Of a stretch of DNA of 64,000 nt, positions 1 through 64,000 are shown piece by piece. The notes below the pieces were generated by a model that had not been told where the DNA came from, ran no database searches, and saw only the letters and a program-made list of their open reading frames with translations. Every line of letters begins with the position of its first letter. The first letter of the stretch is position 1. Source of the DNA: Amycolatopsis nigrescens CSC17Ta-90 (GTDB taxonomy: Bacteria; Actinomycetota; Actinomycetes; Mycobacteriales; Pseudonocardiaceae); the NCBI RefSeq assembly GCF_000384315.1, contig NZ_ARVW01000001.1, positions 1,745,746 through 1,809,745 on the forward strand, in the 5' to 3' direction. Position numbers and translations under genes: made by a program.

Positions 1-81
1 GGTCTGGCCTGGCAGCAGGCATCCCGTCCATGGCGAGGGTGGTCTCCTGCGTCCTGAACTTGTATCGATACGGAGAGTTTG

Positions 82-315
82 ATGTCTAAGCGTTGCGATG
101 TGTGCGGCAAGGAGCCGAGCTTCGGCAGGCAGGTGTCACGCCTTGGCGTCCGCGCCCAGAAGCGGCGGATCAAGGGACGCTCGGCCCGCATGTTCTACCC
201 GAACATCCAGTCGATCAAGACGATCGTCAAGGGCACCCCGGTGCGCATGAAGGTCTGCGTGTCCTGCCTGAAGAAGGGCAAGCTCACCCGCCGTTCCTCG
301 CAGGTGTCCGCGTAG
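82..315 (+). CDS. rpmB: 50S ribosomal protein L28, zinc-binding (C+) form
   Basis: A 77-residue basic protein that binds 23S rRNA in the large ribosomal subunit. It opens with CDVCGK and carries a second CVSC pair near residue 60, so it is the zinc-ribbon (C+) form; actinobacteria often also carry a cysteine-free copy under Zur control, which is not in this window. The internal YPNIQS and GTPVRMKVC stretches are typical of L28. I chose the ATG at 82 over a TTG three bases earlier because GGAG at 72-75 is well spaced from it. The C-terminus is slightly longer than many L28s. It stands alone and two hairpins follow it. Confidence 0.96.
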   Translation: MSKRCDVCGKEPSFGRQVSRLGVRAQKRRIKGRSARMFYPNIQSIKTIVKGTPVRMKVCVSCLKKGKLTRRSSQVSA

Positions 316-397
316 TTCCAGCAGTGAAGGCGCCGCGCGGGGCGTCGAGTCGCATCTCCGCCCTCGCGCAGCAGCCGCTCTCCCTCGGTTGAAACAA

Positions 398-433
398 GGA
401 GCGGGGCCCGCCCAACCGGGCAGGCCCCGCTCC
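398..433 (+). terminator. Strong GC hairpin downstream of rpmB
   Basis: Perfect 11-bp stem (398-408 pairs with 423-433) around a short loop, about 80 nt after the rpmB stop. It lacks a U-tract, which is usual for actinobacterial terminators. It is the first of two hairpins in the 337-nt gap between rpmB and the permease gene. Confidence 0.6.
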
Positions 434-439
434 CTCTGG

Positions 440-468
440 TTTCCGGGGCCTGGGGGTCACCCCGGAAA
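440..468 (+). terminator. Second hairpin in the rpmB-permease gap
   Basis: A 9-bp perfect stem (440-448 with 460-468) with an 11-nt loop, lying 6 nt after the first hairpin. A weaker 6-bp inverted repeat follows at 477-494. The rest of the gap up to 652 shows no gene I can support. I looked for a ydaO-type riboswitch because of the KimA-like gene downstream and saw no convincing one. Confidence 0.45.
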
Positions 469-652
469 GTATTCGATCCGCCGCGACCGGCGGATGCTGG
501 TTCGGCGGAGACCTTACTCGATGCCGGGGATGAACAGAAGCCTGACCCCGGCTCGATGCGCCGACGGCGTTGGCGGAATCCGAACGCCACCGCGGCCCGT
601 CTTGACGATTTGCTGACTTCAGCGGCGCCCTGCCGCGCTTAGCGTTGTCGCT

Positions 653-2506
653 GTGGGCACTGGGGAAGACACCGGGGAAAACACCGCGGGGTCGGACGAG
701 CGACATCGGCTGACGGCCGTGACCGGCACCGTCGGGCTCGGCTTGGACGCGCTGGCCTCGGTGGCATACGGGCCGGAGGCGATCGTCGTGGCGCTGGCCG
801 TCGCGGGCGCCGTCGGCATGGGGTGGACGCTGCCGGTCACCGCGGTGATCGTGCTGCTGCTGGTGGTGCTGGTGGCCTGCTACCGACAGGTGATCGCCGC
901 CTACCCCGACGGCGGTGGCGCCTACACCGTCGCCAGGGAGCACCTCGGCACCAGGACGTCCCTGATCGCGGCGGCCTCGCTGGTGGTGGACTACGTGCTG
1001 AACGTGGCGGTTTCGGTCGCGGCCGGGGTCGCCGCGCTGACCTCCGCCTTCCCCGCCCTGCTGCCCTGGACCGTGGAGCTGTGCCTCGGGGTGCTGGCCG
1101 CGATCACCGCGGTGAACCTGCGCGGGGTGGTGGCCGGCGCGCGGCTGTTCATCGTGCCCGCGGCGGTTTTCGTCGCCTCGATCGCGGTGGTGGTCGGCGC
1201 TGGGCTGGTGCGGGGCGCACCGCTCCACCCACTGCCCGCCACCACCCAGCCGGCCGCGGTGGGTTCGGTCGGCGTGCTGCTGGTACTGGCCGCGTTCGCC
1301 AACGGGTGCGCCGCACTGACCGGGGTGGAGGCCATCGCGAACGCGACCCCGTCGTTCCGCGCGCCCCGCGCGGCCAGTGCCCGCCGTGCCGAAGCCTGCC
1401 TCGGCGCGCTGCTGGGGGTGCTGCTGATCGGGCTGGCGGTGCTGATCGAGCGCTTCGACGTCCGGCCGGTGCAGGGCCGGACGCTGCTGTCGCTGGTCAC
1501 CGAAGGCGCGCTGGGCGACGGCGCCGGGTTCGTGATCGTGCAGATCGCCACCGTGGTGCTGCTCGCGCTGGCCGCGAACACCTCCTTCGGCGGGCTGCCG
1601 GTGCTGGCCGCCCGGCTGGCCTCGGACGGGTTCGCCCCGCATCTGTTCGGGCTGCGGGCCGACCGGCTGGTGCACCGCTACGGCGTCGGGGTGCTCGCGG
1701 TGCTGGCCGGCGGGTTGCTGCTGTTCTCCGGTGGCGAGGTCGGCGTGCTGGTGCCGATGTTCGCCGTTGGCGTGTTCATCGGGTTCTTCCTCTGCCAGGT
1801 CGGCATGGTCCGGCACTGGCGCGCCGAACGCGGCCAGGGCTGGCGCGGGCGGGCCCTGCTCAACGGCCTAGGCGCGGTCCTCACCGCGACCGCGGCGGTG
1901 GTCGTCACCGCGACCAAGTTCACCCACGGCGCCTGGCTGATCGTGCTCGTCGTACCCGCGCTCGCCCTGCTGTTCGGGCGGGTGCGGGCCGCCTACGACC
2001 GGATCGGCGGCCAGCTCGGCGTCGGCGAGCTGCCGGACCGGCCGCGCCGGCTCGACACCCTGGTCGTGGTGCCCGTCGTGGCCATCACCCGGCTGACCTC
2101 CGAGCTGCTGTCCACCGCGATGGCGATGGGCCACCGGGTGGTGGCCGTGCACGTCAGCTATCCCGGCGAGTTCGCGGCCGCCCGCGCGATGGAGACCGAC
2201 TGGTTGTACTGGCGTCCCGAGATCCCGCTCACCGTGCTCGGCTCGAGCCGGCGGGAGCTGGGCCCGCCGCTGACGCGGTTCGTCCGCGACGCGCGGGCGG
2301 ACCGGGTGATCGTGCTGATCGGTGAGGTCCAGCCAGCGCACCGGTGGGAACGGATGCTCAAGAACCACCGCGGCGCGGTGGTCGCCCGCCGGCTGTCCCG
2401 CAGCACCGATGCCGTGGTCTGCCGGCTCCGGTTGCCGTTGCGCCCCGGTCTTGGCAGCCCGAAGATCGCCGAGGCTGAACGGACGCTCAGTCGGCACGGG
2501 GCCTGA
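653..2506 (+). CDS. KimA-like APC-superfamily potassium permease
   Basis: A 617-residue integral membrane protein of the APC superfamily. The first ~430 residues hold about twelve hydrophobic segments and the rest is a soluble cytoplasmic domain. LDALASVAYGPEAI near the start, YRQVIAAYPDGGGAY, VDYVLNVAVSVAAG and NGCAALTGVEAI match the layout of the Bacillus KimA (YdaO) K+/H+ symporter, and the C-terminal domain has the matching VAVHVSYPGEF stretch. Members import K+ into the cell. Start is GTG at 653. The 3' end overlaps the convergent TetR gene by 20 bp. A general amino-acid permease is the alternative, but the KimA-like C-terminal domain argues against it. Confidence 0.8.
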   Translation: MGTGEDTGENTAGSDERHRLTAVTGTVGLGLDALASVAYGPEAIVVALAVAGAVGMGWTLPVTAVIVLLLVVLVACYRQVIAAYPDGGGAYTVAREHLGTRTSLIAAASLVVDYVLNVAVSVAAGVAALTSAFPALLPWTVELCLGVLAAITAVNLRGVVAGARLFIVPAAVFVASIAVVVGAGLVRGAPLHPLPATTQPAAVGSVGVLLVLAAFANGCAALTGVEAIANATPSFRAPRAASARRAEACLGALLGVLLIGLAVLIERFDVRPVQGRTLLSLVTEGALGDGAGFVIVQIATVVLLALAANTSFGGLPVLAARLASDGFAPHLFGLRADRLVHRYGVGVLAVLAGGLLLFSGGEVGVLVPMFAVGVFIGFFLCQVGMVRHWRAERGQGWRGRALLNGLGAVLTATAAVVVTATKFTHGAWLIVLVVPALALLFGRVRAAYDRIGGQLGVGELPDRPRRLDTLVVVPVVAITRLTSELLSTAMAMGHRVVAVHVSYPGEFAAARAMETDWLYWRPEIPLTVLGSSRRELGPPLTRFVRDARADRVIVLIGEVQPAHRWERMLKNHRGAVVARRLSRSTDAVVCRLRLPLRPGLGSPKIAEAERTLSRHGA

Positions 2507-3086
2507 GCAGGTCTTCGAAAAGGTTGTCCACCAGGCCGCGGGGAATGCTCGACCCGGTCAGCGCGCAGTAGACGATCGGGCCGACCAGTGCGTCCATCGT
2601 GGCGTCGGGGCCGAGCCTCGGCGAGACCTCGCCGGCGTCGGCTCCGCGCGCGAGCATGTCGCGTTCCTGGCCGCGGCGTGGACCGAGATAGCGCCGGTGG
2701 AAGCTCTTGGCCGTGCCGGGATCGTGCTGCGCCTCGGCGAGCAGCGCGAGCAGGACCTTTCCGGCGGGGTCGCGGGTGACGAACCGCGCGAAGCTCCGCA
2801 GGTAGCCACGGATGCTTTCCGCGGTGGGATCGTCCGCCGGGACGGGAATGCGCTTGTCGCTGTCTTCGATGAGCGTGTCGAGCAGGATCTCGACCTTCGA
2901 GGGCCACCAGCGGTAGATCGTCTGCTTGGCGACACCGGCCCGACGCGCGATCGCCTCCACGGTCAGCGCACCGAAGCCGTGCTCGACGAGCAGATCGTCC
3001 GCGGCATGAAGCACAGCCAGCCGTGCAGCCTCGTCGCGCCGGTTGCCAGAGCGCGCCCTTGGAGACTGAGAGTTCGCTTCGGGCAT
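2487..3086 (-). CDS. TetR-family transcriptional regulator
   Basis: A 199-residue repressor-type protein. The N-terminal helix-turn-helix reads ALTVEAIARRAGVAKQTIYR followed by a WWPSK turn, diagnostic of TetR/AcrR; the C-terminal half is a TetR_C ligand/dimer domain. ATG at 3086 is used; a GTG three codons upstream (3095) is possible. It is transcribed away from the SDR gene at 3196, and the gap between them contains a perfect 28-bp inverted repeat, so it most likely represses both itself and the SDR. The ligand is unknown. Confidence 0.93.
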   Translation of the reverse strand: MPEANSQSPRARSGNRRDEAARLAVLHAADDLLVEHGFGALTVEAIARRAGVAKQTIYRWWPSKVEILLDTLIEDSDKRIPVPADDPTAESIRGYLRSFARFVTRDPAGKVLLALLAEAQHDPGTAKSFHRRYLGPRRGQERDMLARGADAGEVSPRLGPDATMDALVGPIVYCALTGSSIPRGLVDNLFEDLLRPRAD

Positions 3087-3140
3087 GCCGGACACAGTAC
3101 CCAGCAGCGACGCCGTGATCCGCCGCCAGTGCCGTGCTAG

Positions 3141-3168
3141 TGTCTAGACGCAACGCCGCGTCTAGACA
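3141..3168. promoter_or_regulatory. Perfect inverted-repeat operator for the divergent TetR/SDR pair
   Basis: Two 11-base arms, TGTCTAGACGC (3141-3151) and its exact complement (3158-3168), separated by 6 nt. The site is 27 nt upstream of the SDR start codon and 54 nt upstream of the TetR start, where autorepressing TetR proteins bind. Each arm contains the self-complementary TCTAGA. Confidence 0.8.
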
Positions 3169-3195
3169 AATTCCCCTCACTGCGAAGGAATGCAC

Positions 3196-3882
3196 ATGTC
3201 CGAACGTCAAGCCCTGATCATCGGAGCCTCCCGAGGGCTGGGGCTCGTCCTCGCCGACGAGCTCGCTCGCCGCGACTGGCGAGTCATCGCCACGACCCGC
3301 CAGAGCGACGGCGAGCTGCAAGCCAATGCCCAGGTCTGGAATGAACGGCTGGAGATCGAAACGCTGGAGCTGACCAGCTCCGAGCAACTGGCCGCGCTGC
3401 GCGAACGCCTGGCCGGCCGCCAGCTCGATCTGCTCTTCGTCAACGCCGCGATCGACCGGGGGAACCTGCCGATCGACGAGGTCCCGACCGACATGTTCAC
3501 CGAGGTGATGGTCACCAACGCGTTGAGCCCGTTGCGCGCCCTCGAAGCGCTCCGCGACCTCGTCGCGCCCGGCGGGACCGTCGCGGTCATGTCCTCCGAG
3601 CAGGGCAGCATCTCGCGGAACACCGAGGACGGCTTCGAGCTCTACAAGGCCAGCAAGGCCGCGCTCAACCAGCTGATGCGCAGCTACGCCACCCGCCACG
3701 GCGGCGACGGGCAGACCAAGCTGCTCATCGACCCCGGCCACAACCAGACCCGGCTCGGCGGACCCGACGCACCCCTCACACCTCAGGAGAGCATCCCGGC
3801 CGTGGTCGACGTCCTCGAAGCACAGGCCGGCGCCCCCGGCCTGCAGTTCCTGGACCGCGACGGCGAAGTCGTCCCTTGGTAG
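3196..3882 (+). CDS. Short-chain dehydrogenase/reductase
   Basis: A 228-residue soluble NAD(P)-dependent oxidoreductase. The Rossmann glycine motif is IIGASRGLGLV at the N-terminus, the active-site serine lies in VAVMSSEQGSIS, and the YxxxK pair is in ELYKASKAALNQ. The usual NNAG is NAAI here. GAAGGA at 3184-3189 fits the ATG at 3196 better than the ATG two codons earlier. The gene is the obvious target of the divergent TetR regulator. Substrate unknown; this compact YciK/CsgA-like type has no diagnostic specificity residues that I recognise. Confidence 0.9.
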   Translation: MSERQALIIGASRGLGLVLADELARRDWRVIATTRQSDGELQANAQVWNERLEIETLELTSSEQLAALRERLAGRQLDLLFVNAAIDRGNLPIDEVPTDMFTEVMVTNALSPLRALEALRDLVAPGGTVAVMSSEQGSISRNTEDGFELYKASKAALNQLMRSYATRHGGDGQTKLLIDPGHNQTRLGGPDAPLTPQESIPAVVDVLEAQAGAPGLQFLDRDGEVVPW

Positions 3883-3894
3883 CGGATCATCCGA

Positions 3895-4773
3895 TCAGCC
3901 GGTCAGGTAACCGCCGGAGGCGTCGAGGTCGGTGCCGGTGACCGCGCCGGCCTCGGCGGAGGCCAGCCACATCACCACGCTCGCCATCTCTTCGGCCCGC
4001 ACGATGCGTTTGATCGGATAGCTCTGGGCGATCTGCTCGTAAGTAAGACCGAAGGCTTCCGCAGCGCGGCGCAGCATCGGAGTGTCCACAGCGCCGGGCG
4101 CGAAGGCGTTGACGCGGATGTTGTCGGCGGCGTACTCGAGTGCGGCGACCTTCGTCAGCGACGCGACCCCGTGCTTGCTTGCGTTGTACGGGGCGATGGT
4201 GGCGAAACCGACCTCCGCCGAGATCGACGCCGTGTTGACGACGACCCCGCCGCCCTGGCGCAGCAGCTGCGGAATCTCGTACTTCATGCCGAGGAAGACG
4301 CCGCCGACATTGGTCCGCCACACCTCCGTCATGTCCACAAGGGACTGTTCGTGCAGCCGCACCGCCCGCGGACTTTCGATCCCCGCGTTGTTGAACGCGA
4401 CGTCGATCCGCCCGTACCGGTCGACGCAGGCCCGCACGAAGTCCCGCACCTGGCCCTCCACCCGGACGTCCGCGTGGCGGTAGGTGGCTTCTCCCCCGCC
4501 GGCGCGGATCTGGTCCGCCACCTGGCGGCCGAGTTGTTCCCGGCGCCCACAGAAGAACACCTTGGCACCTTCCGCAGCCATGGCCCGCGCGGTCGCCGCG
4601 CCGATCCCCGAGGTGGCTCCCGTGATCAGCACGACCTGGCCGGTGAACCGGCCGTGGCGCCCGGCCGCGGCGGCGGGGGCCGGCAAAGTCACAGCCCCGG
4701 CCACGACACCGAGTCCGGCCGCCTGCAGGACGTGTCGCCGGGTCAGGATATGGGACTCCAGCGACGGGATCAT
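3895..4773 (-). CDS. SDR oxidoreductase with a Tat-type signal sequence
   Basis: A 292-residue classical SDR with an N-terminal export signal. The mature part has TGATSGIG (cofactor binding), NNAGIES, a catalytic serine in NTASIS, YNASK and a C-terminal SGGYLTG, so the catalytic site is complete. Before it sits TRRHVLQAAG followed by a hydrophobic Ala/Gly stretch ending in PAPAAAAG, which looks like a twin-arginine signal. Tat export of a folded, cofactor-loaded SDR would be consistent. Start is ATG at 4773, overlapping the upstream SnoaL stop as ATGA, so the two genes are translationally coupled. Whether the signal is cleaved is inference. Confidence 0.88.
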   Translation of the reverse strand: MIPSLESHILTRRHVLQAAGLGVVAGAVTLPAPAAAAGRHGRFTGQVVLITGATSGIGAATARAMAAEGAKVFFCGRREQLGRQVADQIRAGGGEATYRHADVRVEGQVRDFVRACVDRYGRIDVAFNNAGIESPRAVRLHEQSLVDMTEVWRTNVGGVFLGMKYEIPQLLRQGGGVVVNTASISAEVGFATIAPYNASKHGVASLTKVAALEYAADNIRVNAFAPGAVDTPMLRRAAEAFGLTYEQIAQSYPIKRIVRAEEMASVVMWLASAEAGAVTGTDLDASGGYLTG

Positions 4774-5312
4774 CGGTGTGCCAGCCGATCCGGCAGCGGG
4801 GCCAGCGGGTAGTGCTGCCAGAAGAACGCGTCCGCGGCGTGCTGGTCGGCGGCGAAGTTGACCGCCTCCACGATCTTCCGCCCGGTGATCCGGAAGGCCA
4901 GCGCCCAGGTGATGTCCAGCCCGGCCGGGGTGGTGCTCCACCCTCGATGCAGGTCGACCACCCAGTCGCCGTCCGCCGCGAGGAAGAAGGTTTCGGCCCG
5001 GAACCCCGCGCGGCCGAGTTCCCGGAAGAAGGCGAGCACTTCGGCGACCCCGGTCTTCGTGCCGGACAAGGGATGGTGGCCCGGGATGGTCCAGCGGATG
5101 TCCGGGGCGAAGAAACGCTCCAGCGCGCGCAGATCGCCACTGGCGTAGGCCTGGTAGTACTCCCGGATCAGGCGGATGTTCGGGTGTACGGCGGTTTCTG
5201 TGGCTTCCTCGGCTTCAGCTCTGGCGCCGAGTATGGAAGTGGCGGCCAGCCCGGCCGCACCGACCCCCGCCCCGCGCAAGAAGGCGGCCCTGTTCAGCAG
5301 TTCGTGCACCAC
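4770..5312 (-). CDS. SnoaL-like (NTF2-fold) protein with signal sequence
   Basis: A 180-residue protein. After an N-terminal Ala/Gly-rich signal-like segment (RAAFLRGAGVGAAGLA, up to about residue 35) it has an NTF2-like fold typical of SnoaL polyketide cyclases and ketosteroid-isomerase relatives: IREYYQAYASGDLRALERF, a PDIRWTIPGHHPLSGT loop and a WALAFRITGRKIVE strand. It is the first gene of a two-gene unit and overlaps the exported SDR gene by 4 bp. The pairing suggests that both act outside the membrane on the same small molecule. Catalytic activity cannot be read from sequence alone. Confidence 0.82.
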   Translation of the reverse strand: MVHELLNRAAFLRGAGVGAAGLAATSILGARAEAEEATETAVHPNIRLIREYYQAYASGDLRALERFFAPDIRWTIPGHHPLSGTKTGVAEVLAFFRELGRAGFRAETFFLAADGDWVVDLHRGWSTTPAGLDITWALAFRITGRKIVEAVNFAADQHAADAFFWQHYPLAPLPDRLAHR

Positions 5313-5374
5313 GTGCTCCTCTCCTGTGGTTCACCACGCAACCACCAGGGGAAACCGCCGTCCAATACCCGCTG

Positions 5375-6271
5375 TCATGCACCCTGGGCATCACCCGCCC
5401 GCCGGGCGGCCTCGACGAAGTCCCGGACCACCGGACGCCGGTCGTCGCGGCGCCAGGCGAGCACCAGCTGGCTGGGCGGCAGGCCGCGCACCGGGACCGC
5501 GACCACCCCGTCACGCGTGAAGATGGGCGCGTTTCCCGCCGCCGCAAGGCAAACCCCGACACCGTCGACGAGCGCCTCATAGGTCTCGTCGGTGGTGGTG
5601 ATCTCCGCCGCCACCCGCACCGGCTGGCCACCGCGCTGCGCGGTGGCCAGCCAGAACTCGCGCAGCCCGCCCGAGGCCGCCGGCAGCGCGAGCCACGGTT
5701 CGTCGAGCAGTTCGGTGAAGTCCACCTCGTCCCGGCCGGCGAACCGGTGGCCGCTGGAGAGCAGGAGCAGCCGGGGTTCCTCGGCGACCAGCAGCCAGTC
5801 GTAAGGGGCGGGCCGGGGCAACGGAAGCCAGAGAAAGGCGACGTCCGCACTCCGGTCGGCCAGTCCCGCCGTGGCGTCCTCCCAGCCCACCTGTCGCACG
5901 ACCAGCTCGGCGGAAGGGCGTGCTTCGGCGTAGGCGGCCCGCACCCGCCGCAGCAAACCGCGGCCGAGCGTGGTGGACATGCCCACCCGCAGGCGGGCCG
6001 CGGACGCCTCCCGCACCCGCACCATGGCCGCGTCCCAGGCACGCACCAGCTCCCGCGCAGTGGGCAACAACGCCTGCCCTGCGTCGGTGAGCACCACACT
6101 CCTGCGGTCGCGCGCGAACAACGCCGCCCCGACCTGCGCCTCCAGCTGGTGAATCTGCCTCGACAACGTCGGCTGCGAGACGAACAACCGCTCCGCTGCC
6201 ATGGTGAAATGCAATTCCTCGGCGACCGCGACGAAGTAACGAAGATGCCGAAGATGAACGTCCTCACTCAT
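5375..6271 (-). CDS. LysR-family transcriptional regulator
   Basis: A 298-residue LTTR. The N-terminal winged helix is FTMAAERLFVSQPTLSRQIH and is followed by a long linker helix and a periplasmic-binding-protein-like effector domain from about residue 90. The start ATG overlaps the 3' end of the MFS gene by 8 bp, so regulator and transporter share a transcript, unlike the usual divergent LTTR arrangement. It presumably senses the transporter substrate or a product of it. The effector is not identifiable. Confidence 0.93.
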   Translation of the reverse strand: MSEDVHLRHLRYFVAVAEELHFTMAAERLFVSQPTLSRQIHQLEAQVGAALFARDRRSVVLTDAGQALLPTARELVRAWDAAMVRVREASAARLRVGMSTTLGRGLLRRVRAAYAEARPSAELVVRQVGWEDATAGLADRSADVAFLWLPLPRPAPYDWLLVAEEPRLLLLSSGHRFAGRDEVDFTELLDEPWLALPAASGGLREFWLATAQRGGQPVRVAAEITTTDETYEALVDGVGVCLAAAGNAPIFTRDGVVAVPVRGLPPSQLVLAWRRDDRRPVVRDFVEAARRAGDAQGA

Positions 6272-7598
6272 GCACGTCCACCAGCGGTCGTTCGCGGAAG
6301 GCGGGGTCGCGGCCGAGGAGCAGGGTGCCGACGACGGCGGCCACCATGAACCCGGCGATGACGAGCATGCCCAGCCGGTAGTCGCCGGTGAGGTCCTTGA
6401 GCCAGCCGGTGAGATACGGGGCGACGAAACCGGAGGAGTTCCCCAGTGCGGCGATCACCCCGATGCCGCCGGCCGCGGCGGGGCCGGTCAGGAACAGGCC
6501 GGGCAGCTGCCACCACACCGGCAGCGTGATGAAGGCGCCGACCGTGGTGATCGTGATGGCGACCATCACCAGCAGCGGTGACCGGAGGTAGAGCGCCACG
6601 CCGAGGGCGGCGGCGGCCGGCAGCAGTGGCACCGCGATGTGCCGGAGGCGTTCCTCGGCGCGGTCGGACTTCCTTGCGTACCACCACATCGCCACCGCGG
6701 CCATGCCGGAGGGCACCGCGGTGATCAGGCCGATGTGGAACGTGCTGAGCTCGGCCCCGTAGTCGGCCCGGAAGCCGGCCACGATCTGGGGCAGGAAGAA
6801 GGTGAGCGAGTAGAGGCCCCCGCTGATGCCGAACCCGATCATGGCCACCACGTACACCCGGTAGTCCCCCAGCGCCGCGCGCAGGGAACCGCGGCCATGC
6901 CGGACGACACTGACGCTCTCCGCGGTGAGGGTGCGGCGGAGCGCGTCGCATTCTCCGGCAGGCAGCCATCGGGCGGTTTCCGGACGGTCCGGCAGGAGTT
7001 TCAGCACCAGGAAGGCGAGCAGCACGGCCGGCGCGCCTTCGACCAGGAACATGAAGCGCCAGCCGGTGAAACCGGCCGCGGGCACGTCCATCAGCAACGT
7101 GGACAGCGGCGTGCCAACGGCCACCGTGACCGGCACCGCGAGCATGAACAGGGCGGTGAAACGCCCTCGGTGATATCGGGGAAACCAGTCGTTGAGATAG
7201 AGGATCATCCCGGGCAGGAATCCCGCTTCGCACGCGCCGAGCAGGAACCGGAGCAGGTAGAAGCTGGTCTCGCCCTGGATGAAAGCGGTGGCCGTGGCGC
7301 AGATGCCCCAGCCGAACGTGATCGCCGCGATCCACCGCCGGGCACCGATCCGGCGCAGCACGAGATTGCTGGGTAGTTCGAACACGGTGTAACCGGCGAA
7401 CAGCAGACCCGCGCCCAAACCGAACGCCGTCGCGCTGAAACCGAGGTCGGCGTTCATCTTCACGGCGGCGATACCGACGTTGACGCGGTCGAGGTAGTTC
7501 ACGAAAAAGAGAATCGCCATGAACGGCAGCAGCCGTCGCCCGGCACGCCGAACACCGCTGAGCAGAAACGTATCCGGCCCTGGCGCGCTAATGGACAC
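6264..7598 (-). CDS. MFS transporter, anion:cation symporter (ACS) type
   Basis: A 444-residue, 12-TM major facilitator. FFVNYLDRVNVGIAAVKMN in TM1 and the following DLGFSATAFG are the hallmark of the ACS/phthalate-permease branch, which takes up organic anions such as tartrate, glucarate, phthalate and hydroxyphenylacetate. LPGMILYLNDWFPRYHRGR between TM4 and TM5 is also typical. Start is GTG at 7598, which overlaps the VOC gene stop by 11 bp and has an AGAGGG about 11 nt upstream. The three genes VOC-MFS-LysR thus read as one unit. Exact substrate unknown. Confidence 0.88.
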   Translation of the reverse strand: MSISAPGPDTFLLSGVRRAGRRLLPFMAILFFVNYLDRVNVGIAAVKMNADLGFSATAFGLGAGLLFAGYTVFELPSNLVLRRIGARRWIAAITFGWGICATATAFIQGETSFYLLRFLLGACEAGFLPGMILYLNDWFPRYHRGRFTALFMLAVPVTVAVGTPLSTLLMDVPAAGFTGWRFMFLVEGAPAVLLAFLVLKLLPDRPETARWLPAGECDALRRTLTAESVSVVRHGRGSLRAALGDYRVYVVAMIGFGISGGLYSLTFFLPQIVAGFRADYGAELSTFHIGLITAVPSGMAAVAMWWYARKSDRAEERLRHIAVPLLPAAAALGVALYLRSPLLVMVAITITTVGAFITLPVWWQLPGLFLTGPAAAGGIGVIAALGNSSGFVAPYLTGWLKDLTGDYRLGMLVIAGFMVAAVVGTLLLGRDPAFRERPLVDVHE

Positions 7599-8016
7599 AG
7601 AATTCGTTGCCCTCTACGTCGACCATGGTGACGAAGTACTGCCCGCGCTCGCGACCGGTGCGAACTGCCGACGCACCCAGCTCGCACAACTGCGCCACCA
7701 GTGCGTCGACGCGCTCCATTTTCGTCTCCAGCGAATCGCCCCTGCCGGTGGCCTGTATGTCCAGATGCAGCCGGTTCTTGACGCGTTTCTCTTCCGGCAC
7801 ACCGATAAAGCAGAGCCGCCTGCCGCTGCTCGGATCCGTCACCGCCGCGAACCGGACCTGCTCACCGACCGGGTACCCCTTCGCCAGCTGGTAGTCCAGC
7901 CAGCTCGGATGCCCCTCCGCCGGACTGTCCACGGGATAGTCCAATGCTGCGGCCCAGAACGCCGCCATCCGGTCCGGATCCTGGCAATCGACGACGACCT
8001 GGAAATCTCGGGGCAC
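7588..8016 (-). CDS. VOC (glyoxalase-like) family protein
   Basis: About 142 residues with a glyoxalase/bleomycin-resistance-like fold: DFQVVVDCQDPDRMAAFWAA at the start, an internal RLHLDIQA strand and a C-terminal VDVEGNEFCVH, the standard end of the DUF-like VOC group. I place the start at the GTG at 8016, where the fold begins; an upstream extension to 8127 would run across the promoter of the divergent hydrolase gene. It overlaps the MFS gene by 11 bp. Members bind metals or small ligands; no specific activity can be assigned. Confidence 0.82.
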   Translation of the reverse strand: MPRDFQVVVDCQDPDRMAAFWAAALDYPVDSPAEGHPSWLDYQLAKGYPVGEQVRFAAVTDPSSGRRLCFIGVPEEKRVKNRLHLDIQATGRGDSLETKMERVDALVAQLCELGASAVRTGRERGQYFVTMVDVEGNEFCVH

Positions 8017-8058
8017 CCCCGCAGTCTGCCAGCGGAACCAGCCGAGCCGCCAGCTCCG

Positions 8059-8109
8059 TTGACAAAGCGGAACCTTGCTCCGTATAGTTCCGGAACAACG
8101 CTCCGCTTT
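8059..8109 (+). promoter_or_regulatory. Promoter and nested inverted repeats before the alpha/beta hydrolase
   Basis: TTGACA at 8059-8064 and TATAGT at 8083-8088 with an 18-nt spacer form a near-consensus vegetative promoter, rare in this GC-rich sequence. It is wrapped by an inverted repeat AAAGCGGA (8064-8071) / TCCGCTTT (8102-8109), with the perfect palindrome GTTCCGGAAC (8087-8096) inside. The design looks like an operator for a TetR-like repressor that is not encoded next to it. Confidence 0.6.
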
Positions 8110-8132
8110 GACCTCTGAAGGGAACACGCCTC

Positions 8133-9107
8133 ATGAGTGAACCGACCTACTCGCCCGCACCGGTCCTCTCGGTCAGCCCGGTCGTACTGCCGTCTCCCGG
8201 CCGCGCCGTCGATCTGCAGGTGCGGGTGTCCGCGCCGATGACCGGGAGCGAGCTGCCGGTCATCCTGCTCTCGCACGGCCAGGGCCCCTCGAACAACCTC
8301 TCCTCGCTGAACGGCTACGCGCCGCTGGTCGAGTTCTGGGCGGCGCACGGGTTCGTGGTGATCCAGCCGACCCATCTCAGCTCGGCGACGCTGCGCCACC
8401 TGAATTCCGACGCTCCGGACGCCCCGATGCACTGGCGGTCGCGGGCCGAGGACATGAAGCGCATCCTCGACCAGCTCGACCTGATCGAGACCGCCGTCCC
8501 GCAGCTCCGCGGGCGCCTGGACCGGAGCAAGGTCGCCGTGGCCGGGCACTCGATGGGCGGGCACACCGCGAGCCTGCTGCTGGGCGCGCGGCTCACCGAT
8601 CCGGCGGACGGCACCGAAGTGAACCTGGCCGAGCCCCGGATCAAGGCGGGGGTGCTGCTCGCCGCGCCCGGCCGGGGCGGCGACGCCGTCACCGAGTTCG
8701 TGGCCGAGAACTACTCCTTCTTCTCGACCATGGACTTCGCCGAGATGACCACGCCCACGCTCGTGGTCGCCGGCGACAAGGACACCTCGACCCACCTGAC
8801 GGTCCGGGGCGCGGACTGGCACGCCGATCCGTACTTCCTGTCCCCCGGCCGCAAAACCCTGCTCACCCTGTTCGACGCGGAGCACGGGCTCGGCGGGATC
8901 TCCGGCTACGACGTCGCCGAAACCACGGACGAGAACCCCGAGCGAGTGGCCGCGGTCCAGCGATTCACCTTGGCCTACCTGCGCACCGAGCTCTACCCCG
9001 GGGACACCGCTTGGCAGGCGGCAAGTGACGCGCTGACGACCGGGCCCGACCCGCTCGGCCGGATCGAAGCCAAGCAAGCGCCGGCTAGGACTGGCGGCGC
9101 GCGCTGA
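8133..9107 (+). CDS. Alpha/beta hydrolase (PAF-acetylhydrolase/chlorophyllase-like)
   Basis: A 324-residue serine hydrolase. The nucleophile elbow is GHSMGGHTA; the oxyanion region is LPVILLSHGQGPSNN; an Asp in VVAGDKDTS and a His in FDAEHGLGG complete a plausible triad. There is no signal peptide. The dienelactone/PAF-acetylhydrolase group cleaves esters of small acyl or aryl compounds. It starts at ATG 8133, with GAAGGGAAC upstream, under the near-consensus promoter at 8059-8088. Its 3' end overlaps the convergent methyltransferase gene by 23 bp. Confidence 0.85.
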   Translation: MSEPTYSPAPVLSVSPVVLPSPGRAVDLQVRVSAPMTGSELPVILLSHGQGPSNNLSSLNGYAPLVEFWAAHGFVVIQPTHLSSATLRHLNSDAPDAPMHWRSRAEDMKRILDQLDLIETAVPQLRGRLDRSKVAVAGHSMGGHTASLLLGARLTDPADGTEVNLAEPRIKAGVLLAAPGRGGDAVTEFVAENYSFFSTMDFAEMTTPTLVVAGDKDTSTHLTVRGADWHADPYFLSPGRKTLLTLFDAEHGLGGISGYDVAETTDENPERVAAVQRFTLAYLRTELYPGDTAWQAASDALTTGPDPLGRIEAKQAPARTGGAR

Positions 9108-9729
9108 GGATCGCCGCTGGAGCGTTCCCGTCCGGGTCGAGCAGCTGCTGGGCTTCAACCGTGAAACCGGCATCGCGCAGCCAGGTCGCCACTCGGGCCG
9201 GATTGCGGCGGTGGACGTGGACCTTCATCGGATGGCCGCCGTAGCCTTCCGTCTTCAACCGCGACTCGTTGCCGACGTGGAACAGGAGTTGCAGCGGGCC
9301 GCCGGGACGCAGGGCCCGGTGGAAGTGTCCGAGCACGGTGGGCACTTCGTGGTCGGGAACGTGGATCAGCGACTGCCAGGCGAGCAGTCCGGCCACCGAG
9401 GCGGCCGGCAGGTCCAGGTCCGTCATCGAGCCCACCTCGAACCGCAGGCCGGGGTGGTCGCGCCGGGCCACGTCGATCATCACCGGCGAGAGGTCGATGC
9501 CGAAAGCGTTGGCCCCCAGCTCGTTCAGGTGCGCGGTGACGTGGCCGGGTCCGCAGCCCACGTCCACCACCGGCCCGCCACCGGCGGCGCGCACCAGGTC
9601 CGCGAACAACGCCAGCGCCGCGCGCAGATACGGCTGCCCGGCGATGGCGTCGCGCAGTTGGTCGGCATAGCTGACCGCGACCGTGTCGTAGGAGGTCCTG
9701 GTGTCCGCCAGCCAGCCGTCCGCGTTCAT
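9085..9729 (-). CDS. Class I SAM-dependent methyltransferase
   Basis: A 214-residue soluble methyltransferase. Motif I is VVDVGCGPGHVTAHL, the acidic residue ending strand 2 is in AFGIDLSPVMI, and LLAWQSLIHVPDHEVP plus LRPGGPLQLLFHVG give motifs II-III. It belongs to the Methyltransf_11/25 group acting on small molecules. ATG at 9729 has a poor ribosome-binding site; a GTG at 9756 would overlap the upstream stop as GTGA and is a real alternative. It is downstream of a DinB-like gene, likely co-transcribed. Substrate unknown. Confidence 0.87.
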   Translation of the reverse strand: MNADGWLADTRTSYDTVAVSYADQLRDAIAGQPYLRAALALFADLVRAAGGGPVVDVGCGPGHVTAHLNELGANAFGIDLSPVMIDVARRDHPGLRFEVGSMTDLDLPAASVAGLLAWQSLIHVPDHEVPTVLGHFHRALRPGGPLQLLFHVGNESRLKTEGYGGHPMKVHVHRRNPARVATWLRDAGFTVEAQQLLDPDGNAPAAILSARRQS

Positions 9730-9752
9730 GGGTGGCACGGTAGGCCACCGTG

Positions 9753-10292
9753 TCACGGGGTGCGGCCGGTGATGGCCACTATCCGGTCCAGCAGCGGGGC
9801 ATCGGCAGGGACCTCGACCGCGGTACCCCACAGGCCTTCGACGGGGGCGCTCGGCACGAACGCGGCAACGTGGTCGAAGCAGGCTCGCAGCGTCTCGCCG
9901 GGTAGCTCGAAGGGCAGGCCGGTGGCCTTGGCGAGGTCCCAGCCGTGCACCACCACCTCGGTGAACGCGATCTTGCCCCACAGTTCGTTCGCCAGTTCCA
10001 GTCCGATCACCGTGGCCCGGCCGGTCCAGGCCGCCGGGTCGTCCCACGCCTCGCCGAGCACCCGCAGCTGCCCGGCGAGGCGTTCCCGCCGGCCGTCGCC
10101 GAGGCCCACCACGGCAGGTTCGCCGACTTCCTTGCGAGCGACCGCGGTGAAGCCAAGCGACACCTCGTCGAGGTGGCCGATGAGGTCGCCGACGTCGTAC
10201 TCGGCGCAGGGGGTGGGGCTGGTGAGCTGGTCGTCGGCGATGCGGTCCAGCAGGGTGATCATCCGGTGGCAGGCCGGCTTCAGGTCGATCAC
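9753..10292 (-). CDS. Maleylpyruvate isomerase-like (DinB-fold) family protein, TIGR03086 type
   Basis: A 179-residue member of the actinobacterial mycothiol-dependent maleylpyruvate isomerase N-domain superfamily (DinB four-helix fold). Signature parts are SPTPCAEYDVGDLIGHLDEV near the N-terminus and EVVVHGWDLAKATG in the middle; the metal-ligand histidines sit in these two segments. Start is GTG at 10292 with AAGGAGGA just upstream, better supported than longer frames. It precedes the methyltransferase by 23 nt. Relatives catalyse thiol-dependent transfer or isomerisation; the reaction here is open. Two other superfamily members are at 28210 and 51183. Confidence 0.82.
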   Translation of the reverse strand: MIDLKPACHRMITLLDRIADDQLTSPTPCAEYDVGDLIGHLDEVSLGFTAVARKEVGEPAVVGLGDGRRERLAGQLRVLGEAWDDPAAWTGRATVIGLELANELWGKIAFTEVVVHGWDLAKATGLPFELPGETLRACFDHVAAFVPSAPVEGLWGTAVEVPADAPLLDRIVAITGRTP

Positions 10293-10491
10293 AGGTCCTC
10301 CTTCGTCCGCGTGCCGGCACCCGTTCGCCGGCACTCACCAGAGACGTCGGAGCCGCCCCGCCGAACCGGACACCGGACCGGGTGGTGGGGCTGTCCCCCT
10401 GCCGCGGCCGGGAGTCAGCCGCATTCTTCGGCCCCGCACCGGATGGTCTGCTTGCGGCGGGGAGCACATTCGACAGCCGAGAGGTGCGGCA

Positions 10492-12000
10492 ATGCGTTTA
10501 CGAACAATCGGCCTGATTTCCGCGGTTTCGATGACCGGGTTCGTCCCGGTCACCGCGGCGGCGCGAGACGGTTCCGCGGAAACACCGCGGACAGCGGCGA
10601 CTGCGGCGACTTCCGGGATCGTCTGGGGCGAGTGCCCGGAGTTTCCACCGCCCGCGCGAAGTTCACCGGCGGCGGGCGCGCTCGAATGCGGCACGCTGAC
10701 CGTACCGTTGGACTACCAGCGTCCGGCCGGGGAGACGATCGATATCGCGGTGTCCCGGCTGCGCAGCGGCGATCCGGCGAGACGGCGCGGCGTCCTGCTC
10801 GTCAATCCCGGCGGCCCCGGACTGGCCGGGCTCGACCTGCCCGTTTCGATCGCGGACCGGGGCGCGCCGGAGGAGTTGCTGAAGTCCTACGACCTGATCG
10901 GTTTCGACCCGCGCGGGATCGGCCGCAGCAGCCCGGTGACCTGCGACCTGGCTCCGGACCAGCTGACCACCGCGTTCGGCACCTACGCCGAGGGGCCCGA
11001 AGACGTTGCGCGCCAAGCCGGAGAAGCCGACAAAATCGCGAAGCAGTGCGTCGCCAAGGGCGGGGACCGCCTTCCGCACCTGACCACCCGCAACACCGCC
11101 CGCGACCTGGACCGGATCCGCGACGCGCTCGGCGAAGAGCGGATCTCCTACTTCGGCACCTCGTACGGCACCTACCTCGGGGCGGTGTACACCGAGCTTT
11201 TCCCGCAGCGCGCCGATCGTTTCCTGCTGGACAGCGCGGCCAGCCCGCGGCGGATCTGGCGGGAGCAGTTCCGGAGCTGGGGGCCGGGCACCGAAATCCG
11301 GTTCCCCGACTTCGGGAAGTGGGCGGCGGCCCGGCATGAGCAGTACCAGCTCGGGCGCACCACCGGCGAAGTGCGGGCGAAGTACTTCGAACTCGCCAAC
11401 AAACTGGACAGCACGCCCGTCGACGGCGTCAACGGGGACGTGTTCCGGCAGCTGACCCGCTTCGCGCTCTACAGCGATGCCGGTTTCGCCGGGCTCGCGC
11501 AAACCTGGCAGGCACTGGCCGGCGGGAACGCCGAAGCCCTCCGGAACGCCCAGTCCGGCCCGCCCGCGCCGAACGACAACTTCGTCGCCGGGTACCTGGC
11601 TGTCACCTGCAGCGACGTGTCCTGGCCGCGGTCCATCGAGCACTACCAGAACGCGGTCGAACAGGACCGGAAGCGGTACCCGATGGTCGGCGGCATGACC
11701 GCGAACATCACCCCGTGCGCACGCTGGCCGTTGGCACCGCTGGAGGAACCGACCGAGATCACCGGCAAGGGACCGCGGAACATCCTGCTGCTGCAGAACC
11801 TCCGCGATCCGGCCACGATCTACTCCGGCGGTCTCGAACTGCGCCACCAGCTCGGTACCCGCGCCAAGCTGGTCACGGTGGACAAGGGCGGGCACGGCGT
11901 CTACCTCGGCGAAGGCAACGCCTGCTCGGACAGGCTCGCGACCAGCTACCTCGTCGACGGCAGGATGCCGGATCGCGACCGCTTCTGCGCCACCGGATAG
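10492..12000 (+). CDS. Secreted alpha/beta hydrolase, tripeptidyl aminopeptidase (TAP) type
   Basis: A 502-residue exported serine peptidase-like protein. Residues 1-~25 form a signal peptide. NPGGPGLAG is the oxyanion motif and GTSYGTYLG the nucleophile elbow, both classic for the TAP/SlpD/E proline-iminopeptidase-like group; an Asp in QNLRDPATIYSGG and a His in KGGHGVYLG complete the triad in the TAP-like C-terminal domain. Such enzymes trim N-terminal peptides from secreted proteins or hydrolyse esters outside the cell. Start ATG 10492 has GAGAGG upstream. Its 3' end overlaps the convergent AraC-type gene by 55 bp. Confidence 0.9.
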   Translation: MRLRTIGLISAVSMTGFVPVTAAARDGSAETPRTAATAATSGIVWGECPEFPPPARSSPAAGALECGTLTVPLDYQRPAGETIDIAVSRLRSGDPARRRGVLLVNPGGPGLAGLDLPVSIADRGAPEELLKSYDLIGFDPRGIGRSSPVTCDLAPDQLTTAFGTYAEGPEDVARQAGEADKIAKQCVAKGGDRLPHLTTRNTARDLDRIRDALGEERISYFGTSYGTYLGAVYTELFPQRADRFLLDSAASPRRIWREQFRSWGPGTEIRFPDFGKWAAARHEQYQLGRTTGEVRAKYFELANKLDSTPVDGVNGDVFRQLTRFALYSDAGFAGLAQTWQALAGGNAEALRNAQSGPPAPNDNFVAGYLAVTCSDVSWPRSIEHYQNAVEQDRKRYPMVGGMTANITPCARWPLAPLEEPTEITGKGPRNILLLQNLRDPATIYSGGLELRHQLGTRAKLVTVDKGGHGVYLGEGNACSDRLATSYLVDGRMPDRDRFCATG

Positions 12001-12938
12001 CGGACGAAGGTGGCGCGGTAGGCGTTCGGGCTGGTGCCGACGACACGCTTGAAGCGGTCGCGAAAGGCAGTGGGGGAACCGAATCCGACCTGGCCGGCGA
12101 TGCGGTCGACGGAGTGATCGGTCATTTCCAGCAGGTACTGGGCCCGGCGGATGCGGGCGCGCAGCAGCCATTGCAGCGGGGTGCTGCCGGTCTGCTCGCG
12201 GAAGCGGCGGTTGAGGGTCCGGGTGCTCATGCCGGTGTGCGCGGCGATGTCGGCGAGGGTGAGTTCCCTGGTGGCGTTGTCCTCCAGCCAGCGCAGCACG
12301 GGTTCCATGGCGGACCCGCGTGGCACCGGTGGCTGGTCGTGCACGATGAACTGGGCCTGGCCGCCTTCGCGTTCCAGCGGCATCACCGACAGCCGGGCGG
12401 TGTCCGCCGCGACCGCGGATCCGTGGTCGCGGCGGACCAGGTGCAGGCACAGGTCAAGGCCGGCCGCCGCACCCGCGGAGGTGAGGAACTGGCCGTTGTC
12501 GACGTAGAGCACGTCGGGATCCACCGTTATCCGTGGATGACGCGCGGCCAGCTCGTCGGCGCCGCACCAGTGGGTCGTCGCGCGGTGCCCGTCGAGCAGC
12601 CCGGTAGCGGCGAGGATGAACGCCCCGGAACAGATGGAGGCGATCCGGGTGCCGTCGGCCGCGGCACCGCGGAGCGCGTCGAGGACCTCGTCCGGGACCG
12701 GGGCGGTGGCATCGGCGCAGCCGGGCAGGATGATCGTGTCCGCCTCGGCCAGTGCTTCGAGCCCACAGGGCGGGCGCAGGGTGAACGCTTCGGCCTCGAC
12801 CGCCGGGGTGGCCGCGCAGACCAGGACGCGGTAGGCGGCCCGCCCGTCCGGGAGCCGGGTGCGGGTGAACACCTCGATCGGCGTGGCCAGATCGAAGGCG
12901 ACGACGTTGTCCAGTGCGAGGACGGCCACGGTGTGCAT
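11946..12938 (-). CDS. GlxA-type AraC-family regulator (DJ-1/PfpI domain plus HTH)
   Basis: A 330-residue regulator with two domains. Residues 1-~190 form a DJ-1/PfpI (GATase1-like) fold with the nucleophile-elbow cysteine in ASICSGAFILAATGLLDG; the C-terminal ~110 residues are an AraC double HTH (LTLADIAAHTGMSTRTLNRR and VDRIAGQVGFGSPTAFRDRF). GlxA-like proteins are widespread in actinobacteria and often activate catabolic genes. ATG at 12938. The 282-nt gap upstream (12939-13220) has no convincing gene. Ligand and targets unknown. Confidence 0.92.
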   Translation of the reverse strand: MHTVAVLALDNVVAFDLATPIEVFTRTRLPDGRAAYRVLVCAATPAVEAEAFTLRPPCGLEALAEADTIILPGCADATAPVPDEVLDALRGAAADGTRIASICSGAFILAATGLLDGHRATTHWCGADELAARHPRITVDPDVLYVDNGQFLTSAGAAAGLDLCLHLVRRDHGSAVAADTARLSVMPLEREGGQAQFIVHDQPPVPRGSAMEPVLRWLEDNATRELTLADIAAHTGMSTRTLNRRFREQTGSTPLQWLLRARIRRAQYLLEMTDHSVDRIAGQVGFGSPTAFRDRFKRVVGTSPNAYRATFVRYPVAQKRSRSGILPSTR

Positions 12939-13220
12939 GGCAAGACCATAGGACTGCGGTGAATCCCGGCCCGACGCGGTGACCTGCGAAATCGATCCGG
13001 TTGCCGACGCGAAGTGCGCTGGCGAGAATCCGTTGCCGAATGGCAATCCAGCCTCTTGCCGATCCGGCGTTCTTACCGAGCCGGAGCCGATGATGCGGAA
13101 GTCGTGGGTCCCGGTACGCCAGACAAATTGATCATTCCGAAGCAGTCGACGGATGGTCTAACCAGCGGTTTGCCGCAGATCTACCGACACCTGATCAGAG
13201 CCACCTCACGGGAAGTGGGG

Positions 13221-14378
13221 TTAGCTGGCTGATAGCGCTGTTTTCGGCAGGACGGTGCGCACGACGTGGTCGGGGGCGTCGAGCCAGATCCACTGGCGAT
13301 GGTCGGCGGTAGCGAAACCGAATCGTTCCTGACTGGGTTCCCCGGCGTCGTGCCACCAGTCGTAGGCGCCCTCGATCTCGTTCCAGAGTTTGCGGGGCCC
13401 GAGCTGCCGTGCCCGGTACGGGACACGGGACTGGGTGAGGTCCACATCGATTTGCGCCCAGGACTTGGTGGCTGCGTCGTCGAGTTCGAGGCGGTGGTGC
13501 CGGTCGCCGCGAGCGTCCCAGTCGATGTGCAGGTAGACCTGCGGCACCCGTGCGCCGATCGCGAACCGGGCCTGGCCGGGGCTGACGATGCGGTGGAAGT
13601 CGTTGCCGTAACAGCCGGTGTCGGTGAATTCCGCGCGCTGGATGTCGGCGGCGTCGGGTTCCCACTCGAAGAGGGCGGGATGCTGGGAGCGGATGCGCAT
13701 GAAGGACAGATCGTCGATGAACCGGCCCGTACCGTGGCCGTGGTCGTCGAGGTCCAGGGCGAGCATGGCGCCGTTGAACCAGTCGGTGGCCCAGGGGGTG
13801 ACCAGACGCCCGCCGGGGCGGAGCTGGTCCAGCCACGGGCCGGGGACGGCGTCGTTCACCGCGGCGGTCGCGATCACCCGGTCGTAGGGGCCGTCGGCCG
13901 GGTATCCCTGCAGCCCGTCGCCGGTGACGACGTGCGGTGAGTAGCCGGTGGTGGCGAGGGCGGACCGCGCCTGGTCGGCGACGGCGGGGTCGACCTCGAT
14001 GGTGACGACACGGCCCTGAGTGCCGGCGCGCCTGCTCAGGTGGGCGGCGTTCCATCCGGTGCCGGTCCCGATCTCCAGCACGGCGTGGCCGGGCCGCACG
14101 TCCAGCGCGGTCAGCATCGCGTCGACCACCGAGGGCATGCTGCAGGAGCTGGTGGCGCTCACCGCCTCGGTGCCGGGATCGGCCCCGGCGTTGACCTGGG
14201 TGACCAGGAACCGGTCCTCAGCGATCGCGGCCTGCCAGCCGTCGGGGTCCTCGGTCCGCGAGAGCCGGACCAGATCCTGGCGGCCGGGCCGGGTGATCCA
14301 GATCGTCCCCGGCACGAACGCGTCCCGAGGAACCTCTGCGAGCAGCGCGTGCCACCCGCCCAGGTCACTTTTTGTCAT
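13221..14378 (-). CDS. RiPP-type protein-L-isoaspartate O-methyltransferase (PIMT) homologue
   Basis: A 385-residue SAM-dependent methyltransferase. Residues ~1-215 are a PIMT domain: TSSCSMPSVVDAML (near 76-90) replaces the usual PIMT active-site loop, motif I is VLEIGTGTGWNAA (near 100-112), and ATAAVNDAVPGPWLDQLRPGG gives the later motifs. Residues ~215-385 are an extra C-terminal domain absent from the ~210-residue housekeeping Pcm. This architecture is known from PIMTs in lasso-peptide, lanthipeptide, graspetide and imiditide clusters, where methylation of a precursor Asp leads to an aspartimide. No ATP-grasp, cyclase or lanthionine synthetase is nearby. Its start overlaps a 48-codon Asp-rich gene by 14 bp. 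Inference: it modifies that peptide. Confidence 0.85.
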   Translation of the reverse strand: MTKSDLGGWHALLAEVPRDAFVPGTIWITRPGRQDLVRLSRTEDPDGWQAAIAEDRFLVTQVNAGADPGTEAVSATSSCSMPSVVDAMLTALDVRPGHAVLEIGTGTGWNAAHLSRRAGTQGRVVTIEVDPAVADQARSALATTGYSPHVVTGDGLQGYPADGPYDRVIATAAVNDAVPGPWLDQLRPGGRLVTPWATDWFNGAMLALDLDDHGHGTGRFIDDLSFMRIRSQHPALFEWEPDAADIQRAEFTDTGCYGNDFHRIVSPGQARFAIGARVPQVYLHIDWDARGDRHHRLELDDAATKSWAQIDVDLTQSRVPYRARQLGPRKLWNEIEGAYDWWHDAGEPSQERFGFATADHRQWIWLDAPDHVVRTVLPKTALSAS

Positions 14379-14511
14379 CGTCGCTGCTGTCGCCTCGATC
14401 GTCTGTGCTGTGCCGGCCGCCGCTGGATTCGTCGACGTCCTTGGTGTTGCGGTCCTCGTAGTTGTCGACCTTCCCGTCGCCGGTCGCGTCCGGCCCGCTG
14501 CGCTTGCCCAT
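14365..14511 (-). CDS. Asp-rich 48-residue peptide, candidate PIMT substrate (RiPP precursor)
   Basis: A short gene with ATG at 14511 and a strong ribosome-binding site GGGAGG six nt upstream (14518-14523). It encodes 48 very polar residues with 12 Asp, 2 Glu, 9 Lys/Arg and no Cys or Trp. Residues 8-19 (DATGDGKVDNYE) fit the 12-residue EF-hand calcium loop pattern and include Asp-Gly and Asp-Asn, the pairs most prone to form aspartimide. The tail ends in SSDDDKK. It overlaps the start of the PIMT gene by 14 bp, so the two are translationally coupled. Short charged precursor plus stand-alone PIMT is the imiditide layout. The role as precursor is inference; an independent small calcium-binding protein is the alternative. 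Confidence 0.7.
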   Translation of the reverse strand: MGKRSGPDATGDGKVDNYEDRNTKDVDESSGGRHSTDDRGDSSDDDKK

Positions 14512-14703
14512 GGCCCACCTCCCGTGTCGGGGTGTTCACTTTATGCAGTTATCGCGGGAACTGGGCAAGGCCCGTCACCCCGGCGCAGTAACTGTGTTCG
14601 CAGCGTGCCGATGATGTCCCGGGGCTGGAGACGGGTGCGACGGTGAAGTCTTCGCGCCGAATCCGTCGTCGGCGGTCGACCCCCGATGACTAGCCTTCCA
14701 CGC

Positions 14704-14826
14704 GTGACAGATGACGAGGACGAGCAGCAGGGAGAGCCTTCGAAGCTGTTCAACCCGACCATCATCGAGACCGCCGACGACACCGACGAGCAGTACCGGG
14801 GCACCGGAACGGCCTGGAAATACTGA
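14704..14826 (+). CDS. Small acidic peptide of unknown function (possible leaderless gene)
   Basis: A 40-codon reading frame from GTG at 14704 to a TGA at 14824-14826. The peptide begins with an Asp/Glu/Gln-rich stretch and continues KLFNPTIIETADDTDEQY, ending GTGTAWKY. There is no ribosome-binding site, but TAGCCT at 14691-14696 lies 7 nt before the GTG, the spacing of a leaderless actinobacterial mRNA. It is divergent from the PIMT/peptide pair, about 190 nt away, and ends 9 nt before the stop of the convergent two-TM gene. I do not recognise it. It could be a second methyltransferase substrate or a chance frame. Confidence 0.4.
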   Translation: MTDDEDEQQGEPSKLFNPTIIETADDTDEQYRGTGTAWKY

Positions 14827-14835
14827 CGCCGGCCG

Positions 14836-15171
14836 TTAGCCGGTCGGCCGGCGGCCGCGGAAGCGGGCCAGTGCGCTGAGCAGTCCGATCGCGCCGAGCC
14901 CGAGCAACGGCCACGCCCACAGCCGCCGGATCATCAGCGCGTCCTCGCACGCGAACTCCACCGCGGCCGGCGGTGCCGAGCTCACCCCGAGTTCCCTGTT
15001 CAGCTCGCCCGCTCTGGTGAACAGCTCGAGCCGTTCGGTGTCGGTGCTGAAACCGGTTCCGCAGGTCACCGTGCTTCTGGACAGATCGACCGCGACCGGG
15101 AGAGCGAGGCAGACGACCCCGGTCACCAGCAACGCGCCCGCGAGCAGGGCGAACAACACGCGGCCTTTCAC
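14836..15171 (-). CDS. Small two-TM membrane protein
   Basis: A 111-residue protein with hydrophobic segments at about residues 4-28 and 84-103 and a ~55-residue loop between them that carries two cysteines (near 37 and 75), which could pair if the loop is extracytoplasmic. The C-terminus is basic (RFRGRRPTG). GTG at 15171 overlaps the acyl-CoA synthetase stop by 4 bp (GTGA), so it is the last gene of that operon. No family recognised. Similar small membrane proteins are common in actinobacteria as orphan additions to operons. Confidence 0.65.
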   Translation of the reverse strand: MKGRVLFALLAGALLVTGVVCLALPVAVDLSRSTVTCGTGFSTDTERLELFTRAGELNRELGVSSAPPAAVEFACEDALMIRRLWAWPLLGLGAIGLLSALARFRGRRPTG

Positions 15172-16730
15172 GAGGGCGATCCTAGATCGGCGGAGCCGGG
15201 AGGGGTCCCGGTTCCGCCATCCCCGCGCAGCCCGGCTTTCCGGACCTTCCCGGATCCGGTCCGCGGCAACGCGTCGAGCAGTTCGAGCTGGGCCGGGATC
15301 TTGTACTTCGCCAGCCTGGGGCGCAGGAACTCGCGCAGCTCGTCGCGGGTCAGCCGCAGACCGGGACGGCACACCACGAACGCTTTGCCTACCTCACCCC
15401 ACTTCTCGTCCGGAACCCCCACCACCGCGACTTCCGCGACGGCCGGATGTTCGAAGATCACGTTCTCCACTTCGGCCGGGTAGACGTTCTCGCCGCCGGA
15501 GATGAACATGTCCTTGACCCGGTCGACGAGGTAGAGGTGGCCCTCGTCGTCGGTCACGCCCACGTCGCCGGAGCGGAACCAGCCGTCCTCGGTCCGCGAC
15601 TCGGCCGTGGCGTCCGGGTTCCGCCAGTAGCCGGGGGTGACGTTGGGGCCCTTGACGAGCACCTCGCCTGGTTCGCCGGGCGCGGTGTCGGTGAGGTCCG
15701 GGCGCACGACGCGCACCTGGGTGAAGAACACCGGCACACCGGCCGAGCCCACCTTGCGGAGGCTTTCGCTCGCTTCCAGGAAGGTCGCGCCCGGCGCGGT
15801 TTCGGTCATGCCGTAGCCCTGGCAGAACACCAGTCCGCGTTCCTGGTAGGTGCGAATGAGCGACTCGGGAACGGCGGCACCGCCGGACATCACCGTGCGC
15901 AACGAGGACAGGTCGGCATCGGCCCAGCGCGGCGAGCCGGCGAGTTCGGCGAACATGGTCGTCACGCCGAACATCCAGGTGATGCCCAGCTTTTCGATCA
16001 GGTGATAGCAGGTGTCCACGTCCCAGCCGGGCATGAGCACCGAGCAGCCGCCCTTGATGAACGTCGGGAGCAGGGTCTGGTTGAGCGCCGCGACGTGGAA
16101 CAGGGGCGCGCTGATCAGGGTGCGGTCGTCGGCGGCGAGGTCGACGCCGACCAGCAGGTTGCAGGTGTTCCACACCAGATTGCCGTGCGTCAGCATCGCG
16201 CCTTTCGGGCGGCCCGTGGTGCCCGACGTGTAGAGGATGAGCGCGGTGTCGTCCAGCCGCACCGGCACGTCGATCGGCGCGGCATCTCCTTCCGAGCCTT
16301 CCTCGAGCCAGGGTTCGTACGCGAACTCGCCGGGAGCGGGGTCGGTGAGCGCCACCACCCGCACCGGCCGTTCAGCTATCCCCCGCACCACCTCCGCGCA
16401 TTCCGGGCCGTAGATCAGCACCGTGGCGCCGGAGTCGGCCAGCAGGTAGGAGATCTCCGGTGCGGCCAGCCGGAAGTTCAGCGGAACGAAGATCCCGCCG
16501 AGCAGGTGGGTGGCGAACATCGTCTCGGCGAACGCGACGTGGTTCGGCCCCAGATAGGCGACCCTGGTCCCCAGGCCGACGCCCGCCGCCCGCAGCCGGA
16601 AGGCGAGTTTGGCGGTGCGGACGGCGAATTCGGCGTAGGTGATCGACCTGTCACCGAACACGAAGGCCACCCGGTCCGGTGTCATCAGCGCCCGCCTGGC
16701 GGGCCAGCCGCCCAGTCCTTCGTTCCGCAT
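15168..16730 (-). CDS. Acyl-CoA synthetase (AMP-forming, FadD-like)
   Basis: A 520-residue member of the ANL superfamily. ILYTSGTTGRPKGAMLTHGN is the phosphate-binding P-loop motif, GYGMTETAPG the A5 motif, DGWFRSGDVG the A7 motif and PRTGSGKVRKAGL the A10 motif with the catalytic Lys. It activates a carboxylic acid as acyl-AMP and then forms the CoA thioester. It is transcribed after an MHS transporter gene (stop/start overlap TGATG) and before a two-TM gene, fitting uptake and CoA activation of an organic acid as the first steps of catabolism. The chain or ring specificity cannot be read from sequence. Confidence 0.93.
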   Translation of the reverse strand: MRNEGLGGWPARRALMTPDRVAFVFGDRSITYAEFAVRTAKLAFRLRAAGVGLGTRVAYLGPNHVAFAETMFATHLLGGIFVPLNFRLAAPEISYLLADSGATVLIYGPECAEVVRGIAERPVRVVALTDPAPGEFAYEPWLEEGSEGDAAPIDVPVRLDDTALILYTSGTTGRPKGAMLTHGNLVWNTCNLLVGVDLAADDRTLISAPLFHVAALNQTLLPTFIKGGCSVLMPGWDVDTCYHLIEKLGITWMFGVTTMFAELAGSPRWADADLSSLRTVMSGGAAVPESLIRTYQERGLVFCQGYGMTETAPGATFLEASESLRKVGSAGVPVFFTQVRVVRPDLTDTAPGEPGEVLVKGPNVTPGYWRNPDATAESRTEDGWFRSGDVGVTDDEGHLYLVDRVKDMFISGGENVYPAEVENVIFEHPAVAEVAVVGVPDEKWGEVGKAFVVCRPGLRLTRDELREFLRPRLAKYKIPAQLELLDALPRTGSGKVRKAGLRGDGGTGTPPGSADLGSPS

Positions 16731-18037
16731 CACGGCTCCTTCACCGAATTCACCGAATTCACCGAGGCCAGGTCGTGCCGGCTGGTTTCGGGCAACAGCA
16801 GGACGCATACCGCGGCCAGCGCGCAGAACGCGGCGATCGTACCGGACACCGCGCCGGTACCGAGGCCCAGCTTTTGGAGCTGGGCGAAGAACACCGGCGC
16901 CAGTCCCCCGCCGACGCTGGCGAGCTGGTAGCCGAGTGACGCACCGGTGTAACGAGCTCCGGTGCGGAACAGCTCGGTGTACAACGCGGCGAGCGGTCCG
17001 TACATCATGGGATGCACCACGGCCTGGCCGAGCACCAGCGCGAGGGTGAGCAGGACGCGGTCGCCGCTGTCGATCATGGGGAACAGCACGAAGCCGTAAC
17101 CGGCCATCACCACCACCCCGGCCAGCAAGACCGGTCGGCGGCCGAGCCGGTCGGAGACCGCCGACCACCCGATGATGCCGACTACGGCGCAGGCCGACGA
17201 GACCGTGATGCCGTTCAGCACGGTCTGCCTGGTGAAGCCGGCCTGCACACCGTAGGCGAGCACGAAGGTGGTCAGCGTGGCCTGGGCGACGAAGGCGGCC
17301 AGCCCCGCGCCGATGCCGAGCAGCAGGGGGCGCGGGTGGTTCCGCAGTACCTCGAACAACGGCGGCCGTCGAGAAGACCGTCCCTGCTCCCGCTGCGCGG
17401 CACGGAACACCGGGGACTCTTCGACCTTCAGCCGCACGAACACGCCCAGCCCGAGCAGCACGATGCTGAGCAGGAACGGAACCCGCCAGCCCCAGGCCAG
17501 GAACGCCTCCTCGCCGACCACGGCGGCGGTGCCGGTGAGCGCCGCGGTGGACAGCAGCATCCCGCAGGGCGCGCCGGCGTTGGTGAAACTCGCCCACAGC
17601 CCGCGCCGGGAGGTGGCGTGCTCGGCCGACATCAGCACGGCGCCGCCCCATTCGCCGCCGACGGCCACCCCTTGCAGCACCCGGAGCAGCACCAGCCCGA
17701 CCGGCGCCAGTGCACCGATCTGCCGGTAGGTCGGCAGCACCCCGATCAGGAAGCTGGCCACGCCCATCAGCACCATGGTCAGCACCAACATGCGCTTGCG
17801 GCCGAGCCGGTCGCCGAAGTGACCGAAGATCACCCCGCCGAGCGGCCGGGCGAGGTAGCCGGTGGCGAAGGTGCCGAGACTGGCCACGGTCGCCACCAGC
17901 GGGTCGAGACCGGTGAAGAAGACCTGGCTGAAGACGACGGCGGAAGCCGTGGCATAGAGCAGGAAATCGTAGTACTCGATCACGCTGCCGAGAAAGCTCG
18001 ATGCGACGGCGCGGCGGAGCTGTGCTGGCTCTGACAT
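16730..18037 (-). CDS. MHS-family MFS transporter (organic acid:H+ symporter)
   Basis: A 435-residue, 12-TM transporter of the metabolite:H+ symporter group (ShiA/ProP/KgtP type). VIEYYDFLLYATASAVVF in TM1, FGHFGDRLGRKRMLVLTM between TM2 and TM3, and LQGVAVGGEWGGAVLM in TM4 are family signatures. It probably imports the acid that the next gene couples to CoA. ATG at 18037 has GAGGG eight nt upstream. The 3' end encodes a short VNSVNSVKE repeat from three 9-nt units. It overlaps the acyl-CoA synthetase gene by one base. Confidence 0.9.
   Translation of the reverse strand: MSEPAQLRRAVASSFLGSVIEYYDFLLYATASAVVFSQVFFTGLDPLVATVASLGTFATGYLARPLGGVIFGHFGDRLGRKRMLVLTMVLMGVASFLIGVLPTYRQIGALAPVGLVLLRVLQGVAVGGEWGGAVLMSAEHATSRRGLWASFTNAGAPCGMLLSTAALTGTAAVVGEEAFLAWGWRVPFLLSIVLLGLGVFVRLKVEESPVFRAAQREQGRSSRRPPLFEVLRNHPRPLLLGIGAGLAAFVAQATLTTFVLAYGVQAGFTRQTVLNGITVSSACAVVGIIGWSAVSDRLGRRPVLLAGVVVMAGYGFVLFPMIDSGDRVLLTLALVLGQAVVHPMMYGPLAALYTELFRTGARYTGASLGYQLASVGGGLAPVFFAQLQKLGLGTGAVSGTIAAFCALAAVCVLLLPETSRHDLASVNSVNSVKEP
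16741..16767. repeat. 9-nt tandem microrepeat in the MHS transporter 3' end
   Basis: Three consecutive copies of TCACCGAAT, the last ending GG instead of AT. They stay in frame and encode the repeated Val-Asn-Ser near the C-terminus of the transporter. Likely slippage-generated and length-variable between strains. Confidence 0.7.
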
Positions 18038-18102
18038 GGCTGAAACCCTCGTCGTTCCAGGCACCACCGGCGCCGTGCGGATAGCGGACGGTCCGAAATG
18101 GA

Positions 18103-19479
18103 CTAGCTTCCCGGCCGGCGCCCGGCGAGGTCGAAGGGACGCGGATAGGGGGACGGCCGGTAGTCGACGAAGGCGTGCGCGACACCGGGCTCGGCCGCGC
18201 CGGCCAACGCGTTCATCGCGGCCGGTCCGGTGTCGCCCCAGGTTCCGGCGCGGACGCGACGCTCGAGCGCGTGCAGCGCGGCGAGTTGCTCGCCGGTGGT
18301 GAACGCGCAGTGCCCGGCTCGTTCGACCGTGGACTGCCGCAGCAGCCCGGCCGAGCCGGCCTTCGTGACGGCGTCGCGGTGGGCGCGCAGCACCTGCACC
18401 GGCACCAGCGCGTCGCCGGTGGTGTGGAGGTCCAGTTGCGGTTTGGTCAGCGCGCCGGTGAAGGCCACGTTGCGCGTCAGGTAGCCGACGGCCGCCGGAT
18501 CAGCGCTGATCCGCGGGCCGTTCGCCAGCGCTGCCAGGTCGTCGCGAAGGGACAGGCCGGCGGCTCGGTAGAGGGCTTCGACTTCGGCCGAGTAGGGCGA
18601 ACGGGCGAGCATCCGCCGGTAGTCGACCCCGGTGTTCCAAGACATATTGCCGCCCGCGCGGCTTTCCGCCTCCTGGCGCCAGTTCATCGCCACCGTGAAG
18701 AACTGGCTCAGCGCCTGGTACTGGTTGCGCTCTTGTTCTGCCCAATCGGTCTGGCTGGGGTCGTTGTAGCCGGGGATGTTGTGCAGGGCGGCGGTCAGCG
18801 CGATCCGCGCCCGGCCCTGCGGGGTGGTCTGGGCGGTGCCGACCGCGCCCGTCATCGTCGCGGCCGCCTCGGTCGCGGCGGCCTGGTCGGGAAAACCGGT
18901 CAGTGCCACCTCGGCGCCGGGGGCCAGCAGGGTCTTCGCCGCATAGGCCGCGTCGAGGGTGCTGTTCCAGTTCGCGACGCCGCCGTGCACCAGTCCGCAC
19001 ATCGACACCGAACCGTCGATCCGCCCCGGGTGCCGCTCGGCGATGGTGGTGGTGACCAGGCCGCCGTAGGACTGACCCCACGCGAACGTCCGCTCGGCCT
19101 TGCCGAACCGCGCGGTGAACTCGTCCAAAGTAGACAGTTGGTCGGGCACGGCCTGCTCGACGGCCCAGCCCGTGGTGGCATAGGACGAACCGATCAGGGC
19201 GTAGCCTCGGTCGAGCGCGGCCGCCGCGGTTTCTCCGGTCGGCGCGTCCTGCGCGGGATTGGGCGCACCGGACGGCCGGTAACCGTGGCTGAATAGCAGC
19301 ACGGTGCCGTTCCAGTTCGCCGGCACGTCCATCACCCAGGTCGCTCCGCTGGCCAGCCGTCCCTCGTAGTGGCCGGAGGTGGCGGCCACCTCAGACACTG
19401 CGGCCGGTGCCTCGGTGACCAAGGCGAGCATTGCCACCGAGGCACCGGCGAGGACCCTGCCGTACAGACGAGGCTTCAT
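18103..19479 (-). CDS. Secreted alpha/beta hydrolase
   Basis: A 458-residue exported hydrolase. It has a signal peptide (MKPRLYGRVLAGASVAMLAL, cleavage near residue 30), an N-terminal strand ATWVMDVPANWNGTVLLFSHG, a nucleophile elbow GQSYGGLV and a late Asp (HTTGDALVP) and His (ERAGHCAF) that fit a catalytic triad. GGAGGAG precedes the ATG at 19479. It lies in a run of CoA-catabolism genes, which suggests that it releases a substrate from an ester or polymer outside the cell before uptake by the MHS transporter downstream. That role is inference. Confidence 0.82.
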   Translation of the reverse strand: MKPRLYGRVLAGASVAMLALVTEAPAAVSEVAATSGHYEGRLASGATWVMDVPANWNGTVLLFSHGYRPSGAPNPAQDAPTGETAAAALDRGYALIGSSYATTGWAVEQAVPDQLSTLDEFTARFGKAERTFAWGQSYGGLVTTTIAERHPGRIDGSVSMCGLVHGGVANWNSTLDAAYAAKTLLAPGAEVALTGFPDQAAATEAAATMTGAVGTAQTTPQGRARIALTAALHNIPGYNDPSQTDWAEQERNQYQALSQFFTVAMNWRQEAESRAGGNMSWNTGVDYRRMLARSPYSAEVEALYRAAGLSLRDDLAALANGPRISADPAAVGYLTRNVAFTGALTKPQLDLHTTGDALVPVQVLRAHRDAVTKAGSAGLLRQSTVERAGHCAFTTGEQLAALHALERRVRAGTWGDTGPAAMNALAGAAEPGVAHAFVDYRPSPYPRPFDLAGRRPGS

Positions 19480-19499
19480 CTGCGTTCTCCTCCGCTGGT

Positions 19500-19958
19500 T
19501 CAGGCGTAGTGCCGGTAGACGGCTCGGGCGACGCACGCGGGCTTGTCGGTTCCGTCGATCTCGACGATGAAGTCGACCAGCAGCTGCACGCCGTCACCGG
19601 AGACCTCCTCGACCGATGCGACCTTGCCGGCCAGCCGGATCTTGCTGCCGACCAGTACCGGGCTCGGGAACCGCACCTTCTCCAGCCCGTAGTTGAGACT
19701 CATCCGCACGCCCCGGATGTCGAGCAGTTCGCCGAACAACGGGATCAGCAACGACAGGGTCAGGTACCCGTGCGCGATGGTGCCCCCGAACGGGCCGTCC
19801 TTGGCCCGTTCGGCATCGGTGTGGATCCACTGGTGGTCGTTCGTGGCGTCGGCGAAGGTGTGCACCCGGTCCTGGGTGACCTCCAGCCACCCGCTGTGCC
19901 CGAGATCCCGGCCGGCGAGTGCCCCGAGTTCTTCGATCCCGCTGACGGTGATGGTCAC
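19500..19958 (-). CDS. MaoC-like enoyl-CoA hydratase/dehydratase
   Basis: A 152-residue hot-dog-fold hydratase. The hydratase-2 catalytic pair is in FADATNDHQWIHTD (Asp/His), and the overhanging-segment motif GTIAHGYLTLSLL follows. It hydrates trans-2-enoyl-CoA to (R)-3-hydroxyacyl-CoA in other pathways. GTG at 19958 has AGGGAG upstream. It sits 10 nt after the amidohydrolase gene and 20 nt before the secreted hydrolase gene, within the minus-strand catabolic operon with an SDR and an acyl-CoA synthetase. Confidence 0.92.
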   Translation of the reverse strand: MTITVSGIEELGALAGRDLGHSGWLEVTQDRVHTFADATNDHQWIHTDAERAKDGPFGGTIAHGYLTLSLLIPLFGELLDIRGVRMSLNYGLEKVRFPSPVLVGSKIRLAGKVASVEEVSGDGVQLLVDFIVEIDGTDKPACVARAVYRHYA

Positions 19959-19968
19959 GGCCTTCTCC

Positions 19969-20844
19969 CTACTTCGTCAGGCCGAGCAGCCCGGCCGCGT
20001 TGTCCTTGAGAATCTTCGGGCGTACCTCGGGTTTGATTTCGAGCTTGGCGAAATCGGCGAGCCACCGGTCCGGCGTGAGCACCGGGTAGTCCGAACCGAA
20101 CAGCACCTTGTCCTGCAGCAGCGAGTTGGCGTAGCGCACCAGCAGCGGCGGGAAGTACTTCGGCGACCAGCCGGACAGGTCGATGTAGACGTACGGCTTG
20201 TGCGTGGCGACCGCCAGCGCCTCGTCCTGCCAGGGAAAGGACGGGTGCGCCAGTATGATCCGCAGTTCCGGGAAGTCCACCGCGACGTCGTCGACCAGCA
20301 TCGGGTTCGAGTACTTCAGCCGGATCCCGCCGCCACCGGGCACCCCGGCACCGATCCCGGTCTGTCCGGTGTGGAACAGGGCCGGCACGCCCAGCTCCTC
20401 GATCACCTCGTACAACGGGTACGCGAGCGGGTCGTTGGGCGCGAAGCCCTGGATGCTGGGGTGGAACTTGAAGCCGCGGACGCCGTGCTCGGCCACCAGC
20501 CTGCGCGCCTCCCGCGCACCCGCCCTGCCTTTCCACGGGTCGACGCTGGCGAACGGGATGAGCACGTCGGGATGCTCGGCGCAGCCGCGCGCGACCTCTT
20601 CGTTGCTGATCCGCGGATGCCCGGTGGCGTGCTCGGCGTCCACGGTGAACACCACCGCGGCCATCCGGCGGGATCGGTAGTAGGCGGCCATTTCCGGGAT
20701 CGTCGGCTGCCGGTGCCCTTCGGCCTTGAAGTACCGCTCCGACGCGCCGAACAGCTCGGGGCTCAGCGAGCCGTGGCCGTCCTGGGCTACCTCGGCGTGC
20801 GTGTGCACGTCGATCGCGACCAGTTCCTCGATGTCGATCGCCAT
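19969..20844 (-). CDS. Amidohydrolase-family protein (ACMSD/2-pyrone hydrolase type)
   Basis: A 291-residue metal-dependent TIM-barrel enzyme. The N-terminal HxH is in VAIDVHTHAEV; further metal or active-site residues are in GFKFHPSIQGF, ALFHTGQTG, IILAHPSF and FGSDYPVLTPDRW. This amidohydrolase_2 subgroup includes decarboxylases (ACMSD, gamma-resorcylate decarboxylase) and lactone hydrolases in aromatic degradation. ATG 20844 follows the SDR stop by one base. With SDR, MaoC and acyl-CoA synthetase it suggests breakdown of a ring-derived or branched acid, but the exact reaction is open. Confidence 0.88.
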   Translation of the reverse strand: MAIDIEELVAIDVHTHAEVAQDGHGSLSPELFGASERYFKAEGHRQPTIPEMAAYYRSRRMAAVVFTVDAEHATGHPRISNEEVARGCAEHPDVLIPFASVDPWKGRAGAREARRLVAEHGVRGFKFHPSIQGFAPNDPLAYPLYEVIEELGVPALFHTGQTGIGAGVPGGGGIRLKYSNPMLVDDVAVDFPELRIILAHPSFPWQDEALAVATHKPYVYIDLSGWSPKYFPPLLVRYANSLLQDKVLFGSDYPVLTPDRWLADFAKLEIKPEVRPKILKDNAAGLLGLTK

Positions 20845-20845
20845 G

Positions 20846-21766
20846 TCACGCTCCCGGGACAGCGGGCGCAGCGGGCGCCGGAATGCCGTAGGACTCCGGT
20901 TCGGCGCCGACACCGCTGTGCCAGGACCCGGCGATCGCCGCCGCGCTCCAGCCACCGTCGGCGTAGGCGGTGGCCTTCTCCCGCGGATGCGACCACAGCG
21001 CCAGCTTGTCCCCACCGATCCCGATGGCCTGGCCGGTCACCCCCTCGGACTCGTCGGAGACCAGGAAGACGATCAGGGACGCGACATCCCGCACGGTGCC
21101 GAGCCCTTCGCCTTTACGCAGCCATTCCGGAAGCGGCCGCCCGGTGCGCTCGGCCTCGGCGATGACCGGCGCGAACGCGGGAATGGTCCTGGTCATCTCG
21201 GTGGCCGCCACCGGTACCACGGCGTTCACCCCGACCTCGGCCTTGGCCAGTTCCATCGCCCAGGTGCGGGCCATCGCGACGATCCCGGCCTTGGCGGCGG
21301 AATAGTTGGTCTGACCGAAGTTCCCGCGCTGCCCGGCCGGCGAGGAGACCAGGATCAGGCGACCGCCGGTGCCCTGTTCCCGGAAGCGCGCCGCGGCCGA
21401 GCGGGCACAGGTGAACGTGCCGCGCAGGTGAACGTCGATGACCGCGTCGAAGTCCTCGTCGGTCATCTTCCACAGCACCCTGTCGCGCAGCACGCCCGCG
21501 TTGGTCACCATCGCGTCCAGCCGCCCGAACGCTTCGACCGCGGTCGACACCAGCAGCTCCGCGACCTCGGCCCGGCCGACCGGCGCCACCACCGGCACCG
21601 CACTGCCGCCGGTCGCGGTGATCGCTTCGACGGTTCGCCCCGCCGCCTCGGCGTCCACGTCGTTGACCACGACGGCCGCACCCGCGGCGGCGAGCGCTTC
21701 GGCGTACGCCCTCCCGAGCCCGCGCCCGCTACCGGTGACGACGGTGACCTTGCCGGACAGATCCAT
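20846..21766 (-). CDS. SDR oxidoreductase (3-hydroxyacyl-CoA dehydrogenase-like)
   Basis: A 306-residue SDR of the multifunctional-enzyme-2 type. VVTGSGRGLGRAYAEALA binds the cofactor, VNDVDAEAAGRTVE is the NAD-type acidic loop, TNAGVLRDRVLWKM is the characteristic MFE-2 segment and SSPAGQRGNFGQTNYSAAKAG holds Ser, Tyr and Lys. This group oxidises (R)-3-hydroxyacyl-CoA, the product of MaoC hydratases such as the one encoded two genes downstream. First gene of the operon; GAGGA precedes the ATG at 21766. A palindrome at 21792-21805 and the divergent PaaX-type regulator probably control it. Confidence 0.92.
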   Translation of the reverse strand: MDLSGKVTVVTGSGRGLGRAYAEALAAAGAAVVVNDVDAEAAGRTVEAITATGGSAVPVVAPVGRAEVAELLVSTAVEAFGRLDAMVTNAGVLRDRVLWKMTDEDFDAVIDVHLRGTFTCARSAAARFREQGTGGRLILVSSPAGQRGNFGQTNYSAAKAGIVAMARTWAMELAKAEVGVNAVVPVAATEMTRTIPAFAPVIAEAERTGRPLPEWLRKGEGLGTVRDVASLIVFLVSDESEGVTGQAIGIGGDKLALWSHPREKATAYADGGWSAAAIAGSWHSGVGAEPESYGIPAPAAPAVPGA

Positions 21767-21791
21767 CTGGTCGTCCTCTCTCGAACTCCAC

Positions 21792-21805
21792 GTTGAAGCA
21801 TCAAC
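21792..21805. promoter_or_regulatory. Candidate operator between the catabolic operon and the PaaX-type gene
   Basis: GTTGA (21792-21796) and TCAAC (21801-21805) form an inverted repeat with a 4-nt centre, 26 nt upstream of the SDR start. The location suits repression of the operon by the divergent PaaX-like protein. Confidence 0.45.
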
Positions 21806-21875
21806 AACATAGGGCGAATTCGTGGCGGCCGTCAATGATTTGCCCAACTTCAGGCCGGCGGACTACGCTGATCCG

Positions 21876-22712
21876 GTGACCGACAGCCATCCCGACAGCG
21901 CACCGGCCGCCGCCCGGCCCCAGTCCCTGATGCTCAGCTTCCTGGGGCTGTACGTGCTCGGGCGGGACACGGCCGTCTACTCCGGCAGCATCATCGACGT
22001 CTTCGACCGAGTCGGCGTCTCCGAGGAAGCGGTCCGCTCGACCCTCACCCGGATGGCCAAACGGGGCCTGCTCACCCGGCACCGCAACGGCCGTCGTGTC
22101 TACTTCGGACTGACCGCGCGCGCCACCGAGGTGCTCTACGACGGCGAGCGGCGGATCCACGAAACCGGTGCGGTCAACCGGGACTGGGACGGCAACTGGA
22201 CGCTGGTCAGCTTCTCCCTGCCCGACACCAGGCGAAGCGATCGGCACGACCTGCGCTCCCAACTGATCTGGGCGGGCTTCGGCATGCTGCAGAACGGGTT
22301 GTGGATCGCGCCGGGGATCAAGGACGCCGCCTCGATCGTGGCGGAGCTTGGGCTCACCGACAACGTCACCGTGTTCACCGCTCAGCACGCCAAGCCGACC
22401 GAATCCGCCGACCTGGCCGGCAAGGCGTTCGACATCGACGCCATCGCTGCGCGGTACCGGACCTTCCTGGCCAGGTGGGACACCCGCCGTCCGCTCCCGT
22501 CGGCCCCGGACGACCTGGCGCGGCAGCTGCTCCTGCACTCCGACTGGCTCCAGCTGGTGCGCCAGGACCCGCACCTGCCCGCCGAGCACCTGGCCGCCGA
22601 CTGGCCGGCCATCAGGGCCGAGCGGGTCTTCCACCGCCTGGACGGGCGCTACCGCACCAGCACCGCCCGGATCGTGGCCGAGGTGATCGACGAGATCCCC
22701 GCACCCGGCTGA
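21876..22712 (+). CDS. PaaX-family transcriptional repressor
   Basis: A 278-residue regulator. The N-terminal winged helix (SLMLSFLGLYVLGRDTAVYS then VSEEAVRSTLTRMAKRGLL) and the central DGNWTLVSFSLPDTRRSDRH segment are diagnostic of the PaaX family, whose founder senses phenylacetyl-CoA. GTG at 21876 is preceded by TACGCT at 21864-21869, six nt upstream, which fits leaderless transcription; a GTG at 21822 would add 18 residues. Divergent from the seven-gene catabolic run, so it likely responds to a CoA thioester made there. Confidence 0.9.
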   Translation: MTDSHPDSAPAAARPQSLMLSFLGLYVLGRDTAVYSGSIIDVFDRVGVSEEAVRSTLTRMAKRGLLTRHRNGRRVYFGLTARATEVLYDGERRIHETGAVNRDWDGNWTLVSFSLPDTRRSDRHDLRSQLIWAGFGMLQNGLWIAPGIKDAASIVAELGLTDNVTVFTAQHAKPTESADLAGKAFDIDAIAARYRTFLARWDTRRPLPSAPDDLARQLLLHSDWLQLVRQDPHLPAEHLAADWPAIRAERVFHRLDGRYRTSTARIVAEVIDEIPAPG

Positions 22713-22759
22713 CCTCGCGGACACTTGCCGTTCCCGGCCGGACTGGCGAAACTGTGCTC

Positions 22760-23155
22760 ATGACGGGACAGGTCGACCTCGCCGGGGACGAGTACTTCGC
22801 CCTGCGGACGTTCCGCCGGGACGGATCGCCGGTGTCGGCGCCGATCTGGCTGGCGCCCGCCGAAGGGCGCCTGTACGCGTACACACCGATCCGTTCCTGG
22901 AAGGTGCTGCGCCTCCGGCGGGACCCGAGGGTCGAGTTCGCACCTTCCGATTTCGGCGGCGAACCGCACGGCCCGTGGCGGACCGGGCGCGCACGGGTGC
23001 TTCCCGCGTCGGAGCTGCGCGTCGCCAAACGCGCGATGACCGCGAAGTACCGGAACAAGTTCCGCTGGTTCACCATCGTGACGCTGCTCGGCCGTGCACG
23101 GAAGCGCGGCGGACGCGCCGTCGGGCTCGAAATCACCCTCGACCCCGCGGGGTGA
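22760..23155 (+). CDS. PPOX-class F420/FMN-dependent oxidoreductase
   Basis: A 131-residue split-barrel flavin/F420-binding protein of the pyridoxamine-phosphate-oxidase superfamily (TIGR03666-like). It has FALRTFRRDGSPVSAPIWLAPAEGRLYAYTP-type strands (here from about residue 11 to 41), a KVLRLRRDPRVEFAPSD segment and a basic C-terminal helix. Starts at ATG 22760, 47 nt after the regulator gene. Its 3' end is one base from that of the convergent DNA ligase gene. Relatives in mycobacteria bind F420. Substrate unknown. Confidence 0.85.
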   Translation: MTGQVDLAGDEYFALRTFRRDGSPVSAPIWLAPAEGRLYAYTPIRSWKVLRLRRDPRVEFAPSDFGGEPHGPWRTGRARVLPASELRVAKRAMTAKYRNKFRWFTIVTLLGRARKRGGRAVGLEITLDPAG

Positions 23156-23156
23156 G

Positions 23157-25184
23157 CTATCGAGCGGGCAGTGCGACGCGGGTTTCGGCAAGTACCGCGA
23201 ACAAGTCACCGAGCTGGTCAACGCGGTCGAGAACGTCGTCGGCGGTGAACACCAGTTGGGACGCGCGCCGGCAGGATCGGACCTCGTCCCAGGTGACCGG
23301 GGTGGACACGGTCGGCTGATCACGGCCGCGCAGGGAGTACGGCGCGACCGTGGTCTTGGCGGGGTTGTTCTGGCTCCAGTCGATGAACACCCGGCGGGTC
23401 CTGAGCGTCTTCGTCATCTTGGCCACCACCAGGTCCGGGGTTTCGCGGGCCAGCTGCTCGGCGACGGCCTTCGCATAGCCGGAAGGGCGCTCGGGCTGCC
23501 GGGTCCGCACCCCGGCGTAGACCTGCATTCCCTTGGCACCACTGGTTTTCGCCACCGGGGTGAGCCCGTCGCCGACAAGGATCTCCTGAAGCCGCTCGGC
23601 GACCATGGCGCACTCGACGATGGTGGCACCCTCGCCGGGGTCGAGGTCGAACACCAGCCGGTCGGGCGCGCGCCGCGCCGGTCCCGGCCCGACCGTCCAC
23701 TGTGGTACGTGCAGTTCGAGCGCGGCCAGGTTCGCCGCCCACACCAGCGCGGGCAGCTCTTCGAACAGCGGGTACCGGACCGTTTCGGCCTCACCGCGGG
23801 AACCGCTGCTGGGCAGCACCACGGTCGGCAGCCAGTCCGGTGCGCCCCTGGGGACGTTCTTCCCGAAGAACTGCTGGGCCCCGACGCCGTCGGGGTACCT
23901 GATGGTGGTGACCGGCCTGCCCTTGAGATGCGGGAGCAGGACGGGCGCGACGCGGCTGTAGTAGTTGATCACCTCGCCCTTGGTGAACCCGTCCGGATAC
24001 AAGGTCTTGTCCAAATTGGACAACGTCAGCCGTCGTTTCCCGGCCTGCACGGTGATTCGCCCGCCCGGCGCCACGGCGGGCTCGGGTGGTTCGGGCTGCG
24101 CTGCCACCGCCGGGCCGTCCGACACCGCGGGCGACGAAGGCTCCGGCGCGATCACCTCGGCGGGTTCGCGGTCGGCGCGCAGGCCCCGCCACGCGGTGTG
24201 CCGCAGCCGCCCGGCACCGCGGGTGAACTGCCGGTACACCACCTCCCCCACCAGCACCGGCTCGATCCAGTGCGCGCGGGCGACGTCCTCGCGCGGTGGC
24301 GCGGTGGCGAACGGCGGGGTCCGGCGTTCCAGCGGCTCCAGGCGGGCTTGCAGGTCCGCGCGCTCGCGCCGGCTGAAACCGGTGCCGACATCACCGAGGT
24401 AAACCAGCTCCCCGGTGCCGGGGTCGTGCGCGCCGAGCAGCAGCCCGCCGAGGGTGCCGGCGAAGCTGCGCTGCCCCGGTCGCCAGCCGCACAGGATCAC
24501 CTCCTGGGTCCGGATCAGCGGGTGCTTCAGCCAGGTCTCCGGGCGTTCGCCGGACTGGTACGCCGAGGTCCTGAGCTTGCAGATCAGGCCCTCCATACCG
24601 GCGGCGGAGACCCGGTCGAGCAGGTCCTGCGGGGTGCGCCGGTCGGCGGCGAGCTGATCGAAGGTGTAGGCCGGAACCACCGCGACCCGGTACGGATCCG
24701 GCATCGGCAGCTCGGCGAGCAGCCGGCGCCGCTCGTCGTAGGGCTCGGCGAGCAGCCGGGTGTCGCCGAGGCGCAGCAGGTCGAAGGCCAGGAACCGGAC
24801 CGCGACGTCGTCGAACGGCTGGTCGCCGCGCAGCGAACCGCGTTGTTTCTGGTAGCGGCCGCGCCGTTCCTGCAACAGCCCGAAGTCGACCTGGCCCGCT
24901 TCGTTGTAGACGACGATCTCGCCGTCGAGCACGGCCGCTGTGCCGTCGAGCGCGCCGCCGAGCACGTCGGCGAGCTGGGCGAATTCGCCCGTGAAGTCGA
25001 TCCCGTTGCGGCTGGTCAGCCTGGTAGTGCCGTCCGGGGCGATCCGCATGCAGGCCCGGTAGCCGTCCAGCTTGGGCTCGTAGGCCCACTGCGGCCCGCT
25101 GCGCAGCCTGCCGCCATCCGGCTTGGCCAGCATCGGCCTGACCCACTCGGGCACCGGGGACCTGGCATCGCGGGCGTTGGCCAT
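23157..25184 (-). CDS. ligD: ATP-dependent DNA ligase LigD type, ligase-polymerase fusion
   Basis: A 675-residue two-domain repair enzyme. Residues ~10-340 form an ATP-dependent ligase: YEPKLDGYR gives the nucleotidyl-lysine (K38), then GLICKLRTS-like motif IV-V and a C-terminal OB fold. Residues ~375-665 form an LigD-type primase/polymerase domain with LDKTLYPDGFTKGEVINYY, FDLDPGEGA (catalytic Asp pair) and TSGAKGMQVYAG. The phosphoesterase domain of mycobacterial LigD is missing and the order is Lig-Pol rather than Pol-PE-Lig. It would join DNA ends in Ku-dependent end joining, but no ku gene is in this window. AGGAGGTGATC precedes the ATG at 25184. Confidence 0.93.
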   Translation of the reverse strand: MANARDARSPVPEWVRPMLAKPDGGRLRSGPQWAYEPKLDGYRACMRIAPDGTTRLTSRNGIDFTGEFAQLADVLGGALDGTAAVLDGEIVVYNEAGQVDFGLLQERRGRYQKQRGSLRGDQPFDDVAVRFLAFDLLRLGDTRLLAEPYDERRRLLAELPMPDPYRVAVVPAYTFDQLAADRRTPQDLLDRVSAAGMEGLICKLRTSAYQSGERPETWLKHPLIRTQEVILCGWRPGQRSFAGTLGGLLLGAHDPGTGELVYLGDVGTGFSRRERADLQARLEPLERRTPPFATAPPREDVARAHWIEPVLVGEVVYRQFTRGAGRLRHTAWRGLRADREPAEVIAPEPSSPAVSDGPAVAAQPEPPEPAVAPGGRITVQAGKRRLTLSNLDKTLYPDGFTKGEVINYYSRVAPVLLPHLKGRPVTTIRYPDGVGAQQFFGKNVPRGAPDWLPTVVLPSSGSRGEAETVRYPLFEELPALVWAANLAALELHVPQWTVGPGPARRAPDRLVFDLDPGEGATIVECAMVAERLQEILVGDGLTPVAKTSGAKGMQVYAGVRTRQPERPSGYAKAVAEQLARETPDLVVAKMTKTLRTRRVFIDWSQNNPAKTTVAPYSLRGRDQPTVSTPVTWDEVRSCRRASQLVFTADDVLDRVDQLGDLFAVLAETRVALPAR

Positions 25185-25284
25185 GCCGATCACCTCCTGT
25201 CCGGGCGTCCGGGTCGACCGTAACCCGATCGGCCTAGCTTCGCCGTATCCACGCAGGTCGGGCCGCCACTGAGAAGATCGACCC

Positions 25285-25734
25285 ATGAGCGACTTCTACC
25301 ACCTGTGCTTCGTTGTGCAGGACATCGAACGCGCCACCAGCGACCTCACCCGCACGTTGGGCGTGACCTGGAGCCCGGTACGCGACGGGCAGCTCGGCGA
25401 CTGGGACTACCGGATCGTCTTCTCCGCTCAGGGTCCGCCGTTCTTCGAGGTCATCCAGGGCCCACCGGGCAGCCCGTGGGATGCGACGGCGGGTTCTCGG
25501 TTCGACCACATCGGATACTGGTCCGAGGACGTCGATGCGGACAAGCACCTGCTGGCCGAACGCGGCGCACCGGTCGAGTTCGACTCCTGCCCCTACGGAC
25601 GGTCCTTCACCTACCACCGGATGGACAGCCTCGGCATCCGTGTCGAACTGGTCGACGCCTCGGCGCAACCCGGGTTTCTCGAAACGTGGAGCCCCACCGG
25701 AGCGCCCATGCCGTCACTGGCCCTGGGCCCGTGA
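25285..25734 (+). CDS. VOC-family protein
   Basis: A 149-residue glyoxalase-fold protein: YHLCFVVQDIERATSDLTRT at the start gives the first metal-ligand His, RFDHIGYWSEDVDADKHLL the second module, and a Glu in IRVELVDAS a possible third ligand. This paired-module layout is close to methylmalonyl-CoA epimerase and related isomerases. It is a single gene between the ligase gene and a convergent hydrolase gene. No specific substrate can be assigned. Confidence 0.85.
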   Translation: MSDFYHLCFVVQDIERATSDLTRTLGVTWSPVRDGQLGDWDYRIVFSAQGPPFFEVIQGPPGSPWDATAGSRFDHIGYWSEDVDADKHLLAERGAPVEFDSCPYGRSFTYHRMDSLGIRVELVDASAQPGFLETWSPTGAPMPSLALGP

Positions 25735-25744
25735 CCGGGTGGGC

Positions 25745-26461
25745 TCAGCGCAGGAAGTCCAGCACGGCCTCGGCGAACGCGGCGGGGGCTTCGCGGTGCA
25801 CGTGATGACCGACCTCGATCTCGACCATCCGCGCGTCCGGGATCGCGGCCGCCGTCTCCTGGATCCGTTCCCGGGAAAGGTGACTGGCCGGCCCGCCGGC
25901 GACCAGCAGGGTGGGCGCGGCGATCGAGGCCAGCAGGGCCCACCAGTCCGGGTCGGGGGTGCGGAGCCCGCGGTAGACCGGGCGGACCAGCCGCCAGTCG
26001 AAGTCGACCGGCCCCGGTGCTTCGGCGGGCGGCTCCGAAGCGGGCTCGGCCGGTGGCGTGCGCGCGGGCGGCGCCGCCTCCTCGATGACCAGCCGCCGCA
26101 CCCGCCGGGGATGGCTGCCGGCGAAAAGTTGCGCGACACCGCCGCCCATCGAGTGCCCGACCAGGTCCACCCGGTCGAATCCGCGGCGGTCGAGGAAGGC
26201 CAGCAGGTCACCGACCATCAGGTCGAGCGAGTACTCCCCCGGCCACGAGCTGGCGCCGTGCCCGCGTGCGTCGAGCGCGATCGCCCACCCGCTGTCCTCC
26301 GCCAGTTCGGCCGCGAAAAGGTCCCAGGTGGCCGCCTTGCTGCCGAGGCCGTGCAGCAGCACTACCGGCGTCCCGGACGGGGTGCCGGTCTCGCGGAAGC
26401 CGATGGTCAGGTCGCCGGCCGGCTCCGTGCCGGCGCGGACTCGTCCGAGGTCGATGGTCAT
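25745..26461 (-). CDS. Alpha/beta hydrolase
   Basis: A 238-residue soluble hydrolase: VVLLHGLGSKAATWD (oxyanion), DARGHGASSWP, nucleophile elbow GHSMGGGVAQ, and a late His in EVGHHVHREAP. A Pro/Ala/Glu-rich insert near residues 130-150 lies between the core and the cap. The mRNA looks leaderless: TAGGTT is six nt before the ATG on the minus strand. Its upstream region abuts the ECF-type promoter of the DGPF gene. Ester hydrolysis is likely; the substrate is unknown. Confidence 0.85.
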   Translation of the reverse strand: MTIDLGRVRAGTEPAGDLTIGFRETGTPSGTPVVLLHGLGSKAATWDLFAAELAEDSGWAIALDARGHGASSWPGEYSLDLMVGDLLAFLDRRGFDRVDLVGHSMGGGVAQLFAGSHPRRVRRLVIEEAAPPARTPPAEPASEPPAEAPGPVDFDWRLVRPVYRGLRTPDPDWWALLASIAAPTLLVAGGPASHLSRERIQETAAAIPDARMVEIEVGHHVHREAPAAFAEAVLDFLR

Positions 26462-26504
26462 TCCTCGAACCTATCCAGCGCCCGGAAAAAATTCTTCCGT
26501 GGCG

Positions 26505-26531
26505 TGTCCATCCTGGCGGACCCCGTTCGTA
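26505..26531 (+). promoter_or_regulatory. Candidate ECF42-type autoregulated promoter (first pair)
   Basis: TGTCCA (26505-26510), 17 nt, then CGTA (26528-26531), about 60 nt before the DGPF start. ECF42 promoters have been described, from memory, as TGTCGA with a CGA-containing -10. The second DGPF/ECF pair has a related element with the same 17-nt spacing. Confidence 0.5.
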
Positions 26532-26589
26532 GTCATGCTGTACGGCAACCCGCCGCGCGGAAACAACGGAACACGAGGGGTATGGATTC

Positions 26590-26940
26590 ATGAAGTACAT
26601 GCTGCTGATCAACGCCGGTGCGATCGACGAGCAGGGAGGGGCCGCCGAGTGCACGGTCGAGGACTGGATGCGCTACGACAAGGAGGTGACCGACGCCGGG
26701 ATCATGGTGTCCTCGGAGTCGCTGGCGGACCTGGTCACCGCCACCACGGTGCGGGTCGGTGAGGACGGCGAGCGGACCGTGACGGACGGGCCGTTCGCCG
26801 AGACCCGCGAAGTGCTCGGCGGCTTCTACGTGATCGACGTGCCGGACCTGGACGTCGCGCTCGACTGGGCCGCCCGCTGCCCCGGCGCCCGTGGCAGCGG
26901 GTCGATCGTGGTGCGGCCGATCGCCGACTTCGACGGCTGA
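26590..26940 (+). CDS. YCII/DGPF-domain protein (ECF42 partner)
   Basis: A 116-residue protein starting MKYMLLINAG and containing TDGPFAETREVLGGFYVI, the DGPF signature of YCII-related proteins. They adopt a dimeric ferredoxin-like fold and are encoded next to ECF42-type sigma factors in many bacteria; their chemistry is not settled. It is followed five nt later by the sigma factor gene and then by a DinB-like gene, forming a three-gene operon. A homologous pair sits at 55414-57136. Confidence 0.9.
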   Translation: MKYMLLINAGAIDEQGGAAECTVEDWMRYDKEVTDAGIMVSSESLADLVTATTVRVGEDGERTVTDGPFAETREVLGGFYVIDVPDLDVALDWAARCPGARGSGSIVVRPIADFDG

Positions 26941-26945
26941 CCGCG

Positions 26946-28208
26946 ATGGACGAGCAGGGCGCCGGGTCGTCCGTGGAAGCGGTGTTCCGCGAGGAACGGG
27001 GCCGGTTGCTGGCCGCACTCGTGCGCCGCTTCGGCGATCTCGACCTGGCCGAGGACGTCGCCTCCGAGGCGATCGAGGCGGCGCTGGCGACCTGGCCGGT
27101 CGAGGGCGTGCCGCCGAAGCCGGGGGCGTGGCTGATGACGACGGCGCGACGCAAGGCCGTCGACCGGCTGCGGCGGGACAAGACCTACGCGGCCAGGCTG
27201 GCCGTCCTGCAGGTGGAGGCGGACCGGGCCGATCCGCCGCCGCCCGCGGACGCGGACGGCGACCTGCCCGACGATCGCCTGCAGCTGTTCTTCACCTGCG
27301 CCCACCCCGCCCTGCCTACCGAGGATCACGCGGCACTGACCCTGCGCTGCCTTGCCGGGCTGACCACCCCAGAGGTCGCCCGTGCCTTCCTGGTGCCGCC
27401 CGCGACGATGGCGAAGCGGATCGTGCGGGCGAAGAAGAAGATCCGCGAAGCCAGGATCCCGTTCCGGGTGCCCGGCGCGGACGAGTTGCCGCAGCGGCTA
27501 CCGGGGGTGCTCCAGGTCGTCTACTCGATCTTCACCGAGGGCTACTCGGCCAGCTCGGGCCCGCGGCTGCAACGGCTCGACCTGGCCGAGGAGGCCATCC
27601 GGCTGGCCAGGATCCTGCACCGGCTGCTGCCGGCCGAACGGGAGGTCGCCGGGCTGCTCGGGCTGATGCTGCTGGTCCACGCGCGACGCGACGCCCGCAC
27701 CCGCCCTGACGGCGAGCTGGTGCTGCTCGACGACCAGGACCGCGGCCGCTGGGACCGCGCGATGATCGAAGAGGGCAGCCGGCTGGTGGAGGTCGCGCTG
27801 ACCGGCGGCCCACCCGGCCGGTACGGCGTGCAGGCCGCGATCGCCGCCCTGCACGACGAAGCCGCCGACGTGACGAGCACCGACTGGCCGCAGATCGTGG
27901 CGCTCTACGACGTGCTGCACCAGCTCATGCCGTCCCCGGTCGTCGCGCTGAACCGGGCCGCGGCGGTGGCGATGCGCGACGGCCCGGAAGCGGGCCTCGC
28001 GCTGCTCGACGAACTGGCAGGCGAACCGCGGCTGCGCGGGTACCACCCGTACCCGGCCGCCAGGGCGGACCTGCTGCACCGGCTCGGCCGGCGTACCGAG
28101 GCCGCGGCGGCCTACCGCGAGGCGCTCGAACTGGCCGGCACCGAACCCGACCGCGTCCACCTGCGCCGCAGGCTCGACGCGGCACTTTCCACCGAGCAAG
28201 GAGACTGA
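26946..28208 (+). CDS. ECF42-type RNA polymerase sigma factor with C-terminal extension
   Basis: A 420-residue sigma factor. Residues ~8-80 are sigma-70 region 2 (FGDLDLAEDVASEAIEAALATWP) and ~110-170 region 4 (LRCLAGLTTPEVARAFLVPPA). A long helical, TPR-like C-terminal domain follows (VLQVVYSIFTEGYSASSG to the end), with LNRAAAVAMRDGPEAGLALLD repeats. Linkage to a DGPF gene and the C-terminal extension define group ECF42, which has no anti-sigma factor; the extension itself is thought to control activity. Upstream element at 26505 suggests autoregulation. Confidence 0.93.
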   Translation: MDEQGAGSSVEAVFREERGRLLAALVRRFGDLDLAEDVASEAIEAALATWPVEGVPPKPGAWLMTTARRKAVDRLRRDKTYAARLAVLQVEADRADPPPPADADGDLPDDRLQLFFTCAHPALPTEDHAALTLRCLAGLTTPEVARAFLVPPATMAKRIVRAKKKIREARIPFRVPGADELPQRLPGVLQVVYSIFTEGYSASSGPRLQRLDLAEEAIRLARILHRLLPAEREVAGLLGLMLLVHARRDARTRPDGELVLLDDQDRGRWDRAMIEEGSRLVEVALTGGPPGRYGVQAAIAALHDEAADVTSTDWPQIVALYDVLHQLMPSPVVALNRAAAVAMRDGPEAGLALLDELAGEPRLRGYHPYPAARADLLHRLGRRTEAAAAYREALELAGTEPDRVHLRRRLDAALSTEQGD

Positions 28209-28209
28209 C

Positions 28210-28842
28210 ATGGACCGCGACGAGATCCTTTCCTGGGTGAAGGCCGAAAGACTCGGCCTGGCCGACCTCCTCGACGAACTCGAAGACCACGAGTGGGCAA
28301 CGGCCTCCCTCTGTCCCAAGTGGACGATGCACGACCTTGCCGCGCACCTGACCCTGTCCACCCGCACCACCATCGGGGTCGTGCTCAAGGGCGCGATCAA
28401 GGCACGCGGCAACTGGGACCGGATGGAAGCCGACCTGGCGCTGGAGCGGGCGGCGAGCTTCACTCCCGCCGAGCTCATCGCGCAACTCCGCGAGACGGCG
28501 GGCTCGCCACGTCGCGCACCGCTGGCCGCCCCGCTGGACCCGCTCGTAGACGCGCTGGCGCACGGGCAGGACATCGCGCGGCCGCTGGGGCGAACCCGGG
28601 AAATGCCGGTGGAGCGAGTGATCGCGGCACTCGACCACGTACTGGCCAGCCCGTTCTACGGCGCCCGCAAGCGCTTGCGCGACACCAAGCTGGTCGCCAC
28701 CGACGTGACCTGGTCGGCGGGAAAGGGCCAGCACGAAATCCGGGGCCCGGTCGGCGAACTGTTCCTGCTGGCGACCGGCCGCCCCACCGCCCTCCCCTCC
28801 CTGTCCGGCCCCGGCGTCACCCACGTCACCACCGCCCTCTGA
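28210..28842 (+). CDS. Maleylpyruvate isomerase-type (DinB-fold) protein, TIGR03083 group
   Basis: A 210-residue member of the mycothiol-dependent maleylpyruvate isomerase superfamily: ASLCPKWTMHDLAAHLTLS is the N-terminal metal-site helix and PLVDALAHGQDIARPLG carries the second set of ligands. Starts one base after the sigma factor stop, so it is co-transcribed with the ECF42/DGPF pair and is a likely regulon member. Thiol-dependent detoxification or isomerisation is the family theme; the reaction here is unknown. Confidence 0.85.
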   Translation: MDRDEILSWVKAERLGLADLLDELEDHEWATASLCPKWTMHDLAAHLTLSTRTTIGVVLKGAIKARGNWDRMEADLALERAASFTPAELIAQLRETAGSPRRAPLAAPLDPLVDALAHGQDIARPLGRTREMPVERVIAALDHVLASPFYGARKRLRDTKLVATDVTWSAGKGQHEIRGPVGELFLLATGRPTALPSLSGPGVTHVTTAL

Positions 28843-28971
28843 CCGTTTGCCCCTTAAGGGCGACTTCGGTGCTACCCGTTCCGTTGAGGGACGGTGCTGG
28901 GTACCATCGAAAGCGGCGCAGGACCGCCGCGCCGGGGGGATTTCACTCTCCGGGCGGTCAAAGGAGCCGAC

Positions 28972-29160
28972 GTGACCGCTTTGTCCTGGGGTGGATTCGT
29001 TCTGGTTGTGGTCCTGTTCGCCTGGGCAACATGCATCGCCTTGCTGCTGTTGAACAAGATCGTCGCGTCCCCCGGACGGGACATCAGCATCAGGATCCGG
29101 TTGTGCCCGTGGCCGCGAATCGAAATCGAGGCCAAAACCGTCCCACATAAGCGCTGCTGA
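28972..29160 (+). CDS. Small single-TM protein
   Basis: A 62-residue protein with GTG start at 28972 behind AAAGGAG. Residues ~6-28 form one membrane helix (GGFVLVVVLFAWATCIALLLL); the rest is short, basic and cytoplasmic or exposed, ending in KRC. Longer frames from 28894 lack a ribosome-binding site. No family is recognised. It ends four nt from the convergent erythromycin-esterase-family gene. Confidence 0.55.
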   Translation: MTALSWGGFVLVVVLFAWATCIALLLLNKIVASPGRDISIRIRLCPWPRIEIEAKTVPHKRC

Positions 29161-29164
29161 ACGA

Positions 29165-30454
29165 TCAGCCGAGGGCGGGGGTGACTTCGGTGGTCGTGGT
29201 GGGGACGGACAGGACCCCGTCGAAGGCCTCGGGTACCGGGGTTTGCAGCTCGGTGCTCTGCATTCTGATGCGATCGAGCAGCACGTCCTCCTGCCCGGTT
29301 CGCAGCGGCCGCAGGTCGGTATAGGTCAACCTGGGGCCGAAACCCGCTTCGATCAGAGCTTCTTCGACGCTGCCCTTCGTCGGTGGGCCGAGCGGGGTGT
29401 CGGTGACCTCGAAGCCGAGTTCCTTGCTCTCGTCGGGATACATCTCCGGAACGGTCCCAGCGGTGTGCGTCAGTGCGATGGCCCGGTAGTCATGGCCGAA
29501 ATGGCGGCTGAGGTAGAAACCCAGCGGCAGCGCGGCGAGCTGCCCGTCGAAGGAGACCGGCGTCTTCTGGATGTGGCTGTTGTGGGCGACCAGGACGACC
29601 CGCGCGTCCGGGTCGCCGCGCCGCAGGTGCCAGCGCATCGAGTCGGCCATGAACCGGTCGCGGACCGACGCGTCACCGGGCAGTCCCCCACCGGCGAACA
29701 CCTCGTGCAGGGTGGCGAACATGTAGTCGGTGTGCACCGCGGCCTCAAGATGGTGCTTCGCCAGGTCGTACCGCTCCTGGTCGCTGCGCTCGACGTAATG
29801 CGGTGCCATCGCCCGGAATCGGAGCGACAGCCGCGACAACACGGCCGTCAGCGCGGTCTGCTCGCCGCGCGCCAGTCGTGCCCACCGCGGCGCGGCCACG
29901 GCCATCGACCGTCCGGCGATGCGGTCACCGATGGCCAGCGCTTCCTCCACCGCGGGCACGGCCTCGGGGTCCACCTCGCTCAGATACCGGGCCACCGGCT
30001 CGAGCGCCGGCCGCAGCGTGCCGCCGGCGTCGGGAATGTCGAGCCCGGCGAACCGCAACGGGGCGGCACTGTTGGTGTTGTGCCGGCGCAGCCAGCGGGC
30101 CATTTCGCCGTTGAGGCCGGAGCTGGTGGTGCCGGTCATGCCGGCCAGCGCCCCTTCCGCACCGTAGCCGCGAAGCCAGCGGTCGAGCGGATGGCCCTCG
30201 GCGAAACCGAACTCGAAGGCGAGCACGCTGAACCCGCACCGCTCGGCGAGGAACCGGATCAGGCGTTGCCGTGCATGGCCGAACTCGGCGACGAAATGAG
30301 CGCCTTCACCGATCGCCACGACGCGGGCGTCGCCGACCAGCTCGCGGACCGGCTCCAGCTCGTCGAGCGGCGCGTCGGCGTCCAATGTGGACAAAGTGTG
30401 GGTGTGTGCGCGGAACCAGTCCGCCGCACCATGCCGGGTGCTCAATTCGGCCAA
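29165..30454 (-). CDS. Erythromycin esterase family protein (copy 1)
   Basis: A 429-residue protein of the EreA/EreB superfamily. VVAIGEGAHFVAEF places the conserved Glu (E50) and His (H53); FEFGFAEG and VLVAHNSHIQK supply the further catalytic Glu and His. True Ere enzymes open the macrolide lactone, but most family members are uncharacterised and hydrolyse other esters. It starts with TTG at 30454, with AAGGA just upstream, 29 nt after the response-regulator gene on the same strand, so it may be expressed from the two-component operon. A second family member is at 41679. Confidence 0.88.
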   Translation of the reverse strand: MAELSTRHGAADWFRAHTHTLSTLDADAPLDELEPVRELVGDARVVAIGEGAHFVAEFGHARQRLIRFLAERCGFSVLAFEFGFAEGHPLDRWLRGYGAEGALAGMTGTTSSGLNGEMARWLRRHNTNSAAPLRFAGLDIPDAGGTLRPALEPVARYLSEVDPEAVPAVEEALAIGDRIAGRSMAVAAPRWARLARGEQTALTAVLSRLSLRFRAMAPHYVERSDQERYDLAKHHLEAAVHTDYMFATLHEVFAGGGLPGDASVRDRFMADSMRWHLRRGDPDARVVLVAHNSHIQKTPVSFDGQLAALPLGFYLSRHFGHDYRAIALTHTAGTVPEMYPDESKELGFEVTDTPLGPPTKGSVEEALIEAGFGPRLTYTDLRPLRTGQEDVLLDRIRMQSTELQTPVPEAFDGVLSVPTTTTEVTPALG

Positions 30455-30483
30455 CTTTCCTTACTGGGAGGCAAAGCCCGAGA

Positions 30484-31131
30484 CTACGGCCGTTCCGGTG
30501 CGCCAGGGGTGAGCAGCCCCCGGTTGAACGCTTCGGCGACTGCCGCGGCGCGGTCGCCGACGCCGAGCTTGCCGTAGATGTTCAGCAGGTGGGTCTTGAC
30601 CGTGGCCTCGGTGATGAACAGCCCGGCCGCGGCCTCCCGGTTGGTGTTCCCGGCCGCCACCAGTTCGAGGACCTCCAGCTCCCGGCGGCTGAGCGGCCCG
30701 GCGCCGGGTGCCCGGACCCGGTTCATCAGGGTGGCCGCCACCGAGGGCGAAAGCACCGCCTCGCCGTTGGCCGCGGCCCGGACCGCCCGCAGGAGCTCGT
30801 CGCGGGGAGCGTCCTTGAGCAGGTAGCCGGTGGCGCCCGCCTCGATCGCGGGCAGCACGTGGCTGTCGGTGTCGTAGGTGGTCAGCACCAGCACGCGCGC
30901 GGCGACGCCCCGCTTCGCCAGCTCGGCGATCGCGGTCACCCCGTCCATTCCGGGCATCCGCAGGTCCATCAGGATCACGTCCGGCCGGGCAGCCTTGGCG
31001 AGCCGGACGGCCTCGGCGCCGTCGGCCGCCTCACCGAGCACCTCGAACTCCGGATCGCGCGCGAACATGCTGCTGAGGCCGTCCCGGACCACGGGGTGAT
31101 CGTCGGCGATCAGCAGCCTGATCGGGCTCAC
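30484..31131 (-). CDS. NarL/LuxR-type response regulator
   Basis: A 215-residue response regulator. The receiver domain has the acidic pair in LLIADDHPVVRDG, phospho-acceptor Asp in DVILMDLRMPG and conserved Lys in YLLKDAPRDELL; the C-terminal LuxR HTH is LSRRELEVLELVAAGNTNRE followed by TEATVKTHLLNIYGKLGVGDR. Its start overlaps the histidine kinase stop by 4 bp. It probably regulates the operon that also holds the erythromycin-esterase-family gene; three direct repeats upstream of the kinase (32455-32510) are candidate sites. Confidence 0.95.
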   Translation of the reverse strand: MSPIRLLIADDHPVVRDGLSSMFARDPEFEVLGEAADGAEAVRLAKAARPDVILMDLRMPGMDGVTAIAELAKRGVAARVLVLTTYDTDSHVLPAIEAGATGYLLKDAPRDELLRAVRAAANGEAVLSPSVAATLMNRVRAPGAGPLSRRELEVLELVAAGNTNREAAAGLFITEATVKTHLLNIYGKLGVGDRAAAVAEAFNRGLLTPGAPERP

Positions 31132-32378
31132 GCGCCCGCCTCCGCCGGGACACAGGCCGAGATCCCGGTGCCGAAGCCGGGTTCCGATTCGATCTGCAAC
31201 GTCCCCGACAGGCTCTCGATCCGCTGCCGCATCGCGACCAGGCCGAACCCGCCGCCGTCCGCGGATCCGGCGAGCCGAACCGGGTCGAAGCCGGTCCCGT
31301 CGTCGCGCACGTCCAAAGCGACCTCATGCTCCATGTAGGACAGTGTCACCCCGACCCTGGTGGCCCGCGCGTGCTTGGCCACGTTGGCCAGCGCCTCCTG
31401 CGCGGTTCGCAGCAGCGCGAACTCGGTCTCCGGCCGGATCGGCCAGGCCGAACCGGTCGTGGTGACCTGGACCGCGACCCCGTGCAGTGCCGACCAGCGC
31501 CCGGCCACCCCGGCCAGCGCCTCCCCCAGCCTTGCCTTCCGCAGCGGCTCCGGACGCAGCGCGTGCACCGAACGCCGCGCCTCGGACAGGCTCTCCCTGG
31601 CCAGTCCGGTCGCGGCGTCGAGATGCCGTTGCCATCCAGCCGGGTCGCCGTGGAGGTGCACGGCGGCCTGCAGCTGCGTGATGATCCCGGTCAGCCCCTG
31701 TGCCAGCGTGTCGTGGATTTCCCTGGCCATCCGCTGCCGTTCGTCGTGCACCCCGGCCTCCCTCGCCTGCGTCAGCAACTGCTCGTGCAGGCCCGCGTTC
31801 TCCGCGAGCGTCGCCTCGAGCCTGCGGTTCGCCTCGCTCAGCTCGCGGAGTGCCTGCTCGCGCTGCGCGTCCCGCAGGTCGGCACGCCAGGCGAACCAGG
31901 CGAACCCGCCCATCGGGAGCACGTTCACGGCCAGCACCGCGAAGTAGCCCAGCAGGCCGACGAGTGTGCTCTTGTCCACCGGGTATGCCTGCGCGGTACC
32001 CGCCACGACCGCCGTCCCGGCGACGCCGGCCAGCTGCCACGGCCATGGCAGCAGCCTGAACACGTAGACGTACAGAGCGGGCGCGAAGCAGCCGAACCAG
32101 GGATTCCTGAGCACCAGGAGCAGCGTGCTCACGATCAGCACGGCGATGAACACCGCCATCACCCGCGGCCGGTCCCACCAGGAGGGATGCAGGGTGAAAA
32201 ACCAGAGCATGCAAGCCGCGATCAGCGCGCACAGGGCAAGGTCGGCGAGCACCGCACGGTCCACCGGGCGCCGCACCAGCACCGTGACCACGACCAGTAC
32301 CGCCAGCAGCAGGTAGGGCCCGACCGTGATCACCGGAGACCACTGCCGCTGCCGTGGACGCGGTAGCGGAGCACTCAT
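31128..32378 (-). CDS. Sensor histidine kinase (HisKA_3/NarL partner)
   Basis: A 416-residue membrane kinase. The N-terminal ~165 residues hold about six hydrophobic segments, then a coiled linker (RELSEANRRLEATLAENAG), the dimerisation/phospho-acceptor motif MAREIHDTLAQGLTGIITQL and an HATPase with ALANVAKHARATRV and DVRDDGTGFD. I use ATG at 32378, preceded by GGGGGAGGCG, over one five codons upstream. With the overlapping response-regulator gene it forms a two-component system. The lack of a large external domain suggests sensing in or near the membrane. Confidence 0.93.
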   Translation of the reverse strand: MSAPLPRPRQRQWSPVITVGPYLLLAVLVVVTVLVRRPVDRAVLADLALCALIAACMLWFFTLHPSWWDRPRVMAVFIAVLIVSTLLLVLRNPWFGCFAPALYVYVFRLLPWPWQLAGVAGTAVVAGTAQAYPVDKSTLVGLLGYFAVLAVNVLPMGGFAWFAWRADLRDAQREQALRELSEANRRLEATLAENAGLHEQLLTQAREAGVHDERQRMAREIHDTLAQGLTGIITQLQAAVHLHGDPAGWQRHLDAATGLARESLSEARRSVHALRPEPLRKARLGEALAGVAGRWSALHGVAVQVTTTGSAWPIRPETEFALLRTAQEALANVAKHARATRVGVTLSYMEHEVALDVRDDGTGFDPVRLAGSADGGGFGLVAMRQRIESLSGTLQIESEPGFGTGISACVPAEAGA

Positions 32379-32454
32379 CCGCGCCTCCCCCATGACATCC
32401 GCTCAGCCTGACAACACTACGACCGGGCGCGCATCGGCCGATCACCCGAGCGGA

Positions 32455-32510
32455 CGGCTGAGCCGCCAACCCGGACGAACGGTTGAGCCGGTCCACCGAT
32501 CGGCTGACTC
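32455..32510. repeat. Three direct 10-bp repeats upstream of the two-component operon
   Basis: CGGCTGAGCC at 32455, CGGTTGAGCC at 32480 and CGGCTGACTC at 32501, spaced 25 and 21 bp. They precede the kinase gene on the minus strand and run into the stop of the next TetR gene. Repeats at roughly two-helix-turn spacing suggest response-regulator binding sites. Confidence 0.4.
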
Positions 32511-33069
32511 ACGGTGCCCGGTGCCCGAGCAGGCGGCCGACCAGCACCGCGGTGGTTTCCGGTTCGACCGGGATGCCGAGCAGGACCCGCAGGTAGAGCG
32601 GCGCCAGCACGTAGTCCAGCACCTCGTCGACGGACGGCACGGGTTCGCCGCGGGCGGCGGCCGCGTCCAGCATCTCCTGCAGGTCCGCGCCGCGGGCCAA
32701 GAGCCGCTCGCCCTGCCGCTCGCCGGACGTCCTGGTCGCCATGGCCGCGATCAGCGCGCGCAGCACCACCTGGCCGCCGGGGTCGGCCATCGCGCGCTCG
32801 ACACGCCCGGCCCAGGCGAGCAGATCGCCGCGCAGGGAGCCGGTGTCCGGGATCGGCGACGTCGCCTGCAGGCGGGTCACGGCCGCGTCCAGCAGGAGGT
32901 TCTCCCGGGTGCCCCAGCGGCGGTAGATGCTGGTGGGGTTCACCCCGGCGCGTTCGGCGATCTTCGGGATCGCGGCCTCGAACTCCCCGGCGACGAGCAG
33001 TTCGACCACGGCCTGATGCACGGCGTCGCGGACGCGGGCACTGCGGCCGCCGGGTCTGGTCGTCGTCAT
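32509..33069 (-). CDS. TetR-family transcriptional regulator
   Basis: A 186-residue regulator; the HTH reads FEAAIPKIAERAGVNPTSIYRR followed by WGTRENLL. The C-terminal domain belongs to the TetR_C_16-like group. It is divergent from a PPOX-fold gene at 33149, with two inverted repeats containing TTAAAGC in the gap. It most likely represses that gene and itself. Confidence 0.93.
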   Translation of the reverse strand: MTTTRPGGRSARVRDAVHQAVVELLVAGEFEAAIPKIAERAGVNPTSIYRRWGTRENLLLDAAVTRLQATSPIPDTGSLRGDLLAWAGRVERAMADPGGQVVLRALIAAMATRTSGERQGERLLARGADLQEMLDAAAARGEPVPSVDEVLDYVLAPLYLRVLLGIPVEPETTAVLVGRLLGHRAP

Positions 33070-33079
33070 GCGCCCATCT

Positions 33080-33138
33080 TAAAGCCGTGACATTCGCTTT
33101 AGTCGCGGCTAGTGTTAAAGCAAACCTGATTGCCTTAA
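33080..33138. promoter_or_regulatory. Two operators between the TetR and PPOX genes
   Basis: TAAAGC (33080-33085) / GCTTTA (33096-33101) with a 10-nt centre, and TTAAAGCAA (33115-33123) / TTGCCTTAA (33130-33138) with a 6-nt centre and one mismatch. Both share the TAAAGC half-site and flank the divergent promoters; the second abuts the PPOX gene ribosome-binding site. Confidence 0.65.
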
Positions 33139-33148
33139 GGAGCCCTGG

Positions 33149-33595
33149 ATGTCCCGCAAGATGAACCCCGAGCAGCGCGAGAGCTTCCTCGCCGAGCCTT
33201 ACGTCGGCGTACTGAGCGTCGCGAGCGAAACCGGCCGAGCCCCGCTGACCACGCCGATCTGGTACGACTACCGCCCCGGCGGTGATGTCAAGGTGCTGAC
33301 TTCACCAGGGCTGCGCAAGACCCGGTTGATCACCGACGCTGGCCGGTTCGCGCTGTGCGTCCAGGCGACCGATGGCCCGTACCGCTACGTGACGGTGGAA
33401 GGGCCGGTGCTCGAAACCAGGCCGGTCACCGAAGAGGAACGCTACGAGATGGCCGCGCGCTACCTTGGCCCGGAACTCGCCGCCGGATACGTCAAGGCGA
33501 CCCATGCCGCGCAGTCCGGCAACATCGCCTTCCGCATGCGACCGGAACGCTGGAACACCGCCGATTTCTCCGACTTGGCCGACAAACTCGGCTGA
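33149..33595 (+). CDS. Pyridoxamine 5'-phosphate oxidase-fold protein
   Basis: A 148-residue split-barrel protein: FLAEPYVGVLSVASETGRAPLTTPIWYDY is the first strand pair (spanning about residues 11-39), then KVLTSPGLRKTRLI, and RYVTVEGPVLETRPVTEEE. The family binds FMN or F420 and reduces small molecules. AAGGAG is six nt before the ATG at 33149. Divergent TetR control suggests an inducible detoxification role. Confidence 0.88.
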   Translation: MSRKMNPEQRESFLAEPYVGVLSVASETGRAPLTTPIWYDYRPGGDVKVLTSPGLRKTRLITDAGRFALCVQATDGPYRYVTVEGPVLETRPVTEEERYEMAARYLGPELAAGYVKATHAAQSGNIAFRMRPERWNTADFSDLADKLG

Positions 33596-33663
33596 CCCAA
33601 GGCGGCGGATAACCGGTGGACGGGTGCGGGCGGCTGCGGTCAGGATGGCGGACGATCAGGTCC

Positions 33664-33687
33664 GTCGAGAAAGGCGTCGAGAAAGGC
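33664..33687 (+). repeat. Tandem 12-bp repeat in the GNAT gene leader
   Basis: GTCGAGAAAGGC occurs twice head to tail directly before the acetyltransferase start, and the second copy supplies the likely ribosome-binding site AAAGG. Repeat-number changes would alter translation initiation spacing. Confidence 0.6.
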
Positions 33688-33693
33688 ACAGCG

Positions 33694-34260
33694 GTGCACG
33701 TCTTCCTGGAAACAACCCGGCTGGTGCTGCGCCGGTTCACCGAGGACGACGTGGAAAACCTGGTCCTGCTGCACAGCGACCCCGAAGTGATGCGCTTCCT
33801 CACCGGGGAGCCGACACCGCGCGCCGAGATCGAGAACGAGGTGCTGCCCGGGATCCTGCACGACTACCGCCGCGGCAGGGAAGGCCGGTGGGCCGCCGTC
33901 GAACGGTCCACCGGAGAGTTCCTCGGCCGGTTCGCGCTCCAGCCGCCGGAGGACGGCCGGGCCGACGAGCGGGAACTGGGCTACCGGCTCAAGTCGTCGG
34001 CATGGGGCCGGGGCTACGCCACCGAGGGATCGCTTGCGTTGATCCGCAAGGCGTTCACCGAACTCGGCACCCAGCGGGTCTGGGCCCAGACCATGGCCGT
34101 CAACACCGCCTCCCGCCGGGTGCTGGAGCGGGCCGGCCTGAAGTACGTGCGCACCTTCCACCTGCACTTCGACGACCCGCTCCCCGGTACCGAGCAAGGC
34201 GAGGTCGAATACGAGCTACAACGATCCGACTGGTACCAGCCACATCCTCAGGCGAGATAG
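33694..34260 (+). CDS. GNAT-family N-acetyltransferase (RimJ/RimL type)
   Basis: A 188-residue acetyltransferase: FLETTRLVLRRFTEDDVENL at the start, ELGYRLKSSAWGRGYATEGS (acetyl-CoA binding, with the R/QxxGxG/A-like SAWGRGYA) and MAVNTASRRVLERAGLKYVR, all typical of RimJ/RimL-like Acetyltransf_3. It transfers acetyl from acetyl-CoA to an amine, possibly a protein N-terminus or an antibiotic. GTG at 33694 is preferred because the fold begins there. It overlaps the convergent FHA gene by 13 bp. Confidence 0.88.
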   Translation: MHVFLETTRLVLRRFTEDDVENLVLLHSDPEVMRFLTGEPTPRAEIENEVLPGILHDYRRGREGRWAAVERSTGEFLGRFALQPPEDGRADERELGYRLKSSAWGRGYATEGSLALIRKAFTELGTQRVWAQTMAVNTASRRVLERAGLKYVRTFHLHFDDPLPGTEQGEVEYELQRSDWYQPHPQAR

Positions 34261-34658
34261 GCCAGCCGGAACTTGCCGATCCAGATCTCGTCACCGGGAT
34301 TGATGGTCACCCTGTCCACGGGAAGCCGGTTGACGTAGGTGCTGTTGAGCGATCCGAGGTCGACGAGTTCCAGCCCGTCGCCCTTGCGGTGGAGTTCCGC
34401 GTGCTGGCGGGAAACGGTGAGATCGTCGAGTCTGATGTCGCATTCGGCGTGCCGGCCGATGGTGATCGTGCCGTCCGACAGGGGGAACCGGGTACCGACC
34501 CCTGGCCCTCGGACGATGACGAGCAGGCCGGTCCCGCGGGCATCGGGCGGCAGTACCGGCGGCGGTGACGGAGCGTCACCCACGGGCGGCGGTGCGATCG
34601 CGGAGGTCGGCTGGTGCTCGTGCAAAGCGGCGTGCTGCGGGTCGTGTTCGTTACTCAC
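34248..34658 (-). CDS. FHA-domain protein
   Basis: A 136-residue protein with a Pro-rich ~40-residue leader and one forkhead-associated domain: GRHAECDIRL, VSRQHAELHR and LNSTYVNRLPV are the three phosphothreonine-binding loops (Gly-Arg, Ser-xx-His, Asn). It resembles GarA/OdhI in size but lacks the N-terminal ETT phosphorylation motif. It would read Ser/Thr kinase signals; no kinase gene is in the window. GTG start at 34658 with GGGAG upstream. Confidence 0.92.
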   Translation of the reverse strand: MSNEHDPQHAALHEHQPTSAIAPPPVGDAPSPPPVLPPDARGTGLLVIVRGPGVGTRFPLSDGTITIGRHAECDIRLDDLTVSRQHAELHRKGDGLELVDLGSLNSTYVNRLPVDRVTINPGDEIWIGKFRLAYLA

Positions 34659-34743
34659 GGTGCGCTCCCTTCCCGCTGATCACTCCAGTATGTCCGAGGT
34701 ACGGGGATAGGCACGCACGCGTCTCGCTTGTCACAGCGAAGAA

Positions 34744-34775
34744 GGTGGTGCCGGCAGGGAACGGCCGGCACCACC
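34744..34775 (-). terminator. Terminator of the PL7 lyase gene
   Basis: A perfect 12-bp stem (34744-34755 with 34764-34775) and an 8-nt loop, starting 10 nt downstream of the lyase stop codon on the minus strand. Confidence 0.75.
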
Positions 34776-34784
34776 GGTGGTCTT

Positions 34785-35972
34785 CTAGTCGTGCGTGACG
34801 CTCAGCCCGTAGATCTTCACCTCGCCGTAGTTGCCGTCTTCGCACGGCGACGACTTTTCGCAGTTCGCCTGCGTGTACGCGCCGGCCTTGAAGTAGCCGC
34901 CGCTGAAGCTCTTCGAGATGGTGGTCTGGAGCACGCCGTTGTAGTAGGCCTTGATCTTGCCGCCCTCGACCACGAACTTCGCCTGGAACTTCGTGCCCAG
35001 CACGTAGTTCTCGGTCACCAGCTTGTGATCACTGGTGTTCCCGTTGGTGATGTAGAGCTTGCTGCCTTCCAGGCGGAAGACCGAGACATCGTCGTTGGCA
35101 TCGTGGATCTGCCCGGCCACGACATCGGGCTTGTCCTTGGGCTGCGCGGTGATGGCTTCCTCGATCACCATGGTGTGCCTGCCCGAGGTCGAGGACCAGC
35201 TTGCCTTCTCGGTGCCCGAGTTCTTCATCTCCCGCAGTTCCGAGCGGGGATAGTTCGAGCCGCTCGTGGTCACCCCGTTGACGGCGGCGCGGAACTGGAC
35301 CGCGTCGCATTCCGGGGTGGCGACGAACCACGGGTCGATCGAGTACGTGTCCAGTTCCGGCTGCTCGACGTTGGTGGGGCTTTCGTCCTCACCAATCGGC
35401 AGCCCGACGTACCAGTTCGTCAGGTCCAGCACATCCGCCGGATGTTCGCAGTCGCCTCCCGTCCCGTCGGCGCCGTTGACGGTCGTCTCGGTGATGCTGG
35501 TCCATTCGTTCGTCGTGTTGCCGTGGCCGACGATCCGCAGGTACCGCGCCGAACTGTCCGGCAGGTCGTAGTTCTCCAGGCCGGTCGAGCTCCCGCTGCT
35601 GGTTCTGCCCGCGGCAACCGTGGACCACGACGATCCGTCGCCGGACAGCTGCACGTCGAACGTCGTCTTCCTGGTGTTGCCCTGGTGCCAGGCCAGCGAC
35701 ACCGAGCCGACCGTCTGCGCCGAGCCGAGGTCGTACCGGATCCACACCCCGTCGCCCTCGGCGGACCAGCGCGTGGACAGATCCTTGTCCAGGGTGTTCG
35801 CCGCGACGTTGCCGTCGTCGGCACTGGCGGTGACACCCGCGATCTCCAGCGGACTCGCGGCCGAAGCGACCGCGCCGGGCATGCCGAGAACCGCGACCAC
35901 AACCATCCCGGTCGCGGCCACGGCGCCTGTACCCCGCCGCTGCCCTCTCTTGAGAAGCCTTACCGACCCCAT
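34785..35972 (-). CDS. Secreted polysaccharide lyase family 7 with F5/8 (discoidin) domain
   Basis: A 395-residue exported enzyme. A signal peptide ends near residue 38 (VASAASP). Residues ~45-165 are an F5/8 type C/CBM32 jelly roll (NTLDKDLSTRWSAEGDG, WIRYDLGSAQTVGSVSLAWH). Residues ~180-395 are an alginate-lyase-2 domain with the three PL7 motifs: RSELREM, QIHDA and YFKAGAYTQ, which hold the catalytic Arg, Gln/His and Tyr. It would cleave alginate or a related polyuronate by beta-elimination outside the cell. It stands alone between a terminator and a PPOX-fold gene, without transport or uronate catabolism genes. Confidence 0.93.
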   Translation of the reverse strand: MGSVRLLKRGQRRGTGAVAATGMVVVAVLGMPGAVASAASPLEIAGVTASADDGNVAANTLDKDLSTRWSAEGDGVWIRYDLGSAQTVGSVSLAWHQGNTRKTTFDVQLSGDGSSWSTVAAGRTSSGSSTGLENYDLPDSSARYLRIVGHGNTTNEWTSITETTVNGADGTGGDCEHPADVLDLTNWYVGLPIGEDESPTNVEQPELDTYSIDPWFVATPECDAVQFRAAVNGVTTSGSNYPRSELREMKNSGTEKASWSSTSGRHTMVIEEAITAQPKDKPDVVAGQIHDANDDVSVFRLEGSKLYITNGNTSDHKLVTENYVLGTKFQAKFVVEGGKIKAYYNGVLQTTISKSFSGGYFKAGAYTQANCEKSSPCEDGNYGEVKIYGLSVTHD

Positions 35973-36085
35973 CACTCGCGCCCCTGTCTCTTCAGCTTTC
36001 TCCGGTCACCGTGCAACGCGCTCACGGTATGGCCTGGAGCGGGCCGGCCCGGTCCGCTGACCTGAAGCTGTCAGCGCCGGCGTGC

Positions 36086-36547
36086 TCAGACGGTGTAGCT
36101 CAGGTCCTTGGCAATCAGGGAGTCCGGACGCAGCCGCAGCCAGTTGGTCCCGCTCCGCGCGGGGTCGTCGTAGAGGTACGAGCGGAATCGCTGGTCCCAG
36201 CTCGTCTCGTCGGCGCCGAGGTAGCGGGCGAGCTTGCGGCGTCCGCGCGGCACGTCGAACGGCAGGATCTCGGCCCGGCCGCGGGCGATGACCTGCCGGA
36301 CCAGCCCGGTGGCGAGGTCGCACTCGTCGACCACGAGCGCGAGCACGGGATCCGCCAGCACCCGGTGCAGCAGTTTCGTCCAGGTGCCGGTCAGCACCCA
36401 GAACGCCCGGTCCTCCCAGAGGAACCAGGCCGGCCGGACGGTCGGGCCGTTCGTCGCGATCCGGGCGGTTAGCGGTCGCGACAGGAACGCGTCGACCTCG
36501 AACTCTTTTCCAGGCACCTGATGACCATCCGTTCGGTAGCGGCCCAT
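36086..36547 (-). CDS. Pyridoxamine 5'-phosphate oxidase-fold protein
   Basis: A 153-residue split-barrel protein: FLSRPLTARIATNGPTVRPA, WFLWEDRAFWVLTG and a C-terminal LRPDSLIAKDLSYTV are PPOX-superfamily features. It is divergent from the frameshifted MFS gene and shares its AT-rich control region. ATG 36547 has little ribosome-binding site; a GTG ten codons downstream is possible. Cofactor (FMN or F420) and substrate unknown. Confidence 0.82.
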   Translation of the reverse strand: MGRYRTDGHQVPGKEFEVDAFLSRPLTARIATNGPTVRPAWFLWEDRAFWVLTGTWTKLLHRVLADPVLALVVDECDLATGLVRQVIARGRAEILPFDVPRGRRKLARYLGADETSWDQRFRSYLYDDPARSGTNWLRLRPDSLIAKDLSYTV

Positions 36548-36552
36548 CCTTG

Positions 36553-36602
36553 TTGACAGCTTGTTCGCCGCCTGCCTATATTGCCAAATAACTAAATTGT
36601 TA
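36553..36602 (+). promoter_or_regulatory. Consensus promoter and AT-rich operator for the MFS gene
   Basis: TTGACA (36553-36558) and TATATT (36577-36582), spaced 18 nt. Immediately downstream is the inverted repeat TAAC (36589-36592) / GTTA (36599-36602) inside a 20-bp A/T-rich block, strikingly low in GC for this genome. It looks like a repressor site placed at the transcription start. Confidence 0.65.
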
Positions 36603-36623
36603 AAGGCCTATATAAGGAGAACC

Positions 36624-38032
36624 GTGCGCGACGGCGAAGAAGACGGCGGGCTGCTCGGCCCCGGCTACCGGGCACTGACGGTGGGGCTGGCCGGATCGGT
36701 CACGGTGGTGGCGTTCCTGTGGCTTGGGGTCACCACCGTGCTGCCGGTGATCGCCGACGAGCTCGGCGGGCTTTCGCTGTACGGCTGGGCGTTCACCGGA
36801 TTCATGCTCGCCAACATGGTCGCCGCGGTGACCATCGGCCAATGGGCCGACCGCGCCGGTGCGGTGCGCCCGTTCCTGGCGTCCTTCGTGGTGTTCGCCG
36901 CCGGCTGCGTGGTCGCGGCCGCGGCGCCGACCTGGATCGTGCTGCTGATCGGCCGCGCCGCACAGGGCTTCGGCGTCGGCGGGGTGCTGACCGTGGTCTA
37001 CCTCGCGGTGGGGCGCGGCTACCCCGAGCGCCTGCGCGCGCGGATGCTGGCGCTGGTCGCCTCCTGCTGGACCGTGCCCGCACTGGCCGGGCCGGTGGTG
37101 CTCGGCGCGCTGGCCGACCTGATCGGCTGGCGCGCGGTGTTCGGAGTGTTCATTCCGCTGGCCGTTCTGGCCGTGCTGCCCACGCTGCCCAGGTTGCGCG
37201 GCCCCGGCAGCGGAGCGCCCGGTTCGCCGAGACGACTGCTCGCGACCATCGCGCTCGCCATCGGGATCGGCGCCGTGCTGGTCGGGCTGGACACCCGAAA
37301 CCTGGTGCTGCTCGTCCCGCTGGTCGTCCTCGGTGCCGCCATCGCCCTGCCGGCGCTCCGGATCCTGTTGCCGGCCGGCGCCCTGACCCTGCGCAGGGGG
37401 CTGCCCAGCGCCATCGCGGTGCGCGGCCTGGTCAGCGCCGGCTACTACGGCTCCGAAGCGTTCTTTCCCCTCCTCATGACCAGCGTGTTCGCGTTCTCCA
37501 CGACCGTTCCGGGCTCGCCCTCGCGGCCGGCGCGGTGTCCTGGGTCGCCGGCGCCTGGCTGCAGGCCCGCGTCGACGAGCGCGGCGGCAATCTCGGCCGG
37601 CGGCGCCGCATCGTCGTCGGATTCGTGCTGCTCGCCGCAGGATCCACTGCGATCACCGTGGCCGTGGCCCTGCACACCGACCTGCACACGGGCCTTTCGG
37701 CCGCCATCGCGATCGCCGGCTGGGCGGTCGGCGGCGTGGGCATGGGCCTGGTCTACCCCTCGGTCACCACCCTCGCCCTCGGCCAGTCCACCGACGCCGA
37801 AAAGGGCGCCACCAGCGGCAATCTCCAGCTCGCCGAAACCCTGTCCGTCGCGCTGGTCACCGGCGTCGGCGGCGCGATCATCGCCTACGGCCAGACGGCC
37901 GGCTGGGTACCGGTGGCGGCGCTGGTCGCGGTGTTCGCCGTGACCACGCTCGCCGCGGTCACCGGCATCGCCACCGGCACCCGCACCCTCGACACCCGGC
38001 CGGGTCAATCGTCCACAGTGGTCAGTTCGTAG
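36624..38032 (+). pseudogene. MFS drug-efflux-type transporter, frameshifted
   Basis: A GTG at 36624 with AAGGAG opens a major-facilitator reading frame (GVTTVLPVIADELGGLSLYG, then GQWADRAGAVRPFLASFVVF) that is good to about 37505. There the frame breaks: FFPLLMTSVFAFSTT is followed in frame by nonsense, while RSGLALAAGAVSWVAGAWLQ continues one frame away to a stop at 38032. A single-base loss in ACGACCGTTCC near 37500-37506 explains it. The joined protein would be ~469 residues. No slippery heptamer is present, so programmed shifting is unlikely. A sequencing error is the main alternative. It has an unusually strong promoter and overlaps the CopZ-like gene at its end. Confidence 0.82.
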
Positions 38033-38220
38033 CCCGCTTCTTCGACCGCGCCGCGGATGTCCGCCAGGTCCAGCTCCCGGTCACTGGTCACCGTGACCGC
38101 GCCGTTCGCCACGTCCACGGTCACGGCCGTGACACCGGCGACGCGTTCGATCTCCTCGGTGACGAAGGCGGCGCAGTGGCCGCAGGTCATTCCGCTTACG
38201 GCGTAAGAACTTTCGGTCAT
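38005..38220 (-). CDS. Heavy-metal-associated (CopZ-like) copper chaperone
   Basis: A 71-residue ferredoxin-fold metal-binding protein. YAVSGMTCGHCAAFVTEEI carries the MTCxxC copper site, and the C-terminal VEEAGYEL is standard for HMA domains. It delivers Cu(I) to P-type ATPases or repressors in other bacteria. ATG at 38220 overlaps the SnoaL-like stop as ATGA; the pair is probably under the divergent TetR gene. No copper ATPase is in the window. Confidence 0.93.
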   Translation of the reverse strand: MTESSYAVSGMTCGHCAAFVTEEIERVAGVTAVTVDVANGAVTVTSDRELDLADIRGAVEEAGYELTTVDD

Positions 38221-38615
38221 GACTCGGAGCCGGCGGTAAGAGTGCGGGTGAGCAGGTGCGCCTGGCGCATCCGCCCGTCCGGGGCGAACTGCCCGAAGAA
38301 GCACACCTCGATGGTGAGGTTCCTCTTGTGGTTCTCCACGAACAAGGTGTACCGGGCCGCGAGCCGGTCCCCGTCCACCATCGCGTCGTGCACTTCCATC
38401 CGGCCACCGAACCGGTTCTTGCGCACCGGGCGGGTGTGCGCGATCAGCTTGGCGCGATCCATCCGGTGCCCGTCGGCGACCTGGACGATGTCCGGCGTGT
38501 GGTAGCGGTCGACGACCAGCGCCGGATCTTCGTCGCTGCGCAGCAGTTCTTCGTTGAAACCGGCGTAGAAGTCGGCGATGAACTGCTTCGGGTCGGTGTC
38601 GCTGAGTGGTCTCAT
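38217..38615 (-). CDS. SnoaL/NTF2-like protein
   Basis: A 132-residue protein of NTF2-like fold: KQFIADFYAGFNEELLRSDE, VVDRYHTPDIVQVADGHRMD and a C-terminal TIEVCFFGQFAPDGRM. AGGAGGACC precedes the ATG at 38615. It is coupled to the HMA gene and divergent from a TetR gene with a clear operator between. The fold is used by isomerases, cyclases and binding proteins; the function is not identifiable. Confidence 0.8.
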   Translation of the reverse strand: MRPLSDTDPKQFIADFYAGFNEELLRSDEDPALVVDRYHTPDIVQVADGHRMDRAKLIAHTRPVRKNRFGGRMEVHDAMVDGDRLAARYTLFVENHKRNLTIEVCFFGQFAPDGRMRQAHLLTRTLTAGSES

Positions 38616-38635
38616 GGTCCTCCTGCCGAATGATC

Positions 38636-38652
38636 TCTTACAACCTGTAAGA
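38636..38652. promoter_or_regulatory. TetR operator
   Basis: TCTTAC (38636-38641) and GTAAGA (38647-38652), an exact inverted repeat with a 5-nt centre, between the divergent SnoaL-like and TetR genes. A further GTAAGAG half-site is directly before the TetR start. Confidence 0.7.
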
Positions 38653-38688
38653 TATGCACTATCCGACAACTTTGGCAAGGTGTAAGAG

Positions 38689-39279
38689 ATGAGCCCACCT
38701 CCGGCCCGGAACCGCCGCGCCGACGCCCGGCGCAGCAGGTCCGCCATCCTGGACGCGGCGATCCGGCTGCTGAACTCCCAGCCCGAGGTCAGCGTCGAGG
38801 CCATCGCGACCGCCGCGGGCGTGACCCGCCAGACGGTCTACGCCCACTTCCCTTCGCGGGACCAGCTGCTGGCCGCGGCACTGGACCAGGTCACCGAGGA
38901 AACCGTCGCCGCGATGGACGCCGTGGAGCTCGACTCGGGACCGGCCGCGGACGCGCTGCTGCGGCTGCTCGACGCCAGCGGCCGGCTGGCCGGGCGGTAC
39001 TCCGTGCTGCTCCAGCACACCAGCTCGCTGCCGGTGAGCAAGGAGGACGACCACGAACGCCACGCCCCCGTCGCGGACCGGCTGCGAAAGGTCATCCAGC
39101 GGGGCCAGGCGAACGGGGAGTTCGACGACCGGCTCGCGCCCGGCTGGCTGGTCGCGGTCACCATCTCGCTCGCGCACACCGCGGGCGAAGAGGTCGACGC
39201 CCGCCGGATGTCCGAAACCGAAGCGGCGGAAGCACTCCGCACCAGCCTGTTCCGCGTGTTCGGCGCGACCCCCGACTAA
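38689..39279 (+). CDS. TetR-family transcriptional regulator
   Basis: A 196-residue regulator with HTH VSVEAIATAAGVTRQTVYAH followed by FPSRDQLL. It is divergent from the SnoaL/CopZ pair, whose control region has an exact GTAAGA-type operator, so it likely represses that pair and itself. Its stop overlaps the convergent MarR gene by 4 bp. Confidence 0.94.
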   Translation: MSPPPARNRRADARRSRSAILDAAIRLLNSQPEVSVEAIATAAGVTRQTVYAHFPSRDQLLAAALDQVTEETVAAMDAVELDSGPAADALLRLLDASGRLAGRYSVLLQHTSSLPVSKEDDHERHAPVADRLRKVIQRGQANGEFDDRLAPGWLVAVTISLAHTAGEEVDARRMSETEAAEALRTSLFRVFGATPD

Positions 39280-39770
39280 GCCAGATCGGCGGGCCGCACC
39301 CGCAGCTTGGCGGCGATGCGGGCCAGCGCCTGCTGGTCGGCGGCGGTGAGCGGGTCGAGCACGAACCGCCGCACCGCGCGCACATGCGTGGGCGCGGCGG
39401 CGACGACCACGCGATAGCCGGCGTCGGTGAGAGCGGCGATGGTGTACCGCCCGTCGTCGGGGTCGGGCGAACGCTCCACCCAGCCGCGCTGCTCGAACCG
39501 CTTGACCACGTTGGACAGCCGCGAGAGGGAGCCGTTGGCCAGGTAGGCCAGCTCGCTCATCCGCAGGCGGCGTTCCGGGGCCTCCGAGATGTGGCTGAGG
39601 GCCAGGTACTCGAACAGGGTCAGGCCGGCGCCGTGCTGCAGCGGCGTTTCCAGCCGTCCCGGCAGCAGCAGCACCAGTGAGACCAGCCCGGTCCATGCCT
39701 CTTTTTCGTCCGCGGTCAGCCACAGCGTCTCGTCCGGGACGTCCTCACCGGGGTTCGGGCTTGCGGCCAT
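39276..39770 (-). CDS. MarR-family transcriptional regulator
   Basis: A 164-residue winged-helix regulator: LTLFEYLALSHISEAPERRL, MSELAYLANGSLSRLSNVVK (recognition helix), and the wing ERSPDPDDGRYTIAALTDAG. It is divergent from a RidA-family gene, with two ATGAAG-containing palindromes between them. The ligand is unknown; control of the RidA-like gene is the simple reading. Confidence 0.94.
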   Translation of the reverse strand: MAASPNPGEDVPDETLWLTADEKEAWTGLVSLVLLLPGRLETPLQHGAGLTLFEYLALSHISEAPERRLRMSELAYLANGSLSRLSNVVKRFEQRGWVERSPDPDDGRYTIAALTDAGYRVVVAAAPTHVRAVRRFVLDPLTAADQQALARIAAKLRVRPADLA

Positions 39771-39794
39771 GGCGGCACCCTACCGAGCCGGGAT

Positions 39795-39847
39795 GACTTT
39801 ACGCATGAAGCGAAACGGTGCTAGGTTGACTTCACACATGAAGTCAA
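39795..39847. promoter_or_regulatory. Two MarR operator copies
   Basis: TTGACTTCA (39826-39834) / TGAAGTCAA (39839-39847) is a perfect 9-bp inverted repeat with a 4-nt centre. A degenerate copy (GACTTTACGCATGAAGCG, 39795-39812; 14 of 18 positions shared) lies 33 bp away, about three helical turns. They lie between the MarR and RidA starts. Confidence 0.7.
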
Positions 39848-39862
39848 TTCGAAGGGGTCTCC

Positions 39863-40282
39863 ATGACTGAGCCGGAGTTCTTCGCCACGCCCGGCTACGG
39901 CGAGACGCAGCTGGCCGAGATGCACTACAGCCAGGCGGTCCGAATCGGCGACCGGGTGGAGACCTCAGGCCAGGGAGGCTGGGACGACGACTGGAACTTT
40001 CCCGATTCCCTCGAAGCCGAAATCGTCCAGGCCTTCGAGAACGTCGAGCGGACCCTCGCCTCCGCCGGCGCCGGCTGGCGAGACGTCGTCGCGGTGAACT
40101 CCTACCACGTGCCCGGCTCCGCCGACTTCATCGGCGAGGTCCACAACCGCGTGATGGTGGAGCAGTTCCGCAAGCGCATGGGCGACCGCGCGCCCATCTG
40201 GACCGAGATCGGGGTGCCCGCCCTCGGTGCCCCGAAGATGCGCGTCGAGATCCGCGTGACCGCCATCGTCGGCCACGGCTGA
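39863..40282 (+). CDS. RidA/YjgF/YER057c family protein
   Basis: A 139-residue trimeric-fold protein: YSQAVRIGDRVETSGQGGWD, VEIVQAFENVERTLASAGAGW-like central helix (here EIVQAFENVERTLASAG) and APKMRVEIRVTAIV, where the Arg before the C-terminal strand is the ligand Arg of RidA. RidA hydrolyses reactive enamine/imine intermediates; this longer subgroup may act on other small molecules. Controlled by the divergent MarR gene through the palindromes upstream. Confidence 0.9.
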   Translation: MTEPEFFATPGYGETQLAEMHYSQAVRIGDRVETSGQGGWDDDWNFPDSLEAEIVQAFENVERTLASAGAGWRDVVAVNSYHVPGSADFIGEVHNRVMVEQFRKRMGDRAPIWTEIGVPALGAPKMRVEIRVTAIVGHG

Positions 40283-40467
40283 CCGCCGGCCGGCGCCTCA
40301 CCCGCCGCGGGGACCCCGGTGTTCCACGCACGCCGGCTGACCGGCCCTTTCTTCCCGCGGTCCGTTGCTGCCGCCCGGCTTCCCTCAAAGCCGTCACCGT
40401 TCCGGTCGATACAGGGGTGGGCGCCAAGAGGTTCCGCTTGCAGTGGAACCGCTTTCGAGGGAGGAAC

Positions 40468-40863
40468 GTGAGCAGCACCGAGTACCGGCCGGACAGTGTG
40501 TGGGTGGTCATCGCGCCGTCGGGGGAACTGACCTGGTACACCGCCGCCGAGGAACGCCTCGTCGACCGGCTCGTCGGCGGGTTCTACGGACCGGAGGTCA
40601 CCGCGACCAGCGTCGTGGACCCGCGGCATCGACCAGCGCTGCGGGTGATGGGCCCGGACCGCGGCCGGATCGCGCCGGAGCACTACCCGCTCAACCCGGC
40701 CGCGCGGCAGGTGATCACCCTGTTGTCCGGTGGGCGTTTCCGCCAGGACTGGCGAGGCCACATCGCGCTGGTCGAGCTCACCGCGGCGCTGGCGCCCGGC
40801 CCGATGCCGGCCGGGATCGCGAACGAAATCGCCACAGCGCTCGAATCCCCACCCGACTCCTAG
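40468..40863 (+). CDS. Hypothetical protein
   Basis: A 131-residue soluble protein beginning GTG at 40468 behind GAGGGAGG. It has a strand-rich first half (SVWVVIAPSGELTWYTAAEE) and a C-terminal helix with LVELTAALAPGPMPAGIAN. No family recognised; similar short proteins with a DUF-like alpha/beta layout occur in actinobacteria. The leader contains a hairpin GGTTCC (40430-40435) / GGAACC (40445-40450) just upstream of the ribosome-binding site. The stop overlaps the convergent MerR gene by 4 bp. Confidence 0.65.
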   Translation: MSSTEYRPDSVWVVIAPSGELTWYTAAEERLVDRLVGGFYGPEVTATSVVDPRHRPALRVMGPDRGRIAPEHYPLNPAARQVITLLSGGRFRQDWRGHIALVELTAALAPGPMPAGIANEIATALESPPDS

Positions 40864-41597
40864 TCACCCGCGATCCGAGGCGCGGCGGGGTCGAGCAGGC
40901 TCAGGTAGTGGCTGAGGTGCGTGGCCGCGTCGAGCATGGCGAGGCCGCGCGCGGTCAGCTTCCGCCGCCAGTCGTCCAGCGCACTGGCCAGGGTGCCGGT
41001 ACCGCCCGCCGTCCGGATCTGCCCGACCACGGTGGAGATGTGGGCCAGCGGGTATCCCCCGCGTCTGAGCAGGTGGGCGAGTTCGGCGTCGCGGATGTCG
41101 CTCGCCCGGTAGCCGCGGTACCCGGTGGCCGGGTCTCGTTCGGGGACGAGGATGCCGGCGCCTTCCCAGTTGCGCAGGGTGGCCGGGGTGACCCCGAGCC
41201 GATGCGCGAGTTCGCCGATGGTCCGGGTCTCGACGTCCACCTCGCGTTCCGGGGCGGCGTCGGACTCCGCCATCAGATGACCCACCGCTTTCCGGACCGA
41301 ATCGAGGGTTTCCCGGTCGCGGAGCAACTGGCTGTGGCCGCGGTCGAGGTGCGTCAGCGCGCGGTCGAGTTCACCGCCGGAGAGCGCGTGCATGATCCGA
41401 CCGCCCACCGCGTACCCGTAGCCCGGGATGAGCGCGAGGTAGGCGCGCAGCGCCGCCGCGTGCAGCTCGGTGTAGATCCGGTACCCGGCGGGGGTGCGCT
41501 CGGCGGGCGGGATGAACCCGTGCTGCTCGTAGTTGCGGACCGCCTGGGTGGAGAGGCCGTGCTCGCGCGCGAGGTCGGCTGGTCGCAAGGTGATCAC
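40860..41597 (-). CDS. TioE-type MerR-family regulator with two HTH domains
   Basis: A 245-residue protein with two MerR-like winged helices in tandem: LAREHGLSTQAVRNYEQHGF near residue 10 and IGELAHRLGVTPATLRNWE near residue 127, each followed by a wing (PAERTPAGYRIY; PERDPATGYRGY). Ordinary MerR proteins have one such domain and dimerise. GTG at 41597; TAAAGT about nine nt upstream suggests a leaderless mRNA. Divergent from an erythromycin-esterase-family gene, which it presumably activates or represses. Confidence 0.88.
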   Translation of the reverse strand: MITLRPADLAREHGLSTQAVRNYEQHGFIPPAERTPAGYRIYTELHAAALRAYLALIPGYGYAVGGRIMHALSGGELDRALTHLDRGHSQLLRDRETLDSVRKAVGHLMAESDAAPEREVDVETRTIGELAHRLGVTPATLRNWEGAGILVPERDPATGYRGYRASDIRDAELAHLLRRGGYPLAHISTVVGQIRTAGGTGTLASALDDWRRKLTARGLAMLDAATHLSHYLSLLDPAAPRIAGD

Positions 41598-41643
41598 CGG
41601 TTTGAGACTTTACCGCACGTTCCCAAGGCCAACGCTGCGAAAG

Positions 41644-41670
41644 TTTCAACCGACCTTTCAACGATACGAT
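41644..41670 (+). promoter_or_regulatory. Leaderless promoter and repeats before the second Ere-family gene
   Basis: TACGAT (41665-41670) is 8 nt before the ATG, fitting a leaderless start. Upstream, TTTCAAC occurs at 41644 and again about 13 nt later, while GGTTTGAGACTT at 41598-41610 is its approximate mirror near the MerR start. These are candidate TioE-type binding sites. Confidence 0.4.
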
Positions 41671-41678
41671 TGAGACCC

Positions 41679-42854
41679 ATGAGTCAGGACATTCGAGACT
41701 TCGCAACCACCTCAGTCGAGCTGCTGGCCTTCGGTGAGCCGACGCACCGGGAACCGGCCTTCGCCTGGATCCGCAACGAGCTGTTCGTCCAGTTGGCCGA
41801 CCGCGGCTACCGGTCGATCGCGCTGGAGACCGATCACGTGGCCGCACTCATCGTGAACGACTTCGTCCAGGAGGGCGTCGGCACCCTCGACACCGCGATG
41901 AGCGAAGGCTTCTCGCACAACTTCGGCGACTTCGACGCCAACCGGGAGCTGGTCTCCTGGATGCGCGACTACAACGATGCCCGGCCGCCGGAAGAACGAC
42001 TGGCCTTCTACGGCTTCGACGCGCCCACGGAGATGATGAACGCGCCAAGCCCGCGGAGCTACCTCGAACACGCCCGCGACTACCTGCGACTCGACCGACT
42101 CGACGCCGACCTCGCGGGCCTCGCCGGGGATGACGAGCGGTGGAGCCGCACGGAGGCGGTGCTGGACGCGGCCGAGTCGGTCGGCGCCACGGCCGAAGCC
42201 GAAAGCCTGCGCGTGATCGCCGACGACCTGCTCACCTCGCTCTACGCGCGCGCACCCGAGCTGATCGCGGCGACCTCGCGCGCCGAATGGTTCCGGGCCA
42301 GGACGCACCTCATCGGCGGCCTCAGCCTGCTGCGCTACCACAAGCAGGCGGCGCAGCCGATGGCGGACAGTGCCCGGTGGACCCGGATGTCCGCCACCAG
42401 GGACTCGCTGATGGCACAGAACCTCCTCGACCTCCGCGAAGCCGAGGGAGGGCGGGGAGCGACGCTGGTCTTCGCGCACAACCTCCACCTGCAGCGGAAC
42501 CCGAGCCACATGCGGCTTGGCGAGATGGAGCTCGACTGGTTCTCCGCCGGCGCCATCGTGGGGTCGCTGCTTGGCGAGCGGTACACCTTCGTCGCCGGCA
42601 GCCTTGGCCGCAGCGAAGGCATCGGCCTCGGCGAGCCCGAACCGGAAACCCATGAGGGCTTCCTGCAGCGCGGTACCACCACCTGGGGCCTGACCCCGGC
42701 CGGCACGGTCGCTTCCGCCCGCACGCGCACCGACATCACCAAGTGGATGGGCTACTTCCCGCTCGACCACGCGATCGTCGACACCGCCGACGCGATCCTG
42801 CACGTCAGCGAAGGGCTGGCCGCCCGCTCCGAGCAGGACGCACTGCGCGGTTAG
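41679..42854 (+). CDS. Erythromycin esterase family protein (copy 2)
   Basis: A 391-residue Ere-superfamily protein. LLAFGEPTHREPAF gives the conserved Glu (E20) and His (H23); ALETDHVA and LVFAHNLHLQRNPS hold the other conserved acid and His. It is shorter and clearly diverged from the copy at 29165. Divergent from the TioE-type regulator, an arrangement seen with drug-response genes. Macrolide cleavage cannot be assumed; most relatives have no known substrate. Its stop overlaps the convergent REC-SARP gene by 4 bp. Confidence 0.88.
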   Translation: MSQDIRDFATTSVELLAFGEPTHREPAFAWIRNELFVQLADRGYRSIALETDHVAALIVNDFVQEGVGTLDTAMSEGFSHNFGDFDANRELVSWMRDYNDARPPEERLAFYGFDAPTEMMNAPSPRSYLEHARDYLRLDRLDADLAGLAGDDERWSRTEAVLDAAESVGATAEAESLRVIADDLLTSLYARAPELIAATSRAEWFRARTHLIGGLSLLRYHKQAAQPMADSARWTRMSATRDSLMAQNLLDLREAEGGRGATLVFAHNLHLQRNPSHMRLGEMELDWFSAGAIVGSLLGERYTFVAGSLGRSEGIGLGEPEPETHEGFLQRGTTTWGLTPAGTVASARTRTDITKWMGYFPLDHAIVDTADAILHVSEGLAARSEQDALRG

Positions 42855-44410
42855 TCCGGACGCGGGTATCCCGGTCGCGCAGCCAGCCCACCGGGATACC
42901 CGCCAAGGCTTTCGCCGTCCTCGCACAGCACCGCGTTGTGCGTTCGCCGCAGCTCCTCGCCCGGCTCCACGCCGAGGTCGTCGACCAGCCGGGCGCGCGT
43001 GCCGCTGTACACCGCAAGCGCTTCCGTCCGACGGCCGGCGCCGTAGAGCGCGCGCATCAGCAACGCGGCCAGCGGTTCGCTGTGCGGATGCGCCGCGGTC
43101 AGCGCGGCCAGCTCGCCGACCGTCTCCGCGTGCCGTCCCAGCCGCAGCTGAAGCTCCGCCTTCTTCTGCGACAACGCGATCCGGCGTTCCGTCAACCGCA
43201 GCCGCTCCCCCGCCACGAAGGGCCCGGGCAGCCCGGCCAAGGGTTCCCCCTGGAACAGGTCGAGCGCGTCCGCGCAGGCGCCCACCGCGGCGGTCAGCTC
43301 ACCCGCCTGCTCGGCCGCGCCCGCCTGGGTGACGAGCTCCTCCAGCCACACCACGTCCATCCAGACCCCGTCGCCGGCGAAGCGGTAACCGCCGCGGCCG
43401 CGGACGATCACCGAGTCCGAGGTGCTCTCCTCGGCCGACCGGAGGCACCTGCGCAGCCGGAACACGTACACCGGCACCACCTTGCCGCCGGTGCCCGGCG
43501 GCTCCAGGCCCCACACGTCGTCGAGCAGCTCCTGCTGGCTGACCGTCACATCCGGGCGCAGCACCAGCGCGGCCAGCAGGGCCTGCTGGCGGACCGGCCC
43601 CAGATCCAGCTGCTCCGCGCCGCGCCACGCCCGCAGCGGCCCGAGCACGGCGAACCGGAGCGTCGAGACCGGGCCCGGCGGCGGCTCCCGGACGACCGGC
43701 CGCGGCGCGGGATCGGTTTCCTCGTCAGCAGCGTCGGTGGCGCTCCGGCCGGGGGTGACGATGCCGTGGTCGAAGGCGTAGACGATGGCGGCGGCCCGGT
43801 CGCGCAGCCCGAGTTCGGCGAGGATCCGCTCGAGCCTGCCTCGCACGGTGCACTCGGAAATGTCCAGCGCGTCGGCGATCTCGGCGTCGGACAGGCCACG
43901 GCCGATGGCGCGCAGGACGTCCTGTTCGCCGGGGGCGAGCAGCTCGGCACGTGAGCCGGGGTGCCGGTCGGCGGCCTGCCGGTAGGTGCTGAGCACGCGC
44001 GCGGTGACCGCGACGTCGAGCCAGGCGTCGCCCGCGGCGACCGCGTGCACGGCGCGGATCAGGTCCTCGGCCGTGGAGTCCTTGAGCAGGTAGCCGGCGG
44101 CCCCGGCACGCAACGCGCCGGCCAGCAGCTCGTCGTCGTCGAAGGTGGTCAGCACCAGCACCGGCGGGTGGTCGCCGGACCGCCGCAGGCGCCGGGTCGC
44201 CTCGATCCCGTCGACCTCCTTCATCCGCAGGTCCATCACGACCACATCGACGTCGCAGGCGGCCAGCGCGCCGGGCACTTCGGCCCCGTCCGCGCACTCG
44301 CCGGCGATCACGAACCCGTCGCGCGGGCGCAGGATGCGGCGCAGCCCGGAGCGGACCAGTTCCTGGTCGTCCACGAGCAGCACGCGCACGCCCGGGTGGC
44401 CTGCGGTCAC
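42851..44410 (-). CDS. Response regulator-SARP fusion (REC, LuxR HTH, OmpR-type HTH, BTAD)
   Basis: A 519-residue regulator with four domains in one frame. REC (1-~125): LLVDDQELVRSG, phospho-Asp in VVVMDLRMKE (D60), YLLKDST. LuxR HTH (~150-212): LAPGEQDVLRAIGRGLSDAE, CTVRGRLERILAELGLRDR. After a Pro-rich linker, a SARP winged helix (~238-335): FAVLGPLRAWRGAEQL, QQELLDDVWG, GGYRFAG. BTAD (~342-495): AGELTAAVGACADALDLF and ALAVYSGTRARLVDDLG. It thus joins a NarL-type regulator to an AfsR/DnrI-like pathway activator. GTG at 44410 overlaps the kinase stop by 4 bp. It may switch on a secondary-metabolism or resistance set. Confidence 0.92.
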   Translation of the reverse strand: MTAGHPGVRVLLVDDQELVRSGLRRILRPRDGFVIAGECADGAEVPGALAACDVDVVVMDLRMKEVDGIEATRRLRRSGDHPPVLVLTTFDDDELLAGALRAGAAGYLLKDSTAEDLIRAVHAVAAGDAWLDVAVTARVLSTYRQAADRHPGSRAELLAPGEQDVLRAIGRGLSDAEIADALDISECTVRGRLERILAELGLRDRAAAIVYAFDHGIVTPGRSATDAADEETDPAPRPVVREPPPGPVSTLRFAVLGPLRAWRGAEQLDLGPVRQQALLAALVLRPDVTVSQQELLDDVWGLEPPGTGGKVVPVYVFRLRRCLRSAEESTSDSVIVRGRGGYRFAGDGVWMDVVWLEELVTQAGAAEQAGELTAAVGACADALDLFQGEPLAGLPGPFVAGERLRLTERRIALSQKKAELQLRLGRHAETVGELAALTAAHPHSEPLAALLMRALYGAGRRTEALAVYSGTRARLVDDLGVEPGEELRRTHNAVLCEDGESLGGYPGGLAARPGYPRPD

Positions 44411-45627
44411 GACTTGACCGGCTCTGCGCGCGCCTGCGGACCAGGCACCATGATGTCCACGACCCAATGCTCCCCGCTGGGCCCGGCGTGCAGCGCACCG
44501 CCCAACTGCTCGGCACGGGCGGACATGCCCGGCAGCCCGGACCCGCTGCCCACCGGGCTCGGCACCGCGGCGGGCAGGCCGTTGCGGACGGTGAGCCTGG
44601 TGCTCGCCGCGTCCGCCCACAGCAGCACCTCGGCGCTGGCGTCGGGGGCGTGTTTGGCGATGTTGGTCAGCGACTCCTGCGCGATCCGGTACAGGCCGAG
44701 CCCGTCCGACGCGCCCACCGCCGTCAGGTCCCCCTCCTGCTCGTAACGCACGTCCAGCCCGGCCGCGCGGGTGCGCTCGACCAGGACGGCGATGTCGTCC
44801 ACGCCGGGCAGCGGGCGGGTGCCCGAAGACGAACCGGCGAGCAGCGCGACCGTCCGGCGGATGTCGGCCATCGCCGCCCGCCCCGCCCGTTCCGCGTCGG
44901 TGAGCCCGTCGATCGCCTCGTCGACGTCCCCGTCCTCTTCCAGCGCGCGCCGGGCCCCGGTCAGGTGCAGCAGCGTGATGCTGAGCGAATGCGCGACCAC
45001 GTCGTGCACGTCGCGGGCGATGCGCTGCCGCTCGGCCAGGATCGCCTGCTCCTGCGCGGCTTCCCGCGCGCCGCGCTCGGCGTCCAGCGCGCGGACGTAC
45101 CAGCTGAGCATGAACCCGCCGATCAGCCCGACCAGGACGGCGACCGTGTACACCTGGAAGCCGACCAGTCCGGCCCACACCGTGGCCGCGCCCAGCACCA
45201 CGATGCTCGTCCCGGTCACGGTGAAGGCCAGCACCGGACGCGCGGTCACCGCCACCTCGGCGGTCAGGATCACCAGCGACATGGGCGCGAAGTCCGGCAC
45301 GACCGGTGCGGTGAGCAGGATCGCCACCGCGGCCAGCACGGTGCCCGCCTTCAGCCACGGTGGCGCGATCTCCCCCGTGATGGCGTAGCCCAGCAGCGAC
45401 ACGATGGTGAGCACCCCGGCCAGCACCAGTGCCGGCGCCGGCATCAACGCGGCCCGTTGCGCGATCGCGACCAGACCGAAGAGCACGCCCATCCCCGTCG
45501 CGCAAACCGCGCCCCACCAGGGCAGTCCTATCCCGGCACTGGCGAGGGCAGCCTCCAGTCTCGCCTTGGCCCCGTTCAGCACCGTCGCCCGCACGGCCTT
45601 CAGCCTAGTGCCAGCGCGAGATCCCAT
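44407..45627 (-). CDS. Sensor histidine kinase (HisKA_3 type)
   Basis: A 406-residue membrane kinase, partner of the REC-SARP fusion. About five to six hydrophobic segments in the first ~170 residues, then IARDVHDVVAHSLSITLLHL with the phospho-His and an HATPase (SLTNIAKHAPDASAEVLLWA; GSGLPGMSARAEQLGG). No large extracytoplasmic domain. ATG at 45627 is preferred; a TTG ten codons upstream is possible. Stop and response-regulator start overlap (GTGA). Confidence 0.93.
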   Translation of the reverse strand: MGSRAGTRLKAVRATVLNGAKARLEAALASAGIGLPWWGAVCATGMGVLFGLVAIAQRAALMPAPALVLAGVLTIVSLLGYAITGEIAPPWLKAGTVLAAVAILLTAPVVPDFAPMSLVILTAEVAVTARPVLAFTVTGTSIVVLGAATVWAGLVGFQVYTVAVLVGLIGGFMLSWYVRALDAERGAREAAQEQAILAERQRIARDVHDVVAHSLSITLLHLTGARRALEEDGDVDEAIDGLTDAERAGRAAMADIRRTVALLAGSSSGTRPLPGVDDIAVLVERTRAAGLDVRYEQEGDLTAVGASDGLGLYRIAQESLTNIAKHAPDASAEVLLWADAASTRLTVRNGLPAAVPSPVGSGSGLPGMSARAEQLGGALHAGPSGEHWVVDIMVPGPQARAEPVKS

Positions 45628-45686
45628 TCTTCGTGTTCCGCGAAGGGGACTTGACAAGTAGCGGACAATAAAAAATCGGCGTGTCT

Positions 45687-45702
45687 TCCATTAACCAATG
45701 GA
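45687..45702. promoter_or_regulatory. Inverted repeat in the AT-rich gap before the HelD-like gene
   Basis: TCCATT (45687-45692) and AATGGA (45697-45702) with a 4-nt centre, in an AT-rich 119-nt divergent gap that also contains the palindrome GTTTAAAC (45725-45732). Candidate control site for the kinase operon, the helicase gene or both. No rifamycin-associated element was recognised. Confidence 0.45.
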
Positions 45703-45746
45703 GAACCCGCCGAACGTAACTTCAGTTTAAACGCTGCGAGGGGCAT

Positions 45747-47957
45747 GTGTCAACTCAGGGGTACGAAGAAGAATTGCGGTCCGAGCGGAGCTACGTGGCG
45801 GGGCTCTACAAGCGACTCGACGCCGAGCGCGCGCGGGTGAAGGGTGCGTACAACGCGTCACTGCGGGGAAACGGTGAGACGCCGATGGAACGAGATGTCG
45901 AGGTGCGCGCGCTGGCGAAAGAAGCGAAACGGCTGGACGTGGCGGACGACGGGCTGTGTTTCGGCCGGTTGGACAGCGTTTCGGGCGACCATTCGTACAT
46001 CGGCCGGATCGGCCTTTTCGACGAGCGGAACGAGTACGAACCGGTGTTGCTCGACTGGCGGGCGCCGGCGTCGCGCGCGTTCTACGTGGCCACCGCCGCG
46101 AGCCCGGAGAACATGCGCCGGCGCCGTCAGTTCCACACCCGCGGGCGCCGGCTGACCGATTTCACCGACGAACTGTTCGGCCGCCCCGACGACGCGGAGC
46201 GGGGCGGCCGGGGAGACGCCGCCCTGCTCGCGGCGGTCAACGCGCCGCGCGGCGAGGGAATGCGCGACATCGTGGCCACGATCCAGGCCGAGCAGGACGA
46301 GATCATCCGGCTCGACCACCAGGGGGTGCTGGTGATCGAGGGTGGCCCTGGCACCGGGAAGACGGTGGTGGCGCTGCACCGCGTCGCGTACCTGCTCTAC
46401 ACCCAGCGGGAGCGGATGGAACGCCACGGGGTGCTGGTGGTCGGGCCGAATCCGGCGTTCCTGAACCACATCGGCCGCGTGCTGCCGTCGCTGGGCGAGT
46501 CCGACGTGGTGTTCATGACCCCCGGCGACCTCGTGCCATGGCTGCGGGTCACCGCCGAGGACGCCCCGGAGGTCGCGCGGTTCAAGGGCTCGTTGCAGGC
46601 ACTGGACATGCTCGCGGCGGCGATCGCCGATCGGCAGCGGCTGCCGGAGCACCCGCTGCCGATCGAACTGTCGGACGCAGCGGTGCGGATCGACGCCGAG
46701 ACCGCGGAGTGGGCCGTCCAGGAGGCGCGGGCGAGCGGGCTGCCGCACAACGAGGCCCGCTCGGTGTTCACCGAGATCGTCACCTATGTGCTCACCGAAC
46801 GGGCGATCGCCCGGATCGGCCGGGGTTGGCTGACCAGGGCGGACCGCGAAGCATGGGAGGACCTGCGGAAAGATCTGCTCGCCGAGCTCGCGGAAAACGA
46901 CCAGTTCGCCGCCGCGCTCGACGAGCTCTGGCCGATCCTGACGCCGGAAACCCTGCTGGCATCGCTGTACAGCTCCCCCGAACGGCTGCGCGCGGCGGGC
47001 GCCGACCAGGCGCTGCTGCGCGCCGATGGCGACGCCTGGACGGTGTCGGACGTGCCGCTGCTCGACGAGCTGGTCGACCTGCTGGGCAGTAACAAGACGG
47101 CCGGCAAGTCCACCGAGCAGGCCGCCGAACGGGAACGCAAGGCGGAGGCCGAGTACGCCGCCGGCGTCATGGACATCATGAAGCTGGACCGCGAGGAAAT
47201 GGACGAGGACATCATGCTCTCCGCCGAGAACCTGCTCTACGACGAGGACCTGGCGGACCGCTTCGTCGAGCAGGACACCAGGGAACTCGCCGAACGAGCC
47301 GCCGCGGACCGGGACTGGACCTACCGGCACATCGTGGTGGACGAGGCCCAGGAACTGTCCGAAATGGACTGGCGGGTGCTGATGCGGCGCTGCCCCGGCC
47401 GGTCCTTCACGGTGGTCGGCGATCTCGCCCAGCGCCGGTCGGCGGCCGGGGCGAGGGCGTGGGACACCATGCTCGAGCCGTACGTGCCGGGTCGGTGGCT
47501 CTACCGGTCGCTGTCGGTGAACTACCGCACCCCGGCGGAGATCATGACCGTCGCGGCCGCGCTGCTCGCCGAGTTCGCACCAGGGGTCCGGCCACCGGAG
47601 TCGGTCCGCGCGTGCGGTGTGCGGCCGTGGTCGAGGCGGGTCACCGAGGACGAACTGCCCGCCGCGATCGAGGAGTTCGTGCGGGACGAAGCCGGTCGCG
47701 AAGGCACCAGCGTCGTGATCGGGCCACCGGGTGTGCCGGGCACGGTGCCTCCGTCGGAGACGAAGGGCCTGGAGTTCGACGCCGTCCTGGTCGTGGCCCC
47801 GGAACGGATCCTCGCCGAGGGTCCACGCGGCGCGGCCGAACTCTACGTCGCGCTCACCCGCGCCACCCAGCGCCTCGGCGTGCTGCACCACGGTTCTCTG
47901 CCGCAGGCCTTGACCGGACTGGCCGAAACCCCGGCCCCCGCCGAGGCCAGCCGGTGA
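45747..47957 (+). CDS. HelD-like RNA polymerase-associated SF1 helicase
   Basis: A 736-residue UvrD-family ATPase of the HelD/HelR type. The first ~190 residues include an N-terminal antiparallel coiled coil (SERSYVAGLYKRLDAERARV) and GRLDSVSGDHSYIGRIGLFD, which inserts into RNA polymerase. Walker A is GGPGTGKT, the DEAQ-box VVDEAQELSEMDW, and later helicase motifs include SVNYRTPAEI and YVALTRATQ. HelD removes RNA polymerase from stalled complexes; Streptomyces HelR also protects it from rifampicin. Start 45747 with GCGAGGGG upstream. It overlaps the next gene by 4 bp (GTGA). Confidence 0.92.
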   Translation: MSTQGYEEELRSERSYVAGLYKRLDAERARVKGAYNASLRGNGETPMERDVEVRALAKEAKRLDVADDGLCFGRLDSVSGDHSYIGRIGLFDERNEYEPVLLDWRAPASRAFYVATAASPENMRRRRQFHTRGRRLTDFTDELFGRPDDAERGGRGDAALLAAVNAPRGEGMRDIVATIQAEQDEIIRLDHQGVLVIEGGPGTGKTVVALHRVAYLLYTQRERMERHGVLVVGPNPAFLNHIGRVLPSLGESDVVFMTPGDLVPWLRVTAEDAPEVARFKGSLQALDMLAAAIADRQRLPEHPLPIELSDAAVRIDAETAEWAVQEARASGLPHNEARSVFTEIVTYVLTERAIARIGRGWLTRADREAWEDLRKDLLAELAENDQFAAALDELWPILTPETLLASLYSSPERLRAAGADQALLRADGDAWTVSDVPLLDELVDLLGSNKTAGKSTEQAAERERKAEAEYAAGVMDIMKLDREEMDEDIMLSAENLLYDEDLADRFVEQDTRELAERAAADRDWTYRHIVVDEAQELSEMDWRVLMRRCPGRSFTVVGDLAQRRSAAGARAWDTMLEPYVPGRWLYRSLSVNYRTPAEIMTVAAALLAEFAPGVRPPESVRACGVRPWSRRVTEDELPAAIEEFVRDEAGREGTSVVIGPPGVPGTVPPSETKGLEFDAVLVVAPERILAEGPRGAAELYVALTRATQRLGVLHHGSLPQALTGLAETPAPAEASR

Positions 47958-48805
47958 ATGGCAGACTGGCGCGGATGCTCCCACCGGCCGCCGCGCGCAC
48001 CGTCGCCCGCTACCTGACCATCGCCGACCGGCTGCTGCCGGGGAAGATCACCGGCTGCTACCTCGTCGGCTCGGCCGCACTGGACGCCTGGTCGCCACGG
48101 CGCAGCGACCTCGACTTCATCGCCGTGGTGGACGGCGGCCTCAGCGCCGGGGAGCTGCGCCGGCTGCGTGTCCTGCACGCGGCCGGCAACGCGGCAACCT
48201 TCGGGCAGGCGCTGAAAAGGGCCGAGCCGACCATTCCCGGGACGATGAACGGCGCCTTCGTCTCGGCCGGCGACCTCGGTGAGCCGGTGACCCGGATCCG
48301 CCCGCTGGCTTCGCACAGCGGCTGGTCGTTCAAGAGTGGCGCCGGCTTCGATGTGAACCCGGTGATGTGGAAGGTGTTGCGGGAACGCGGAATCGCGATG
48401 CGCGGCCCGGCCACGGACCGGCTCGGCCTCGATCCGGAGCCGGACCTGCTGCGCGAGTGGAACCTGGGCCAGTTGCGCGGGCATTGGCGAAGCTGGGCGG
48501 AGAAGCTGTTGTCCGGGAAACCGCCGCGCAAGCCGCTGGTCCCCGCACACCGGGTGGCCATCGCCCGCGTGCTCGGCCCGCCACGCCTGCACCACACGAT
48601 CGTCACCGGCAAGGTGATCGCGAAGGAGCACGCCGTCGAGTACGCGCTGGACACCTTCGCGGCGCGCTGGCATCCCCTCCTTCGCACCGCCCTCGCCGAC
48701 CGGACCGGCGAGCCAGCCCCCGGCACCCGGCCGGAGCCCGCCGCACTCCCCCGCCTTGCCGGTGAGTTCACCCTCGAACTGATCGCGGACGCGGACCGGC
48801 GGTGA
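47954..48805 (+). CDS. Nucleotidyltransferase-domain protein (aminoglycoside adenylyltransferase-like)
   Basis: A 283-residue protein. YLVGSAALDAWSPRRSDLDF is the polymerase-beta-type GS...DxD nucleotidyltransferase motif, and the C-terminal half with LLREWNLGQLRGHWRSWAEK and LHHTIVTGKVIAKEHAVEY is a helical DUF4111-like domain as in ANT(9)/AadA relatives. It would add AMP to a small molecule or protein. GTG at 47954 overlaps the HelD-like stop, so the two are coupled, which hints at antibiotic tolerance. Substrate unproven. Confidence 0.85.
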   Translation: MNGRLARMLPPAAARTVARYLTIADRLLPGKITGCYLVGSAALDAWSPRRSDLDFIAVVDGGLSAGELRRLRVLHAAGNAATFGQALKRAEPTIPGTMNGAFVSAGDLGEPVTRIRPLASHSGWSFKSGAGFDVNPVMWKVLRERGIAMRGPATDRLGLDPEPDLLREWNLGQLRGHWRSWAEKLLSGKPPRKPLVPAHRVAIARVLGPPRLHHTIVTGKVIAKEHAVEYALDTFAARWHPLLRTALADRTGEPAPGTRPEPAALPRLAGEFTLELIADADRR

Positions 48806-48814
48806 CGCCCGCGG

Positions 48815-49450
48815 CTACAGGGCGTCGTACAGGCTGAGCGGGGCCGGTGGCGGCAGGGGCTCGGCCGGATCCGCGTGGTCGGCGCGGAGGGAGTTGAGCA
48901 GATAGGCCAGTAGCCGCCGGGACGCGGCTCTGGCGACCTCGGCGGAGTCAGCGGTAATGCCGTTGTTGGCCATCAGCAGCAGGGGAAGGTCGTCCGGGGC
49001 GAAGTCGGCGCGAAGCCGGCCGGCGGCCTTGGCCCGGTCGGCCAGCTCGGTGAAACCGCGTAGTGCGCACTCGCGTTGCTGGTCGATGTCGACCGCGTCG
49101 GGGAACGCGGCGAGGAAGGCCGAGCTGAACCCGCGATCGGTGGCCTGCATGACGCACACCTTTTCGATGACGCCGCAGAACCCCCGCCACGGGTCCGGGT
49201 CGGCCAGTCCGTCGTGCACGACCGCCGCGCAGTTCGCGAACTGGTCGGCGAACACGTCGGTGATCAGCGACTCCTTCGTGGGAAAGCGGCGGTAGAGCGT
49301 GGCGACGCCGACCTGCGCATGCCGGGCGATCACGGCCATCGGCACGTCGAGTCCCCGTTCGGCGAACAGCTCCCTGGCCACCTCGATGATCCGGTCGCGG
49401 TTGTGCCGTGCGTCGGCCCGCAGCCCCATACGAGATACCTCGGTGCTCAT
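48815..49450 (-). CDS. TetR-family transcriptional regulator
   Basis: A 211-residue regulator: VPMAVIARHAQVGVATLYRR then FPTKESLI is the HTH, and the C-terminal part is of the TetR_C_33/SbtR-like type. ATG at 49450 with GAGAAGA upstream. Divergent from the Ddn-like gene, with an exact AAGTGGA inverted repeat between, so it likely represses that gene and itself. Confidence 0.94.
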   Translation of the reverse strand: MSTEVSRMGLRADARHNRDRIIEVARELFAERGLDVPMAVIARHAQVGVATLYRRFPTKESLITDVFADQFANCAAVVHDGLADPDPWRGFCGVIEKVCVMQATDRGFSSAFLAAFPDAVDIDQQRECALRGFTELADRAKAAGRLRADFAPDDLPLLLMANNGITADSAEVARAASRRLLAYLLNSLRADHADPAEPLPPPAPLSLYDAL

Positions 49451-49467
49451 TCTTCTCACTTTAGATT

Positions 49468-49489
49468 AAGTGGACGACCCACTCCACTT
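49468..49489. promoter_or_regulatory. TetR operator before the Ddn-like gene
   Basis: AAGTGGA (49468-49474) and TCCACTT (49483-49489), exact inverted repeat with an 8-nt centre, midway between the divergent TetR and nitroreductase starts. Confidence 0.75.
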
Positions 49490-49538
49490 GTCCTGCTAGC
49501 GTGGCGACTACCAGCGAAGAAGGCACCAGGGAGATCTC

Positions 49539-49892
49539 ATGCGGTACGGCGGAACGCTGACGAAGCGAATGGTCGGCGGGTTCAACGCCGGGGCGAACGC
49601 GCTGCGCTCGTCGCCACGGTTCGGCCGGCTGGTCGGTAAGTACCTCACGGTCGTCACCTACACCGGGCGGCGCTCGGGACGCACCTTCAGCACACCCGTC
49701 GCCTACAAGCGGGCGGGCGACACCGTCAAGATCGGCGTCGCTCTGCCCGACGCCAAGAACTGGTGGCGCAACTTCACCGGCGACGGCGGCCCGATCTCGC
49801 TGGAGCTGGAGGGAACCGAGCGCACGGGCCTGGCCGTCGCGCACCGCGACGACAAGGACCGCGTCACGCTCACCGTGCGGCTGAACGGCTGA
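49539..49892 (+). CDS. Deazaflavin (F420)-dependent nitroreductase family protein (Ddn-like)
   Basis: A 117-residue split-barrel protein: YLTVVTYTGRRSGRTFSTPV is the Ddn/TIGR00026 signature, followed by DAKNWWRNFTGDGGP. The mycobacterial Ddn uses F420H2 to reduce quinones and activates nitroimidazole drugs. GGGAG precedes the ATG. It is controlled by the divergent TetR gene. The N-terminus is shorter than in Ddn and the C-terminus ends at RLNG. Confidence 0.9.
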   Translation: MRYGGTLTKRMVGGFNAGANALRSSPRFGRLVGKYLTVVTYTGRRSGRTFSTPVAYKRAGDTVKIGVALPDAKNWWRNFTGDGGPISLELEGTERTGLAVAHRDDKDRVTLTVRLNG

Positions 49893-49907
49893 CGCCGGCC
49901 GGGGAAA

Positions 49908-50633
49908 CTACGGCAAGATCGCCGGCTCGCCGGTCATTCCTTCCGTCGCCGCGGCACGGACCAGCGGCTTCATCAACTCGGCGAGGTCCGGTTGGTGGAA
50001 CTGCGGTTTCCCGTGCAGTGGCGCGACATGGCGGACCGGAAGCCGGAACCGCTGCCAGTTCTGCCGCAGGGCCTCGTCATCGACGCTGGTGTCCCATGGG
50101 GTGCGCACCAGCCGCCGCAGACCGTCTCCGGCCTGGTCCTGGGTCGGGCCCATCGCCGAGTCGCCGGCGAGCAGCAGCCCGTCGCGTTCGCGGTAGAACA
50201 GCACGCTGCCCTCGGTCTGGCCGGGAAAGTGCAGCACCTCGAGCCCGAAGGGGGCCAGCGGCGAGCCGGCCTCGACGTCGGTGAAGGCCAGCCCGGTCCG
50301 CTTGGCCAGCGGATGTGCGATGTCGAGGCGGTGCATCAGCACCGGAATGCCGAACTCGCCGCTGAACCGCCGGATGAAATCGGCGTCCCCGTTCACCGGC
50401 AGGTGATGGTGGGTGAAGGCGAGCGCCGCCGGCCGGAAACCGGCATCGGCCAGCTCGCCCAACGGGCCGGACAGGTACTCCACCGACGCGTCGACGATCA
50501 GCGCTCGGTCGCCCGCGAGCACCGCGTAGGTGTTCGTCGGCAGACCATGCGGCGCACCACCGGGATCGGCGTGTTCCAGCAGGACCAGATCATCCAGCGG
50601 CCAGGTCACCCGCACCGGAAACCGACTGTTCAT
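49908..50633 (-). CDS. Metallo-beta-lactamase-fold protein with degenerate metal site
   Basis: A 241-residue MBL-fold protein. The usual HxHxDH is THHHLPVNGD, keeping the first two His but replacing Asp and third His with Pro and Val. The glyoxalase-type GHTxGS is PGQTEGS (His to Gln). The late AGDSAMG Asp and LHGKP His are kept. So three ligands of the dinuclear site are lost, and a single metal or no metal is likely. ATG at 50633 with AAGGGG upstream. Divergent from a MarR gene. It may be a non-hydrolytic or altered-metal member. Confidence 0.85.
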   Translation of the reverse strand: MNSRFPVRVTWPLDDLVLLEHADPGGAPHGLPTNTYAVLAGDRALIVDASVEYLSGPLGELADAGFRPAALAFTHHHLPVNGDADFIRRFSGEFGIPVLMHRLDIAHPLAKRTGLAFTDVEAGSPLAPFGLEVLHFPGQTEGSVLFYRERDGLLLAGDSAMGPTQDQAGDGLRRLVRTPWDTSVDDEALRQNWQRFRLPVRHVAPLHGKPQFHQPDLAELMKPLVRAAATEGMTGEPAILP

Positions 50634-50674
50634 GGCGAAACCCCTTCCCTCGTGAGACGCCACGACCATATCAC

Positions 50675-50722
50675 TGCCTAGGCAGCTACTGCTAGGACAA
50701 CTACTGTCCAGGCAGCTAATCT
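50675..50722. promoter_or_regulatory. MarR control region with palindrome, repeats and leaderless -10
   Basis: TGCCTAGGCA (50675-50684) is a perfect palindrome. AGGCAGCTA occurs at 50680 and again at 50710, 30 bp apart. TAATCT (50717-50722) is 7 nt before the MarR ATG, fitting a leaderless mRNA. The region separates the MBL-fold and MarR genes. Confidence 0.6.
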
Positions 50723-50729
50723 GCCGGTC

Positions 50730-51173
50730 ATGTCCCTACAGTTCTCCGAGTCCGACAGTCCCGGCTTCCTGACCAACCTGACCGCGATGGCCATCAACAC
50801 CGGCAACGACAAGGCACTGGCCCCCTACGGCGTCACCGGTGCACAGTGGACAGTCCTGTGGCTGCTCTCCGAGCGGAAGGCGGACACCCCCAAGACCATC
50901 GCCGCCTACCTCAACATCGACACCGGGGCCACCTCCCGCCTGCTGGCCCGACTGCAGCACAAAGGGCTCATCGAGACCGTGCCGAACCCGGACGACCGAC
51001 GCAGCGTCATCGTGCACCGCACCGCCCGCGCCGCGAAGCTCTACCCGAAACTCCGCGAAGCGATCGCTGCCTCCGTCGAACACGCCTTCACCGGCATCAG
51101 CCGCACCGAGCTGACCGCGTTCAAGCGCATCTTGCTCCACGTGCTGGAAAACCAGACCGCACCGCGGCGATAG
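50730..51173 (+). CDS. MarR-family transcriptional regulator
   Basis: A 147-residue regulator: VTGAQWTVLWLLSERKADTP, AAYLNIDTGATSRLLARLQH (recognition helix) and wing NPDDRRSVIVHRTARA. Divergent from the MBL-fold gene with palindromic sites between. A second leaderless promoter for the next gene overlaps its stop codon. Confidence 0.94.
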   Translation: MSLQFSESDSPGFLTNLTAMAINTGNDKALAPYGVTGAQWTVLWLLSERKADTPKTIAAYLNIDTGATSRLLARLQHKGLIETVPNPDDRRSVIVHRTARAAKLYPKLREAIAASVEHAFTGISRTELTAFKRILLHVLENQTAPRR

Positions 51174-51176
51174 AAT
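51171..51176 (+). promoter_or_regulatory. Leaderless -10 element for the DinB-like gene
   Basis: TAGAAT overlaps the MarR stop codon and lies 6 nt before the ATG at 51183, so the next gene can be transcribed without a leader, independently of read-through. Confidence 0.45.
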
Positions 51177-51182
51177 CAGCTC

Positions 51183-51755
51183 ATGCCCCTCAACGTCGAA
51201 CAAATGGACCGGCTGTTCGGCTCGGTCGGCATCCTGGTCGACGGGGTGCGGGAGGACCAGTGGCAGGCGCCGACCCCGTGCACCGACTGGACCGTGCGCG
51301 ACCTCGTCAACCACCTGGTCGAGGTGAACTTGATCTTCGCCGCGCTGCTGCGCGACCAGGCACTGCCCGAACCCGGTAGCGAGCTGCTCGGCGCGGACCC
51401 GGCCGGCGCCTACCGCCGCTCGGCCGCGGAACTGCTGGCCGCGTTCGACCAGCCGGGCGTGCTGGACCGGACCTTCACCAGCGCGCTGGGCACCACCACC
51501 GGCGCGGTACGGCTCTCGATCCGCATCGCGGACCTGCTCGCGCACGGCTGGGATCTCGGCCGCGCCACCGGCCAGCCCGTCGGCCACCTGCCCGACGAGC
51601 TGATCGAGCAGGCCCTGCTCTTCATCCGGGAACAGCTCACCAAGATGCCGCGCACCGGGCGGTTCGAACCGGCTCAGCCGATCGCCGAAGACGCCCCGGC
51701 TCTCGACCGGCTGGCCGCTTTTCTCGGCAGACCCCCGTCCTGGTCAGCGACCTGA
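51183..51755 (+). CDS. Maleylpyruvate isomerase-like (DinB-fold) protein, TIGR03086 group
   Basis: A 190-residue member of the mycothiol-dependent isomerase superfamily: QAPTPCTDWTVRDLVNHLVE is the TIGR03086 N-terminal signature and IRIADLLAHGWDLGRATGQP the second metal-ligand segment. It follows the MarR gene by 9 nt. The third such protein in this window, which supports a mycothiol-using host. Reaction unknown. Confidence 0.85.
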   Translation: MPLNVEQMDRLFGSVGILVDGVREDQWQAPTPCTDWTVRDLVNHLVEVNLIFAALLRDQALPEPGSELLGADPAGAYRRSAAELLAAFDQPGVLDRTFTSALGTTTGAVRLSIRIADLLAHGWDLGRATGQPVGHLPDELIEQALLFIREQLTKMPRTGRFEPAQPIAEDAPALDRLAAFLGRPPSWSAT

Positions 51756-51765
51756 GCAAACGCCG

Positions 51766-53625
51766 TCATCGTTTGACCCTGGCGCGGACGGCGAGGGCGG
51801 CGAGGGCGAGCAGCACGGGGCCGAGGAACCGCCCGGTCATCACGATCCAGGTGCCGGCGGGGGTCAGCTGCTGGCCCGCGTCGCGGAAGGCCACCGAGCC
51901 CAGCGCGATCTGGAGCGCTTTCTCCGTCCTGTTCCAGGTCCAGCGTTGCGCGGGCGGGGGCAGCGTGGGCGGGCCGGCGACCTGCAGGGTGCCGGTGACC
52001 GGTTGCGCCACGCTGTTCGCGGGCAGTCCGCAGCCCAGCAGCAGGACGGTGATGACCGCGACGAGCACGGCGAGGCCAGCGAGCGCACGGCCGGCCCGCT
52101 GGCCGTAGCCGGAGAGCAGCCAGTAGGCGGTCAGCACGATCCGGTCCCGCAGCGATCCGCTGTGCCGGCGGGCTTCCATCTCGCCGTAGTAGAAGTCGCC
52201 AGCGCCGGCCTCGTCCTTGCCGTCCTCCAGCGTTTTGCGCAGTGAGCGGTAGAGCACCGCCAGCCGCTCCGGCCCGACCCCGGCCGGGTCCTGGTCGAAC
52301 GGATACGACTGCCAGCCGGCGTCGATGCCGCCCAGCTCTCCGCGGCGCCAGGCGTGTTCCTCGGCGAGGACCTGGCGGCGGGTCCACCGCCGCACCGGCG
52401 GCCAGGTACGCGCGCGGTGCCACCCGCGAGGTGGCCGGTGGAACGGGCAGCGGCACTCGATCCGCAGCTTGTCCAGGTGGTGCGCGCCCGCGAACCGGCA
52501 CCACCGCAGGTCCACATCGGTCAGCACCAGCTCGGAGACATCGGTGCCCTGCAAGGAGATCAGCCCGGGCACCCACTCCTCGCCCAGCCTCAGCTCGCCC
52601 CGGTCGCGATACTGCGCGGCACGGCGATCCCAGGCCTCCGCGCGCTCCAAGGAAGCCTGCACGGTCGCGAAGGTGACCGGCAGGAAGAGCTGCGACCGGC
52701 CTTCCAGTGACGACGGCCCGCCCAGTGCCACCTGCTTGAGGCTCACGGTCGCGTATTTCACCTGCAGCGTCGCCCCGCTCTCGAACCGGGCGCGGTCACA
52801 GGACACCCGGCCCGCCTCGACTTCCACCACCACCGGCCGGGCGAACACCACCTCGTCCAGTTCCAGCGCCGCCGCTGTGAAGGGCCCCAGTTTCGTGGCG
52901 GCCGTGAACTGAGCGCGGCCGAAGCCGGCGTCTCTGCTGAATCGCGCGCCGTTGAGCTGGGTATCTCCGCCGAATCGCGCGCCGTCGAACAAGGAATCAC
53001 GGCTGAACCGCGCGCCGTCGAAATCCGCCACCTCGTCGAACTGTGCGCTGACGAACGAGGCGTTCCCACTGAAAACCGCACCGTCGAACCTGGCATCCCC
53101 GCCGAACTGCGCGCGGTCGAACCTGGCACGTCCGTCGAACCGCGCATCACCGAACTCGGCGTACCCGTCGAACCGCGCATCACCGAACCAGGCACGCCCG
53201 GCGAACCGCGCACTGCCGAACCAGGCACGCCCGCCGAATCGCGCGTCACCGAACTCGGCGTCCTTGTCGAACCGCACGCCGTCGAACCAGGCATGCCCGT
53301 CGAACCGCGCGCCGTCGAACCCGGCGTCTCCGGTGAACCACGCGTGCGTGCAGAGCAGGGTCCCGAATCGGGGACCGTCACCGTCCTCGCCACTGACGGC
53401 GTAGAGCAACTTGGTGAGGAGGTTGGTGTCGAACGTGGTGCCACGCGCGTCCAGATCTGCGCCGGGACGCAACCGCCCCAGCACCGCACCGAGGTCATCG
53501 TGGGCGAGGTGGGCCAGGCAGCGGTCGAAACCGATGGCTTGAACTCCGGCACAAGGGGGCACGAGGTCTTCCCGACAGGTCGGCCAGTCCGGTTCGAGCC
53601 CGTCGACGGCGGGCGGCGTTGACAT
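51766..53625 (-). CDS. Pentapeptide-repeat protein with C-terminal membrane region
   Basis: A 619-residue protein. Residues ~95-260 are about 30 pentapeptide repeats of the A-x-F-x-x form (ARFGGRAWFGSARFAGRAWF), predicted to build a right-handed quadrilateral beta-helix. A short second repeat block lies near 355-375. From ~430 a basic stretch leads to two membrane segments (LAGLAVLVAVITVLLLGC near 515-535; a second at the C-terminus, ending VRARVKR). The final third resembles the ion-channel-like pentapeptide proteins of actinobacteria. A soluble gyrase-mimic (MfpA/Qnr) is unlikely because of the membrane part. Confidence 0.88.
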   Translation of the reverse strand: MSTPPAVDGLEPDWPTCREDLVPPCAGVQAIGFDRCLAHLAHDDLGAVLGRLRPGADLDARGTTFDTNLLTKLLYAVSGEDGDGPRFGTLLCTHAWFTGDAGFDGARFDGHAWFDGVRFDKDAEFGDARFGGRAWFGSARFAGRAWFGDARFDGYAEFGDARFDGRARFDRAQFGGDARFDGAVFSGNASFVSAQFDEVADFDGARFSRDSLFDGARFGGDTQLNGARFSRDAGFGRAQFTAATKLGPFTAAALELDEVVFARPVVVEVEAGRVSCDRARFESGATLQVKYATVSLKQVALGGPSSLEGRSQLFLPVTFATVQASLERAEAWDRRAAQYRDRGELRLGEEWVPGLISLQGTDVSELVLTDVDLRWCRFAGAHHLDKLRIECRCPFHRPPRGWHRARTWPPVRRWTRRQVLAEEHAWRRGELGGIDAGWQSYPFDQDPAGVGPERLAVLYRSLRKTLEDGKDEAGAGDFYYGEMEARRHSGSLRDRIVLTAYWLLSGYGQRAGRALAGLAVLVAVITVLLLGCGLPANSVAQPVTGTLQVAGPPTLPPPAQRWTWNRTEKALQIALGSVAFRDAGQQLTPAGTWIVMTGRFLGPVLLALAALAVRARVKR

Positions 53626-53694
53626 CGCCCCGTTCTAGCACCCCGTGGCGAAAACCGGTGGTCCCACGTTCGTGGTCTCTGCTTGGCTTGGCCG

Positions 53695-54495
53695 ATGGAC
53701 TGGGTGCGGGAGTTCTACTCCAGGACCGGCGACTGGTGGGCCGAGGCCGACGCCCGGGTCACCGACCGGGACCACCACCGCGTGCGGCTGCTGCACGACC
53801 ACGGCGGCGAGGTGGGACGGGTGCTGGAGCTGGGATCCGGCTACGGGGCGACGGCCGTGGCCACCGCGCGGGCGGGGCACGCGGTGACCGCGGTCGACAT
53901 CAGCGACCGCGCGGACTTCACCGAGGGGCTGGCCGAGGATGTCGGCCCCGGGTCGCTGACCGTCCACAAAGCAGACTTCTACCGGGTGCGGATGGCGGAA
54001 CGGTTCGACTTCGTCTGCTACTGGAACGGGTTCGGCGTCGGTTCCGATGCCGACCAGCGGCGGCTGCTGATGCGGATCGCGTCCGAATGGCTGCGGCCGG
54101 GCGGGGCCGCGCTGATCGACGTCTTCAACCCGTTCGTCTGGGCCCGGTGGGACGGCGACGAGGAGCACCTGACCCCGGATCCCGCCGCCGGCTACCACCA
54201 CGAACTCGGCGAGCGGACCCAGTTCGACCCGGTCACCTGCACGGCCACCGACACCTGGTGGGAGACCGCGAGTCCCGAGCGCCGGATCAGCCAGGTCCTG
54301 CGCTGCTACACCCCGGCCGACCTGGCCCTGCTGCTCACCGGCACCGGCCTGGTGCTGACGAAAATCGTGGTGGGAGAACAGGTTCTGCCGCCCGAACCGC
54401 GGCCGGGCCTCGGCGAGCTGCTGCGGGAACAGCACGAGTACCTCGCGGTCCTCCGGCACGAACCCGACGCTCAGGCAGCGCCGCACGCCGGATGA
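53695..54495 (+). CDS. Class I SAM-dependent methyltransferase
   Basis: A 266-residue methyltransferase: VLELGSGYGATAVATARAGH is motif I, VTAVDISDRADF the acidic strand 2, FVCYWNGFGVGSDADQR motif II-III and WLRPGGAALIDVFNPF motif IV. The start ATG at 53695 is at the fold start. It is divergent from the pentapeptide-repeat gene and 43 nt upstream of the crotonase gene. Substrate unknown. Confidence 0.87.
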   Translation: MDWVREFYSRTGDWWAEADARVTDRDHHRVRLLHDHGGEVGRVLELGSGYGATAVATARAGHAVTAVDISDRADFTEGLAEDVGPGSLTVHKADFYRVRMAERFDFVCYWNGFGVGSDADQRRLLMRIASEWLRPGGAALIDVFNPFVWARWDGDEEHLTPDPAAGYHHELGERTQFDPVTCTATDTWWETASPERRISQVLRCYTPADLALLLTGTGLVLTKIVVGEQVLPPEPRPGLGELLREQHEYLAVLRHEPDAQAAPHAG

Positions 54496-54538
54496 TCGGC
54501 CACTGGCGTCCCGCCCGCGCACCGGCCAGGATGGCCGG

Positions 54539-55279
54539 ATGATCGAGACAGCCGAGCACGACGGGATCGCCGTGCTGACCCTGCACCACGGGCCGGTGAA
54601 CGCGCTGGACCTGGAGCTGCTCACCGCCGTGCCGGAGGCGCTGGCCGCCGTCGCCGAAGCCCGCGCGGTCGTGCTGACCGGCAGCGGGCGATCTTTCTCC
54701 GCGGGGGTGGACCTGAAGCGGATCGCGGACGGCGGCCCGCGATATGTCGAGAAGTTCCTGCCGGCCCTGCACCTGGCGACGCTCACCCTGTTCGAGCATC
54801 CGAGGCCGGTGGTCGCCGCGGTGAACGGGCACGCGCTGGCGGGTGGCTGCGTGCTGGCGGCGGCCTGCGATCTCCGGCTGATGTCGGGCGGCACCATCGG
54901 CCTCACCGAGCTCGCCGCGGGCGTGCCGTTTCCCACGGTGCCGCTGGAGATCATGCGCCACGCCGTCGGCCCGGCGCTGGACGCGCTGGTGCTCGATCCC
55001 GGCAGGCTGACCCCCGACCAGGCCGCCGCGATCGGCCTGGTGCACGAGCTCGTCGAGCCCGATCGGCTGCTCACCGCGGCACTGCGGCGAGCGGAAGGGC
55101 TCTGCGTCGCACCGGCCGATGTGTACGCACTCGCCAAGCGCCAGCTCCGCCGGCCCGCCCGCGAGCGGATGGACGCCGCCCGGCCGTCGGACGATCCCGA
55201 GGTGCTGAAGCTGTGGAGTTCCGAACGCACCGGCCGGACCCTGCGTGACTATCTCGCGTCCCTGCGCCGAAGCAAATGA
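54539..55279 (+). CDS. Enoyl-CoA hydratase/isomerase (crotonase) family protein
   Basis: A 246-residue crotonase. GPVNALDLELL and SFSAGVDLKRI form the first oxyanion loop, NGHALAGGCVLAAACDLRLM the second; a Glu in GLTELAAGVPFP is the one conserved catalytic acid, while the other hydratase Glu position is hydrophobic. That points to an isomerase or an unusual hydratase. It stands alone, followed by a hairpin. Confidence 0.88.
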   Translation: MIETAEHDGIAVLTLHHGPVNALDLELLTAVPEALAAVAEARAVVLTGSGRSFSAGVDLKRIADGGPRYVEKFLPALHLATLTLFEHPRPVVAAVNGHALAGGCVLAAACDLRLMSGGTIGLTELAAGVPFPTVPLEIMRHAVGPALDALVLDPGRLTPDQAAAIGLVHELVEPDRLLTAALRRAEGLCVAPADVYALAKRQLRRPARERMDAARPSDDPEVLKLWSSERTGRTLRDYLASLRRSK

Positions 55280-55288
55280 GTGGTCAGT

Positions 55289-55308
55289 GGTCGCGGGCGG
55301 CCGCGACC
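55289..55308 (+). terminator. Hairpin after the crotonase gene
   Basis: GGTCGCGG (55289-55296) pairs exactly with 55301-55308 around a 4-nt loop, 10 nt after the stop codon. It separates the crotonase gene from the ECF-type promoter at 55336. Confidence 0.65.
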
Positions 55309-55335
55309 GAGCTTCGGAAAAAGATTCGGCGGGTC

Positions 55336-55362
55336 TGTCGATCCGCAGGCTTGCCATTCGAC
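55336..55362 (+). promoter_or_regulatory. Candidate ECF42-type autoregulated promoter (second pair)
   Basis: TGTCGA (55336-55341), 17 nt, then CGAC (55359-55362), about 52 nt before the DGPF start. This matches the reported ECF42 consensus as I remember it. The first pair has TGTCCA and CGTA at the same spacing. Confidence 0.6.
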
Positions 55363-55413
55363 CCAGAGGTGAGAGGGTCCGAACGGGACCCGGACAACCA
55401 GGGAGACGGAACC

Positions 55414-55833
55414 ATGAAGTACATGCTGATCATGCGGGCGACCGACGAGACCTACCAGGAGTTCAAGGACATCGACTTCAACGAGATCGTCGCGTCGATG
55501 GGCCGGTTCAACGACGAGCTGGTCCGGGCCGGCGTGCTGGTCGCCGCGGAAGGGCTCGACGACGCCGCGGAGGGCGTCGTGGTCGACTACTCCTCCGAGC
55601 CGCCCGTGGTCACCGATGGCCCGTACGGCGAGACCAAGGAGCTGTTCGCCGGCTTCTGGATCCTCAACGTGGCCTCGAAGGAGGAGGCCGTGGAGTGGGC
55701 GAAGCGGGCGCCGCTGGCCGGCCCTGGCAGCAAGGCCGAGATCCGCCGGATCACCTCGATCGACGAGCTCCCGCAGGACAACGAGTGGATCCAGAAGGAG
55801 CGGGCGTGGCGCGAGGCCACCGGCCAGCTCTGA
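55414..55833 (+). CDS. YCII/DGPF-domain protein (ECF42 partner)
   Basis: A 139-residue protein with MKYMLIMRATDETYQEF at the start, TDGPYGETKELFAGFWIL as the DGPF motif and a longer charged tail (NEWIQKERAW) than the copy at 26590. GGGAGACGG precedes the ATG. It is 16 nt upstream of the sigma factor gene and shares its promoter. Function of DGPF proteins is not settled. Confidence 0.9.
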   Translation: MKYMLIMRATDETYQEFKDIDFNEIVASMGRFNDELVRAGVLVAAEGLDDAAEGVVVDYSSEPPVVTDGPYGETKELFAGFWILNVASKEEAVEWAKRAPLAGPGSKAEIRRITSIDELPQDNEWIQKERAWREATGQL

Positions 55834-55849
55834 GCGGATCGGCGAGCAG

Positions 55850-57136
55850 ATGAGCGATCACACCGGCCGCGAGGCCGTCGCCGCCGTCTGGCGGATCGAG
55901 TCGGCGCGGATCGTCGGTGCGCTCACCCGGTACACCGGCGACTTCGCGCTGGCCGAAGACCTCGCCCAGGAGGCACTGGCCGAGGCGCTGGTGAGCTGGC
56001 CGCGTGACGGCGTACCGGGCAACCCGGCGGGGTGGCTGCTCACCGCCGGCCGTCGTCGCGCGATCGACGCGTTCCGCCGCCGTTCCGCCCTCGACGAGAG
56101 GTACGCCGCCCTCGCCCACAACCTGGGTGAGGGCGGCGTCGTCTCGGGCAGCGCGCCCGCCGATCCGGCCAGGGACGCCGAGGACGTGCTGTGGGATCCG
56201 GACCAGATCGACGACGACGTGCTCGCGCTGATGTTCATCTCCTGCCACCCCGTGCTGTCGCGGGAAGCCAGGGTGGCGCTCACCCTGCGCGTGGTCGGCG
56301 GTCTGACCAGTGACGAGATCGCCAAGGCGTTCCTGGTCCCGACGGCCACCGTGCAGGCCAGGATCACCAGGGCGAAGAAGACCCTCGGGGCGGCCAGGGT
56401 GCCGTTCGAGGTGCCGCCGGCCGCACAGCGGTCCGAACGGCTCGGCTCGGTGCTCAGCGTGGTGTACCTGATCTTCACCGAGGGGTCCTCGGCCAGTTCC
56501 GGTGATCACCTGATCCGGCTCGACCTGGCGAGCGAGGCGCAGCGGTTCGCCAGGGTGCTGACCCGCCTGGTGCCGGACGACCCCGAAGTCCACGGCCTGC
56601 TGGCGCTGCTCGAGCTGACCGCGGCGCGTTTTCCCGCCCGCACCGGGCCGGACGGCGGGCCGGTGCTGCTGGAACACCAGGACCGCAGTCGCTGGGACCG
56701 CACCGCGATCCGCCGTGGACGAGCCGCGCTGGCCCGCGCCGAACAGGTCGGCCGCGGCCTCGGCGCCTACGGCCTGCAGGCGGCGATCGCCGAATGCCAC
56801 GCCGTCGCCGCGTCGGTGGACGCGACGAACTGGGAACGCATCGTGCTCATCTACGAGGCGCTCGGCCGGCTCGCCCCGTCCCCGGTGGTCGACCTCAACC
56901 GGGCGGTGGCGGTCTCCATGGCCAAGGGACCGGCCGCGGCACTGCCCATCGTGGACGAACTGGTGGCCACCGACGCACTGCCGAACTCGCATCTGCTGCC
57001 GACCGTTCGCGGGGAACTGTTCACCCGCCTCGGCCGCACCGACGAGGCGCGCACCGAACTGAAGCGCGCCATCGGATTGTGCGGCAACGAACGCGAACGA
57101 GCGTTGCTGGCGCACAAGCTCGCCGACCTCGGCTGA
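55850..57136 (+). CDS. ECF42-type RNA polymerase sigma factor with C-terminal extension
   Basis: A 428-residue sigma factor: region 2 with TGDFALAEDLAQEALAEALV and WLLTAGRRRAIDAFRRR, region 4 with LRVVGGLTSDEIAKAFLVP and TVQARITRAKKTLG, then a long helical TPR-like domain (VLSVVYLIFTEGSSASSGDH to LNRAVAVSMAKGPAAALPIV). Same architecture as the copy at 26946 but clearly diverged. No anti-sigma factor is encoded nearby. Probably autoregulated from 55336. The regulon is unknown. Confidence 0.93.
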   Translation: MSDHTGREAVAAVWRIESARIVGALTRYTGDFALAEDLAQEALAEALVSWPRDGVPGNPAGWLLTAGRRRAIDAFRRRSALDERYAALAHNLGEGGVVSGSAPADPARDAEDVLWDPDQIDDDVLALMFISCHPVLSREARVALTLRVVGGLTSDEIAKAFLVPTATVQARITRAKKTLGAARVPFEVPPAAQRSERLGSVLSVVYLIFTEGSSASSGDHLIRLDLASEAQRFARVLTRLVPDDPEVHGLLALLELTAARFPARTGPDGGPVLLEHQDRSRWDRTAIRRGRAALARAEQVGRGLGAYGLQAAIAECHAVAASVDATNWERIVLIYEALGRLAPSPVVDLNRAVAVSMAKGPAAALPIVDELVATDALPNSHLLPTVRGELFTRLGRTDEARTELKRAIGLCGNERERALLAHKLADLG

Positions 57137-57299
57137 GTTCAGGGCGTGCCGGTTCCCCGCAGACACCGCCGACCACAACCGCCGGGACCACAACGACGGA
57201 CGGGCTACCCAGCCGGGCGCAGGTCGGCGGGGTGGGGTGTGAGTGTCTGGTATGGCGACCAACGACGCAACGTTGTACAGGAGCGAAATTTTGCCTCGC

Positions 57300-57316
57300 G
57301 TCGCCTGCAAGGCGAC
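57300..57316. terminator. Hairpin between the convergent sigma factor and HNH genes
   Basis: GTCGCCT (57300-57306) and AGGCGAC (57310-57316) pair exactly around GCA, 20 nt from the HNH stop and about 165 nt after the sigma factor stop. It could terminate either strand. The 200-nt gap has no gene I can support. Confidence 0.45.
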
Positions 57317-57336
57317 CACCCACCACGACCCGGAAG

Positions 57337-58542
57337 TTAGAAGGGCGGAGGCTCGTCAGCGGTCTTTGGAAGGTCGAGGAGTGGCTCCGGTCGCGTCGTG
57401 TAGGTGCGGCCGGTCGGGGTGGTGACCGTTAAATCGGCCGTGGCCGGGTCGAACTCGAACTTCCAGCCGGGCTCGTCTTTCAGGCCGTGGTGGTAGCGGC
57501 AGAGGCAACACAGGTTGTGCTCGCGGGTGTCCCCGTTTTGCGACCACGCGGTGCAATGGTCGGCATCGCAGCGTTGGGCGGGGCGGTTGCAGCCCGGTGC
57601 CCGGCAGGTGCGGTCGCGGACGCGAACCAGTTCGGCGAGATCGGCCGGTGGGCGGTATCTCTTGCGGCCGATATCCCGGACAGTGCCTGAAACCGGATCG
57701 GTCAACACCTTCCGCCACACCGAGTTGGGCTGGTTCATGAGTTGACGCCCGAACTCACCCGGGATCGGGCCATGACCGACCAACTCGCAGCCGTCCTCAC
57801 GGATACCCAACGCAGTGTCGAGCGGAATGTGGATGAACACCTGAGCGGCCAAGCCCTCCCAGCCCTTGCCGAGCAGCAACTCCGCCAACACATCCGCCCG
57901 AAGTTGGTCCAGCGTGCGAACCTCATCGCCACCGCGCAACTTCCGCGCCAACATATCGATCCGGGCATACACCGCGGTCGCGATTTCCACCGGGAGATAC
58001 GCCCAGAGCGAGGCCATCGCATCAGGCTCGTGGTGCAACTCGACCCGGCGCTGCTTGCGGCGAGTCTCCGCGCGGGCGCGTTGGCCTTCGGGGTCGAGGG
58101 CCGCGACAACGCGGGTTACCGTTTTCCGCCAGTTGCTCGGATTCTTCTCGCCGATACGATCGGCCAGAATTTCATCCGCCTGATGGGCCAATTCATCCGA
58201 CAACACCGCCACACCATCAAACGCCTGACGGGCCTTCTCGATATCCAGCTCGCCAGCGACCATTGCTGCCAGCAGACACGGCATCCGCGACGCCAACGCC
58301 TCCGACAAGGCCACCCGGGTCGCGGTCGTTTCACGGGACAGCCGCAACTCCGGCGCCAGTTCATCCGCCACCGATCGCGCACCACCACGAGCACGGTTCA
58401 GCCGCGCGATCGCCAAAGCCTGCACCGCCTGCACCCGACAGATCGCCCGCCGAGTCGAAACGACCACCTCGACCACTTGCGGCGGATCCAACTCCTCAAG
58501 TGCGTCCTCGTCCATCGAGCATAACCAATCCAGAGAAAGCAT
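57337..58542 (-). CDS. HNH endonuclease signature protein (DUF222, 13E12 repeat type)
   Basis: A 401-residue protein with an N-terminal helical DUF222 region and a C-terminal HNH module: CRAPGCNRPAQRCDADHCTA followed by NLCCLCRYHHGLKD, including the zinc cysteines and catalytic His. Close relatives occur in many copies in actinobacteria and are called 13E12 repeat proteins in mycobacteria; their mobility and substrate are not settled. ATG at 58542 with GGGAGG upstream is chosen; the frame extends 25 codons further. Confidence 0.9.
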   Translation of the reverse strand: MLSLDWLCSMDEDALEELDPPQVVEVVVSTRRAICRVQAVQALAIARLNRARGGARSVADELAPELRLSRETTATRVALSEALASRMPCLLAAMVAGELDIEKARQAFDGVAVLSDELAHQADEILADRIGEKNPSNWRKTVTRVVAALDPEGQRARAETRRKQRRVELHHEPDAMASLWAYLPVEIATAVYARIDMLARKLRGGDEVRTLDQLRADVLAELLLGKGWEGLAAQVFIHIPLDTALGIREDGCELVGHGPIPGEFGRQLMNQPNSVWRKVLTDPVSGTVRDIGRKRYRPPADLAELVRVRDRTCRAPGCNRPAQRCDADHCTAWSQNGDTREHNLCCLCRYHHGLKDEPGWKFEFDPATADLTVTTPTGRTYTTRPEPLLDLPKTADEPPPF

Positions 58543-58635
58543 CAGAAACCTCCCAGGCTCCGAACCTAACTCCAGAATACCGGCGACCTCCGACAAAAAA
58601 CGCCCGTGCCCAAACACGAAAGAGGGAAGAAAGCG

Positions 58636-59274
58636 CTAACCAGAAACGGTGTCGAGGTGGCTCGTGTCACCGAGACTGGAAACCTGGCGGTTGTGGAAAA
58701 AGTCGTCCTCGCGAAGCACCGTGATGCTGCCCGAGGGGGCCCGGAAACCAACGTAGTCCGCTGATTCGAGCGGCATCCTGATCCAGGACGCCAGGACGAA
58801 CGTGAGGGCGAAGCCGTGCGTCACGATGATCTGGTGCGCGCAGGGGCTTTCCAGGATCGCGTCCATCGCCGCGTAGACGCGCTGCGCGAGCGCTGCCCTG
58901 GTCTCGGCGCCCGGTATTCCTTCGTCGTGCCGCATCCGGTCCCCCGTCGCGGGCGGCGGGACGAACCGCTGGTCCAGCCACTCCTGCGGCCGGCCTCCGG
59001 CATCGCCGTAGGACTTCTCGCGCAGTCGCTCGTCCAGAATCGGCCGCACGCCGAACAATTCGCCCACCGCCTCGGCCGTCTGGGAGGTACGCCGCAGGTC
59101 CGACGAGAACAGTTCCACTTCGGCGCCCTCGGGCACCCTGGCCCGTAGCGACCCGGCGATGGCGGCCGCCGCCCGCGTTCCTGCCAGGGTGAGTTCGGAG
59201 TCGTACCAGCCGCCCACCAGTCGATCGACGTGGTGCGTGGCTTCTGGATGGGTGACGACGTAGATGTTGCGCAT
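58636..59274 (-). CDS. Histidine phosphatase superfamily protein with altered RHG motif
   Basis: A 212-residue phosphoglycerate-mutase-like protein. The catalytic His is in [15 protein letters not shown], where the usual RHG is THP, so the first phosphate-binding Arg is lost. [20 protein letters not shown] and the late [11 protein letters not shown]is are kept. It starts at ATG 59274, 11 nt after the MHS transporter stop, so they share a transcript. Activity on a phosphorylated metabolite is possible but not certain given the altered motif. Confidence 0.86.
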
Positions 59275-59285
59275 AGGCGACACTC

Positions 59286-60626
59286 TCACAGGCGGTGCTG
59301 GGAGATCATCGGCCGCGCCTCGGCCTGTTCCCCGGCGCGTTCGTCGTAGTTGGGGCGCTTGAGCAGGGCCAGCATGCAGCCCAGCGTCAACAACACCTGG
59401 AACACCGCGAAAACGATCACCGCGGCGATCGAGCCGGTCAGGTTGAGCAGGAACTGGCCGGCGATCGGGGTGGTGCCGCCGAGCAGCGTGCCGCAGAGCT
59501 GGTAGCACAGCGAGATCCCGGTGTAGCGCACGTGCGCCGGGAACCGGCTGGCGAGCATGCCGGCGAGCGCCGCGTAATACAGGCAGTGCGGCACGGTCGC
59601 GACGACCACGCCGAGCATCGCCGCGCTGTAGCTCCCGGTGCCGATCAGCAGGAACATCAGCGGCATCAGCACGAGCTCGGGCAGCAGCATCACGCACACC
59701 GCCTTGCGCCAGCTGTCCATCCGGGTGACCAGTACCGCGCCCCACGGCTGGACCAGGATCTGGGTGATGTTGGCGACCAAGATGATGGTGAGGAAGGAAC
59801 TCCGCGTGAAGCCGACGTCCGACGTCGCCCAGGACAACGCGAAGGTGGACTTGAAATAGGTCGCCGACAGCCCGATCGTGCAGGCGCCGATGCCGAGCAC
59901 GATCAGCATCGGATGGTTGCGGAGCACCTCGGTCAGCGGCAGCTTCGCGACCTTCTTGGCCTTGATCAGCCCGGCCATCGCGGGTGACTCGGTGACCTTC
60001 AGCCGGATGAACAGCCCGACCCCGACCAGCAGGGCCGAGGCGAGGAACGGGATCCGCCAGCCCCAGCTGACGAACGCCTGGTCCGGCAACTGGCTGATGG
60101 CAAGAAAACTGACCGTGCTCAGCGTGTTGCCCACCGGGGAACCCTGCTGCGCGAACGCGCCGTACAGAATGGACTTGCCCTTGGGGGCGTGCTCGGACGC
60201 GATCAGCACCGACCCGCCCCATTCGCCGCCGAGGCCGATGCCCTGGATCATCCGGATCAGCACCAGCAGGATCGGCGCGGCCATCCCGATCGAGGCGTAG
60301 CTCGGCAGCACCCCGATCAAGGTGGTCGACACGCCCATCAGCAACAGGGTGATGACCAGCGTCTTCTTGCGGCCGAGCCGGTCACCGATGTGGCCGAAGA
60401 TGATGCCGCCGATCGGGCGGGCCAGGAACCCGACCCAGAAGGTCGCGAACGCCACCAGGGTGCCGAGCGCGCCGTCGAGCTCGGGGAAGAACACCTTGTC
60501 GAACACGAGGGCGGACGCGGTGCCGTAGATGTAGAAGTCGAACCACTCGATGGTCGAGCCGATGAACGCCCCGATGCCCGCGCGTTTCGCGGTCGCGTTC
60601 GCGTCGCGTGCGGTCGCCGCAGCCAT
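59286..60626 (-). CDS. MHS-family MFS transporter
   Basis: A 446-residue, 12-TM metabolite:H+ symporter: [20 protein letters not shown] in TM1, [18 protein letters not shown] in the first loop and [20 protein letters not shown] in TM4. Homologues carry shikimate, alpha-ketoglutarate or aromatic acids. AAGGGAGAG precedes the ATG at 60626. A TCCAATACCGAAT element 105 nt upstream matches the LysR/CoA-transferase region, which links it to the same regulon. Confidence 0.9.
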
Positions 60627-60730
60627 GTTCTCTCCCTTGAGATTCGCCGGCCAGAGGGATCGGCGCGGCGACCCCCCGGCGCCCACGTCCCTGTGCTGGC
60701 GGCAACGGTGCCAGTCGCGACCCAGACAAG

Positions 60731-60743
60731 TCCAATACCGAAT
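60731..60743. promoter_or_regulatory. LysR binding-site candidate upstream of the MHS transporter
   Basis: TCCAATACCGAAT is a one-mismatch match to the reverse complement of 61719-61731, the element in front of the CoA-transferase operon. Both flank the LysR gene. Confidence 0.55.
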
Positions 60744-60770
60744 AGACCCGCCAGTGATTGGATCCGCGTC

Positions 60771-61676
60771 TTAATCGACGCGTGGCGCAGGGGTCGGCAA
60801 CGCCGCTTCGGCGACCGCGAGAACGCTTCGCAATGCGGCCGACGGGTTGTCGGCGCGCCAGGCGAGTGCCGCCTGCAGCCGGATTCCCGGCCCGGCGAGC
60901 GGCCGGTACACCAGCCCGGTCTGCTGGATGTGCTGGCAGGAGGTCAGCGTCAGCGTGACCCCGACCCCGGCCGCGACCAGCGCCAAGATGGTGTACGAAT
61001 CGGGCGCCTCCTGGACGACGCGCGGCGTGAACCCGCCGTCGGCACACGCCTTGACGGTGGCTTCCCGCACGGTCGAACCGGCGTTGGCCGGGAAGCTGAC
61101 GAAAACCTCGTCGGCCAGCTCGCCGATCGGGATGCGCTCGCGCCGCGCCAGCCGGTGGTCCGAGGGGAGTGCGCAGATCAGCTCCTCGTCGTCGATGACC
61201 CTGGCCCGCACCCCTGGCTGGCTGACCGGCAGCCGCACGAAACCGAGGTCGAGCGAGCCGTCCGCGACCCGGTCGAGCGCGACGTTGGCATAGGTCTGCC
61301 CGCGCATCACCAGTTCCAGGCCGGGATGTGCGGCACGGACGGCGCGGGTGAGCAGCGGCAGCGACTCGTGGCTCGACGCGCCGGCGAAGCCGATGGTGAC
61401 CCGCCCGTACTCACCGCGTCCGGCAGCCTTCGCGGCCCGCGTCGCGAGGTCGAGGTCGTCGAGCACGGCCCGTACCGGCGCCAGGAAGGACTCCCCCGCG
61501 CTGGTCAGCCGGACCGAACGGGTGTTGCGCTCGAACAGCTGGACGCCGAGCTCCTTCTCCAGCTGGCGGATCTGCTGGCTCAGCGGTGGCTGCGCCATCT
61601 GCAGGCGCTTCGCCGCGCGGCCGAAGTGCAGCTCCTCGGCCACCGCCAGGAAGGCGGTCAGATAGCGCAGTTCCAT
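60771..61676 (-). CDS. LysR-family transcriptional regulator (CatR/BenM-like)
   Basis: A 301-residue LTTR: FGRAAKRLQMAQPPLSQQIR is the HTH and LEKELGVQLFERNTRSVRLT the following wing and linker, close to the CatR/BenM/CatM group that responds to muconate and related aromatics. Divergent from the CoA-transferase genes and upstream of the transporter on the same strand. A repeated element on either side (60731, 61719) makes it the likely regulator of both units. Confidence 0.94.
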   Translation of the reverse strand: MELRYLTAFLAVAEELHFGRAAKRLQMAQPPLSQQIRQLEKELGVQLFERNTRSVRLTSAGESFLAPVRAVLDDLDLATRAAKAAGRGEYGRVTIGFAGASSHESLPLLTRAVRAAHPGLELVMRGQTYANVALDRVADGSLDLGFVRLPVSQPGVRARVIDDEELICALPSDHRLARRERIPIGELADEVFVSFPANAGSTVREATVKACADGGFTPRVVQEAPDSYTILALVAAGVGVTLTLTSCQHIQQTGLVYRPLAGPGIRLQAALAWRADNPSAALRSVLAVAEAALPTPAPRVD

Positions 61677-61718
61677 CCCGACCTCAACTGATCTGCTCTC
61701 GATATCAATGCGACCTTA

Positions 61719-61731
61719 ATTCAGTATTGGA
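61719..61731. promoter_or_regulatory. LysR binding-site candidate before the CoA-transferase operon
   Basis: ATTCAGTATTGGA lies 9 nt before the first codon of the CoA-transferase gene and 43 nt upstream of the LysR start, with the A/T-flanked spacing usual for LTTR sites. One mismatch to the inverted copy at 60731-60743. Confidence 0.55.
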
Positions 61732-61740
61732 CAGTAATCA

Positions 61741-62685
61741 ATGAGAGCTGGCACGGTGGGGCCGGTGACCGACAAGACGAGCACGATGACCGACGCCGTG
61801 GCGACGTTCGTGCACGACGGCGACACCGTCGCGCTCGAAGGGTTCACCCACCTGATCCCGACCGCGGCCGGGCACGAGATCATCCGGCAGGGCCGGCGGG
61901 ACCTGACGGTGGCCAGGATGACCGCGGACATCGTGGTGGACCAGCTGCTGGCCGGCGGCTGCGTGCGGAAGCTGGTGTCCTCGTTCGTCGGCAACTCGTC
62001 CGCCGGATCGCTGGGCGAACTGCGGCGCCGGATCGAGCGCACCGGCACCGAGCGCCTGGAGTTCGAGGAGTACAGCCATTACGGCATGATCTGCCGCTAC
62101 CTGGCCGGCGCGCAGCGGCTGCCGTTCTACCCGCTGCGCTCCTACGCTGGCAGCGACCTGCCGGCCGTGAACCCGGGGATCCGCAAGGTGACCTCGCCGT
62201 ACGACGACGGCGAGCAGGTGTACGTGGTGCCCCCGCTCAACCCGGACGTGGCGATCGTGCACGCGCAGCGCGCCGACCGGGCCGGCAACACCCAGCTCTG
62301 GGGGCTGACCGGCGTGCAGACCGAAGCCGTGTACGCGTCGGCCAAAGCCATCGTGGTGGTCGAGGAGATCGTCGAGGACGAGGTGATCCGCGGCGACCCC
62401 AACCGCACACTCATCCCGGCGCACGCGGTCGACGCCGTGGTTGCCTGTCCTCGGGGCGCGCATCCGTCCTTCGCGCAGGGCTACTACGACCGGGACAACG
62501 CGTTCTACCGCGCCTGGTCGGCGATCAGCAAGGACCAGGACCGGCTGCGGGCCTGGCTGGCGGAATGGGTCTACGGCACCCGCGACCACGCGGACTACGT
62601 GGCGAAACTGGGCGAGGAGTTCTGGGCGGGCCTCGCCGTCGGTGAGGCGCTGAGCCTGCCGGTGAACTACGGTCGGCGACAGTGA
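61741..62685 (+). CDS. CoA-transferase subunit A (3-oxoadipate CoA-transferase/CatI-like)
   Basis: A 314-residue family I CoA-transferase alpha subunit: DTVALEGFTHLIPTAAGHEIIRQ-type opening (about residues 28-50), RLPFYPLRSYAGSDLPAVNP, TSPYDDGEQVYVVPPLNPDV and AHPSFAQGYYDRDNAFYRAW, which closely follow CatI/PcaI of the beta-ketoadipate pathway. With subunit B it would move CoA from succinyl-CoA to 3-oxoadipate or a similar acid. ATG at 61741 has no clear ribosome-binding site; GTG at 61765 is possible. LysR-controlled. Confidence 0.88.
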   Translation: MRAGTVGPVTDKTSTMTDAVATFVHDGDTVALEGFTHLIPTAAGHEIIRQGRRDLTVARMTADIVVDQLLAGGCVRKLVSSFVGNSSAGSLGELRRRIERTGTERLEFEEYSHYGMICRYLAGAQRLPFYPLRSYAGSDLPAVNPGIRKVTSPYDDGEQVYVVPPLNPDVAIVHAQRADRAGNTQLWGLTGVQTEAVYASAKAIVVVEEIVEDEVIRGDPNRTLIPAHAVDAVVACPRGAHPSFAQGYYDRDNAFYRAWSAISKDQDRLRAWLAEWVYGTRDHADYVAKLGEEFWAGLAVGEALSLPVNYGRRQ

Positions 62686-62699
62686 CAGGAGCACCGCAG

Positions 62700-63476
62700 A
62701 TGGAGTCCACTATGGACGGTGAAGCGACCTCGTCCGAGCTGCTTTCGGTGGTCGCCTCCCGCGAGCTGGCCGGGAAGGGCACGGTGTTCGCCGGGATCGG
62801 GCTGCCGACGCTGGCCGCGTCGCTCGCCCAGCTGACCGTCGCGCCGGGACTGGAGATCGTCTACGAATCCGGGGTCTGCGGCGCGCACCCGTCGCACCTG
62901 CCCGAGACGATCGCGGACGCGGTGCTGGTCACCGGCGCCGAGGCGGTGCTGCCGATGCCAGCGCTGTTCGGCTACGTGCTGCAGGGCGGGCACATCGACG
63001 TCGGTTTCCTCGGCGCGGCGCAGATCGACCGCTGGGGCAACCTGAACTCCTCGGTGATCGGCGCCTGGGACGGCCCCGACGTCCGGCTGCCAGGACCCGG
63101 CGGCGCGATGGAGGTGATGGCGAACTCCCGCGAGGTCTTCGTGGTGATGCGCCGGCACGACCCCAGGTCCTTTGTGGACGAACTGGACTTCTGCACGTCA
63201 CCAGGTCCGGACCGGGCGCTGGCCGACGGGATCCGGCCACGCGGCGCCGGGGTCACCAGGGTGATCACCGACCTCGGCATCCTGGCGCGCGCCGGTGCCG
63301 GCGAGCCGCTGCGGCTGGTCGCGATCCACCCCGGCGTCACCCTGGACCAGGTACGGGCGGCCACCGGCTGGCCGCTGGAGACCGCCGCCGAGCTGCACAC
63401 CGTCGAACCCCCGGCCGCGGCCGAGCTGCACCGGCTGCGCGAAGAGGTCGACCCCGGCCGCGTCTACCTGCGCTGA
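62700..63476 (+). CDS. CoA-transferase subunit B (3-oxoadipate CoA-transferase/CatJ-like)
   Basis: A 258-residue beta subunit: FAGIGLPTLAASLAQLT, the catalytic Glu in VYESGVCGAHP, LQGGHIDVGFLGAAQIDRWG and a C-terminal IHPGVTLDQVRAATGWPL. These are CatJ/PcaJ features. CAGGAG precedes the ATG at 62700; a GTG at 62682 would overlap subunit A as GTGA. It forms an alpha/beta complex with the product of the preceding gene. A perfect hairpin starts 2 nt after its stop. Confidence 0.9.
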   Translation: MESTMDGEATSSELLSVVASRELAGKGTVFAGIGLPTLAASLAQLTVAPGLEIVYESGVCGAHPSHLPETIADAVLVTGAEAVLPMPALFGYVLQGGHIDVGFLGAAQIDRWGNLNSSVIGAWDGPDVRLPGPGGAMEVMANSREVFVVMRRHDPRSFVDELDFCTSPGPDRALADGIRPRGAGVTRVITDLGILARAGAGEPLRLVAIHPGVTLDQVRAATGWPLETAAELHTVEPPAAAELHRLREEVDPGRVYLR

Positions 63477-63477
63477 G

Positions 63478-63513
63478 ATGGGGGCATGCGAGGCTTTTTG
63501 CGCATGCCCCCAT
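63478..63513 (+). terminator. Perfect 13-bp hairpin after subunit B
   Basis: ATGGGGGCATGCG (63478-63490) pairs exactly with 63501-63513, with a 10-nt loop that contains five T. It starts 2 nt past the stop and 42 nt before the next gene, so it either terminates or attenuates the operon before the dehydrogenase gene. Confidence 0.75.
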
Positions 63514-63555
63514 CGATCGGGTGCGGGTGTCCCGCAAGATTCTGAGGAGGAACCC

Positions 63556-64000
63556 GTGCGGATCAGGATCATCGGCACCGGCGTGATGGGCCGCGGTATC
63601 GCCCAGTGGGCCGCGACCGCCGGGCACACCGTGGAACTCGCCGACGCCAGGCCGGAGGCGGTCGGCGAGGCCATCGGCTTCGTCGGGGACATGTTCGGCC
63701 GGGCTGTCCAAAAAGGACGTATGTCCGGTGCGGAAGCCGAGGCGGCGCTCGACCGGCTGGTGCCGCTGGACTCGGTGGCGGCGCGCGGGGACGAGGTGGA
63801 GCTGGTGATCGAGGCCGTCCGCGAGGACCTCGACACCAAGGCGGAGCTGTTCGCGTCGCTGGAGCGGGCGCTGCCGCCCACGACGATGTTCGCGACCAAC
63901 ACGTCCTCGCTGCCGGTCACCCGGATCGCCGCGACACTGGCCGACCCGGCCCGGCTGGCCGGGCTGCACTTCTTCAACCCGGTGCCGCTGATGAAGATCG
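63556..64000 (+). CDS. 3-hydroxyacyl-CoA dehydrogenase (PaaH/HbdA-like), 5' part
   Basis: GTG at 63556 behind GAGGAGGAAC opens a frame running off the window (148 codons visible). IIGTGVMGRGIAQWAATAGH is the Rossmann motif, VELVIEAVREDLDTKAELF and FATNTSSLPVTRIA the following core, and GLHFFNPVPLMKI the 3HCDH signature at the window edge. It oxidises 3-hydroxyacyl-CoA to 3-oxoacyl-CoA with NAD+. With the upstream CoA-transferase it suggests an aromatic or dicarboxylic acid degradation route. The C-terminus lies outside. Confidence 0.9.
   Translation, partial: MRIRIIGTGVMGRGIAQWAATAGHTVELADARPEAVGEAIGFVGDMFGRAVQKGRMSGAEAEAALDRLVPLDSVAARGDEVELVIEAVREDLDTKAELFASLERALPPTTMFATNTSSLPVTRIAATLADPARLAGLHFFNPVPLMKI

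Follow-up and report, generated by a model that had tools for sequence, protein, structure and literature searches.

A probable two-gene RiPP unit of an extended PIMT homologue and an acidic, proline-poor peptide in Amycolatopsis nigrescens

The window, that is, the whole stretch of 64,000 nucleotides of Amycolatopsis nigrescens CSC17Ta-90 that was analysed, contains a gene for a small acidic peptide and a gene for an extended PIMT homologue, which probably form a two-gene RiPP unit of the imiditide (pamtide) kind, its chemistry being predicted. Judged from the two sequences, the pair looks like an acidic, proline-poor branch of the imiditides, a class that was named in 2023 and is without known function (PMC13001092). 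The sequence-only reading of this DNA had proposed an imiditide-type system, and several features support this assignment: there are two genes, the enzyme has the fold of an extended PIMT and carries WXXXGXP, and the peptide is matched by type I-like precursors.

The features of the locus are listed in Table 1. The peptide, which is encoded from 14511 to 14365 on the minus strand, has the sequence MGKRSGPDATGDGKVDNYEDRNTKDVDESSGGRHSTDDRGDSSDDDKK and contains no Cys. Both the 48-codon, Asp-rich gene with its strong ribosome-binding site and the overlap of this gene with the PIMT start were found as they had first been read. Since there is no clear ribosome-binding site upstream of the PIMT start and the two genes overlap by 14 bp, the translation of the PIMT is probably coupled to that of the peptide.

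Table 1. Features of the gene pair and of the divergent ORF beside it (positions in the window)
Feature	Position	Strand	Basis or remark
48-aa acidic precursor peptide gene	14365..14511	-	ORF calling; ATG start; 12 Asp; K+R minus D+E = -5
385-aa extended PIMT homologue (aspartyl O-methyltransferase, PAMT type)	13221..14378	-	ATG start; family matches
Overlap of peptide gene and PIMT gene, 14 bp	14365..14378	-	ORF coordinates
Ribosome-binding site GGGAGG of the peptide gene	14518..14523	-	6 bases upstream of the peptide start
Asp12-Gly13 codons of the peptide (Asp/Asn-Gly site)	14473..14478	-	Counted from the start at 14511
Small divergent ORF	14686-14826	+	Looks by eye like a remnant of a deformylase-like gene

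In the PIMT homologue, the SAM motif EIGTGTG begins at residue 102 and the match to the PCMT domain extends as far as residue 196 of 385. The C-terminal extension claimed earlier is therefore present, with a length of about 189 residues instead of the roughly 170 first given, and forms an extra C-terminal domain of more than 100 residues. The WXXXGXP motif near the C-terminus reads WHDAGEP (residues 342-348), and its W342 and P348 are invariant across 50 aligned PIMT homologues. The structure model has a pLDDT of 91.9 and is confident up to about residue 380; among solved structures the T. maritima PIMT 1dl5 ranks first, in an alignment that runs from residue 4 to residue 368 of the model. A PIMT of ordinary protein repair, preceded by an ORF that arose by chance, would account for the PCMT catalytic domain, but this explanation is extremely improbable in view of the extra domain, of a TIGR00080 score of 86 bits against a cut-off of 159.05, which falls short of the housekeeping-PIMT level, and of the conservation of the small gene.

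Among the NCBIfam families, the enzyme scores best (269 bits) against TIGR04188, that of the graspetide methyltransferases, which would suit the methyltransferase of a graspetide, lanthipeptide or lasso system with its other enzymes elsewhere. This is very unlikely, because the score is under the cut-off of 380, the peptide lacks Cys, and the graspetide ATP-grasp family TIGR04187 has no match in the host genome, one contig of 9.11 Mb, so that a graspetide acting in trans is rejected. Lanthipeptide and lasso enzymes were sought among the neighbours only, that is, ten hand-picked and partly overlapping ORFs between 7588 and 19958, whose matches comprise glyoxalase-like proteins, hydrolases, a methyltransferase, a maleylpyruvate isomerase-like domain, an AraC/DJ-1 regulator, an AMP ligase, a transporter and a MaoC dehydratase. 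No RiPP enzyme other than the PIMT was found among these ten proteins, in agreement with the earlier statement that none lies nearby. The graspimiditides (amycolimiditide of Amycolatopsis cihanbeyliensis) also have a PIMT of the same broad family, but they differ by their ATP-grasp enzyme, which is absent here, and by TIGR04188, whose cut-off the window PIMT stays under.

Two further candidates for members of the locus were rejected. A third conserved gene was not accepted, as the best cluster occurs in 13 of 41 neighbourhoods, yet on both strands and at scattered distances. The divergent ORF of Table 1 was considered as a second peptide gene and resembles a gene remnant: over 26 residues it matches larger proteins from 12 of 80 genomes of the genus, its own included, and in L197 the larger protein resembles, by eye, a helix-turn-helix plus peptide-deformylase protein, whose end the window ORF shares while the middle is missing.

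As for conservation, 56 of 390 genomes of the bacterial family have a PIMT match at E <= 1e-60, and 127 PIMT places were examined, in stretches taken after searches of the family and the class. At 83 of the 127 places the slot immediately before the PIMT contained an ORF that the upstream-ORF profile scored at 10 bits or more, a count that is partly circular because the 53 seeds of the profile, window peptide included, came from this slot; the group-C profile described below is the independent test. Elsewhere the same profile reached at least 10 bits 11 times among 11,391 small ORFs on both strands of the fetched stretches; by eye, eight of these were the precursor of another PIMT place of the same stretch counted again, one was a second precursor (L116, a second group-B precursor about 5.9 kb from the PIMT start) and two were chance-like. 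Several PIMT places without a profile match have other charged or Cys-type peptides.

In a tree of 124 PIMT places built by a 'quick' method, the window PIMT sits in a clade of 42 members with an SH-aLRT support of 100. An open small charged ORF lies directly upstream in 38 of them, and the other four have a frameshifted or cut small gene (L039, L042, the first copy of L043, and L118). That is to say, the small gene is kept in the PIMT orthologues, open or as a broken remnant, and the sequence-only reading, which had made itself depend on this and on purifying selection, is supported on the first point and, as far as the relatives go, on the second. Among 22 pairs of relatives, two had identical peptide DNA and the other 20 all had pN < pS, against 4 of 40 readings in a shifted-frame control of the same 20 pairs, and dN/dS was 0-0.34 in 18 of 19 computable pairs and 0.66 in one; the values are rounded, the pairs share loci and hence are not independent, and the purifying selection concerns the relatives, as the window gene is in none of the pairs. 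Compared with 10 group-A relatives, which are too distant for such an estimate to be decisive, the window small gene has a pooled pN/pS of 0.71, with pN > pS in 2 of 10; what speaks for this copy itself is the motif that it has kept.

The group-A profile, with scoring limited to 18 candidates in each genome, found at least 18 matching places in at least 16 of the 390 family genomes. Among 18 listed matches, 16 adjoin a PIMT match, and three of these 16 (L217, L219 and L220) are broken peptide copies already listed for the clade of 42; L218 is a group-A peptide beside a cut-down gene with PIMT-like N-terminal residues by eye, and L216 is a cut-short group-A peptide without a PIMT. A scan of genome contigs with a single protein gave one locus and was of little use. 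When the protein database was searched with a profile, 108 related proteins came up, the window's included, the named ones being hypothetical or uncharacterized. The gene pair is widespread in its bacterial family.

The precursors fall into groups. Group A, the window's, follows the pattern M-G/A-K/R-H...D/N-G...Y-D...T-K...G-G-K/R-H-x-x-D/E-D; group B follows MGKRDADRDGQG..QPDKWENWG..KDDGNKHEGDD; group C, from another bacterial family, consists of MGKHDDPSRWDGQKDKPPPPPTPNDGGSGGGKHERDDK and kin, and fits the Gly/Pro/Asp-rich description of published type I precursors (PMC10787088). The Pro content is 2.1% in the window peptide, 2.3% in group A (n=12), 5.2% in group B (n=23) and 16.6% in group C. 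A profile of nine group-C precursors nevertheless recognises the window peptide at a z of 3.7 (2 of 500 shuffles as high) and all but one of the 11 further peptides of group A at z 4.8-11.1, the exception being L081, the peptide beside the tree-nearest PIMT to the window's (z 1.2; 60 of 500 shuffles as high). Because the group-C profile finds group-A peptides, groups A and C are probably homologous despite the difference in Pro. The group-B profile recognises group A partly: the window peptide has a z of 1.6, a level that 37 of 500 shuffles also reach. The PIMTs of the type II (Cys) precursors form a separate clade (10 rows, support 98), and the window PIMT clade is placed among the PIMTs of Pro-rich type I-like and Cys-type precursors. 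In addition, at L075 / L206 (G088:C26) a typical group-A peptide adjoins a far more distant PIMT of 39% identity outside the clade, possibly through a partner switch between peptide and PIMT; L214, with a distant PIMT of 38% identity, is a similar case.

The published type I pamtides NmaA-NmaM and SpaA-SpaM likewise consist of two genes, with a linear, charged precursor of about 45 residues that has a conserved Asp beside Gly and charged N- and C-terminal stretches, and with an extended PIMT carrying WXXXGXP (PMC10787088, PMC13001092). In the window, too, the unit has two genes and, among its ten neighbours, no other class-defining enzyme, and the precursor has the length of about 45 residues, the conserved Asp near Gly or Pro and the charged ends. 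The published type I means are 16.8% Pro and 10.2% Asp, against 2.1% and 25% in the window peptide with its charge of -5; the Pro value is an average and not a strict criterion, and the pair is called a variant because its precursor lacks this Pro-richness. The type I hosts are Streptomyces and Actinomadura, whereas the present pair belongs to the bacterial family of Amycolatopsis; the window peptide is set apart from NmaA and SpaA by their published description. The type II pamtides or cysimiditides (FcaA-FcaM) share the two genes, a related PIMT and Asp-Gly at the proven site, but have two CxxCxGxG motifs in the precursor and a separate PIMT clade. A total of 1,414 type I pamtides have been counted (PMC13001092), and the window branch may be among them; the main texts of PMC13001092 and PMC10787088 make no mention of an acidic or Asn-type precursor group.

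The likely target of modification, as far as conservation indicates, is Asp12-Gly13, which is proposed because Asp and Asn before Gly are succinimide-forming residues. Among the 108 related proteins, window position 12 is Asp in 71, Asn in 34, Thr in 1, Glu in 1 and a gap in 1, so that Asp or Asn stands there in 105, and Gly follows in 106. In the hand-picked lists of aligned members, Asp-Gly is found in 11 of 12 peptides of group A (Asn in L084), 23 of 23 of group B and 9 of 9 of group C, and no other Asp column is kept across the three groups; PIMT P0070, the probable partner of the Asn-type peptide P0132 of Longimycelium tulufanense (locus L084), has retained the invariant columns. By a loose count of the 83 upstream peptides of at least 10 bits, Asp-Gly occurs anywhere in 69, Asn-Gly only in 4 and neither in 10. 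Asn-Gly is also found in L064, where the near relative L058 has Asp-Gly, in L047, where most group-B peptides have Asp-Gly, and, by eye, in the type II peptide L170 at a place like the FcaA site. At other constant Asp columns of the 108 proteins, Asn occurs once at position 19, three times at 25 and once at 38. A tree of the 108 peptides, which is based on a very short alignment, requires no fewer than eight changes between Asp and Asn, and the argument from this exchange at position 12 is weakened because position 6 exchanges too (67 Asp, 25 Asn).

Because turns, too, favour the pairs Asn-Gly and Asp-Gly, it may instead be that they provide the beta-turn of a hairpin-like fold, which enzymes of this sort often need, and that another Asp is modified, either Asp38 or the Asp at position 19 of the homologues; this is rather unlikely. 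The Asp38 column is Asp in 107 of the 108 group-A proteins and thus more constant than position 12, but by group it is Asp in 12 of 12 in A, 14 of 23 in B and 3 of 9 in C, while Asp-Gly is kept. Of the 108 proteins, 103 have Asp at position 19 and 80 have His at position 20, and the modified Asp of NmaA has His after it, not Gly (PMC13001092); the window peptide, however, has Glu at 19, and the proven type II site of FcaA, Asp24-Gly25, is Asp-Gly (PMC10787088).

With Asp12-Gly13 as the preferred site, translation would begin with the peptide and then pass to the PIMT at its overlapping start. By analogy with published imiditide enzymes, the PIMT would bind the linear, highly charged peptide via the extra C-terminal domain and, with SAM, methylate one Asp side chain, most likely that of Asp12. 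The backbone nitrogen of Gly13 would then displace methanol and so close the aspartimide ring, and this product may remain as it is or be hydrolysed, chiefly to isoaspartate; we infer the enzyme-substrate relation of PIMT and peptide as well as the modified site and the product. The mostly charged small protein could instead serve the PIMT as a disordered partner or as its regulator (a substrate mimic or translational leader), the true target being another protein; in agreement with this, no gene for transport, proteolysis or immunity recurs at a fixed position by the pair. This reading is nonetheless unlikely, since in the two-gene relatives that have been published it is the peptide that is modified (SpaA, NmaA and FcaA: PMC10787088, PMC13001092) and the site column is nearly limited to Asp or Asn, then Gly.

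It is tentatively suggested, as a rather doubtful extension, that Asp-Gly and Asn-Gly are a succinimide-forming pair used interchangeably in evolution, the Asn forms reacting by spontaneous deamidation. If this were true, the imide of the Asn forms would start by deamidation, the ancestral isoaspartate activity of the PIMT would suffice and would keep the imide cycling, and the Asp forms, the window's included, would need direct Asp methylation; the family would then link the PIMTs of protein repair with those of RiPPs and constitute a class of acidic imiditides poor in proline. Natural Asn forms bear on whether evolution keeps the imide itself rather than the methylation of Asp. An acidic, nearly proline-free sister branch also separates the shared features (the Asp/Asn-Gly site and the Lys/Arg-His tail) from the unshared ones (proline and positive charge). 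Membrane binding through positive charge has been suggested as a role of imiditides (PMC13001092), and the acidic branch would fit poorly with this as a common role.

At the N-terminus, 41 of the 83 precursors and 7 of 9 Cys-type ones (e.g., L083, L085, L155 and L164) have Start-Gly/Ala/Ser-x-His, and in the window peptide and most group-B peptides Arg replaces the His. After removal of Met, this motif would be an X-X-His end of the copper/nickel-binding kind (ATCUN). Since the first 20 residues of NmaA are dispensable for modification (PMC13001092), this end may, by analogy, serve the product.

The host genome holds six extended PIMTs (L099-L104, G000). Charged small ORFs also lie upstream of three others, L100, L102 and L103, and by eye none lies upstream of L101 and L104; the host probably has several parallel enzyme-peptide pairs, that is, four PIMTs each with a different charged small ORF. 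At L101 (G000:C1:5049569-5050609), the extended PIMT adjoins genes that by eye resemble those for PqqB and the radical SAM protein PqqE.
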